This document shows, piece after piece, positions 1 through 36,317 of a stretch of 36,317 bases of DNA. How positions within the stretch are numbered: the stretch's first letter is position 1; each line of letters starts with the position of its first letter. The stretch spans positions 1 through 36,317 of the IMG/VR virus record IMGVR_UViG_3300038701_001412, one strand, 5' to 3'. The position numbers were made by a program, and so were the translations under genes. The notes beneath the pieces were generated by a model. It was not told the DNA's origin. It ran no database searches and saw only the letters and a program-made list of their open reading frames with translations. Source of the stretch: a virus.

Positions 1-1367
1 AATACGGTTTCGTTATTGACGAAGGAACCTCAAAAGAAGAGTTTGTAATAGCAACATGTACAGGAACGTCTTGTACTTCAATGACACGAGGGGTGTCGGT
101 GAGAACCGGTAATACTTCAGTTACTGCTCTTAAAAAGTCTCACAGACGAGGTGCTTCAGTAAAAATCACAGACGCTCCGGTACTTTTGGTGCTTTCAAGG
201 ATCGTGAATGGTGATGAGACTATTCCAAACGTACTCTCATACGCTTCTGGTGTAACACCTATTGCAAATGATGATCTTACAGATAAGGAATATGTGGATG
301 GTGTAGCCGTAGCAGGGGCCCCTGATGCAAACACAACTACAAAAGGAATCTTCGAGCAAGCTACAGTGGCAGAACTTAATTCAGGTAATGCAACAGGAAC
401 AACTGGAGCAATTCTAGCCTTCTCTCCAGCAGATATTGCGGCTTCAATATACGGAACAAGACTACCAACAGTTGATGAACAAGCTGCAATGGACGGTACG
501 TCAGGAACACCAAGCGCCTCAAATAAATATGTCACAAGTGAAGACGTTGCAGATGATGGTACAGCAAGCAAGATTGCAAGACTTGATGCAAATAGTCAGC
601 TTACAATAGCAGAAACACCAACAGCCGATGCTCATGCAGCTTCAAAGGTTTATGTTGAAAATCAAGTTGCTACGGCTGCCGATGTTAATTTTGTTGGTGG
701 GGTAGGTAGAGCAACAGATGTGAAATCATACTGGAACTTCCAACTTCCGTTTATCGTTTCAACAGACGTGCCTTCAACAAACTTCTGGTCAGAGCAAAAC
801 ACTAACTCAAACAAGGAGTATTATATGTCTGGTGTTCACTGGGCTGCCGGTAGTGATGCAGCTAACAGCCTTATAACAACACAGCCTATCTTTATTGCAG
901 ATGATGTTGAAAATGGCGCTGGTGAAGGTATTAAATTCGATGAGACTAGGAAAATTATTGTAGAACATGGTATGCAGCTTCATGCTACAGGATCCGAACA
1001 AATGGCTTGGGGTCTTTCGTCAAACACTAACCCATTTAGCGATTATGATGATGCTTCTGTTGACTCAGCAACATTTTCAGTCGATGGCTCTGGTAATCTA
1101 TATGCTCACAGCTCACCTGGTGGCGGTGGTGGAAATCATACAGAAACCGCCATTTCTGGTATAACTCTTACAGATATGAATACATATCGAATAGAATTTG
1201 ATCCGGGGGTAGACGTTAAGTTTTATGTAAATGGAACTCTTGAGGCCACACACACAACAAATATACCTAATAGCGCAGTTATTAGATGGGGATTTGGTGC
1301 ATCTGGTAACACAGCAAACAATGATTTTATGAACGTAACTGCACCGTGGTTTGCGGTAGAAAAATAA
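1..1367 (+). CDS. Membrane-anchored adhesin / receptor-binding protein, 3' part
   Basis: This is the rest of the gene that starts at 35959. The reading frame is open from the first complete codon at base 3, and joining the ends gives a 532-residue protein. The region after the anchor (encoded at about 36080-36317 and 1-200) resembles the repeated beta domain at the base of many phage fibres, with a strand-rich stretch ending in 'MTRG'. A helical, Ala/Thr-rich segment with 'DLTDKEYVDG' follows. The last ~200 residues look like a concanavalin-A/LamG-type jelly roll: 'TYRIEFDPGVDVKFYVNG' and the closing 'WFAVE' are typical of such domains. The likely role is host-surface binding by the virion. 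An internal ATG at 81 is not the true start. The gene is followed by TAA-T-ATG of the next gene. I am confident about the join and fairly confident about the adhesin role; the ligand is unknown. Confidence 0.8.
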   Translation, partial: YGFVIDEGTSKEEFVIATCTGTSCTSMTRGVSVRTGNTSVTALKKSHRRGASVKITDAPVLLVLSRIVNGDETIPNVLSYASGVTPIANDDLTDKEYVDGVAVAGAPDANTTTKGIFEQATVAELNSGNATGTTGAILAFSPADIAASIYGTRLPTVDEQAAMDGTSGTPSASNKYVTSEDVADDGTASKIARLDANSQLTIAETPTADAHAASKVYVENQVATAADVNFVGGVGRATDVKSYWNFQLPFIVSTDVPSTNFWSEQNTNSNKEYYMSGVHWAAGSDAANSLITTQPIFIADDVENGAGEGIKFDETRKIIVEHGMQLHATGSEQMAWGLSSNTNPFSDYDDASVDSATFSVDGSGNLYAHSSPGGGGGNHTETAISGITLTDMNTYRIEFDPGVDVKFYVNGTLEATHTTNIPNSAVIRWGFGASGNTANNDFMNVTAPWFAVEK

Positions 1368-1368
1368 T

Positions 1369-2742
1369 ATGGCATACTATAGAACCACAAATAACCCAAT
1401 AGCTACTTTCGGAGAAAAGAGTCAATCGACTCTTGATCTTCAAAGGCGACTAAACAAAGAGTATGGAGCCGGACTTGCAGAAGACTCAATGTTCGGGCCA
1501 AAGACTCAAGCCGCCTATGATCGCTATCTTTCAAACCAAGGATCTACACCAAGGCGAGATGTGCCTGACGTTACAACGCCAACACCTCAAGCAGAAGCCC
1601 CAGCCGAGAGCCCACGAAACATTGATCTTTCAGGAATTGGAGGGCAACCTCAATATCAAAATGCTGATGAATACTACAGTGCGGTGTATGGAAACACACC
1701 TTCTTTTGAAGATGTGTACCAAAAAGAGCGTGCAAATGTTCAAGATGTTATTGACTCAGTAAACGCCGCATACGCTGGACGTTTTGCACGAGAAGAAACT
1801 CGAGGGCTAGATAGAAGCGGAGCAACCCGGGCCCTTTCTGCACGAGGGGGTACTCTTGGATCTTCTTTTGGAAATGCTGATAAAGCAAAGACAGAAGACT
1901 TCAATGAGGAGGCTATGCAGGCCTTAGAAGCCGAAAAACAAGCTCAGATCGGAGCTATTCTATCCAAGGCACGAAATATTGCCCTTGGGCGGTATGAGCA
2001 AGAAACAGCCCTTGCACAGAAGAAAGGAGATGATTTCTTGGCCTACAAAAAAGAACAACAGGAAGGGCTACGAAACGATATCAAGACTATTGCAAACCAA
2101 GGCGTATATCTTGATGACCTTGATGACGAACAATACAAAGACTTGTTTGAGGGTGCTGGATTTGACAGCCAACTAGCATTTGAAAGCTACTACAACGAGA
2201 ATCTTCCAAAAGCAGAGCAGCCTGACTACTTCATTGAAGAAATTATCAAAGGGAAGGATGGAAACGCACAGTATCGACGAGCATATATGGATCCTGCTAC
2301 CGGGCAACCTGTAGTGAAAAATTATGATCTCGGGTATGAGTACAACGAGCAAGACGCTGATCGGAAAACAAAAGTGGTGACACTTGATAATGGAAACTCT
2401 CTACTTCTTGATACTCAAACAGGTGAAACTATAAAATATCTAGGGGGTGCAGAGCCAAAAGCACCAACAACAAACGAACTGAAGCCAACATTCATACAAT
2501 TTTTGAAAACAGGAATTGACCCAACAACCGGAGAGCAAATTGGTGGAGCTCGTGGATCTGACGGATATTCTGATCCTGATGTATATGTCAGTGCCTTTGA
2601 GGCGTGGGACGGAACGACAAATGAGTTTCTCAAACTATTCCCGGTTGAAGATTATGTAAATCCTCTATCTTACCAATATCTACCAGCCGCAATCCAACCA
2701 GAGGACGCTGAGGGTTCAGCAAGCGGTATTGACTCACTTTAA
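1369..2742 (+). CDS. Virion protein with N-terminal peptidoglycan-binding domain
   Basis: The protein has 457 residues. Residues ~18-60 match the PG_binding_1 pattern (LQRRLNKEYG...DSMFGPKTQAAYDRYL), a three-helix cell-wall-binding fold. A Pro/Thr linker and a long, charged, mostly helical region with Ala/Glu/Gln-rich stretches follow (about residues 110-260). The C-terminal third has mixed composition, with 'ATGQPVVKNYDLGYEYNEQDADRKTKVVTLDNGNS' style strands that I do not recognise. It sits between the adhesin and the giant polyvalent protein, with one-nucleotide spacing (TAA-T-ATG) upstream. I infer a tail-tip or ejected internal virion protein that contacts the wall during entry. It could also be a tail-associated lysin subunit, but I see no catalytic motif. 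Confidence 0.6.
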   Translation: MAYYRTTNNPIATFGEKSQSTLDLQRRLNKEYGAGLAEDSMFGPKTQAAYDRYLSNQGSTPRRDVPDVTTPTPQAEAPAESPRNIDLSGIGGQPQYQNADEYYSAVYGNTPSFEDVYQKERANVQDVIDSVNAAYAGRFAREETRGLDRSGATRALSARGGTLGSSFGNADKAKTEDFNEEAMQALEAEKQAQIGAILSKARNIALGRYEQETALAQKKGDDFLAYKKEQQEGLRNDIKTIANQGVYLDDLDDEQYKDLFEGAGFDSQLAFESYYNENLPKAEQPDYFIEEIIKGKDGNAQYRRAYMDPATGQPVVKNYDLGYEYNEQDADRKTKVVTLDNGNSLLLDTQTGETIKYLGGAEPKAPTTNELKPTFIQFLKTGIDPTTGEQIGGARGSDGYSDPDVYVSAFEAWDGTTNEFLKLFPVEDYVNPLSYQYLPAAIQPEDAEGSASGIDSL

Positions 2743-2753
2743 GAAATAAAAAT

Positions 2754-5700
2754 ATGGGCCTATTCTCTAAACCACTAGCACAACAAAATAATAAGGGGGT
2801 GGTTTTCAAGAAACCAACAAAAGCTACTGATGATCGAGGTTCTTTCTTGCGTAGAGCAGGAGGGTTTCTTGGTCGTGTTTTTGGTGGAAGTCCTGAAAAA
2901 AAGGAAGCTCGACAAGAGAGACGAGCAGACCGAAGAGAAAAAAAAGATCAAGAGGTTCAAGAATTTGTACAAAAAAGCCCAACGCTTTCATTTCTTCAAG
3001 AAAAAGTAGGCGAGCCTATGGTGCGGTTCAAAAAGAGATTAGATGAAAGTAATACTGAGGCCCGTGCACAGACTCCTGATCAGAGAAAAGAGTCACGACA
3101 AAAAGCCAAAGAGGCGACTGTGCGATTTTTCAAACCAGGAGAAAAGAAGAAGCTTGATACTCCTGATCCGGTGTTTGGGACAGAAAAAAGAGAAACTTCT
3201 CCTTTTGGGAAGGCTCTTGGTGCTCTTGGTCAAGAAGTCCTGAAAGGTGTTGGGCGTATTGCCGTGGGGCTTTCTGAGGTTGGGGAGCGTGGTGTTGTGA
3301 ATAAGATCACCGGAGAAAAAGGAACGCCTCGAACAGAAGCGTTTAGACAGAAGATTGTAGAGCCTGTGGTGGGATTTGGTGAGGAACTAAAATCTCCGCT
3401 AGATTTTGCACGAAAAATCCAAAAGGAAGTAGAAGATAGAGGGGCCAAAGGTGCAGAATCAAAACTTGTATTTACTGGATCATTGATCCTTTCGACTCTT
3501 TTTGAGTCTCCTATTGGTGGCCCCGGAAAGGCAGATGATCTATTTAGCTTTATATCAAAGACAGACGATGTAGCAAAAATTGAAGCTAGATTGATCAAAG
3601 AAGGTTTTGATGAAGCTACTTCTAAAACATACGCACGAGGACTTCAAAAAGTAGAGAATCCACAGGCGGTAGAAAACTTCTTCAAGAATAAGGTGGATCA
3701 GGCTGAGGAAGTGGTCAAAAGGATAGCACCTGAATCTAGCACAAAAAAGGTTGCCGACAATAAAAATCAAGACCTCTATGAAGAAGCTAAGAAGTATGAT
3801 AGTGCTGAGGAGTTCTATCAACAGAGTAAAAGTGATATAAAGGATGAACTGCGAAGTATGGGGATTAAAGGTGAGGAGCAGGTATCTAAGTGGTGGAATG
3901 AAAATGTTGGGAAAAGAGTAGATACTCTTGAAGGTGCTATGGATCACCGCCCTACAAAAACAGGAGCTACGGCTTCTGATATATCACAACAGGCCTCGGA
4001 CATGGGTATCCCTGATTTTTATGAGCGTCCAGAATACTATCACTTCGGAGGAAAAGAATACGATGAGAGTGTGTCGGCTTTGATGAAAATAAGAAATAAG
4101 CCCAATGCAGAAGTTACGATATACCGAGCTTCACCAAAAAATGAGCTTCGTAATGGTGACTGGGTCACACTATCTAAAGAAAAAGCAAGACTTGAAAGCT
4201 TGCAAGAAGGCACAGAAGTCCACTCATTCAAGGTAAAAGCAAAAGATGTCGAGTTTGCTGGCGATGATATAACAGAGTTTGGATATTGGGGAGATAGTAA
4301 AATCCCACCAAAAGAAATAAAAACACCTAGATTTCAAAAGTCTACAAAAGAAGCTGCTGATAACGCAGAATCACGCCTGAAGAAAGAATTTGAGGAAAAA
4401 CAAACAAAAATACGGCAGGCAAACCAGGCCCAAGAAGAAGCTCTCTTCCCAACAGAGGGGCGTGCTGATATCAAAGGTGCGGTAGAAAGAAAGCTCCAAC
4501 CTTTCAAATTCACAGAGCCAGAAGTAAAAAGTGCTTTTGAGGAATGGCAATCAAAGACACTTGCTTCACGAAGACTCGCTGATCAGGAGATCGAGAAGCT
4601 TGCAAAAGGTTTCCCGACAGACAAAGCAGAATCTTTCAAGGTGATCACTGACTACCAGAAGGGTGTACAAAATCAATTCACGCCTCAGATCAAGAAGGTG
4701 TTTGATGAGCTATACCAGGAGGCAAGGACAAGAGGGCTCGACGCAAACTATATTGAGAATTATCTTCCGCAAGTCTACAAAGAAAGCTCAGAGGAGGTGA
4801 TTGATAAGATCTCAAAGTACCTTGCAGATAAAGGGCTTTCTGCTGAAGAAATAAAAAACTACATACGAGGACGTGCGTTGCCAGCAAATACAGCAACAGC
4901 ACTGAAGCTACGACCTAATTTTACAAAGGAGCGTGTCTTTCCTAATTATGAGGTGGCGGCTAAATATGGCCTAACACCAAAATATCGACACCCTTCTCAG
5001 CTTGCCGCTTACTATCGAGAGGAAATGGAAAAGACTCTTGCAAATGTGAAATTTGTGGAAGATCTTGCCGGATCTGGGAAGATACTGAAGGCAGGTGACG
5101 CACCTAGAAACTGGAAGTCTTTGGACGCTCCATCGTTTGATGGGTACAAGGCACCTGAATATCTCTCAAAGATTATTGATGATCTCTTCACTAGAGAGGC
5201 TGGCCAGTTCAGTGTTAGAGACAGAATCGTAGAAGGTATTGCGAACCTATCAAAGCGAATGCAGGAGATCGCTCTTTCAGGAGGAGTCCCTCTGACAAAC
5301 ATAAACTTTTTCTCTATCGGGCAAACTATCAAAGAGATGACTAGAGGTAATTTCAAGGCGGTTTCCGCCTTCCTGAGAGCCAATTTCAATGAGAGAAGTA
5401 TCAAATACCTAAAGGATAATCAAAAGTACATGAAGATGATGGCTGAGGAAGGGATTGACCTTGGTGAGCATGTTGCTTCTTATTCAAGGACTTTTGACAC
5501 TCTAAAAGAAAAGCTGGATCCTACAAAGAAAAAAACATGGACAAACTTTTTTGGAGATAAGGGTGCTTTCGATACACTATTCAACGATAAAACTTTTTCA
5601 TCATTTATGCCGCAAATGCACACCCAGGTCTTCAAAGACACTTTTGAGGGCGCGGTGAAAAATGGACTAGCTGAAGCAGAGGCAAAAAAGATCGCTGCTG

Positions 5701-7223
5701 ATATAACAAAAAAGACATTTGGGCTTGTGGATCAGTGGGGACGGTCAAAAGGTACTCAGGACGTTATGTCCGCTACTTTCTTTGCCCCAAGGTTTCGTGA
5801 GGGTATATTGAATACACTTTTGAACACCGGAAAATCAGTCACAACTGAGCTGAGGAATCCAGCCTTCAAGAATAACCGGCGGTTGGCACTAGGTATGCTT
5901 GTTACATACGCAGGGTACAACGCCTTGAATAAACAGCTCAATGGTCACTACATGTGGGAAAACCCAAGTGGGAGACAGTTTGCCTTGAGAATCCCTATCG
6001 AAGAAGGGAAGGGCTCAATGTACATAGAATTTATGCCGTCTTTCCTTGCTTTTGGACGAAACTTAATCCAAGGAGCACTTGCTACGGCAAAGGGAAATGT
6101 AAAAGAAGCGGGACAGAAGTTCGGTTCTGTATTTTCAATGCCTGTGAAGCTTGTGTCTGAAGCACTCTCAAACAAAGACTATTTTGGACGTGAGATATAT
6201 GAAGAACAAGACTCTATTGGAACAAAAGCCTCAAAGGTTGCAGCTCATCTTGGACTTGCCGTTGCCCACCCATTTATCAAAGAATTTATAAAACAGCAAG
6301 GATGGGATAAAGGGAAACAGACACCAAAAGAAGAAAGGCCTCCAGTATATCAAGCCATGTTGCGAGCTATGGAGCTCCCAGTGAAATTTGGGGTGAAGGC
6401 AAAAGAAGACGCCGGAGAATACTACGACAATCTTGCTGAGGAACGAAAACAATCTGCAAGGGATCGAAAGAAGTATGAAAAGGTGCTCGATCAGATTATT
6501 GAAACACGAGACTCAGGAGACAAAGAAAAGGCTGAGGCTCTGTATGACGCTCTGACAAGCGAGGAGAAAAAGAAAATCAAAAATATCAGTCAAGCAAGAA
6601 AGACTCAGGAGACACGCCAGAGAAAGGTGGAGCTTTATAGTTTCTTGATTGACCTACGAGAAGCACGAGATCGAGGAGATCGTGAGATTGCTGAGGAGAT
6701 GTACTCATCTTTGAGTTTAGAAGACAAAAAGCTTCTGAAGAAAGTTTCGGAGGAGAATCCTGCGGAGCCAAAAGAAGAGGCGGAGCCGATTGAGGAAGGG
6801 ACTCTGTCAGAAGAAAAAGCGAAAAGTGAAATAATCAAATTTGCAAAAGCCTTTGGGGTGTCTCCGGTTGTTGCATTGAAAATCCTAATATCAAGAAACA
6901 AAATCGAATATGTGAAGGATGGTGTTGTAAAAGTAGAACGACTACCATTTAGAGGAGCAGATAGCTCTTCATGGATCCGAGCTGAAGGTGGTGCTGACAG
7001 CACTCTGAGACTCGATCACACAATCCCACTTCAATTGGGAGGTACAAATGCAGATAGGAACCTTGAGCTTGTTTCTGTGGAAGACTGGGCTTCTTACACG
7101 CCTGTTGAAAACGGATTGAGAAGGCAGATCCAAGATGGAAAAATTGGACTCATGAAAGCACGAAGTTTGATAAAGAAATTCAAGAAAGGAAAAATAACAG
7201 CCGAGGAGGCACTGGATAACTAA
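2754..7223 (+). CDS. Giant polyvalent virion/ejection protein with ART-like segment and C-terminal HNH nuclease
   Basis: The protein has 1,489 residues and is the largest in the genome. The N-terminus (1-130) is strongly basic and coiled. Residues ~340-520 contain 'YRASPKNEL', 'GDWVTLSKEKA' and 'DDITEFGYWG', spaced like the R/S/E signature of ADP-ribosyltransferase-type domains seen in large polyvalent phage proteins. This is a tentative match. A long helical region (~560-1130) resembles polyvalent-protein-associated segments and includes a hydrophobic stretch near 1040-1060. Two ~37-residue helical repeats follow (about 1240-1330, 'RDSGDKEKAEALYDALTSEE' and 'RDRGDREIAEEMYSSLSLED'). The last ~95 residues are a convincing HNH endonuclease, with D1421-H1422 in 'LDHTIPLQLGG' and then 'NLELVSVEDW'. 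In short-tailed phages such giants are packaged and ejected with the DNA. I infer that role, with nuclease or modifying activity on host targets. Confidence 0.7.
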   Translation: MGLFSKPLAQQNNKGVVFKKPTKATDDRGSFLRRAGGFLGRVFGGSPEKKEARQERRADRREKKDQEVQEFVQKSPTLSFLQEKVGEPMVRFKKRLDESNTEARAQTPDQRKESRQKAKEATVRFFKPGEKKKLDTPDPVFGTEKRETSPFGKALGALGQEVLKGVGRIAVGLSEVGERGVVNKITGEKGTPRTEAFRQKIVEPVVGFGEELKSPLDFARKIQKEVEDRGAKGAESKLVFTGSLILSTLFESPIGGPGKADDLFSFISKTDDVAKIEARLIKEGFDEATSKTYARGLQKVENPQAVENFFKNKVDQAEEVVKRIAPESSTKKVADNKNQDLYEEAKKYDSAEEFYQQSKSDIKDELRSMGIKGEEQVSKWWNENVGKRVDTLEGAMDHRPTKTGATASDISQQASDMGIPDFYERPEYYHFGGKEYDESVSALMKIRNKPNAEVTIYRASPKNELRNGDWVTLSKEKARLESLQEGTEVHSFKVKAKDVEFAGDDITEFGYWGDSKIPPKEIKTPRFQKSTKEAADNAESRLKKEFEEKQTKIRQANQAQEEALFPTEGRADIKGAVERKLQPFKFTEPEVKSAFEEWQSKTLASRRLADQEIEKLAKGFPTDKAESFKVITDYQKGVQNQFTPQIKKVFDELYQEARTRGLDANYIENYLPQVYKESSEEVIDKISKYLADKGLSAEEIKNYIRGRALPANTATALKLRPNFTKERVFPNYEVAAKYGLTPKYRHPSQLAAYYREEMEKTLANVKFVEDLAGSGKILKAGDAPRNWKSLDAPSFDGYKAPEYLSKIIDDLFTREAGQFSVRDRIVEGIANLSKRMQEIALSGGVPLTNINFFSIGQTIKEMTRGNFKAVSAFLRANFNERSIKYLKDNQKYMKMMAEEGIDLGEHVASYSRTFDTLKEKLDPTKKKTWTNFFGDKGAFDTLFNDKTFSSFMPQMHTQVFKDTFEGAVKNGLAEAEAKKIAADITKKTFGLVDQWGRSKGTQDVMSATFFAPRFREGILNTLLNTGKSVTTELRNPAFKNNRRLALGMLVTYAGYNALNKQLNGHYMWENPSGRQFALRIPIEEGKGSMYIEFMPSFLAFGRNLIQGALATAKGNVKEAGQKFGSVFSMPVKLVSEALSNKDYFGREIYEEQDSIGTKASKVAAHLGLAVAHPFIKEFIKQQGWDKGKQTPKEERPPVYQAMLRAMELPVKFGVKAKEDAGEYYDNLAEERKQSARDRKKYEKVLDQIIETRDSGDKEKAEALYDALTSEEKKKIKNISQARKTQETRQRKVELYSFLIDLREARDRGDREIAEEMYSSLSLEDKKLLKKVSEENPAEPKEEAEPIEEGTLSEEKAKSEIIKFAKAFGVSPVVALKILISRNKIEYVKDGVVKVERLPFRGADSSSWIRAEGGADSTLRLDHTIPLQLGGTNADRNLELVSVEDWASYTPVENGLRRQIQDGKIGLMKARSLIKKFKKGKITAEEALDN

Positions 7224-7224
7224 T

Positions 7225-7362
7225 ATGAGACAAACAAAACAATTTTTTGTAGGGATAGTAATATTATTTTTGGTGATGGTCTTTTTCGCTGGCATAAATA
7301 CACCCTCTGATCCTCAGGGAGCCTGGAAAGACGTGGAAGGTTGCTACAGTTATGAGTGTTAA
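7225..7362 (+). CDS. Small single-span membrane protein upstream of endolysin
   Basis: The protein has 45 residues, and the ATG follows the giant gene's stop as TAA-T-ATG. Residues 6-23 (QFFVGIVILFLVMVFFAG) form one hydrophobic helix. A short polar tail with two cysteines ends in 'GCYSYEC'. There is no lipobox, so it is not a lipoprotein. Its position directly before the endolysin promoter suggests a lysis role (holin, antiholin or spanin-like), but the sequence alone does not establish it. The -10 box for the endolysin lies just beyond its stop codon. Confidence 0.6.
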   Translation: MRQTKQFFVGIVILFLVMVFFAGINTPSDPQGAWKDVEGCYSYEC

Positions 7363-7365
7363 GTG

Positions 7366-7374
7366 TGTTATAAT
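7366..7374 (+). promoter_or_regulatory. Extended -10 promoter for endolysin
   Basis: TGTTATAAT is followed by ATAAC and lies 29 nt before the endolysin ATG at 7404. The predicted leader is about 20 nt. No good -35 box is seen at 17 bp; TTGCTA at 7341 is 22 bp away. There is no Shine-Dalgarno sequence before the ATG. Confidence 0.6.
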
Positions 7375-7403
7375 ATAACTACTATCAATAAACTCTGTAA
7401 TAT

Positions 7404-8741
7404 ATGTTTGAATTTCTAAAAAATCTATTGTTCCCAGAACAAGAACGAGGTACAGGAGCATTACTAAACCCGGTAGATCTCCGGGATATTCCTATATCTG
7501 CATTTCAAGATCCTGTAGAGGACATCCCTCGTACACACTTCACCAATGTCTCATTTTTGGACATAAACGACCAGAAGTCCACAGGAAGCTGCGTAGGGCA
7601 GGCAATGGCTAAGATGGTCGAATACTACGAATACACCAAGCACAAGCGAGATACAGACGTATCAGCACGCTTTATCTATGGAATGTCGAAGCTAACTGAT
7701 GGATATAGCGGATCAGGTACATATCCACGAAATGCAGCAAAGATACTCAAAAAATACGGTGCAGCTACCACAAACACATGCCCAGATGACGCAACAGGGA
7801 TGAATGATGAGCAATATCGGGATATTGGGCTAACGGGAGCAATGCTTTCTGACGCTATTCCAAGGAAAATAGAAGGGTATGCAAGTATAGATCTAACACC
7901 AGATGCTCTAAGGCAAGCGATATACAAGAATGGAGTGATCACAATTACTCTCCGAGTTGGAGACTGGAAGGGCGTAGAAGTCTATCCGTATCGTAAAAAT
8001 GGAGATCTTGGGCGGACTTTTCACTATGTAATGGTATACGGATATGATGAAGATGAGTTTCACTTCATGAATTCATGGGGAAAAGATCGGCATGAATCAG
8101 GAGAGGGAAGATTCTACTTTGGAGACTTTGTAGGACATATGCACGATGCACTGGTTTACACTGAAATCCCGGAAGATCTCTTGGAGAAAGTCGAGAACCA
8201 AGATTATGTATTTACTAGTTTTATGAAAATAGGCATGAGATCAGATGAAATAAAAGAGCTTCAGAAACGTCTAAATATAAAGCCTGTCGATGGAATATTT
8301 GGGCCAATCACAAAGAAAGCAGTGATTGAGTTTCAAAAGGCAAACGGTCTTTACCCTGACGGACTTGTCGGAAGGCGTACTAGATCGGTTCTGAACGGAG
8401 AAGAAAGCCCCTTGATATCAGCAATTATCGAGGTAGAATCCGGCGGCAAATTAAATGCGGTAGGCGATCTTCACCTTGAGGACAAAGCATATGGGCCTAT
8501 GCAGATCAGGCAACCGGCGGTAGATGATGTAAACAAAGCCAACGGTACTGACTACAAGGCTCAAGATATGCTTGGAAACAAAGAGCTTTCAATTTGGGTA
8601 TTCAATGAATATATGAAATTGTACGCTCAAAATGAATCACCAGAAGTGCAAGCACGAGTTTGGAACGGAGGACCTAACGGTCCCAACGTACGAGCAACCG
8701 AGGTATATTGGGAAAAAGTGAAGAAAGCACTTGGTCGATAA
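7404..8741 (+). CDS. Three-domain endolysin: papain-like peptidase, peptidoglycan-binding domain, lysozyme-like domain
   Basis: The protein has 445 residues and would degrade the cell wall at lysis. Residues ~20-260 are a C1 (papain-like) cysteine peptidase: 'NDQKSTGSCVGQA' gives Q57 and catalytic C63, 'FHYVMVYGY' gives H207, and 'MNSWGKD' gives N223. Residues ~272-332 are a PG_binding_1 domain ('MRSDEIKELQKRLNIKPVDG', ending 'GRRTRSVL'). Residues ~335-445 are a lysozyme/transglycosylase-like fold with the glutamate in 'IEVESGG' (E345) and then 'AYGPMQI', ending in 'VWNGGPNG'. There is no signal peptide, so it needs a holin; a holin-like gene follows. The combination should cut both peptide and glycan. 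A second, single-domain papain-like protein is encoded at 32482-33375. Confidence 0.85.
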   Translation: MFEFLKNLLFPEQERGTGALLNPVDLRDIPISAFQDPVEDIPRTHFTNVSFLDINDQKSTGSCVGQAMAKMVEYYEYTKHKRDTDVSARFIYGMSKLTDGYSGSGTYPRNAAKILKKYGAATTNTCPDDATGMNDEQYRDIGLTGAMLSDAIPRKIEGYASIDLTPDALRQAIYKNGVITITLRVGDWKGVEVYPYRKNGDLGRTFHYVMVYGYDEDEFHFMNSWGKDRHESGEGRFYFGDFVGHMHDALVYTEIPEDLLEKVENQDYVFTSFMKIGMRSDEIKELQKRLNIKPVDGIFGPITKKAVIEFQKANGLYPDGLVGRRTRSVLNGEESPLISAIIEVESGGKLNAVGDLHLEDKAYGPMQIRQPAVDDVNKANGTDYKAQDMLGNKELSIWVFNEYMKLYAQNESPEVQARVWNGGPNGPNVRATEVYWEKVKKALGR

Positions 8742-8759
8742 TTAAAAGCGTTATATAAT
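8731..8759 (+). promoter_or_regulatory. Promoter for holin-like gene, predicted leaderless transcript
   Basis: TTGGTC at 8731-8736 and TATAAT at 8754-8759 are separated by exactly 17 bp. The ATG at 8769 is only 9 nt after the -10 box, so transcription should start 0-3 nt before the start codon. The -35 box overlaps the end of the endolysin gene. Confidence 0.65.
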
Positions 8760-8768
8760 ATATTCGTT

Positions 8769-8975
8769 ATGAACAACCTTTCATCAACACAAATAAATAA
8801 CATTGCGATGTTTGCAGGGCTCCTGGCGGTAATCCTTGCAAAATTCAATGTAAACATTACCAAGGATGAGCTTCAAATGAGTATTGGTCTTGTTGTTGCC
8901 TTGATATTCAATATCCGGCAATATATCCACCGATACAAAAAGGGAGATCTTACCCTTGCAGGATTCAGGAAGTAA
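8769..8975 (+). CDS. Holin-like membrane protein
   Basis: The protein has 68 residues. It has two hydrophobic segments, about 12-25 (IAMFAGLLAVILAKF) and 37-52 (MSIGLVVALIFNIRQY), separated by a short polar loop. The tail is basic (HRYKKGDLTLAGFRK). This is the size and topology of small class II holins, and the gene lies directly downstream of the endolysin. Holins form the membrane lesion that releases endolysin. Assignment is by topology and context rather than a diagnostic motif. It has its own promoter with almost no leader. Confidence 0.65.
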   Translation: MNNLSSTQINNIAMFAGLLAVILAKFNVNITKDELQMSIGLVVALIFNIRQYIHRYKKGDLTLAGFRK

Positions 8976-9070
8976 AGTATCAGGCTTCCGGGCCTGACAT
9001 GGGGGAGGTCGGATATGTACCTACCATAATGACCTCGAGTCATTCCCCCGTGCCGGTCTCGGAAAACACA
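8976..9070. other. Structured intergenic segment with nested dyads
   Basis: No gene is visible. Hairpin 1 is TCAGGC-TTCCGG-GCCTGA at 8980-8997. Hairpin 2 has outer arms GGGGGA (9001-9006) and TCCCCC (9044-9049), with inner arms GGTC (9007-9010) and GACC (9031-9034). An alternative small hairpin, ATGAC-CTCGA-GTCAT (9029-9043), competes with hairpin 2. None is followed by a T run, so these are not ordinary terminators. Possible roles are a structured mRNA end, a replication origin or a packaging site. The sequence does not decide between them. Confidence 0.5.
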
Positions 9071-9078
9071 TGTATAAT
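9071..9078 (+). promoter_or_regulatory. Candidate -10 box for small RNA
   Basis: TGTATAAT is followed by ACAAAC. Transcription would begin near 9084-9086 and run into the terminator at 9171-9202. No convincing -35 box is present. Confidence 0.45.
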
Positions 9079-9084
9079 ACAAAC

Positions 9085-9203
9085 CTATCTTTTGTGGTGA
9101 CCTGTTTCGATGTAATCCATTGTCTAAGTATGATGGCCTGCGGAGATACTTGACCCTTCAGATGGCCCAGAATCCCCATTTGTGATGACATGGGGATTTT
9201 TTG
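9085..9203 (+). ncRNA. Candidate phage small RNA (~120 nt)
   Basis: The segment lies between a TATAAT box (9073-9078) and a strong intrinsic terminator (9171-9202). It holds no plausible gene: the ATGs inside lead to stops within eight codons. This promoter-RNA-terminator arrangement is typical of a stand-alone small RNA. I do not recognise a known family, and it does not fold like a tRNA. It could instead be a termination-attenuated leader for the next genes, but a separate promoter for those lies just after the terminator. Confidence 0.45.
9171..9202 (+). terminator. Rho-independent terminator
   Basis: A perfect 9-bp stem, AATCCCCAT (9171-9179) with ATGGGGATT (9190-9198), has a 10-nt loop and runs into a six-T tract. 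Confidence 0.85.
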
Positions 9204-9205
9204 TT

Positions 9206-9214
9206 TGGTATAAT
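9206..9214 (+). promoter_or_regulatory. Extended -10 promoter for micro-gene cluster
   Basis: TGGTATAAT is followed by ATAAAA, directly after the terminator. TGACAT at 9186-9191 lies 17 bp upstream and is a weak -35 candidate. The first ATG (9235) is 20 nt downstream of the box. Confidence 0.6.
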
Positions 9215-9234
9215 ATAAAAAGAAGTACAAAACA

Positions 9235-9435
9235 ATGGAAGGTTTACCAAATATTGAACTGTTGCGACTTGATGCTTTTTTACTGAGAAGTTGTGAACTT
9301 GAACCTGATATAGACTCAGAGATGCTGGCGGAGCGTGTATGGTACTCCCTTGGTATTTTCTGTAATAGCGATGACGTATTAGATCGTCTTGCTGTTTATT
9401 TCTATGAAGACGATAATCACTTTTCACTAAACTGA
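9235..9435 (+). CDS. Small acidic protein of unknown function
   Basis: The protein has 66 residues, is acidic and contains two cysteines. It appears mostly helical ('NIELLRLDAFLLRSCELEPD', 'MLAERVWYSLGIF'). No family is recognised. It is first in a run of four tightly spaced small genes behind its own promoter. A weak AGAAG lies about 9 nt before the ATG. Confidence 0.55.
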   Translation: MEGLPNIELLRLDAFLLRSCELEPDIDSEMLAERVWYSLGIFCNSDDVLDRLAVYFYEDDNHFSLN

Positions 9436-9440
9436 AGCAA

Positions 9441-9524
9441 ATGGAAGGAATAGCAATAGTTTTTATCATTGGTCTAGTTGCCTACTGCATTGAACATCCT
9501 GAATTTTTACAAGATGATACCTAG
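9441..9524 (+). CDS. 27-residue membrane micro-protein
   Basis: The ATG lies 5 nt after the previous stop. Residues 4-17 (IAIVFIIGLVAYCI) are hydrophobic, and a short acidic tail follows. It overlaps the next micro-gene by 11 nt. Small size limits certainty, but tight spacing and a clean membrane helix in two successive reading frames argue for real genes. Confidence 0.4.
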   Translation: MEGIAIVFIIGLVAYCIEHPEFLQDDT

Positions 9525-9615
9525 TGATATTAAGTTAATCATGGGTCTAGCAGTTGGAATATACTGCATATTCATTTTCATAAGAATTTGGAGATATGAA
9601 GGAAATGACAGTTGA
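9514..9615 (+). CDS. 33-residue membrane micro-protein
   Basis: It starts inside the previous micro-gene and overlaps the next gene by 20 nt. Residues ~8-24 (LIMGLAVGIYCIFIFIR) form one hydrophobic helix, followed by a short charged tail. Function is unknown. The stacked overlaps suggest translational coupling. Confidence 0.4.
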   Translation: MIPSDIKLIMGLAVGIYCIFIFIRIWRYEGNDS

Positions 9616-9805
9616 GCAATTTAGACAGCAGAAGATTCGGAATTTCTCACTAGCGTGGGAAGTATACGGACACAAAATCCCAGATACAGAATTAGATAAA
9701 TTCACAACGACACAGCTTGAGACGATCCTTGCTATTGAGCAAGATGATGAAAAACTCAAGGACAAAATCAACGCAATTTTATCTAAACGATGTCACTGGA
9801 CGTAG
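9596..9805 (+). CDS. Small helical protein of unknown function
   Basis: The protein has 69 residues, is charged and helical ('TVEQFRQQKIRNFSLAWEVY', 'LETILAIEQDDEKLKDKIN'). The start is ATG 9596 or in-frame ATG 9605. It overlaps the preceding micro-gene by 20 nt. No family is recognised. It is the last gene of the 9235-9805 cluster. Confidence 0.5.
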   Translation: MKEMTVEQFRQQKIRNFSLAWEVYGHKIPDTELDKFTTTQLETILAIEQDDEKLKDKINAILSKRCHWT

Positions 9806-9845
9806 CTTTTCCACAGGTTGTCAATACGGCAGCCTGTTTTCTTTG

Positions 9846-9851
9846 TATAAT
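9846..9851 (+). promoter_or_regulatory. Candidate -10 box
   Basis: TATAAT, preceded by CTTTG, lies 7 nt before an ATG at 9859. TTGTCA at 9818-9823 is 22 bp upstream, too far for a normal -35 box. A transcript from here would end at the terminator at 9979-10012. Confidence 0.45.
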
Positions 9852-9858
9852 GTAAAAG

Positions 9859-9930
9859 ATGTTCTTTCCACAAATAATTTCAATTGACTTTGAAATAATC
9901 CATACGAGCAAAGAAATAGTTTTTTCATAA
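9859..9930 (+). CDS. Possible leaderless micro-gene (23 residues)
   Basis: The reading frame starts 7 nt after a TATAAT box, the same geometry as the leaderless genes at 10032, 17040, 23658 and 31573. The product would be MFFPQIISIDFEIIHTSKEI plus three residues. It has no recognisable domain. The transcript may instead be a non-coding RNA of about 155 nt ending at the terminator. Confidence 0.25.
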   Translation: MFFPQIISIDFEIIHTSKEIVFS

Positions 9931-9945
9931 ATATCTTTACTCTTT

Positions 9946-9975
9946 CTTGCGTCGGTATTATATACTGCACGCAAG
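9946..9975. promoter_or_regulatory. Inverted repeat around TATTATATACT (operator-like)
   Basis: CTTGCGT (9946-9952) and ACGCAAG (9969-9975) form perfect arms. Nested arms GTAT/ATAC lie inside, and a TATACT box (9961-9966) sits in the spacer. The arrangement suggests a promoter covered by an operator, or an RNA hairpin just before the terminator. The arm core C(T/A)TGCG(T/A) is also present in the dyad at 10429-10462. Confidence 0.45.
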
Positions 9976-9978
9976 CAC

Positions 9979-10012
9979 AAAAAGCCCACATTCTCACAGG
10001 ATCGGGCTTTTT
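9979..10012. terminator. Terminator hairpin, possibly bidirectional
   Basis: AAAAAGCCC (9979-9987) and GGGCTTTTT (10004-10012) form a 9-bp stem with a 16-nt loop. The right arm ends in a T tract, and the left arm gives a T tract on the opposite strand. The rusA promoter follows immediately. Confidence 0.75.
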
Positions 10013-10016
10013 GTTT

Positions 10017-10025
10017 TGTTATAAT
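10017..10025 (+). promoter_or_regulatory. Extended -10 promoter for rusA, leaderless
   Basis: TGTTATAAT ends 6 nt before the ATG at 10032, so transcription should start at or next to the start codon. There is no -35 box. It sits within the tail of the preceding terminator. Confidence 0.65.
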
Positions 10026-10031
10026 AAAAAC

Positions 10032-10421
10032 ATGAAATACATAGTACCTATAGCCCCGGTTCCAGCATCACGACCAAAAGTCACAAGGTGGAGTACTTAC
10101 TATCCAAAAATATACACTCAATTCAAAAAAGATATTGCTTTATGGGTACAGACTCAGGAGAAAACCTACCTCACAGGCCCAATTTCTATCTCTATCACGT
10201 TTTATATAAAGATCCCGGCCTCACTATCAAAAAAGAATAAAAAAGAGAGAGAGGGTACTTGGTGTACAAAAAACTATGATACCGACAATCTACAAAAAGC
10301 CCTGTACGATGGGATCAATGACTATCTGATCGAAGATGATCGGTTTATTGTCCACGTCAAAGATGTGAAAAAAATATGGTCTACAGATCCAAGAATCGAG
10401 TTTGAATTGAATAGTATTTAG
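10032..10421 (+). CDS. rusA: RusA-family Holliday junction resolvase
   Basis: The protein has 129 residues, the usual length for RusA. Residues 82-93 (YDTDNLQKALYD) carry the family signature: aspartates D83, D85 and D93 that bind the metal, plus K89. The N-terminal 'PVPASRPKV' is also typical. RusA dimers cut four-way DNA junctions, here resolving recombination or replication intermediates before packaging. A TTG at 10011 lies in frame but falls inside the -10 box region, so ATG 10032 is chosen. It leads the recombination and replication block that includes recT. Confidence 0.9.
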   Translation: MKYIVPIAPVPASRPKVTRWSTYYPKIYTQFKKDIALWVQTQEKTYLTGPISISITFYIKIPASLSKKNKKEREGTWCTKNYDTDNLQKALYDGINDYLIEDDRFIVHVKDVKKIWSTDPRIEFELNSI

Positions 10422-10428
10422 TTTTCCC

Positions 10429-10469
10429 CATGCGACATTTTGGTTTTTTTATTTGTCGCATGTTATAAT
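10429..10469. promoter_or_regulatory. Dyad overlapping the recT-operon promoter
   Basis: CATGCGACA (10429-10437) and TGTCGCATG (10454-10462) are perfect 9-bp arms around a T-rich 16-nt spacer. The right arm shares its last two bases with the extended -10 box TGTTATAAT (10461-10469). The next ATG is at 10513, leaving a leader of ~35 nt. As DNA it could be an operator that blocks RNA polymerase. As RNA it could end the rusA transcript, though no T tract follows. Confidence 0.55.
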
Positions 10470-10512
10470 AATCACAGGTCGAAAAAACTATAAACTAAAC
10501 GCCTAAAAAAGT

Positions 10513-10626
10513 ATGAGAAAAATAAAGTCAAAGCGTGCCAAGGGTGGGAATGAAACCCTCTCCCGGTATGGGAAAATGCACTTCAAGAGACTAGCAAAGA
10601 AGCGATGGGCCAAAGAAAATGTCTAA
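10513..10626 (+). CDS. Small basic KGG-type protein
   Basis: The protein has 37 residues and is very basic. 'KGGNETLSRYGKMHFKRLAK' resembles the short KGG-like motif (GG..T..RYG..HF..) found in small phage and stress-related proteins of unknown biochemistry. It is first in the operon that contains recT and overlaps the next micro-gene by 8 nt. It may bind nucleic acid, judging by charge only. Confidence 0.55.
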   Translation: MRKIKSKRAKGGNETLSRYGKMHFKRLAKKRWAKENV

Positions 10627-10744
10627 TCGAACTTGCTATCACTCACCACTTTGTGATGAAGAAAGATGTTATTGCGATGTGTATGAGGAGGAAAAAGAAA
10701 ACACCCCAGTCGAGGTGAAATCTACTATAAAAACAACTATCTAA
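10619..10744 (+). CDS. Cysteine-rich micro-protein
   Basis: The protein has 41 residues. Four cysteines (C6, C12, C17, C19) in the first half suggest a small metal-binding knuckle. The tail is acidic, then basic. It overlaps the upstream gene by 8 nt and lies 10 nt before recT. No family is recognised. Confidence 0.5.
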   Translation: MSNRTCYHSPLCDEERCYCDVYEEEKENTPVEVKSTIKTTI

Positions 10745-10754
10745 TTATAACAAA

Positions 10755-11642
10755 ATGTCAGAAAAAAGCCTAGTTTTACGGAACGAAACCGATCTCAAGA
10801 AGTTTCTTTTCGTGAATCACCAAAAACAAATAGAGAATTACTTTGGAGACAAAGACAAAGCAATGAAGTTTCTATCAGCTGTTGTGTCAGATACTCAGAG
10901 GAATCCAGCACTACTAGAATGTGAGCCACGATCACTTGTAAACAGTTACATGATCATGGCCGGATGTGGATTTATGCCGTCAGGCGTATCAGGAGAAGCG
11001 TACGTTTTACCCTATAACAACAACAAAAAGGTTGGAAACGAGTGGGTAAAAATAAAAGAAGCACAGTTCCAAATGGGATATCAAGGACTTGTGACTCTGT
11101 TCTATAAAGCCGGAGTGACAAAAATTACTTCAGGAATCGTCTACGAAAATGATGGAATTGAAATCACAAACGACGAGATAAAACACACTGTAGATCCAAA
11201 ACTTTCAAAGAAGGAACGAGGGGAAGCAATTGGTGCATATGTGATCGTTACTTTCAGAGGAGAGAAAATTGGAAAGTACATGAATGGGAAAGATATCCTT
11301 GCTCATGCACAGAAATTCTCAAAATCATACAAGCCGGATGGAAAGTTCTCACCATGGAATCCAGCAAATGATCCCGAGCTTACAATGTGGACGAAGACAG
11401 TTCTGAAACAACATTCAAAACTACTTCCAAAGAATGAGACAATAAACAATGCAATAGCCGCCGATAATCATGACTCAGTTATGTCAGATAGAATCGAAGC
11501 GGCCAAAAGGTCGAGCGAATCAATGAAAATGGGTAATCTGCTAGAACATGACAAAAACCAAAACCAAGACAAAGAAATTGACACAACGGACTCTCAAGAA
11601 GCTCCCGAAAGTCACCAAGAGCCAGCCGTCGAAGTCGAGTAA
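10755..11642 (+). CDS. recT: RecT-family single-strand annealing protein
   Basis: The protein has 295 residues. The core has the RecT/Bet superfamily pattern: 'MIMAGCGFMPSGVSGEAYVLPY', 'QFQMGYQGLVTLFYKAG', then 'YENDGIEITNDEI' and 'MWTKTVLKQHSKLLP'. These proteins bind single-stranded DNA and anneal complementary strands, working with a 5'-3' exonuclease during phage recombination. The partner here is the overlapping nuclease-FtsK fusion. The C-terminal ~50 residues are a disordered, acidic tail (Glu/Asp/Gln-rich). The last 95 nt also encode the basic start of the next protein in another frame. No Shine-Dalgarno site is visible. Confidence 0.93.
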   Translation: MSEKSLVLRNETDLKKFLFVNHQKQIENYFGDKDKAMKFLSAVVSDTQRNPALLECEPRSLVNSYMIMAGCGFMPSGVSGEAYVLPYNNNKKVGNEWVKIKEAQFQMGYQGLVTLFYKAGVTKITSGIVYENDGIEITNDEIKHTVDPKLSKKERGEAIGAYVIVTFRGEKIGKYMNGKDILAHAQKFSKSYKPDGKFSPWNPANDPELTMWTKTVLKQHSKLLPKNETINNAIAADNHDSVMSDRIEAAKRSSESMKMGNLLEHDKNQNQDKEIDTTDSQEAPESHQEPAVEVE

Positions 11643-13674
11643 AGAATTTCCGATAGACACTGTTTCATATTCAAAGCTCGTGAAGTTCTCTACAAATCCG
11701 ATAATGTTCAAAATTAGTGCAATCAATGGAGATCATATTGATACTGCCTATGGCGTATCAGGGCTTGTGGGTAGAGCCTTTCACACCGCAATGGAGGTTT
11801 ACTATGGTGGGTCAGATGTCCGGCCAATCAGTGATGAAGCAGACGCAATCAAGCAAGGGCTTGAGGCTGGAACAGAATATATCGACAACTACCCAGAGGG
11901 GTTCATAAACTTCACAACCCTAATTACTACAAAGCAAAAGGCGATAGAAAAGTTTGTATTTCTCTTCCAAAGCTATATCAAGGAGAAGGTCGAGGAAGGT
12001 GAGGTGATCGAAGTAGAAGACTCAATCAAAGAATCAATTGATGTTGAATGGAAGGGAAAGCAAATCAAGTTACCTATTCCACTTCGAGGATATATTGACA
12101 AGGTGTACTACGACAAAAACAAAGATCTTGCAATCCTGGACTACAAAACAGTCTCTCGCTTCTCTGATCCCGACAAGATAGATGGGGCAAAGATGTTGCA
12201 GGCCGTTGAATACTACTTTCTAGCATACGCAAAGTATGGGGTGCCGCCGAAATACATGATATTCTCAGAGGTGAAAATGTCTAAAAACAAAGACGGATCT
12301 CCTCAGACAAGAAATTACAAAGTGGTATACGAAGACAACGAGCTATTCTTTGATTTTTATTTCAGAATGTACTCAGATCTCATGCTTGCTCTAAATGGTG
12401 AAATGGTATTTGTGCCAAACATCCTCAGTCTTTTTGACAAGGAAGTAGCACTCATTGCCTACGTCCACAGACTCGATGAGCCGGAGAATGTTGCAAAGAG
12501 GATGAAGGAGCTTCAGGTGGAAAATATGACAGATCTATTGAAAGCAGAGCTACATAGTTCAAAATCAATGCAAACGTATATGGGAGCGTTAGAAAAGAAA
12601 TTCCAATCTTACAAATCACTAAATTATGAAAAGATGACAATACCAGAAAAAATCAAAACAAAACTTATGGAATTTGGAATCTTGGTAAACTTTGACTCAG
12701 ACATTGTAGGTCACTCAGTTACTCAATACAGGTTCACACCCTCAATTGGAGTAAAGATGAAGACAATAGAGGGGTATGTAAAAGACATCGAACAAGTAGT
12801 CGGAGTATCAGGAATCCGTATTCTAGCCCCTATTCCAAACACTTCTTTCGTAGGTTTTGAGATACCCAACGAGAATCGAACCTTTGTCGGTCCAGCTTCT
12901 CTTGGAAAGGATTTCAAAATTGCAGTCGGTGTAGACTTGATAGGAGAAACAAGAAAGTTTGATCTACGAGAGGCTCCTCACATGCTTGTGGCAGGTGCTA
13001 CCGGATCAGGAAAGTCTGTATTTATCAATAATGTGATCTCACAGCTACAAAACGTACCAAATGTAGAGCTACACCTCTTTGACCCCAAAGAAGTCGAATT
13101 GGCTCACTTTGAGGACACCCAGAGGGTAAAAGAGTACTCTTCAGACATTGAGAATATACATATTGCACTGACAAAGCTGGTGGATGAGATGAATTACAGA
13201 TATTCAAGGATGAAAAAGGAAGGGGTACGAAACATTGAAAAGTTCAGTGGACGTATGCCATACAAGTTTGTTGTGATTGACGAGTACGGAGATCTTATTG
13301 CAAGCAATTATGTGCAACGAAAAACTGTTTACACTGGACATGTTTTCACAAAAGGGCAAAAAGCAGGTGAAGAAGAGACACGAATTGAAGAAACAAATAT
13401 CTCAAAAGAGATCGAGAAAAACATACTATTGCTTGGACAAAAGGCCCGTGCAGCAGGTATTCACTTGATTATCTCTACTCAGAGGCCTTCTGTAGATATT
13501 GTTTCAGGGTCGATTAAAAACAACTTCCCTGTAAAAGCTGCTTTCCGAATGGCAAACAGCACAGACTCAATCGTGGCGATCAATCAGCCAGGAGCAGAGA
13601 CACTTCTTGGAAAAGGAGACATGCTATTCATAGCAGATAATGGGGTGGAGCGATTACAAGGTTTCAGCGAATAA
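11548..13674 (+). CDS. PD-(D/E)XK nuclease fused to FtsK/SpoIIIE DNA translocase
   Basis: The protein has 708 residues. Residues ~36-290 are a RecB/Cas4-type nuclease: 'SYSKL' start, G75-xxx-H79, D184 in 'RGYIDKV', D198-Y-K200 in 'ILDYKT' and Q218-xxx-Y222. No Fe-S cysteines are seen. Residues ~383-445 match the FtsK beta domain ('VTQYRFTPSIGVKM', 'ILAPIP'). Residues ~450-705 are the FtsK motor: Walker A GATGSGKS (483-490), Walker B FVVIDEYGDL (574-583), 'STQRPSVDIV' (643-652) and 'GKGDMLFI'. It stops at the end of the motor, with no gamma DNA-recognition domain and no membrane domain. I infer an ATP-driven end-resecting nuclease that supplies single strands to RecT. The first 32 residues overlap recT; the SYSKL motif at residue 40 requires a start inside recT. 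Confidence 0.88.
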   Translation: MTKTKTKTKKLTQRTLKKLPKVTKSQPSKSSKEFPIDTVSYSKLVKFSTNPIMFKISAINGDHIDTAYGVSGLVGRAFHTAMEVYYGGSDVRPISDEADAIKQGLEAGTEYIDNYPEGFINFTTLITTKQKAIEKFVFLFQSYIKEKVEEGEVIEVEDSIKESIDVEWKGKQIKLPIPLRGYIDKVYYDKNKDLAILDYKTVSRFSDPDKIDGAKMLQAVEYYFLAYAKYGVPPKYMIFSEVKMSKNKDGSPQTRNYKVVYEDNELFFDFYFRMYSDLMLALNGEMVFVPNILSLFDKEVALIAYVHRLDEPENVAKRMKELQVENMTDLLKAELHSSKSMQTYMGALEKKFQSYKSLNYEKMTIPEKIKTKLMEFGILVNFDSDIVGHSVTQYRFTPSIGVKMKTIEGYVKDIEQVVGVSGIRILAPIPNTSFVGFEIPNENRTFVGPASLGKDFKIAVGVDLIGETRKFDLREAPHMLVAGATGSGKSVFINNVISQLQNVPNVELHLFDPKEVELAHFEDTQRVKEYSSDIENIHIALTKLVDEMNYRYSRMKKEGVRNIEKFSGRMPYKFVVIDEYGDLIASNYVQRKTVYTGHVFTKGQKAGEEETRIEETNISKEIEKNILLLGQKARAAGIHLIISTQRPSVDIVSGSIKNNFPVKAAFRMANSTDSIVAINQPGAETLLGKGDMLFIADNGVERLQGFSE

Positions 13675-13678
13675 TAAT

Positions 13679-14497
13679 ATGTCAAGAAGAATGTTCAGTG
13701 AAGATATAGTTACCTCTGACGCTTTCTTAGATATGCCTCATGACGCCCAATTACTCTATTTCATGCTCAATATGCACGCAGACGATGACGGCTTCGTAGC
13801 AAGTCCAAAATCTATAAAGCGAATGTGTGGGGCCTCAGATGACGCTGCAAAGATACTTGTAGCAAAGAAATTCCTTCTGATGTTCAATACCGGACTTTGT
13901 GTGATTAAACATTGGAGAATAAACAATCAAATCAGAAAAGACAGATACACAGAAACGAAATATACAGCAGAAAAATCGAAGCTATATATCAGGAAAAATG
14001 GGGTATATTCTTTCAATGAAAAAGGGGCAATACCTGTGCCAAGTGGACACTTTTCACTTGTGGATAAACACTGGTTGCCAGTACGGCAACCCAGTATAGG
14101 TAAGGATAGTATAGTAAAGAATAATAAGGGGGGGTCTGAGATAGATACACCAACATGGCTGGACAAGGAGACGTGGAGTGAGTGGGTTCAGTACCGAAAA
14201 GAATTGAAGAAGAAATTGACACCAACGACGATCAAGAGACAGATCAAACTTTTGGAGAATTATAAAAAAGATCATAAAAAGATCATAATTCAGTCGATAA
14301 GAAACGGATGGACAGGTCTATTCCCTCTCAAAGATGTTGCTGACGTGCCCAAAAGTGGGTCCAGGAGCGACAAAGCCCGTGCATATGAGAAAAGACTCGA
14401 GGCGGAGAAGGAAGAGCAGTTACGGAGCGAAAATGAGGCTCACAACGAAGCCCTGCGAGGGGTGAAGGAATTATCAAGTAAGTTCAAAATTTCATGA
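13679..14497 (+). CDS. Phage replisome organiser / replication initiation protein
   Basis: The protein has 272 residues. The start 'MSRRMFSEDIVTSDAFLDMP' with 'ADDDGFVASPKSIKRMCGAS' is characteristic of the N-terminal domain of phage replisome organiser proteins, a winged-helix origin-binding module. After a Gly/Asn-rich linker (~residue 145), the segment 'WSEWVQYRKELKKKLTPTTI' through 'NGWTGLFP' matches the DnaD-like C-terminal part of such proteins. It probably binds the phage origin and recruits host helicase loader or helicase. No phage polymerase or helicase is seen, so the host replisome must be used. ATG 13679 is preferred because it follows TAA-T and begins the conserved motif; in-frame codon 13640 lies inside the previous gene. 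It overlaps the next gene as ATGA. Confidence 0.8.
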   Translation: MSRRMFSEDIVTSDAFLDMPHDAQLLYFMLNMHADDDGFVASPKSIKRMCGASDDAAKILVAKKFLLMFNTGLCVIKHWRINNQIRKDRYTETKYTAEKSKLYIRKNGVYSFNEKGAIPVPSGHFSLVDKHWLPVRQPSIGKDSIVKNNKGGSEIDTPTWLDKETWSEWVQYRKELKKKLTPTTIKRQIKLLENYKKDHKKIIIQSIRNGWTGLFPLKDVADVPKSGSRSDKARAYEKRLEAEKEEQLRSENEAHNEALRGVKELSSKFKIS

Positions 14498-15069
14498 TCA
14501 CAGAACAAGACAAACAAAGAATCCTGGAAAAAAGGAATGAGATCGGGAGATGTCCGTGTTGTACCGGGAATATCAAAGATCGGACTATATCGCTCTACAA
14601 AGGACTCACAGATGCGATGTACAGGGTTTATACCTTTTTGGGTAGTAAACGCTCTCACGAGTTCAAAATGGGAGAAATAAAGCACCTTCTGGGCAAGAAC
14701 GAGTACGCTAGATTCGGTGATCTTGTGCGATTCGGTGGGATTGTATACAAACCAAAGATTGATGGAAAAAGCAAAAAAGCTTTTTACGGGCTAAATATGG
14801 CTCGTGCTAAGGAGTTTTTCTCAGGAGAAAGAAAGATCCCGGTACAAATTACTCTAAACCAAATCACAAATGAGATTGTTTCTCAGGTTGAAGTTTATTA
14901 TTGGGAGATTCCGTCACTACGGGAATTGATCAAAAAAGATGGGCTATACGATCACGAAAAGAAAGTGACAGTCGATCATGATGTTCCAGCAGTTTCAAGA
15001 GACGGAAAGATTATTAAGAGGCCAAAGATCGTTGAGCGAAACGGGAGGCAATTAGCACTTTTTGACTAG
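14494..15069 (+). CDS. Replication-module protein ending in a sliding-clamp-binding motif
   Basis: The protein has 191 residues and starts within the ATGA overlap. Residues 19-23 hold 'RCPCC' (a zinc-knuckle-like half site). The middle has 'HEFKMGEIKHLLGKNEYARF' and 'YGLNMARAKEFFSG', which suggest a winged-helix fold. I do not know the family's function. The last residues are 'RQLALFD'. QLALF fits the bacterial beta-clamp-binding consensus QL(S/D)LF and sits at the extreme C-terminus, where such motifs usually occur. I infer docking on the host DnaN clamp, which would place the protein at replication forks beside the upstream replisome organiser. Confidence 0.65.
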   Translation: MITEQDKQRILEKRNEIGRCPCCTGNIKDRTISLYKGLTDAMYRVYTFLGSKRSHEFKMGEIKHLLGKNEYARFGDLVRFGGIVYKPKIDGKSKKAFYGLNMARAKEFFSGERKIPVQITLNQITNEIVSQVEVYYWEIPSLRELIKKDGLYDHEKKVTVDHDVPAVSRDGKIIKRPKIVERNGRQLALFD

Positions 15070-15070
15070 T

Positions 15071-15493
15071 ATGAAATTCATTAAAATATCAAACAAAAAA
15101 CCGCCGCAGTGGATATTGGATAAAGTTAAGGAGAAATGGGGTGTTGAATGGGAGAGCAATACAGTGTTTACATATGGTGATCTTATTACAACATATCACG
15201 GTAAAATGACAGAAGATTTAAGGTCTCACGAGGGTCTTCATGTAACACAGCAAAAAGAGTTCCCTGGAGGCCCTGAGGCGTGGTGGAAAAAGTACCTTGA
15301 TGATGATGAGTTTCGTTTTGACCAAGAGCTTGCTGCATATAGAAAGCAATACAATTGGCTGAAATCAAACAAGTCAAGAGGTGAGGTCTATATGTACCTA
15401 AACCATTACGCTAAATGTCTTTCAGGAGAGATGTATGGATCTATGGTTGATGAGAAAAAGGCAATGAGGCTTATTACTGGTGACGTGTTATAA
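15071..15493 (+). CDS. Small HExxH metallopeptidase-like protein
   Basis: The protein has 140 residues. 'RSHEGLHVTQQ' gives H53-E54-G-L-H57, the zinc-binding HExxH motif. A downstream glutamate in 'FRFDQELAAYRKQY' (E86) is a possible third ligand, as in gluzincins. There is no signal peptide. Family knowledge suggests a zinc peptidase, but many such small proteins are untested. The ATG at 15071 directly follows the previous stop plus T; an in-frame TTG at 15062 overlaps the previous gene and is less likely. It ends the replication block, just before a tandem promoter. Confidence 0.6.
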   Translation: MKFIKISNKKPPQWILDKVKEKWGVEWESNTVFTYGDLITTYHGKMTEDLRSHEGLHVTQQKEFPGGPEAWWKKYLDDDEFRFDQELAAYRKQYNWLKSNKSRGEVYMYLNHYAKCLSGEMYGSMVDEKKAMRLITGDVL

Positions 15494-15506
15494 TACATGT
15501 TATAAT
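15486..15506 (+). promoter_or_regulatory. Tandem extended -10 promoters
   Basis: Two copies of TGTTATAAT (15486-15494 and 15498-15506) are repeated 12 bp apart, the first overlapping the 15071-15493 stop codon. They precede the accessory block starting at 15538. No -35 box is evident. The 12-bp offset could give two start sites on nearly the same DNA face. Confidence 0.6.
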
Positions 15507-15537
15507 AACTACATTACAAATCTATAAAAACAACAAT

Positions 15538-15732
15538 ATGTTCAAACCAAAAAACGACGAACAAATACGCATAGAGTGTGGACTCAGACGGGCCGTGGAG
15601 CCAGACGAGGACGGCGATATGTACTGGGTAGGATCAGATTTTGCTTGGGATTGTTATATCGACAAACTCAATGAGCTTGATCCAGAAGTTAATAACGATA
15701 ATGAAATCAACGATGAAAACGAAACAGCATAA
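15538..15732 (+). CDS. Small acidic protein of unknown function
   Basis: The protein has 64 residues, with an acidic, Asn-rich C-terminal tail ('NNDNEINDENE'). Two cysteines flank 'GLRRAVEPDEDGDMYWVGSD'. No family is recognised. It is first of the accessory block after the tandem promoter and overlaps the next gene by 32 nt. Confidence 0.55.
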   Translation: MFKPKNDEQIRIECGLRRAVEPDEDGDMYWVGSDFAWDCYIDKLNELDPEVNNDNEINDENETA

Positions 15733-15958
15733 AATTATTTTTGGAGCATTGACAATACTTTTTGTATTTTTAGTTGCAACACTTATCTTCATTGTAGGAA
15801 AAGCCGTGGTAAATGCGATTGGGAACGAAGAGCAAATATATTGCAATAAGCTCCGGGCTCAATCTCTTAAATACGGAGAAGCATTTTTCTATGCAGACTG
15901 GGAAGCGGAGATGTGTGGCGTGGATTATAAGATAGCTAGTACAGGTGAGCATGAATAA
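15701..15958 (+). CDS. Small membrane protein
   Basis: The protein has 85 residues (81 if ATG 15713 is used). Residues ~11-33 (IIFGALTILFVFLVATLIFI) form one membrane helix after a basic start (inside-positive). A ~45-residue outer domain with two cysteines follows ('EQIYCNKLRAQSLKYGEAFF', 'EMCGVDYKI'). It resembles no family I know. A superinfection-exclusion-type role is possible but unsupported. Confidence 0.5.
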   Translation: MKSTMKTKQHKIIFGALTILFVFLVATLIFIVGKAVVNAIGNEEQIYCNKLRAQSLKYGEAFFYADWEAEMCGVDYKIASTGEHE

Positions 15959-16070
15959 TAAAGAGAAAATCGAAAGATATCAAAGGATCCTCCGGGGTCG
16001 AAACTTAAACAAGGTCGAGAAAAAAGAGTACGAAGAATTACTAACTAACCCAACAGAGAACTATGAGTAA
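15951..16070 (+). CDS. 39-residue basic helical micro-protein
   Basis: It overlaps the upstream gene by 8 nt and the downstream gene by 8 nt. The sequence (MNNKEKIERYQRILRGRNLN, then KKEYEELL) is highly charged and helical. Double overlap and length conservation of the junctions favour a real gene. No function is recognised. Confidence 0.45.
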   Translation: MNNKEKIERYQRILRGRNLNKVEKKEYEELLTNPTENYE

Positions 16071-16263
16071 AGAAATAAAACAATGTAAACATCGTTATGA
16101 GTGCGAAACAATAAATGAGCCAAAACTAGCCTCTCATTACGCTGGTTCAGGTGCAGGAAACATTACAGGAAAGGAAGACCGTATTAAAAAGGTGATTTTC
16201 TGTATTTATTGCGGTGACTCAAAACAAATTTATCCAGTGACTGATACCAACCATGATACCTAA
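16063..16263 (+). CDS. Small zinc-ribbon-like protein
   Basis: The protein has 66 residues. 'QCKHRYEC' near the start and 'FCIYCGD' near the end give paired cysteines that could hold a zinc ion. The central 'YAGSGAGNITGKEDR' looks like a loop. The family is not recognised. It overlaps both neighbours. Confidence 0.5.
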   Translation: MSKEIKQCKHRYECETINEPKLASHYAGSGAGNITGKEDRIKKVIFCIYCGDSKQIYPVTDTNHDT

Positions 16264-16483
16264 AGAACAAGAGAAGAAGATAGCACTTCACCCTGGTTGG
16301 ATTATCTCAGAAACAGACGGTGACAGACACTATATTGGAGTATCACAACTGGCAAGGCTTTATCGTTTAGGACTTGGAGAATATGTTGTTTGGGATGATG
16401 AAAGACCTCAAACATATCTTGGAAGAAACCCAGAACATTATAAGCACCTTTACCCCAAATTAAATGGAGACTATGAAAAATAA
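16253..16483 (+). CDS. Conserved-looking small phage protein
   Basis: The protein has 76 residues. 'DGDRHYIGVSQLARLYRLGL' and 'NPEHYKHLYPK' have the look of a small phage protein family seen in early regions, but I cannot name it. It overlaps the previous gene by 11 nt and the next by 11 nt. Confidence 0.5.
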   Translation: MIPKEQEKKIALHPGWIISETDGDRHYIGVSQLARLYRLGLGEYVVWDDERPQTYLGRNPEHYKHLYPKLNGDYEK

Positions 16484-16793
16484 CACAAACAATGAGTTGA
16501 GGGAGGAGATAATTCAGGGATTAAAACCTAAAGTCATAAACTATCACAATCCAAAGAATAAGGAAGTCGCTGATGTCATGCAAGAAATGCTTAATCAGTT
16601 TTGGGAAGATTTTAAGCCAGCACTAAGAGAAGCCCTCCACCAAAGAGAACAAGCCCTAAAAGCAGAGTTGTTGGAGAAGATGCCAGAAGAACGAAAGCTC
16701 TATAAAGATGACGAGCTTCTATCTCACAGAAATGAATGGAATGATGGATATAACACTTGTCGGAAAACCATTATAAACAACATATTCAAATAA
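16473..16793 (+). CDS. Helical protein of unknown function
   Basis: The protein has 106 residues. The centre is a long charged helix ('ALREALHQREQALKAELLEK'), likely a coiled coil. 'RNEWNDGYNTCRKTIIN' near the end is a pattern common in small phage early proteins. The ATG at 16464 in the same frame is an alternative start, three codons upstream. No function is assigned. Confidence 0.5.
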   Translation: MKNNTNNELREEIIQGLKPKVINYHNPKNKEVADVMQEMLNQFWEDFKPALREALHQREQALKAELLEKMPEERKLYKDDELLSHRNEWNDGYNTCRKTIINNIFK

Positions 16794-16795
16794 TT

Positions 16796-16996
16796 ATGAT
16801 CCATAAAATATTATGTCGTCTTGCTGGGATACCAACAGATGAAGAATGGGAGCGGCAAATTGTTGAAGCAGAAAATAAAGCACTTGAGGAGGCAACGGAG
16901 GGTTTCTGTGAGAAGCATGGTCACAGAATCTTCAAGGGATATAAATGCAAAGAATGTTGGTCAGAGAATTTTACAAATAAGATATTCAAATCATAA
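16796..16996 (+). CDS. Small cysteine/histidine zinc-finger-like protein
   Basis: The protein has 66 residues. 'FCEKHGH' and 'YKCKECW' provide Cys and His ligands in a short treble-clef-like spacing. The helical N-terminal half is acidic. ATG 16796 follows the previous stop by 2 nt and is preferred over an in-frame codon inside the upstream gene. Function is unknown. Confidence 0.5.
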   Translation: MIHKILCRLAGIPTDEEWERQIVEAENKALEEATEGFCEKHGHRIFKGYKCKECWSENFTNKIFKS

Positions 16997-17024
16997 TAAG
17001 TGGAAAACCCAAAACATTCAATTA

Positions 17025-17033
17025 TGTTATAAT
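17025..17033 (+). promoter_or_regulatory. Extended -10 promoter, leaderless
   Basis: TGTTATAAT is followed by ATAGTC and then the ATG at 17040, only 6 nt after the box. No -35 box is seen. The predicted transcript starts at or next to the start codon. Confidence 0.65.
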
Positions 17034-17039
17034 ATAGTC

Positions 17040-17399
17040 ATGAATAAACAAGAAAATCAAAAGGTTTTGGCCTTCAATCAGGCCCGGGACGAATGGATCG
17101 ACAGCCTGATCATGGAGAATTGTAGTAAATTCACTATTTGGATGATCGAGCTTTTCCAAAAAAAGATCGCAGACGAAAAGATGAACGCATTTTGGAGAGC
17201 TATTCACTTCATTTGGGGATATTTCTTCATGAGGTTAGAGATAAAACACGCTCAGAACTATGAAATGCACAAGAAAGGCAAGGGAGGATTCAAAAAAGAC
17301 ATGGTGACGATCAAAAGCGTGAAGGTCGAAGTTTTACTAAATAAGAAGACACTGGGTGAGAAGACATTTCCACTAGGTGTTATGGCACAACATGGGTAG
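17040..17399 (+). CDS. Protein of unknown function
   Basis: The protein has 119 residues, rich in aromatic residues ('FWRAIHFIWGYFFMRLEIKH') with amphipathic helices, then a basic C-terminal strand region ('VTIKSVKVEVLLNKKTLGEK'). It could be membrane-associated, but the hydrophobic stretch contains charges. The start is fixed by the promoter geometry; a longer frame upstream overlaps another gene in a different frame. It overlaps the next gene by 8 nt. Confidence 0.55.
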   Translation: MNKQENQKVLAFNQARDEWIDSLIMENCSKFTIWMIELFQKKIADEKMNAFWRAIHFIWGYFFMRLEIKHAQNYEMHKKGKGGFKKDMVTIKSVKVEVLLNKKTLGEKTFPLGVMAQHG

Positions 17400-17589
17400 C
17401 GGACTAGAACGAACAGAGATTATCCGACGAGATTGCAAAGCATGTTTCGGGAACGGATATCTTAATAAAGGTCAAGGTGAGGTTGCATGTGAGGCATGTG
17501 GCGGAGCCGGGCAAGAAGAAAAAGAGGTTCCCTTCAAGTTTGACGGGCAACGAACACAAGAAGAAAAAGAAGCGCTTTGGAATAGCTAA
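17392..17589 (+). CDS. DnaJ-type cysteine-rich mini-protein
   Basis: The protein has 65 residues. It has two CxxCxGxG-like motifs, 'CKACFGNG' (C15, C18) and 'CEACGGAG' (C33, C36), the zinc-binding signature of the DnaJ central domain. Only one zinc site can form, with no J domain. Phages carry such proteins of unknown role; the motif suggests protein or nucleic-acid contact. A GTG at 17377 is an alternative but less likely start. Confidence 0.6.
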   Translation: MGSGLERTEIIRRDCKACFGNGYLNKGQGEVACEACGGAGQEEKEVPFKFDGQRTQEEKEALWNS

Positions 17590-17594
17590 TAATC

Positions 17595-17858
17595 ATGAAA
17601 AAAAAGACACACGGAAATCAAAAGTATTCACCAGAGCTGATCAAGAAAGCAGTCGCACTGTATAAGAAAGGGAAACTATCAATGATTGATGTATGTGAAC
17701 ACTTTGGAATACAGTCCACGACAACGCTCCGGTATCACTTGAACCCAAAGAACAGGGAAAAAATCAAAAAAAGTTATCAGAATTGGCGTAAGAATAACCT
17801 GGAGTCGAACAGGAGAAAGATGAGGGAGTACGCCCAAAAGAAAAGGAAAAATGGCTAA
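17595..17858 (+). CDS. Helix-turn-helix DNA-binding protein, candidate regulator
   Basis: The protein has 87 residues and is very basic. 'SPELIKKAVALYKKGKLSMI' through 'DVCEHFGIQSTTTLRYHL' is a homeodomain/resolvase-like helix-turn-helix. A long basic helix follows ('NNLESNRRKMREYAQKKRK'). It is the best candidate in the genome for a DNA-binding regulator of the dyad-associated promoters, but that link is only inference. It overlaps the next gene by 8 nt. Confidence 0.6.
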   Translation: MKKKTHGNQKYSPELIKKAVALYKKGKLSMIDVCEHFGIQSTTTLRYHLNPKNREKIKKSYQNWRKNNLESNRRKMREYAQKKRKNG

Positions 17859-18036
17859 AATAATTGAACTTATTATTACTGAGGAGAGAAGGGGATCAGG
17901 TGACGGTAGAAATGACATACACAGACTCGCGGTACAGCTATTCACTAAGGATGGAAAGAAGGTAGCTGAATTTGATCCATGTAGTCTAGGAGAGCCAAAT
18001 ACCCCTGATTCATATTTTGATCCAAGAAATATATAA
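17851..18036 (+). CDS. Small protein of unknown function
   Basis: The protein has 61 residues. Strand-like 'KIIELIITEERRGSGDGRND' and 'HRLAVQLFTKDGKKVAEFDP' suggest a small beta protein. 'GRNDIHRLAVQLFTKDGKKV' resembles generic phage early proteins of unknown role. It overlaps the upstream gene by 8 nt. Confidence 0.5.
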   Translation: MAKIIELIITEERRGSGDGRNDIHRLAVQLFTKDGKKVAEFDPCSLGEPNTPDSYFDPRNI

Positions 18037-18038
18037 CT

Positions 18039-18254
18039 ATGATCAAACAAGAAAAACTCTTCAAGCTAAATATAGACACAAAGGAAGGAGGCTTGAGCTT
18101 CCAACATATTTGTCAATCTGAGGAAGCCTTTATTGAAAAGGTAAGGAATCAGATCCGGGAGGCATACGCATGGATGGAGACAAACTATCCAAAGCCTAAA
18201 AATCCTTTGGATGAATTGACGCTTAATAGGATTAAGAAAAAAAATGATAAATAA
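18039..18254 (+). CDS. Small protein of unknown function
   Basis: The protein has 71 residues, with a beta start ('KLFKLNIDTKEGGLSF') and then a helix ('EEAFIEKVRNQIREAYAWME') and a basic tail. No family is recognised. It lies 2 nt after the previous gene and overlaps the next by 11 nt. Confidence 0.5.
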   Translation: MIKQEKLFKLNIDTKEGGLSFQHICQSEEAFIEKVRNQIREAYAWMETNYPKPKNPLDELTLNRIKKKNDK

Positions 18255-18486
18255 ATTAAAAAAAATACTATACAAGGTCGTTGTAGAGGCTGTAAGAGAT
18301 GAGTACTCAAGGGCTAGTCAAAAAGATCAGTTAGAAATAACCTCTGATCTAGTAGTCCTTATGGGTGATCTTAAAAAAGGAACGCCGTCAATCAATACAC
18401 TCAATTTCCTCGCAAGGCTAAATATAGATTATGTAGATTATTTCAATTCACCTTCAATACATGCCAAAGAAGAAAAAGACAACTAA
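18244..18486 (+). CDS. Small helical protein of unknown function
   Basis: The protein has 80 residues. It has mainly amphipathic helices ('KKILYKVVVEAVRDEYSRAS', 'LEITSDLVVLMGDLKKG'). It overlaps the terminase small subunit gene by 26 nt. No function is recognised. Confidence 0.5.
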   Translation: MINKLKKILYKVVVEAVRDEYSRASQKDQLEITSDLVVLMGDLKKGTPSINTLNFLARLNIDYVDYFNSPSIHAKEEKDN

Positions 18487-18961
18487 AAAGGCTACCAAGA
18501 AGAAGGTAGTACCCGGAAGCAAGAAACTCACCAACGCAAATTGGGAGATTTTTGCTAGGTTGTACGGAGGTGAGAACAGTGAGTATTTTGGTAATGCTAA
18601 AAGGAGCTACATGCTTGCTTATGGGTATGTAGAAAAAGCAGCAGAACTCAAAGACGCAAAAAGGGAGGCAGACTATGGAAGTGATGAGTATAACGAGGCT
18701 GCTAGAGCCCTTTCAAGGATAGAAGCTAACGCAGAATCAAGCTCTTCTGACCTCCTAAGGAAGCCTAAGGTAGCACAAAGGATCAATTGGTACCTAGATC
18801 AAGGGCTAGATGACGTTGCAATGGATAGAGAATTGGCTTTTGTAGCTAGGCAGAGAAAAGACTTGTCTTCAAAGGTGAGAGCTATATCTGAATTCAATAA
18901 AGTCCGGGAGAGAACCAAAGGAGGAGTAGTCGGAGAGTTAATCGTTAAGTGGGAAGACTAA
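18461..18961 (+). CDS. Terminase small subunit-like protein
   Basis: The protein has 166 residues. The N-terminus is a lysine-rich tail (KKKKTTKKATKKK). The body has 'WEIFARLYG', 'AKRSYMLAYGY', 'LLRKPKVAQRINWYLDQG' and 'AFVARQRKDLSSKVRAISEF', the arrangement of a helix-turn-helix followed by an oligomerisation region seen in phage TerS proteins. TerS recognises the packaging start and regulates the large subunit, encoded 0.8 kb downstream. Sequence conservation among TerS proteins is low, so support rests on pattern plus position. Confidence 0.7.
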   Translation: MPKKKKTTKKATKKKVVPGSKKLTNANWEIFARLYGGENSEYFGNAKRSYMLAYGYVEKAAELKDAKREADYGSDEYNEAARALSRIEANAESSSSDLLRKPKVAQRINWYLDQGLDDVAMDRELAFVARQRKDLSSKVRAISEFNKVRERTKGGVVGELIVKWED

Positions 18962-18962
18962 T

Positions 18963-19217
18963 ATGAATAAAAAAGAAATTTTAGAAAACGCAAAAGAGAT
19001 GACTATGACTTATGTTGTAGATGATGATGGTCGCCTTTTGGCTGAGGGTCGGATCATTACTCAGAATGATTTTATAGAATTGGCTCTGCATAATGTTTCA
19101 TCAGACGATAGAGAGGTTCGACTAACTTCAACAGACCTTAGGGGTCTAGCAAATAAATTGCATGAATGGGCTGATCTATCAGATGAATCTTGTCAGATAA
19201 CAGGTGAAGACTTTTAA
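18963..19217 (+). CDS. Small acidic protein of unknown function
   Basis: The protein has 84 residues. It looks like an alpha/beta fold ('MTMTYVVDDDGRLLAEGRII', 'LTSTDLRGLANKLHEWADLS'). It sits between the terminase subunit genes with a TAA-T-ATG junction on both sides. No family is recognised. Confidence 0.5.
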   Translation: MNKKEILENAKEMTMTYVVDDDGRLLAEGRIITQNDFIELALHNVSSDDREVRLTSTDLRGLANKLHEWADLSDESCQITGEDF

Positions 19218-19218
19218 T

Positions 19219-19482
19219 ATGATCATAGGAAATAAACACTTCAAAGAATCTATGCAAAATCCATACAGTGTTGGAATGGCGGATAAATGGCACATAGGTG
19301 TGCGTATTTTGAAATGCTCACCTCGTAAGATGGGTATATTCCAGCCAGAAATAATGTTCTGTTTTGTAAAGTGGCAAGACTTTGGGGAGCCATACAAGCT
19401 AGACGGGCGACCTGAGAAGAAAATGGGCGGCTGGAAGACATTTGAGTTCCCTTGGGGGATTAGTATTAAGATACATAGATAA
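19219..19482 (+). CDS. Protein of unknown function between terminase genes
   Basis: The protein has 87 residues, rich in aromatic and glycine residues ('GKMADKW'-like region 'SVGMADKWHIGVRILKCSPR', 'GGWKTFEFPWGISIKI'), suggesting a small beta fold. The ATG at 19219 follows TAA-T. An in-frame GTG at 19204 lies in the upstream gene and is less likely. Confidence 0.5.
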   Translation: MIIGNKHFKESMQNPYSVGMADKWHIGVRILKCSPRKMGIFQPEIMFCFVKWQDFGEPYKLDGRPEKKMGGWKTFEFPWGISIKIHR

Positions 19483-19483
19483 T

Positions 19484-19768
19484 ATGCCCTTGGAAGAAAT
19501 AAAAAACCAAGAATTAAATAAACAGAAACGTATCTATAAAGGGTTTTTACAAAAAGCACTGGAGCAAAGGTACAAAGACCAGAAAGAGAATCTTGCGTAT
19601 TCCCCACCAGCAGATATTCAAGTGAATAAGGTGTACGTTGTTAGCCCTGAGAAAGCTTTTGAAATATTAAATAAAACTCTTCCGTCTTTTGAGGGGATGA
19701 CAAAAGTCCTTAGACAAGGATATGTAGGAGAATTAGACGACACGCAATATGCCGATAATCAAGATTAA
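19484..19768 (+). CDS. Protein of unknown function upstream of TerL
   Basis: The protein has 94 residues. A charged N-terminal helix ('EIKNQELNKQKRIYKGFLQK') precedes a short mixed region with 'VYVVSPEKAFEILN'. ATG 19484 follows TAA-T. It overlaps the terminase large subunit gene by 20 nt, suggesting coupling. Confidence 0.5.
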   Translation: MPLEEIKNQELNKQKRIYKGFLQKALEQRYKDQKENLAYSPPADIQVNKVYVVSPEKAFEILNKTLPSFEGMTKVLRQGYVGELDDTQYADNQD

Positions 19769-21128
19769 ATACAAACCAAGAAACTGGGCGAAACTACTGC
19801 ACAATACAGCAAAGAAGCTGATTGTGCTTGTTTTGCATAGACGTGCCGGGAAGACTACCGCAGCTATCAATCACCTGAATAGAGACGCTCTAAGAACCGC
19901 AAAGACAAAGTACGCCTACGTTGCCCCTACCTACAAGCAAGCGAAGCGTATTGTTTGGGATATGATCAAGGAATACACCAAGAGTGTTCCAGGGATCAAG
20001 TACAACGAGAGTGAATTGAAGGTATATTACCCTAACGGCTCGACTTTGATGGTAGTAGGATCTGATAACCCGGACTCACTTCGTGGAATTGGACTACATG
20101 GAGCCTTTTGTGATGAGTATGCACAGCAGAACCCTATTATCTTTACAGAGATTCTTTCAAAGTGTGTGGCTGATACCGGGGGATATATCATCTTTGGAGC
20201 TACACCAAAGGGGAAGGGGCCTTTTTACAAGGTCTACCAGGTAGCAAAGGATGATGAGGATTGGCTTTGTATCTACAAAACCATTGACCAAAGCCTCAAA
20301 GAAGAGTCGGGAGAGGTGATAGAACACCTTAAAAACGCTCTTGAAAGGGATAAAAAGCTCGTAAAGCAAGGAATTATGACCGAGGATGAGTTCCAGCAGG
20401 AGTGGTACAACTCGTTTGAAGCCTCTCTGAAGGGTGCGGTATACCTCAAAGAGCTTGCGAAAGCCAGAGAAGATGGACGAATTGGTATGGCTCCGTATGA
20501 TCCAGGACAGCCCGTGTACACCGTTTGGGATCTTGGAATCAATGACGCTATGGCTATTGGGTTCTACCAACACATTGGAGGGACGCCAAGAATGATTGAT
20601 TACTACGAGAACACAGGGCTTGGATTACCTCACTATGCAAAGGTGATCAAAGAGAAGCCTTATGTCTACGGTAAACACTTTGCTCCGCATGATATAAACC
20701 AAAGGGAGCTATCTACCGGGAAGACCAGGCTTGATAGTGCAAAGAAGCTGGGGATTGATTTTGAAGTTATACCTGGAGTTTCATTGGTGGATGGAATTGA
20801 TCAAGGGCGAAGATTCTTCTATACCTTGTATATTGACTCAAAGAAGTGCCAAGGCTTCCTGGATCTGATTGGAATGTATCAATACAAAAAGGATGAGAAT
20901 ACTGGTATACTTTCAAACAAGCCTATTCACGACCATACCTCACACGCCGCAGACGTCCACAGATACGCTTCATTGGTAGAAGACCAGATGAGAACCGATG
21001 AGCCGGTAATAGATCCTCCTGACGACGATTATGACTTCTACGATGAATATAAGGGTACTGAAGACCCGGATGATGACGGTCAAAGAAGACATCCCATGCT
21101 CAAAGGAGTAGATTTGGGGAAAATGTAG
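19749..21128 (+). CDS. terL: Terminase large subunit (packaging ATPase and nuclease)
   Basis: The protein has 459 residues. It pumps DNA into the prohead and cuts concatemers. Walker A is 'HRRAGKTT' (30-37), the short classic form. Walker B is 'GAFCDEYAQ' with D122 and E123. The coupling motif is 'GATPKG' (150-155). The RNase-H-like nuclease domain starts at ~255, with 'VWDLGINDAMAIGFY' (D261, D266) and late acidic/His residues in 'HDHTSHAADVHRY'. The C-terminal tail is acidic and ends before a promoter for the portal. Circular closure of the sequence fits either headful or cos packaging, and the motifs do not decide. Confidence 0.93.
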   Translation: MPIIKIKYKPRNWAKLLHNTAKKLIVLVLHRRAGKTTAAINHLNRDALRTAKTKYAYVAPTYKQAKRIVWDMIKEYTKSVPGIKYNESELKVYYPNGSTLMVVGSDNPDSLRGIGLHGAFCDEYAQQNPIIFTEILSKCVADTGGYIIFGATPKGKGPFYKVYQVAKDDEDWLCIYKTIDQSLKEESGEVIEHLKNALERDKKLVKQGIMTEDEFQQEWYNSFEASLKGAVYLKELAKAREDGRIGMAPYDPGQPVYTVWDLGINDAMAIGFYQHIGGTPRMIDYYENTGLGLPHYAKVIKEKPYVYGKHFAPHDINQRELSTGKTRLDSAKKLGIDFEVIPGVSLVDGIDQGRRFFYTLYIDSKKCQGFLDLIGMYQYKKDENTGILSNKPIHDHTSHAADVHRYASLVEDQMRTDEPVIDPPDDDYDFYDEYKGTEDPDDDGQRRHPMLKGVDLGKM

Positions 21129-21147
21129 CACTTGACTTTTCAAAAAG

Positions 21148-21156
21148 TGTTATAAT
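21148..21156 (+). promoter_or_regulatory. Extended -10 promoter for portal gene
   Basis: TGTTATAAT lies ~40 nt before the preferred portal ATG (21196). TTGACT at about 21132 is 13 bp upstream, too close for a standard -35 box. Confidence 0.55.
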
Positions 21157-21195
21157 AGAAATACTTAATCATTGCCGCCACAATATAAAAACGCA

Positions 21196-23271
21196 ATGAG
21201 TTACTCAAAATCACAAACAAAGGAAATAAAACAAGACGAATATAACGATCAAGAGGAAGGCGTATACAGCGAGAATGTTCTTGCTGATAGGGCTCTTGGC
21301 GTTGCTTGTAAGCAATTCAAGACTGCCGTGGAGTTCCAACAGCCACGATTTGATGAGATCCTAAAGAATGAGGAAATGTATGCAGGGAAGACAACACCTG
21401 CTCTAAAAGGAAGGAATAACGTGCCGTTTGACGGAGTTATTATGTCCGGGTTCGTGAATACTTTGATCTCAAAGATCGACGAACCTCTAAATATCGAGTA
21501 CACAAACGAAAGAGAGCAAGACAAAAAGGCCGCTGAGAAGCTCAAGGCCGTTTTTGACGTGGAGAGTTCTGCTGATTATGAAAACTGGGAGGCAAAAGAC
21601 CTGGACTCAAAGAGGCTTGCTACCACTTCAGGGCGAGGATTCTTCAAGTTCTTTGCTGAGAATGATCCAAAGTTCAAGACCACACTGGAAGTGCCGGATC
21701 ACTTTGATATGTATACAGAGCCACAGGGAGGGCGATATCTCGATAAGCACCTATTCAAAGGGCAACAAAACATTTTCCGTACACAAGAAGACCTACAGGC
21801 AGGAGCTGAGAGCGGATATTATGACAAAAAGCAGGTACGAAAGCTGATTGCAAAGATGTACCAAGACGCTGAAGGTTTCAAAGAGACAGAAGATCTGTAT
21901 AAAAACAAAGTAAACTTCCTACAGTCTCGAGGGCTGAATCCTGAGATGTACAACTACGTTGGATCAAAGCTATTCAAGCTCAATGAGCATGTTATGTACT
22001 TTGCCGGTGACTGGTATTACATGGTATTTGATTACAAGTACAACTGCTGGCTGAAGTTCGAGAAGCTAGAAGACGTATTCTCTGTAGCAAAAGACTATCC
22101 TGGACGTGGGCCATGGGTTTCATGGGCTACTGATCTTGATCCTCACACATTTTGGTCAAAGGCACCAGCAGACGACGTTCGACCTATCGCAGCGTCAATG
22201 AAAAAGATCTTCAACCTAACCCTGGATAACCTCGAGAAGCGAAACTGGGATATGAAGGCCTACGACAGCCGAATGTTCCCTGACGCCTCAAAGCTCAAGT
22301 GGAAGCAAAACGGGCTTGTGAAGGCTAATTTGAGCAATGCTAGAGGCCTTAGAAATATCTCAGAGGGTATCTATGAGTTCCAAACACCCGACACTACAAA
22401 TATTTCTATCAACATGTTTGAGTTTTTGAATAACTTTATCGGAGAGAACACAGGTATCACACCCGGAACCAAAGGAAAATCAGAGGATGAGAAGGTGGGA
22501 ATCTACTACGGAAACCTTGAAGCGGTGGCAGATCGCCTTGGTTTGACAAACAAAATGTACAAGAGAGCCTACGAAGATCTTGGAGTAATGTTCAAATACG
22601 GGGTATATGACAACCTGCGAGAGCCTTATGCCGTGAAATTGATCGGACTCAAGGGGGTAGAGTGGGATGAGTCTTTGAGCCGACAAGAGGCAGCAAAGCC
22701 TTTTAGAGTATCTGTATCAGGAGGAAACGACGAGCAAAAGAACAATACACTGCTTGCACAACGACGAGACGCCACACTTGCACGAATCGAAAAGAATCCA
22801 AAGCTGATGGAAGAGGTAAACACAAAGTGGTACCTACGAGAGCTTCTATCTAACGGAGGATTTGAGAAGGAAGATATCCGAATTGGACTTGATCCAAATA
22901 CTGACGCTGATCAAGACCTTCTATCTGAAGCTGCTATGGCAATTGATGAGATCATTCAAGGTGGAGATCCTGATCTAAACCAAGGAGCTACAAGTGGATA
23001 TGTTCAAAAGATCATGAATTTTGCAGAGGATAACCGGCTTGATGACGATGTTCGAGTAAAACTTGTATTCTTTGCACGGCAACACCTTCCAATCATGACA
23101 AAGAACATGGCGAGAAAAGCTATGTTTGAGGATATGCAAATGCAAGCACAGCAGATGGGACAACCACAACCACAGCAAGCACCAAAACAGCTTGGCCCGG
23201 GAGGAAATCCAGCACCTGAATCACCAAACGCAAACGTGAATCTATTACCAAATAACCAAGTACCAGCATAA
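21196..23271 (+). CDS. Portal protein
   Basis: The protein has 691 residues. It forms the dodecameric ring at the head vertex through which DNA passes and is the docking site of terminase. The size, position directly after TerL, and sequence character ('EMYAGKTTPALKGRNNVPFD', 'FVNTLISKIDEPLNIEYTNE', 'TSGRGFFKFF', long helical C-terminus with Gln/Pro tail 'QAQQMGQPQPQQAPKQ') fit large portals of short-tailed phages. A TTG at 21172 is in frame and would add eight residues; ATG 21196 is preferred. The stop overlaps the next ATG (TAATG). Confidence 0.85.
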   Translation: MSYSKSQTKEIKQDEYNDQEEGVYSENVLADRALGVACKQFKTAVEFQQPRFDEILKNEEMYAGKTTPALKGRNNVPFDGVIMSGFVNTLISKIDEPLNIEYTNEREQDKKAAEKLKAVFDVESSADYENWEAKDLDSKRLATTSGRGFFKFFAENDPKFKTTLEVPDHFDMYTEPQGGRYLDKHLFKGQQNIFRTQEDLQAGAESGYYDKKQVRKLIAKMYQDAEGFKETEDLYKNKVNFLQSRGLNPEMYNYVGSKLFKLNEHVMYFAGDWYYMVFDYKYNCWLKFEKLEDVFSVAKDYPGRGPWVSWATDLDPHTFWSKAPADDVRPIAASMKKIFNLTLDNLEKRNWDMKAYDSRMFPDASKLKWKQNGLVKANLSNARGLRNISEGIYEFQTPDTTNISINMFEFLNNFIGENTGITPGTKGKSEDEKVGIYYGNLEAVADRLGLTNKMYKRAYEDLGVMFKYGVYDNLREPYAVKLIGLKGVEWDESLSRQEAAKPFRVSVSGGNDEQKNNTLLAQRRDATLARIEKNPKLMEEVNTKWYLRELLSNGGFEKEDIRIGLDPNTDADQDLLSEAAMAIDEIIQGGDPDLNQGATSGYVQKIMNFAEDNRLDDDVRVKLVFFARQHLPIMTKNMARKAMFEDMQMQAQQMGQPQPQQAPKQLGPGGNPAPESPNANVNLLPNNQVPA

Positions 23272-23645
23272 TGAGCAGAGACAAAGAATTATTGAATAAG
23301 ATCACAAAGCTGAAAGCAAACCTTTTTGGCACTGATCGAGATGACCACCTTGAAATTGTGGATGGATGGGAGAAGCAGGCAAAGAAAGCCCTTCTTTTGG
23401 AGAACCTGCTTGAGCATGACGGAATCAAGATCATTGTAGAGAATGTCACACAAGATATAAAAGCACTGAATCACAGACTGCAAACAGAGAAATCTGACAC
23501 ATTGCCAGAGGACAAGCGAAACGCCCTTATTGACGTTCGAGATTATATGGAATGGTTTATGAGTCTTTTTGACACTGCTAGAAGTGATATCAGTGAAATT
23601 GAAGAGGAAGTGGAAAACAATTTAGAAGATGAAAAAGAAAAGTAG
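23271..23645 (+). CDS. Coiled-coil protein, head module
   Basis: The protein has 124 residues. Long charged helices dominate ('LLNKITKLKANLFG', 'ALLLENLLEHDGIKIIVENV') with an acidic end ('EIEEEVENNLEDEKEK'). It overlaps the portal stop by one base. A head-assembly or portal-associated role is likely from position only. Confidence 0.5.
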   Translation: MSRDKELLNKITKLKANLFGTDRDDHLEIVDGWEKQAKKALLLENLLEHDGIKIIVENVTQDIKALNHRLQTEKSDTLPEDKRNALIDVRDYMEWFMSLFDTARSDISEIEEEVENNLEDEKEK

Positions 23646-23651
23646 TATAAT
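23646..23651 (+). promoter_or_regulatory. -10 promoter, leaderless
   Basis: TAG precedes TATAAT, which is followed by ATAACT and the ATG at 23658, a 6-nt gap. The box abuts the previous gene's stop codon. Confidence 0.6.
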
Positions 23652-23657
23652 ATAACT

Positions 23658-24062
23658 ATGTTTGAATCACGAGAAAAAAAATTAAGTAAGGCGATCCCGG
23701 AATTTATGCACGATAATAAAGATCTTTTGATCATTATCGGGGATCCAAAGACTGACACCTTGTATGCCTCGTACAAGGATATTACTGTTGCCGGAAAGAT
23801 CAAGACTGCTGACGGAAAGAAAATCAGAGTGATCAAAGAGGTACTATCCGCAAGCACTTTCCATGAGCGGACTGACCAGTTTATCACTGGGCTCATGGAA
23901 GTAATGCAATTACCGATCAAGGCAGGAAATCAGTTCTTCCAATTCGTAGATGGAGCAATCTACAACATCGCACATGCTATTCAACAAAGGAAAAAACCAG
24001 CCCGGTCGGCTACTGCCGCCAAGAAGGGCAATATAAAAAGCCCCTTTGTGAATAGTAAGTAG
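23658..24062 (+). CDS. Protein of unknown function, head module
   Basis: The protein has 134 residues. The beta-like N-terminal half ('DLLIIIGDPKTDTLYASYKD') is followed by helices and a basic tail ('RKKPARSATAAKKGNIKSPF'). It has its own leaderless-type promoter. Position between portal and scaffold suggests a head role. No family is recognised. Confidence 0.5.
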   Translation: MFESREKKLSKAIPEFMHDNKDLLIIIGDPKTDTLYASYKDITVAGKIKTADGKKIRVIKEVLSASTFHERTDQFITGLMEVMQLPIKAGNQFFQFVDGAIYNIAHAIQQRKKPARSATAAKKGNIKSPFVNSK

Positions 24063-24101
24063 TCGATCAAAGGAATTATTAGTATTTAAGTAAAACACAT
24101 T

Positions 24102-24431
24102 ATGCCAGCAAAAAAGAAAAAAGTAGCCAAGAAAGTTGCAAAGCCTGTAGAAGAGGTGGAAGTGGCTGAAGAAGCTATTGAGGAAGAAGCTGAGGTAGAA
24201 GCCCCAGCAAAAGCTGAATCAAAGGAATCAGTAGATGATCTACCAATGAAAGTAGCACCATCCGCAAAGTTCCACATCATGTCCGCAGAGGTAAAAGGCA
24301 AGGTTGTATACCGAGCATATAACCCTCTAGGTCAAGCTATCAGTCCAGTAGTAGAATCTACTCGGATCCTAGCGAAACAAGTGTCACGTTTCAACGCACT
24401 TGAGGACAAGAAGAACGTCCTGGAAAAATAG
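24102..24431 (+). CDS. Small protein with basic then acidic N-terminus
   Basis: The protein has 109 residues. 'KKKKVAKKVAKPVEEVEVAE' switches from Lys-rich to Glu-rich, a disordered tail. The folded C-terminal half contains 'VKGKVVYRAYNPLGQAISPV'. It could be a small head or DNA-associated protein. The structured leader of the scaffold gene begins right after its stop. Confidence 0.5.
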   Translation: MPAKKKKVAKKVAKPVEEVEVAEEAIEEEAEVEAPAKAESKESVDDLPMKVAPSAKFHIMSAEVKGKVVYRAYNPLGQAISPVVESTRILAKQVSRFNALEDKKNVLEK

Positions 24432-24446
24432 ATCTTTACAAAAAGT

Positions 24447-24543
24447 TGCCGCCTTCATGTGAATCATCATCTGGTGTTTCTCATGCTTTATTTTACAAAT
24501 AAGGAGTTTTAGGCGGCACCTTTGCGTAGAATGAAGCATGAGA
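24447..24543 (+). ncRNA. Candidate pseudoknotted RNA in the scaffold-gene leader
   Basis: An 18-bp hairpin pairs 24479-24496 with 24526-24543 (two G-U pairs, the rest Watson-Crick). Its 29-nt loop contains AGGCGGCA (24511-24518). That loop segment is perfectly complementary to TGCCGCCT at 24447-24454, upstream of the hairpin. The interleaved order makes a pseudoknot. It lies between the 24102-24431 gene and the scaffold gene, where no coding is evident. I recognise no known RNA family. It may regulate scaffold/coat expression or RNA processing. Confidence 0.55.
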
Positions 24544-24544
24544 G

Positions 24545-24620
24545 CCATCAGACAATGATGGTCTTTTATGAGCATGGGCAGCCTTTTATTAGCCCGGAGT
24601 TATGAATTAGCTCCTAACAA
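24545..24620 (+). other. Further hairpins in the scaffold leader
   Basis: CCATCA-GACAA-TGATGG (24545-24561) is followed by TCTTTT and could act as a weak terminator or pause site. GGGC and GCCC pair around 24576-24595, and GGAG/CTCC around 24596-24614. The scaffold ATG is at 24633 and has no Shine-Dalgarno site. Confidence 0.4.
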
Positions 24621-24632
24621 ATAACCAAAAAT

Positions 24633-25592
24633 ATGTCACAAACACACAATGAGGCCCAAGGAGCCCCTGATAACGGACTTGATAGCCTTCCTGAAAAGGA
24701 ACGTGAAGAGACCCAAGAAATTCTTGATAGTCTAGCCGACAAAGATGAAGGCAAAGACGACCCGAAACCTAAGGAAGATCCAAAACCTGAAGAAAAAAAG
24801 GAGGAGGAAAAGCCAAAGGATGAGGATAAGAAATCCGAAGAAGACGGAGAAGGTGATGACAAAAATGACTCAAGCAAGCGACGAGACCCTTCACTTATGC
24901 CAGCCTATAAGCACAAGATTGCTGAAAAGGGATGGGAAAAAGAGAAGGCAGAGCTTGAAGCAAAAATTGCCGAGTACGAAAAAGGAAAATCACCGGAAAA
25001 TAAATCTGACGACGAACCTGACGGAAAACCAAATGATGAATCTAAATCAGATATTGACGTGGAAGCTCTTGCAGACGAGCTGGGTGCGGACAAAGAAGCC
25101 GTGTCTAAGATCGTCGAGGTAGCCGAAAAGCGAGCTGCTGAAAAGATGAAACCATTTATGCTATCTGATACAGACAAGCAAGCTCTTGCAGATCTACAAG
25201 ATCTACGAAGGCAGCAAGCCTTGGAACAGGAAAATCAACTGTATTCACAAGACTTTGACAAGGATGTACTTCCTGAGATCAAAAAAGAATATGGGGATGA
25301 TGTACCTGAATCCGTTATAGCTGACATTAAGTCAAAGCTAAAAGATGTAGCATACACCAACGAATACGCAAAGGTGCCGTTCTCAGAGATTTATAGAGCA
25401 AAATCTGAGTTTCGTGAGCTAGTAGCTCCGAAGCGAAAGACTGCCGAGGGAAGCAAAGGAGGGAATTTCCAAGTAGCAGGTAAAACTGTGAAATACGAAG
25501 ACCTCGGGCCTGACCAAGTGGCAAATCTATCTGACGATGAGTTCGACAAGTATTCAGACTACATGGCACGTCGTGAAAAAAGAGGTGTTTAG
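24633..25592 (+). CDS. Scaffolding-like protein
   Basis: The protein has 319 residues. It is extremely charged: an acidic Glu/Asp/Lys/Pro-rich disordered first third ('DDPKPKEDPKPEEKKEEEKP'), then helices ('EVAEKRAAEKMKPFMLSD', 'LQDLRRQQALEQENQLYS') and a basic end ('YSDYMARREKRGV'). It is directly upstream of the coat gene. These are the marks of a phage scaffold that guides coat assembly and is then removed. No catalytic protease motif is seen in it. Confidence 0.75.
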   Translation: MSQTHNEAQGAPDNGLDSLPEKEREETQEILDSLADKDEGKDDPKPKEDPKPEEKKEEEKPKDEDKKSEEDGEGDDKNDSSKRRDPSLMPAYKHKIAEKGWEKEKAELEAKIAEYEKGKSPENKSDDEPDGKPNDESKSDIDVEALADELGADKEAVSKIVEVAEKRAAEKMKPFMLSDTDKQALADLQDLRRQQALEQENQLYSQDFDKDVLPEIKKEYGDDVPESVIADIKSKLKDVAYTNEYAKVPFSEIYRAKSEFRELVAPKRKTAEGSKGGNFQVAGKTVKYEDLGPDQVANLSDDEFDKYSDYMARREKRGV

Positions 25593-25617
25593 CACTTAAT
25601 TTTTACGAATAACCACT

Positions 25618-26823
25618 ATGAGTAACACATTGACACCCCTGTCACCAACATATTGGAGCCGGCGAATGGGACGAAAGCTGTACAAGACAGACGTATTCCG
25701 ATCGCTTGCAAACTTTGAGGAACAGGCAGTCCTTACAGATGGACAAAAAGTAGACCGACCATATCGGGCTAACATTGTTGCTGAAAACTACACAAAGGGA
25801 ACAGCTCTTACAGCTCAAGACCTTACAGCAACTTCAGACGAGCTGACAGTAGATACTGTGAAAGCGATGTTGCTTTACATTGATAATGTAGACAAGATCC
25901 AAAACAAGTATTCTGCAGCAAACGCATGGATTGATGAAGCTGGACGAAGGCTTTCAAACTCAATCGACGCAAAATTCCTATACCAAGTATTCAACGCCAA
26001 CCTTGATGTTGATGATGGAGACATTGGAGGAACAGACGGGAACGGTATCACAGTTTCTGCTTCAAACATTCTAAACATCTTTGGAGCTATCAACATGAAA
26101 CTTGATACGCAAAACGTACCCGAGAACGAGCGATTCTTTGTAATCTCTCCTCAGTTCTACCAGAACCTTTGGACATACATTGCCGGAAAGGCAACTATGC
26201 TTGGAGACAAGACTGGTGAGAACGGAAACATTGGTGAGTACGGAGGATTAAAACTGTACAAGTCTAACAATCTGACAGGATCAGCACGATGGACACCAGC
26301 AGATAACCCTTCAAACTCAGCTACAATCACAATCGAAGGTATCACATTCACATTTGTATCTTCAATTGGATCAACTGCAGGAAACATCCTTATTGGAGGA
26401 TCAACTGCAGCAACACTAGATAACCTAGTCGCTCTTATCAACAACGGTGGAGTATCTTCAGACTCAGGTGTATCAAACGTATCGCTTTCAACAGCGAACC
26501 AACGTGTTGTACAAGACTGGGTAGCAGTAGATGGAGCAACATATATCGAAGTTCGAGCTATGGGATCTTCATACCTTACTGTTACAACTTCTGAAGCAGC
26601 AGACGTTTGGACAGCAGCACAACAGCTACAAAACCTGCTTGCAGGACGAAAGGGAGCTATTGACGCCGTAATCCAAAAGGAGCCTTCAGTAGATATGGGA
26701 TCAACAATTTCAGCCGGAAAGGCCGGAATGAACATCCTTCCAATGACTTTGTTTGGAACATATGTATTCAACCAAGGGAAAAATGAGATCGTACGAGTAA
26801 AAGTTCGATCAGACGCTTACTAG
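25618..26823 (+). CDS. Major capsid (coat) protein
   Basis: The protein has 401 residues. It builds the icosahedral head. 'TYWSRRMGRKLYKTDVFRSL' and 'ANFEEQAVLTDGQKVDRPYR' at the start, and 'GLKLYKSNNL' in the core, suit a P22-type HK97-fold coat. Residues ~218-345 hold a Thr/Ser-rich beta insertion ('ATITIEGITFTFVSSIGSTA') that would sit on the capsid surface. Downstream of the scaffold with a 25-nt gap, the placement is classic. No Shine-Dalgarno site is visible. Confidence 0.85.
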   Translation: MSNTLTPLSPTYWSRRMGRKLYKTDVFRSLANFEEQAVLTDGQKVDRPYRANIVAENYTKGTALTAQDLTATSDELTVDTVKAMLLYIDNVDKIQNKYSAANAWIDEAGRRLSNSIDAKFLYQVFNANLDVDDGDIGGTDGNGITVSASNILNIFGAINMKLDTQNVPENERFFVISPQFYQNLWTYIAGKATMLGDKTGENGNIGEYGGLKLYKSNNLTGSARWTPADNPSNSATITIEGITFTFVSSIGSTAGNILIGGSTAATLDNLVALINNGGVSSDSGVSNVSLSTANQRVVQDWVAVDGATYIEVRAMGSSYLTVTTSEAADVWTAAQQLQNLLAGRKGAIDAVIQKEPSVDMGSTISAGKAGMNILPMTLFGTYVFNQGKNEIVRVKVRSDAY

Positions 26824-26842
26824 CCAATAATCAATAGTAATT

Positions 26843-27646
26843 ATGAGTAAATCACTTTTGAAATATTTAGGAGTAGCAGCCGGAGCAATGGTAATTCTAT
26901 TTTCTGTTCTGGGAGGCTTCTCTGGTGGAAAAGTGAGTCTCGGATCAGAAATCCACTTCACTCAAGACGATTTCAAAGCCGGTATCAAAGTAGATGGTAC
27001 AGAAGTCATCAACAGCTCAGGGGTCTGGGTTGGGGGTATCGATTTGGCATCCGGTAATAGCTTAATCTTCTCAGACGGAGATTCAATCTTAGACAACAAC
27101 GGAAACGAAGCTCTTGAATTTGGAGTAGCTGCATCAGCGGTAAATTATGTGAAGCTATCTAACGCTGCTACAGGAAATGCTGCTAAGGTAGAAGCAGTAG
27201 GAGGCGACACAGACATTGACCTAGAGCTAGCGGCAAAGGGTGATGGCTTTGTAGATGTTTCTTCAGCTCTACGAGTGCGAAACGAAGGTATTCAATCAAA
27301 CCAAGGTACAGTAGTGCCAATGATTTTCCCAGACGCACCAGACACACGAGCAGATGCAGGAGCAGTATCAGTTGCAACTTACAAAACATACGTTACTACA
27401 ACAGGAGCAGCGGCAATCACACTTGCAGACGGTGTTCAACTAGGACAAATCAAGAAAATCCAGATGACCGTAGACGGTGGAGATGCAACACTTACACCAG
27501 CAACATTTGACTCAGGGACAACCGTAACTTTTGCAGACGTGGGAGATACAGCTGAACTTGTATGGCTTACAGCAGCAAACGGTGGTTGGCTTGTTATTGA
27601 CGCTTACAACACAGTAAACGGAGATGCAGGACCAGTAGCGGCTTAA
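26843..27646 (+). CDS. Capsid-adjacent structural protein with N-terminal membrane helix
   Basis: The protein has 267 residues. Residues 5-27 (LLKYLGVAAGAMVILFSVLG) are a signal peptide or anchor. The rest is Gly/Asp/Thr-rich beta structure, with 'LIFSDGDSILDNNGNEALEF' and 'YVKLSNAATGNAAKVEAVGG', a repeat style common in phage fibre and decoration proteins. The C-terminal ~80 residues ('ITLADGVQLGQIKKIQMTVD') resemble a distal fibre domain. It follows the coat gene, so a decoration or head-fibre role is likely. The hydrophobic N-terminus is odd for a virion protein. Confidence 0.6.
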   Translation: MSKSLLKYLGVAAGAMVILFSVLGGFSGGKVSLGSEIHFTQDDFKAGIKVDGTEVINSSGVWVGGIDLASGNSLIFSDGDSILDNNGNEALEFGVAASAVNYVKLSNAATGNAAKVEAVGGDTDIDLELAAKGDGFVDVSSALRVRNEGIQSNQGTVVPMIFPDAPDTRADAGAVSVATYKTYVTTTGAAAITLADGVQLGQIKKIQMTVDGGDATLTPATFDSGTTVTFADVGDTAELVWLTAANGGWLVIDAYNTVNGDAGPVAA

Positions 27647-27672
27647 TCTTATTAGCTTTAACAAACTAATTC

Positions 27673-27711
27673 GATCTCACTCAGCCCCTTTATGGGGGCT
27701 GGTATGAGGTC
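27673..27711 (+). other. Nested hairpin after the 26843-27646 gene
   Basis: Outer arms GATCTCA (27673-27679) and TGAGGTC (27705-27711) enclose AGCCCC (27683-27688) and GGGGCT (27695-27700). No T tract follows, so it may stabilise an mRNA end or attenuate rather than terminate outright. The surrounding 27647-27742 has no gene. Confidence 0.55.
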
Positions 27712-27742
27712 GCATTATTAAAAATAATAAAATATATAAACC

Positions 27743-28042
27743 ATGGAAACACCAGGAAATATCACATACTTAGATTCAGCCGGAGACGATCAAGTGATCG
27801 CAACTTCAAAGGCAGTTCTAAAAAGAGTAATTATAGGGAAAAGCGTAGCTACTTCTGTAGTACAAGTTTCAGATTCACCAACTACCGGAGACGCAGATGT
27901 GAAGTTTTACCTAGAGGGAGACGCTTTGCTTGGAACATATGAGGTAAATGCAGTATTTGAAACAGGTATTGCAGTAGACCTAGCAAACCAAACAGACGTG
28001 ATCCTTGTATGGGAGCCACTACCACACGCAATATCATCATAA
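27743..28042 (+). CDS. Small structural protein, decoration-like
   Basis: The protein has 99 residues and is all beta-like ('VLKRVIIGKSVATSVVQVSD', 'GTYEVNAVFETGIAVDLANQ'). The composition and size match small head-decoration or fibre-tip proteins. The start follows an A/T-rich leader with no Shine-Dalgarno site. Confidence 0.5.
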   Translation: METPGNITYLDSAGDDQVIATSKAVLKRVIIGKSVATSVVQVSDSPTTGDADVKFYLEGDALLGTYEVNAVFETGIAVDLANQTDVILVWEPLPHAISS

Positions 28043-28056
28043 ACATATAAAATATT

Positions 28057-28965
28057 ATGCAACTTACACCCGGCGAACAATTTGTACTAACACACCAGCT
28101 ATATGATCACACTGATTCAAATACCTACTATGTGCAGGCGGTTATTCGTAACGGGATCACGGATGAGATTATTGAGACTGTAAACCTTACAGATCGAGGG
28201 GATAGAAGATTCAGTGAGCCATGGCAGGTTCCAGGAGATCCCTCAGGACAAGGATTCTATATTTCAATAACCACAACGGTTTATAGCGACTCAAGCTACA
28301 GCACAAAATCAGCCCTCTACTCTGAAGAGCAAGAGAGGCTACTTGTGCAAGTACGTCCAAACCCAAACTTTGGATATCCTGGTATGGGTGCTGCTGGAGG
28401 TGCAGATATTGACTACAAGAAGATTAAGAAACTGATCAAAGATGAAGTCTCAAATATCAAGTTTCCGAAGCAAAAAGAAGTAAAACTACCCAAATATCCT
28501 GAAGTAAAACTAAAGCCCATAGAGAGTGATATTGTCGCTCTAAATAGCAAGATTGATGACATGTATAGCTATCTCAAGAAAATGCCATTGTTTGAGAGCA
28601 TGAAAGACGAGATTCAGGCGGTAGCTTCCAAACTAGAAGATCTTTCTTCTGATATAGATTCAGTTACAGATTCCCTGGAGAAAGATATCAATATTCTATC
28701 TGAGAAAGAAAATAAAATGATCGGAGACATGTCCGGCTCTCTTCAAGATGAGCTTAAAAAGGCAACAGGAGAGATTGATAACAAGGTGAAGACTCTTATT
28801 ACAGAAATAAAAAGTATGAAAAGAGGAGTCCTTTCTATTGACGTGAGCAACTTCCCGGCCGTAGAGAAGAAGGCCGAGGAGATGGACGAAGAAGAAGAGA
28901 AAGAATACAAGCCGGATCTTTCTCGTATTTTTAGACGAAGAAAACTTAGAAAATCAAAATCATGA
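28057..28965 (+). CDS. Coiled-coil fibre or connector protein
   Basis: The protein has 302 residues. Residues 1-105 form a beta domain ('LTPGEQFVLTHQLYDHTDSN') resembling an Ig-like fold. Then a Gly-rich turn, a repetitive Lys/Pro stretch ('FPKQKEVKLPKYPEVKLKP') and a long coiled coil follow (about 165-260). The tail is acidic, then very basic ('RIFRRRKLRKSKS'). This fits a rod-like virion fibre. The stop overlaps the next start as ATGA. Confidence 0.55.
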   Translation: MQLTPGEQFVLTHQLYDHTDSNTYYVQAVIRNGITDEIIETVNLTDRGDRRFSEPWQVPGDPSGQGFYISITTTVYSDSSYSTKSALYSEEQERLLVQVRPNPNFGYPGMGAAGGADIDYKKIKKLIKDEVSNIKFPKQKEVKLPKYPEVKLKPIESDIVALNSKIDDMYSYLKKMPLFESMKDEIQAVASKLEDLSSDIDSVTDSLEKDINILSEKENKMIGDMSGSLQDELKKATGEIDNKVKTLITEIKSMKRGVLSIDVSNFPAVEKKAEEMDEEEEKEYKPDLSRIFRRRKLRKSKS

Positions 28966-31553
28966 GAATAAATCATAAAAAATACATAGCGAGTTTGTTT
29001 GCGGTAATTGCGATATTTCTTTTGACGGTAATTCCGGTTTTTGCTCAACAGACAACAATTCGTGGTATTCCAATCAAAAACTTTCTAGGATTAAATGACA
29101 CACCAAGCTCATTTATCGGATCAGGTGACTATCTTGTGGGCGTAAACTCAGGCGAAACAGCCCTTGAGTTTCTTTCTGCTTTACCCAGTGGGCTTGTTTC
29201 AACGCTCCAAGAGGTAACAGACGCAGGAAACACTACTACAAACGCAATTACTATAAATAACACAAACGGAATAACTATTGACCCTGGTTCAGATGTAGAT
29301 GCGTATGTATTTAGGGTAGATGTGACAGATGATAGTGGTGGTGGATTAGGATTACCAGGTATTGCATGGGATGAAAGTGCTGACTCATTTGACTCAACAC
29401 GAACAATCAACGAAACAGGGTTGCAAATAGGACAAAACTCACTTGAAGTTGGTTCAGCAAAAAGAGTTAATGGTTTGGTAAGTTTAACAAGTGATGTAAC
29501 AAACTCAAATTACTTTGGAAATTATTCATTTTTGTCTATCAATGATAATGGAGATGGGTATAGTATTGCAAGCAACCCAGCAGGATTTGGACAAGCTGGA
29601 AACATAGGTTTTGTAACGCTAGATGGAACTACTAGTGCAGATAGAATTTCAGGAACACAGGGTGTTGTGTTTCTTGACGGTGCAGGAACGAGTGCAGACG
29701 AGGCATATGGTGTAGCAGGAGGTATTGTTAATGTAGGTGCAACTATCACAGATGCACACCTATTTGGTGGAGTGGTTATCAATCCTTTTGGAACAATCAC
29801 AAACCTATACGGTCTAAAACTACCAGACATCACAGCAGGTTCAACATCTAACTACGCTATCCAAACAGGTGCAGGGCTTGTTGATTTTGGAGATGACGTA
29901 GACATTGACGGTTCACTTGTCGTATATCAAACAAACGGTGTAACACAAGCTGCTCGTATCGCACAAGGGGGCGGCTCAGCTACAATCTTTGCATATAATT
30001 CTGGTACTGAAACAGTAAAAATACCAGGTTCCTCAGCAGATGGTTTCTTTAATGGTGGCGGTAATTATGGCTTCGGTACAGATAACCCATCTAGAAAATT
30101 CCACGCTGTAGATACAGATATACAAGCACGTTTTGGGTATGACACCTTAAACTTTGCAGACATTGGCGTTGACTCATCAGGATACCTAAACATATCACCA
30201 ACAGGTGAGCGTATCTCAGTAAACAATACAGCAGCACTCGACACATTTGCTATCCGACCACATGGAGCAGGATTTGGTCTTACTATTCGTGAGCTTGATG
30301 ATGGTAACGATGCAATTAGATTAAGAGGTTATAACATTGGAGGTATTATCGACTTGTTTGGTAATGGAAATACAAACATACAAATCAACGGTACAAATAA
30401 TGGGCGTACATACTTTAATACAGGTGGTGATTTTGCTATTGGACACGAAGACCCAGATGTAAGATTCCACGTTATCGACACAGCAACACAAGTGCGATTT
30501 GGTTATGATGTTTCTAACTTTGCAGACTTTGACGTAGACTCAGCAGGAAATCTAAATGTAATCCCAACAGGAGGGCGAATGGACATAACCAGGTCTAAAG
30601 ATGCAACACTGAGATTTAATTCAACAGATGGTGTAATGGGCGATGGAGATATTATGGGTTCTATGGAATTTTATACCACAGACGGAAGCCGTGGTCCTCG
30701 TGTTAGTTCGATGATACAAGGTATATCTGATGATGCATTTGGAGCAACTGGTGCATTGACTTTCCACGCATGGGATGGAACACCCAATCTAGGAAGACCG
30801 CCTGAAATTATGAGGGTAACTGGCACAGGGGTAGGTATTGGCTCAGCATCGCCTTTAGGTAAATTTGAATCAAGGGCAATATCAGGTGCTCAAATAGTCG
30901 CAAGTTATGATGCTTCAAACAGAGCTTCATTTACTGTAGACTCATCAGGTAATCTAAATGTAACTCCAACAGGCGATAGGGTTAAGGTTGAAAGTTCACT
31001 AAGAGTACAAGGAGATGCTGGTCTTGACGGGTTGGAGGTTTGGTCTGGTTCTGCTTTGGGTGGTGTATCACTTGGTGCAGATGTAAACGCAACAACCAGA
31101 ACAAGCAACACTAGAAAGGTGGGTGTTATTACATCACCTAATTATGCAAACAACGATATTATTGAAGTTTTTTCATTAAACTCACCAAATGTATCAACCA
31201 ACACACTTTCTTTCGGTGGAAGAAGTGGTGGAACAAATACTGCCGCAACTGAGATTAACTTTGTTACTGCACCAGATACGACAACCACAGGTGGCTCAAT
31301 CCGCATGACCATTGATAATGGTGGTAGTTTACAACTAAACGAATACGGTTCAGGAACAAACACAGGAACACAAGAGTACAACACCTCATTTGACTCATCA
31401 GGAAACCTGATTGAAACAAAACGAGGTGTAGTAACAACCAAAGCAACGACAGGAGATGGCACAGGCTCAGAGGGGGAGTTTCAAGTAAATACCTTCGATA
31501 ATACATTCAAAGTATATGCTGAGGGTGCATGGAGGACATTAGCAACATGGTAA
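28962..31553 (+). CDS. Large tail-fibre-like adhesin with signal peptide
   Basis: The protein has 863 residues. Residues 1-28 are a textbook signal peptide: basic start, hydrophobic core 'SLFAVIAIFLLTVIPVF' and an A-x-A-like site before QQT. The body is Gly/Asn/Thr/Asp-rich beta structure. Three related units occur near residues 380, 500 and 635: 'RFGYDTLNFADIGVDSSGYL', 'RFGYDVSNFADFDVDSAGNL' and 'ASYDASNRASFTVDSSGNLN', each followed by 'PTG.R'. The C-terminus ('GEFQVNTFDNTFKVYAEGAW') is a typical fibre end. It probably binds the host surface. An exported phage fibre is unusual. Confidence 0.7.
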   Translation: MRINHKKYIASLFAVIAIFLLTVIPVFAQQTTIRGIPIKNFLGLNDTPSSFIGSGDYLVGVNSGETALEFLSALPSGLVSTLQEVTDAGNTTTNAITINNTNGITIDPGSDVDAYVFRVDVTDDSGGGLGLPGIAWDESADSFDSTRTINETGLQIGQNSLEVGSAKRVNGLVSLTSDVTNSNYFGNYSFLSINDNGDGYSIASNPAGFGQAGNIGFVTLDGTTSADRISGTQGVVFLDGAGTSADEAYGVAGGIVNVGATITDAHLFGGVVINPFGTITNLYGLKLPDITAGSTSNYAIQTGAGLVDFGDDVDIDGSLVVYQTNGVTQAARIAQGGGSATIFAYNSGTETVKIPGSSADGFFNGGGNYGFGTDNPSRKFHAVDTDIQARFGYDTLNFADIGVDSSGYLNISPTGERISVNNTAALDTFAIRPHGAGFGLTIRELDDGNDAIRLRGYNIGGIIDLFGNGNTNIQINGTNNGRTYFNTGGDFAIGHEDPDVRFHVIDTATQVRFGYDVSNFADFDVDSAGNLNVIPTGGRMDITRSKDATLRFNSTDGVMGDGDIMGSMEFYTTDGSRGPRVSSMIQGISDDAFGATGALTFHAWDGTPNLGRPPEIMRVTGTGVGIGSASPLGKFESRAISGAQIVASYDASNRASFTVDSSGNLNVTPTGDRVKVESSLRVQGDAGLDGLEVWSGSALGGVSLGADVNATTRTSNTRKVGVITSPNYANNDIIEVFSLNSPNVSTNTLSFGGRSGGTNTAATEINFVTAPDTTTTGGSIRMTIDNGGSLQLNEYGSGTNTGTQEYNTSFDSSGNLIETKRGVVTTKATTGDGTGSEGEFQVNTFDNTFKVYAEGAWRTLATW

Positions 31554-31556
31554 TTA

Positions 31557-31565
31557 TGGTATAAT
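31557..31565 (+). promoter_or_regulatory. Extended -10 promoter, leaderless
   Basis: TGGTATAAT is followed by ATAGATT and the ATG at 31573, a 7-nt gap. It drives a cassette of membrane proteins and a papain-like peptidase. Confidence 0.65.
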
Positions 31566-31572
31566 ATAGATT

Positions 31573-31992
31573 ATGAATCAAAAAACAAAAAACGTAATAG
31601 CGGGAACACTTATGGCAGGACTAGGGGTTGCCGGAGGTATTGCAATTGACGCACAAGAAAAACCGAAACCAGAAGTGCAGGAGCAGGTCGTGACTGATCC
31701 AGGGTTCCAAGCTAAAAAAGTGAAAGATATCGCTCCAAGTCGGACACTAACAAAAGAACAAAAAGAGCTTGGATATAAAAAGCGTCATGGTGAAATAGTG
31801 CTACCTGTAAGCAAGGACGATCTTATCACTGTAAAAGGTACATTCACAGATAAGCAGGAAACAATAGAGCAACGGATGGAACACTTGCAAGTAGTCATGG
31901 CAGATGCACTTTCAAACAGTGATCTTCAGATGTCGTTTTACGATAAAGCGAAAGCTGAATATGAACAATTATTAACAATTTATAATCAATAG
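31573..31992 (+). CDS. Secreted or anchored protein of unknown function
   Basis: The protein has 139 residues. A weak signal peptide or anchor occupies residues 7-26 (NVIAGTLMAGLGVAGGIAID), rich in Gly and Ala. The remainder is polar, with a short beta stretch 'GEIVLPVSKDDLITVKGTFT' and a helical end. There is no lipobox. It opens the second lysis-like cassette with its own leaderless-type promoter. Confidence 0.5.
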   Translation: MNQKTKNVIAGTLMAGLGVAGGIAIDAQEKPKPEVQEQVVTDPGFQAKKVKDIAPSRTLTKEQKELGYKKRHGEIVLPVSKDDLITVKGTFTDKQETIEQRMEHLQVVMADALSNSDLQMSFYDKAKAEYEQLLTIYNQ

Positions 31993-31996
31993 TTAT

Positions 31997-32197
31997 ATGA
32001 AAATTTCAAAGCAAACATTTACAGCATTTATTCTAGGAGCAGTAATTATGGCAGCCGGGTATCTTGGCGTTGTATTTTATAAATCAATTCAAAAGATCCA
32101 AGCTCACGAACAAGCTCTTATACAGATCGTAAACATTATCAACCAAGCGAACCAGCAGGCGGCCGCCCCAGTAGCTCAAGCCCAAATTAGTGAATAA
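31997..32197 (+). CDS. Small single-span membrane protein
   Basis: The protein has 66 residues. Residues 8-28 (FTAFILGAVIMAAGYLGVVF) are a clear membrane helix after a basic start, followed by an Ala/Gln-rich amphipathic tail. An inner-membrane spanin-like or holin-like role is possible from context, but not shown by the sequence. Confidence 0.5.
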   Translation: MKISKQTFTAFILGAVIMAAGYLGVVFYKSIQKIQAHEQALIQIVNIINQANQQAAAPVAQAQISE

Positions 32198-32204
32198 AAA
32201 AAAC

Positions 32205-32480
32205 ATGGAGTCACAAGATCAAAAATTTTATGACATACTTCTTGACATAAAAGGCCGTCTTGGTGGTATTGAGAATGATTTATCTTCTCATAAAGATACT
32301 CACGATGACATCAAAGAGCTTTTGAAGGCACACTCAGAAAGAATGAATACACACGCCGGAAAGATAAATGATCTTGAGGACTTCAAGAAGGGTGTAAAAT
32401 CAAAAGTAGCTACAATATCAATGATATTTGGAGTAGTCTCAACAATAGGGTTCAACACTATAAAAAAATGGTTTATCTAA
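32205..32480 (+). CDS. XhlA-like holin-associated protein
   Basis: The protein has 91 residues. A long charged helix ('YDILLDIKGRLGGIENDLSS', ending 'DDIKELLKAH') is followed by a C-terminal membrane helix ('ATISMIFGVVSTIGFNTIKK'). This topology matches the XhlA family, which associates with holins in phage lysis. A GTG at 32190 is an alternative start that overlaps the previous gene. The TAA-T-ATG junction leads to the papain-like peptidase. Confidence 0.55.
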   Translation: MESQDQKFYDILLDIKGRLGGIENDLSSHKDTHDDIKELLKAHSERMNTHAGKINDLEDFKKGVKSKVATISMIFGVVSTIGFNTIKKWFI

Positions 32481-32481
32481 T

Positions 32482-33375
32482 ATGAAAAAGAAGAAAATAA
32501 AAATTGGAGGAGGATTACAATCGCTACCAAAGGATGAGCGAGATTTTGAGTATGAAAAGGTGTTCGGTGCTATTGCCCCGGAGTTTCCTGAGTCTCTTAT
32601 AGTTTCTGCTCCTTTGAGTATTAAGGATCAAGGGGCGACTGATTTTTGTACCGCATATGCAGTCACTTCTGTTTCAGAAGATCAAGAGAAGATTGATCTA
32701 AACCCTCACTACAATTTCAAATGTACACGACTTATTGACGGAAAAGACGTCAAAGAGTGGGGAGCAAATCTCCGGGACGCCTGCAAGGCTATTGTAAAAT
32801 ATGGATCTATTGAGGAGCAATACTACCCCTTCCCAAGCAAAGACCAAGAAAAAGACAGAGATTTTATCGCAGATCCTAAAAACTGGCCTGATACGCTAGA
32901 GCATTTTGCATGGGAACACGCAAAGAACTCTTTTTTCAGGGTAGATCAAGGGTCATTTGACACTTTTGATAATCTACGAACAGCCTTGATGATGAATAAA
33001 GACAAGGAGCGGAGTATCGTTACAGGGTGTGACTGGTACAATTCTTGGACTAATTCAAAGAAGGGTGTTGTTTCAAGCAAAAAACCAACAAGCCCTGTAG
33101 GGGGACACGCCTTCAAGATCTTTGGTTTCTTAAAGATTGAAGATACGGATTACCTTGTGGCCCAACTTTCAAACGGTACTGATATTGGAGATCAAGGTAT
33201 CTTCTATTTCCCACGAAAAATCGTGAATGAATATTTCACATATGGAGCATTTATGTTCCATGACATGCCAAGAGACAAGGCAGAACTTTATACAAACGCT
33301 GGCGTGACTGTGAATGATTCAATGTTCAAACGAATGGTGAAACTTATTACTTACATAATCAAAAACGCAATATGA
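32482..33375 (+). CDS. Papain-like (C1) cysteine peptidase
   Basis: The protein has 297 residues. 'IKDQGATDFCTAYAVTSVSE' gives oxyanion Q50 and catalytic C56, 'PVGGHAFKIFGFL' gives H209, and 'AQLSNGTDIGDQGIFYFP' gives N231 in place of the usual NSWG. There is no signal peptide; the end is an amphipathic helix. It shares the fold of the endolysin's first domain but lacks wall-binding and lysozyme-like parts. It could be a tail-associated lysin or a second lysis enzyme. The stop overlaps the connector start (ATGA). Confidence 0.75.
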   Translation: MKKKKIKIGGGLQSLPKDERDFEYEKVFGAIAPEFPESLIVSAPLSIKDQGATDFCTAYAVTSVSEDQEKIDLNPHYNFKCTRLIDGKDVKEWGANLRDACKAIVKYGSIEEQYYPFPSKDQEKDRDFIADPKNWPDTLEHFAWEHAKNSFFRVDQGSFDTFDNLRTALMMNKDKERSIVTGCDWYNSWTNSKKGVVSSKKPTSPVGGHAFKIFGFLKIEDTDYLVAQLSNGTDIGDQGIFYFPRKIVNEYFTYGAFMFHDMPRDKAELYTNAGVTVNDSMFKRMVKLITYIIKNAI

Positions 33376-34028
33376 GCCCAGAAGAACTAAAAACAGCCTT
33401 CCAAACACTTGTGGACGACGAAGACTTGTCGGACGCAATGCTTATTCTGCTTTTCAACCAGGCAAAGAATGACCTTGAGTTAGAAGCAAAACCGCCTTGG
33501 CTAATCACAAAAGACGCTTCAAAATCAGGTACTACAGGAGATACATACCTTACAACAAAGGCACTTCCATCGGACTTTCGAGCTATGAGGAAGCTATACT
33601 ACGGTACTACAGAATTGAGGCCTGTTCCTTTTGAGAAGAGTATACGGTACAAAGACGCCTCAAATATGTACTACATAGACCACGGAAATGATGTATTTGC
33701 ACAAACTGGATCTCCCGGGAAAGCTGCAACATATACAATGTACTATCTGAAGAAGAGTGCAGATATTGATGATCTTTCTTCTACAGACAATACAATTATT
33801 ACCTGGCCTGAGTACCAGCTTCTTATCGCATACCAGGCGGCGAAGATTTATCAAGCAAACATAGACGCAGACGACCTTGCTTTCAGAATGTCAGCAGCTC
33901 AGGAACGAGAATTTGAAATGCTACGAAGGGCATTTATGAATTATTGTTCAGAATTACAACTGAGTGATGAAGATGGAACAATGGGTTATGCAGACGAACA
34001 CATACCATTTGATATAGGTAGCATGTAA
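33372..34028 (+). CDS. Head-tail connector (adaptor) protein
   Basis: The protein has 218 residues. The helical N-terminal part ('AMLILLFNQAKNDLELEAKP') and later 'FRAMRKLYYGTTELRPVPFE' and 'WPEYQLLIAYQAAKIYQANI' resemble the adaptor proteins that sit under the portal in short-tailed phages. It is followed by a hub-like gene, as expected. Assigned by pattern and synteny. Confidence 0.65.
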   Translation: MSPEELKTAFQTLVDDEDLSDAMLILLFNQAKNDLELEAKPPWLITKDASKSGTTGDTYLTTKALPSDFRAMRKLYYGTTELRPVPFEKSIRYKDASNMYYIDHGNDVFAQTGSPGKAATYTMYYLKKSADIDDLSSTDNTIITWPEYQLLIAYQAAKIYQANIDADDLAFRMSAAQEREFEMLRRAFMNYCSELQLSDEDGTMGYADEHIPFDIGSM

Positions 34029-34033
34029 ACAAT

Positions 34034-35914
34034 ATGATCATAAAATCAGTCAAAACCTTTATATACGGAATAATAAATTCCATTGATTCAGACACAATCC
34101 CACGAGGAGCGGCAGTAGATTCGCTCAATTGGATTACTGAAGGCGACAAAATCGAGCTTAGGCGTGGGTATCGTATTTTGGGTACCGACAATCAGGGTGG
34201 AGGGCGTGCAACAGGTATTCTAAAGGCCGTAGACGCTGCTGGTGTAGATCAGCTCTTTGGTTCATACCAAAGCAAGCTGGTTCACTTCAATAGAGACACT
34301 GAGTTGTTTGATGAAATTGGATCAGATATTCTCGGGGATGATGTGATTGAGAGTGATGGATATGGTGAAGAGATATCTTTTTCAGAATATGTTGGACTTG
34401 CAGGGAACCAAGTGTGGGTAAATAGCCCGAATATTGCAGGTATATTCAAGATCATGACAGCAAACCCTACAGACGCCGTGGATCAGTATAACGCTTCTAA
34501 AAACCACAAGGGCCACATAATTATCGATACAAACCGGATGTTCTTATGGGGAAAGCTAACAGACAAGACTGGACTTCGAGGATCATATATCGACTCGCAG
34601 AATTACACTGAGGTGGCTTCTGAGGTTCTTGGTACTGGTGATGATGTAGAAGTTACGTTCACAGGTACTCTTGCTTTCAAGTCAGGAGGCTCAAAACGGA
34701 CTTGTTTCGGTATTTCTGTTACCGATGGGGTAGAAACCTTCACAGACGACTTCAACGGTAATTTGACGGGAGATCAAGGCGGTACAGGTACTATCAACTA
34801 CGCAACCGGAGAAATCTCAGTGACTTTCAATACCGCAGTTACAAACTCGACAAATGTGCTTGTGGATTATCAGTGGGAAGACTCAACAGATAATGGGATC
34901 GCAGACTTCACAGAAGGCGTGCCTCGAACAGCCGGGCAGGGATTCCAATTCAGGCAAGATGAAGGTGGAGGAGAGCTTCAAACAGTAAGAAGTTATAAAA
35001 ATATCTATTATTGTTTCCACGTCACTAAGACATGGGCCTTGAATCTATCCAACGACGATACAAATGCTACAAACGATTCATTCCGTACGCTTGTTGGGGT
35101 TCCAAGCCTGAGAGGAGCAGTAGAGACAGGTGAAGGGATCTACTACCTAGACAACACAACAGATAATGATCCTGAGATTAAGGTTCTACGTTATGGAGTA
35201 AATGGACTTGATGAAGTGGTGCCGGTTCCAAAATCACAGAAACTTGATCTAAATGACTACAGATTCAATAGGACAGCAGGGTTTCGGTTCGGTAAATATG
35301 TTCTATTTGCTTGCCGCACAAGCGATTCTGATGTGAACAACCGGGTATTGATTCACAATACAGAACTCAACTCATGGGATATCTTGGACTATTTCACAAA
35401 TGGATTTGCAATTTATGACGGGAAACTTGTGGCGGCAGATAGCCTCTCAAATAACTTTTCAGAGCTATTCTCGGGAGAAGATGATGATGAGTCAGAGATT
35501 CCCAACTATTGGATCAGCGATTTGGATGATCACGATATTGACGGCCTAAAGAAAACAAAGACCTTCTATATGAGAGGGCAGATAGGGCCAGAGCAAGAAA
35601 TCGACGTATCATTCTCTTTTGACGGGGGATCGTATGTATATTTCGGGACAATCGCAGGTAGTGGAAGCTATGTAAACCAAGGGCAATCAGTAAATGTAGG
35701 AGCCCTAACACTCGGAGAGGGTGAAATCGGAGGAGGGGGATCAGGACGAGCCGCATATCAGTATGAGCGGAAATTCAAAATCAGAACATCTAAATATGAG
35801 AGAATATCAGTTAAGTTTGAGGCCACGAAAATTGGCTATGCAAGCATATCTGAGTACCGATATTGGGATGTGAGATTGAAAGGTCAAAAGGTTCCACTCG
35901 GGAATCGTGGATAA
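34034..35914 (+). CDS. Tail hub / stabilisation protein of short-tailed phages
   Basis: The protein has 626 residues. It starts with 'NSIDSDTIPRGAAVDSLNWI' and 'IELRRGYRILGTDNQGGGRA', a conserved opening of beta-propeller-like tail-hub proteins in podovirus-like phages. The rest is beta-rich, with 'VLRYGVNGLDEVVPVPKSQK' and 'FRFGKYVLFACR' repeats consistent with propeller blades, and a C-terminal Gly-rich jelly-roll-like part. It likely closes the portal-connector stack and anchors fibres. Confidence 0.7.
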   Translation: MIIKSVKTFIYGIINSIDSDTIPRGAAVDSLNWITEGDKIELRRGYRILGTDNQGGGRATGILKAVDAAGVDQLFGSYQSKLVHFNRDTELFDEIGSDILGDDVIESDGYGEEISFSEYVGLAGNQVWVNSPNIAGIFKIMTANPTDAVDQYNASKNHKGHIIIDTNRMFLWGKLTDKTGLRGSYIDSQNYTEVASEVLGTGDDVEVTFTGTLAFKSGGSKRTCFGISVTDGVETFTDDFNGNLTGDQGGTGTINYATGEISVTFNTAVTNSTNVLVDYQWEDSTDNGIADFTEGVPRTAGQGFQFRQDEGGGELQTVRSYKNIYYCFHVTKTWALNLSNDDTNATNDSFRTLVGVPSLRGAVETGEGIYYLDNTTDNDPEIKVLRYGVNGLDEVVPVPKSQKLDLNDYRFNRTAGFRFGKYVLFACRTSDSDVNNRVLIHNTELNSWDILDYFTNGFAIYDGKLVAADSLSNNFSELFSGEDDDESEIPNYWISDLDDHDIDGLKKTKTFYMRGQIGPEQEIDVSFSFDGGSYVYFGTIAGSGSYVNQGQSVNVGALTLGEGEIGGGGSGRAAYQYERKFKIRTSKYERISVKFEATKIGYASISEYRYWDVRLKGQKVPLGNRG

Positions 35915-35943
35915 CCTCATTTAGTAATTTATCAATAATCTAG

Positions 35944-35954
35944 TATAATATAAT
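35944..35954 (+). promoter_or_regulatory. Overlapping -10 boxes before the adhesin
   Basis: TATAAT (35944-35949) overlaps a second TATAAT (35949-35954) by one base. The ATG at 35959 is 9 or 4 nt downstream, so the transcript would be nearly leaderless. TTAGTA at 35921 is a weak -35 candidate at 17 bp. Confidence 0.6.
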
Positions 35955-35958
35955 CAAC

Positions 35959-36317
35959 ATGAAAAGAAATATAGCAAAGGGAATTGCCGCCTTCACAGCC
36001 CTGCTTCTTTTGTTTGGCGGCCTTTTCTTTTACGTCGCAGACAGAACAGGCGGACCAGCTCTTGGAGCTACAATACCAACGCCTGTAGCCCTATTTGAAA
36101 CAACACTAGCAAACTCAATATCGTCTTCTGCAACGTCAATGACTTTGACCTCAGGAACAGACAAGGATGGAACCACTTTTGCAGGCGAAACATACGGTTT
36201 CGTTATTGACGAAGGAACCTCAAAAGAAGAGTTTGTAATAGCAACATGTACAGGAACGTCTTGTACTTCAATGACACGAGGGGTGTCGGTGAGAACCGGT
36301 AATACTTCAGTTACTGC
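35959..36317 (+). CDS. Membrane-anchored adhesin, 5' part (continues at base 128)
   Basis: This is the first ~120 residues of the 532-residue adhesin whose remainder is at the window start. Residues 9-27 (IAAFTALLLLFGGLFFYVAD) form a strong hydrophobic helix after a basic MKRN. 'LANSISSSATSMTLTSGTDK' and 'ETYGFVIDEGTSKEEFVIAT' then begin a fibre-base beta domain. The frame continues without interruption across the artificial junction. Confidence 0.85.
   Translation, partial: MKRNIAKGIAAFTALLLLFGGLFFYVADRTGGPALGATIPTPVALFETTLANSISSSATSMTLTSGTDKDGTTFAGETYGFVIDEGTSKEEFVIATCTGTSCTSMTRGVSVRTGNTSVT
36191..36317. repeat. Terminal redundancy with bases 1-127
   Basis: The last 126 bases equal bases 2-127; base 36191 (c) differs from base 1 (a). 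This is the overlap expected when a circular or circularly permuted genome is assembled into a linear contig. The unique genome is about 36,190 bp. The mismatched base changes one codon of the adhesin (Thr or Lys). Confidence 0.95.

Follow-up and report, generated by a model that had tools for sequence, protein, structure and literature searches.

The window analysed here, the full 36,317 bases of one virus record, encodes a terminase large subunit, an SU10-type portal and an adaptor, and contains a recombination module in which the frame of a nuclease–FtsK fusion protein begins inside the end of recT, the gene of a single-strand annealing protein (SSAP; Table 1). A gene for a RusA-type Holliday junction resolvase lies upstream in the same module, and the replication module starts downstream with a DnaD-like helicase loader. 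Elsewhere in the window, pos. 7404-8741 encode an endolysin-like protein with a papain-type C1 peptidase, a peptidoglycan-binding domain and an SLT transglycosylase, pos. 32482-33375 encode a second C1 peptidase, and pos. 2754-7223 encode a 1489-aa protein with one PHROG match ('ParB C-terminal domain', residues 347-516) and no Pfam match.

Table 1 Features of the recombination locus and the terminase gene in the window
Feature	Position	Strand	Basis
RusA-type Holliday junction resolvase, same recombination module, upstream	10011..10421	+	PF05866 E 6e-26
recT, single-strand annealing protein (SSAP), fusion partner	10755..11642	+	Pfam RecT E 7.5e-29; PHROG 148 E 8e-47; TIGR00616 above cut-off
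Overlap of recT end and fusion start, 95 bases	11548..11642	+	
Nuclease–FtsK fusion gene	11548..13674	+	708 aa; full-length relatives in ~105 other contigs
PD-(D/E)XK (RecB/Cas4-type) nuclease domain, residues 39-253	11662..12306	+	PDDEXK_1 PF12705
FtsK alpha domain, residues 363-441	12634..12870	+	PF17854 E 1.1e-14
FtsK beta (RecA-like) motor, residues 456-708	12913..13671	+	PF01580
Walker A GATGSGKS, residues 483-490	12994..13017	+	
Walker B VVIDEYGD, residues 575-582	13270..13293	+	
DnaD-like helicase loader, start of replication module, downstream	13640..14497	+	PHROG 5708 E 6e-57
Terminase large subunit	19749-21128		

The initial annotation had described one unbroken frame joining a nuclease to an FtsK motor, and this was borne out: the 708-aa frame has no internal stop and both of its halves were recognized by Pfam. 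The RecB/Cas4-type nuclease comes first and is followed by the FtsK alpha domain and then the beta motor. Profile searches placed PDDEXK_1 at residues 39-253 (E 3.7e-12, 47 bits against a cut-off of 22), FtsK_alpha at 363-441 and FtsK_SpoIIIE at 456-649 (E 1.1e-30), and the FtsK match of the fusion by profile reached E 5e-76; the nuclease had its best matches among phage exonuclease families (phrog_1218, E 8e-12). The catalytic residues named in the same annotation (H79, D184, D198, K200, Q218 and Y222), together with the GATGSGKS and VVIDEYGD motifs, were all found in place. Its layout of a nuclease plus a motor also stood, with the refinement that the part connecting the two is the FtsK alpha domain and that the chain extends no further than the beta domain and has no gamma domain. 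Neither the membrane segment nor the gamma winged helix of FtsK was detected in the fusion by Pfam or in its sequence; the nuclease occupies the N-terminal part, and the end of the motor is the end of the chain. The whole protein contains no cysteine, and the nuclease is therefore of the cluster-free type, lacking the AddB/Cas4-style four-cysteine 4Fe-4S cluster.

The overlap of recT and the fusion gene recurs, at 32-143 bases, in most relatives within the clade that includes the window (hereafter the near clade). No clear Shine-Dalgarno sequence was seen before the fusion ATG; the start cannot be moved beyond residue 39, because S40 and S42 are invariant. The N-terminus of the fusion, encoded within the recT end (pos. 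11548-11642), is K/R-rich and carries a conserved LPK[VI] motif, and an MGNL-like stretch is common near the end of near-clade RecTs, just ahead of the overlap that encodes this N-terminus.

Relatives, conservation and predicted fold

The same unbroken arrangement of domains recurs in about 105 other contigs, at identities down to 24%, which excludes an assembly join as well as the missed stop or frameshift between the domains that had been marked for checking. Iterated profile scans yielded 62 distinct contigs and a later scan added 43, whereas scanning viral contigs with the fusion as a single sequence returned no matches, the patterns being too specific. Occurrence of the same fusion beside recT in other viral genomes, also left for checking by the initial annotation, was first seen in L006, a contig found by a scan with the neighbouring RecT; just after its recT, a 709-residue protein matched both halves and aligned with the window fusion over its full length at 26% identity. 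This phage record contained no match to the window terminase.

Comparison of the aligned full-length fusions revealed complete identity, in 57 of 57, at G75, H79, E157, D184, D198 and K200 of the nuclease and at G486, G488, K489, D512 and E579 of the motor; Q218 was kept in 56 and Y222 in 52. Two copies had unusual structures. The copy in L082 (IMGVR_UViG_3300006483_000020, pos. 3784-6687) is 967 aa long and contains an intein-like insertion in Walker A (GATG-C...HN-SGKS), with the C at the start and the HN at the end that are features of inteins; Walker A is a common site of inteins in essential ATPases. The copy at L079:2104-4213 is split near Walker B into two overlapping frames of 566 and 145 aa, reflecting a frameshift or a sequencing error in this one contig.

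Structure prediction of the monomer gave both a nuclease and a motor fold. A first model, based on 4 sequences, reached a pLDDT of 52.6 and was set aside as poor; the model of the window fusion built with 57 relatives had a mean pLDDT of 87.3 and a pTM of 0.54. The nuclease core and the motor were mostly at a pLDDT of ~90 or higher (~90 over residues 40-280), and the linker at 300-360 was badly predicted, so that with this pTM the model does not define where the nuclease sits with respect to the ring. Superposition of residues 362-708 and 2ius, the E. coli FtsK motor, gave Z 37.2 and an rmsd of 2.0 over 316 residues, and the model also matched the DNA-bound FtsK motors 6t8b and 6t8o. The nuclease fold, judged within the full-length model, was supported by Foldseek matches in the PDB to the Cas4-family ACE1 nucleases 9iac/9iab (E 3e-7) and by matches to many viral PD-(D/E)XK proteins.

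The fusion was absent from the annotated phage records and the plasmid records searched. Among 50,697 phage records, none covered 80% of the fusion with any of three different queries, tblastn of the nuclease half against the 50,697 phages gave no matches, and plasmid records held no full-length match. FtsK matches in gut 'Bacteriophage sp.' and Listeria phage records were rejected as relatives, since these proteins have long N-terminal membrane parts and a gamma domain and look like contamination by bacterial chromosomal FtsK. One near-clade fusion with recT, L028 (LCJG01000046.1), comes from a metagenome bin assigned to Candidatus Collierbacteria and hints that this phage group may infect Patescibacteria, although the assignment may be a binning artefact; 286 sampled Patescibacteria genomes, beyond the starting genome, yielded three weak matches, two of which were stand-alone frames of ~300 aa. 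A search of the literature on FtsK with nuclease, RecT or annealing found no description of the architecture; the 2004 survey of the FtsK-HerA superfamily fell outside its scope, and an earlier mention there is possible. Within these collections and this literature, the results agree with the earlier statement that no phage recombination system of this build had been described.

Annealing-protein partners and their C-terminal tail

A gene of SSAP type lies directly upstream of the fusion in nearly all of the ~105 contigs, and its family varies. Among the 19 relatives of the near clade, the gene directly upstream encodes a phrog_148-type RecT in 16, a Bet-like protein of the RecT superfamily in two and a weak RecT match in one. 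The same slot in the larger, divergent clade is occupied by RecT, Bet-like, Erf (PF04404, E 2e-20), Rad52 (PF04098, E 3e-8), Sak4-like (phrog_1366/124), phrog_3657 and phrog_15333 proteins, and by one group without a family match. The SSAP family changed at least 20 times on the fusion tree, a quick tree in which 25 of 54 inner branches are well supported, and even very closely related fusions can have different partners (L075/L084, L076/L085 and L027/L056). The constant position of the nuclease next to annealing proteins with unrelated folds is most readily accounted for if it is their functional partner.

Several slot proteins belong to families without an assigned function. The phrog_3657 family recurs in the slot with the tail described below (L027:5123-5935, L061:7132-7947 and others), and some of its mycobacteriophage homologues are annotated 'RecT-like ssDNA binding'. 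One group (L056:3457-4200, L066:3-734, L071:840-1559 and L075:7248-8000) had no PHROG match, and the slot protein at L074:3350-4060 matched phrog_15333, a family lacking a functional assignment. By position and tail alone, phrog_3657 is a candidate for an unrecognized annealing-protein family, and the L056 group and phrog_15333 are likely to represent new ones.

In every one of these families, divergent-clade SSAPs finish with a short charged segment and then [LM]P. The last two residues were [LMIV]P in 31 of 41 fusion-linked SSAPs of this clade, and position -2 was L or M in 39 of the 41. As controls, we used 77 RecT homologues, ~48-72% identical to the query, that stand beside other genes in the slot of the fusion, many of which resemble YqaJ-type nucleases; one of them ended in [LMIV]P. 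When the comparison was restricted to RecT, the tail was present in 9/13 fusion-linked proteins versus the same 1/77. The rule was then applied to a fresh sample of 43 new contigs, 42 of which had an upstream partner (one without a family match): 30 of the 42 partners ended in [LMIV]P, and the remainder mostly in LL, LM, ML or LA. The Fisher p value for the tail (1e-18) overstates the evidence, the sequences being related; the partner exchanges and the second sample lend the tail further support.

Two trivial origins of this ending were rejected. It is not a by-product of an ATGA gene overlap, since many loci have no such overlap and the tail is kept where a gene or a gap parts the SSAP from the fusion (L054, L070 and L076). 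Nor is it general to these RecTs, given its frequency in the control homologues and its absence from all 12 RecT, Sak4-like and phrog_3657 SSAPs examined in reference phages and gut phages. The gene at L070:7489-8016, between the annealing protein and the fusion, is of HNH type (homing-endonuclease-like), as judged from its sequence by eye.

Analysis of SSAPs in the near clade revealed the tail in 1 of 19, and the window RecT itself is without [LM]P; the recurrent MGNL-like stretch stands near the end of these RecTs in place of the tail, perhaps as a contact site. In Red and RecET, the C-terminal domain of the SSAP contacts the exonuclease and partners are not exchangeable (PMC5052646), whereas the fusion family has taken up many SSAP families. 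A common tail would explain how exchange of partners became possible, and in the larger clade the [LM]P tail probably lets SSAPs dock interchangeably on the nuclease–motor. This docking idea is weaker for the window phage, whose RecT does not have the tail.

Comparison with known systems and proposed working

The arrangement resembles SynExo pairs (RecE/RecT, Red alpha/Red beta, and YqaJ or DUF3799 with RecT), in which a gene for a PD-(D/E)XK-type nuclease likewise adjoins an SSAP gene in the phage early region. Known SynExo nucleases are motor-free, however, whereas that of the fusion has a built-in FtsK motor, and a survey of Firmicutes SSAPs listed YqaJ, DUF3799, RecE and others as partners, and no FtsK. 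Phage FtsK-like translocases (phrog_1358; mycobacteriophages and Bacillus phages) are ~35% identical to the motor half, but the match stops before the nuclease. The alpha and beta motor is common to the fusion and FtsK/SpoIIIE, from which the fusion differs in having an N-terminal nuclease and neither membrane domain nor gamma winged helix. RecBCD and AddAB also combine an ATP motor and a PD-(D/E)XK nuclease in one complex for end resection, as proposed here; they are driven by SF1 helicases, which unwind single strands, and have no FtsK motor.

In its proposed working the fusion resembles the HerA-NurA end-resection complex of archaea and Deinococcus, in which a hexameric ring of the HerA/FtsK family translocates, feeds the DNA end to a nuclease and leaves a 3' tail (PMC9960219); a hexameric double-strand pump coupled to a nuclease that makes 3' tails is what the fusion is predicted to be. 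The two systems differ in build, HerA-NurA consisting of two proteins, HerA with a HAS barrel and a dimeric NurA of another nuclease family, and the fusion of one chain. They also differ in setting, the former standing beside Mre11-Rad50 and the latter in phages beside an SSAP. The fusion is not itself of HerA-NurA type, for its best profile and fold matches are to FtsK and it has the FtsK alpha domain. By analogy, it could be described as a SynExo pair with a HerA-NurA-like engine, which should encircle a duplex end and, powered by ATP hydrolysis, translocate while it digests one strand and hands on the other to the annealing protein.

We consider it likely that the fusion is an ATP-driven end-resection nuclease that provides the exonuclease in a two-component (SynExo-type) phage recombinase, with a predicted activity, hexameric state, direction, strand choice and docking. 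The motor domains would form a hexamer round double-stranded DNA at a break or at a replicated phage end, and ATP hydrolysis would move the ring along the duplex or reel the duplex in, as the intact FtsK alpha/beta motor suggests. The RecB/Cas4-type domains, with their invariant active site, would degrade one strand. A 5'-3' polarity, which is not readable from sequence, is expected because SSAPs need 3' tails. The remaining single strand would be passed to the annealing protein encoded upstream, RecT in the window, which would anneal it to a homologous strand. With the membrane and gamma domains of FtsK lost, there would be no septum anchoring and no reading of KOPS, and translocation should therefore not depend on sequence. 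Docking of the SSAP on the nuclease–motor would, in the larger clade, go through the [LM]P tail, so that one SSAP could be exchanged for another. The idea put forward in the initial annotation, that a nuclease mounted on a double-strand pump resects ends to supply RecT, thus proved the best supported, by the profiles, the structure model and an SSAP pairing conserved even where RecT has been replaced.

A broader version of the resection model, which we regard as evenly balanced between right and wrong, is that six nuclease domains ride on a hexameric pump of FtsK type, to which any SSAP can attach by a short common C-terminal peptide with a final [LM]P. Such a pump would serve RecT/Bet, Erf, Rad52 and Sak4-like proteins, and would expose at least three further SSAP families so far lacking a functional assignment (phrog_3657, phrog_15333 and the L056/L066/L071/L075 group).

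Degrading host DNA, aiding packaging and stripping proteins are possible roles, but they account less well for the exchange of SSAP partners. A pump-nuclease directed against host or competing phage DNA, with adjacency to recT reflecting the clustering of early genes, would fit the recurrence of HerA/FtsK translocases in defence systems (PMC12839542) and the scores of the motor half against the SspH, mad8 and HerA defence models of PADLOC. These scores come from a generic motor alone, with no sensor or modification partner present, and membership of a defence system was rejected for this reason. General clustering, moreover, does not predict that an annealing-type neighbour is kept across ~105 contigs despite at least 20 changes of family, and the tail common to the SSAPs argues for a physical partnership. 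We therefore regard such a weapon as very unlikely, and the earlier side idea of host DNA degradation found no support. Equally improbable is a helper of replication or packaging, in which the pump serves to clear or segregate concatemers or to bring them to the terminase while the nuclease trims ends and recombination is secondary. FtsK-family pumps do segregate and deliver DNA, and the downstream gene encodes a helicase loader, but a terminase large subunit and a portal are encoded in the window itself, and the fusion is paired with annealing-protein genes and not with packaging genes. Least probable is a translocase that strips or remodels SSAP or host proteins on DNA without processive digestion, its nuclease acting as an occasional flap or junction endonuclease: nothing speaks for it directly, although processivity, like polarity, is not readable from sequence; the nearby RusA already supplies a junction cutter, and the nuclease best matches phage exonuclease families, as the phrog_1218 match indicates.

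Returning to end resection, the fusion architecture and its pairing with annealing-protein genes point to a kind of phage DNA repair and recombination machine that has not been described. Two-component recombinases of phages underlie recombineering, and to our knowledge the nucleases of phage recombinases are known only as motor-free, partner-specific enzymes. If the fusion is indeed a processive motor–nuclease, phages would have combined FtsK and RecB-type parts into a resection machine of their own that resembles HerA-NurA. An exchangeable SSAP with a common tail would make testable the long-standing question of what pairs a nuclease with an annealing protein, and a portable docking peptide, together with the candidate annealing proteins, may be of use for genome engineering in bacteria that are without such tools.
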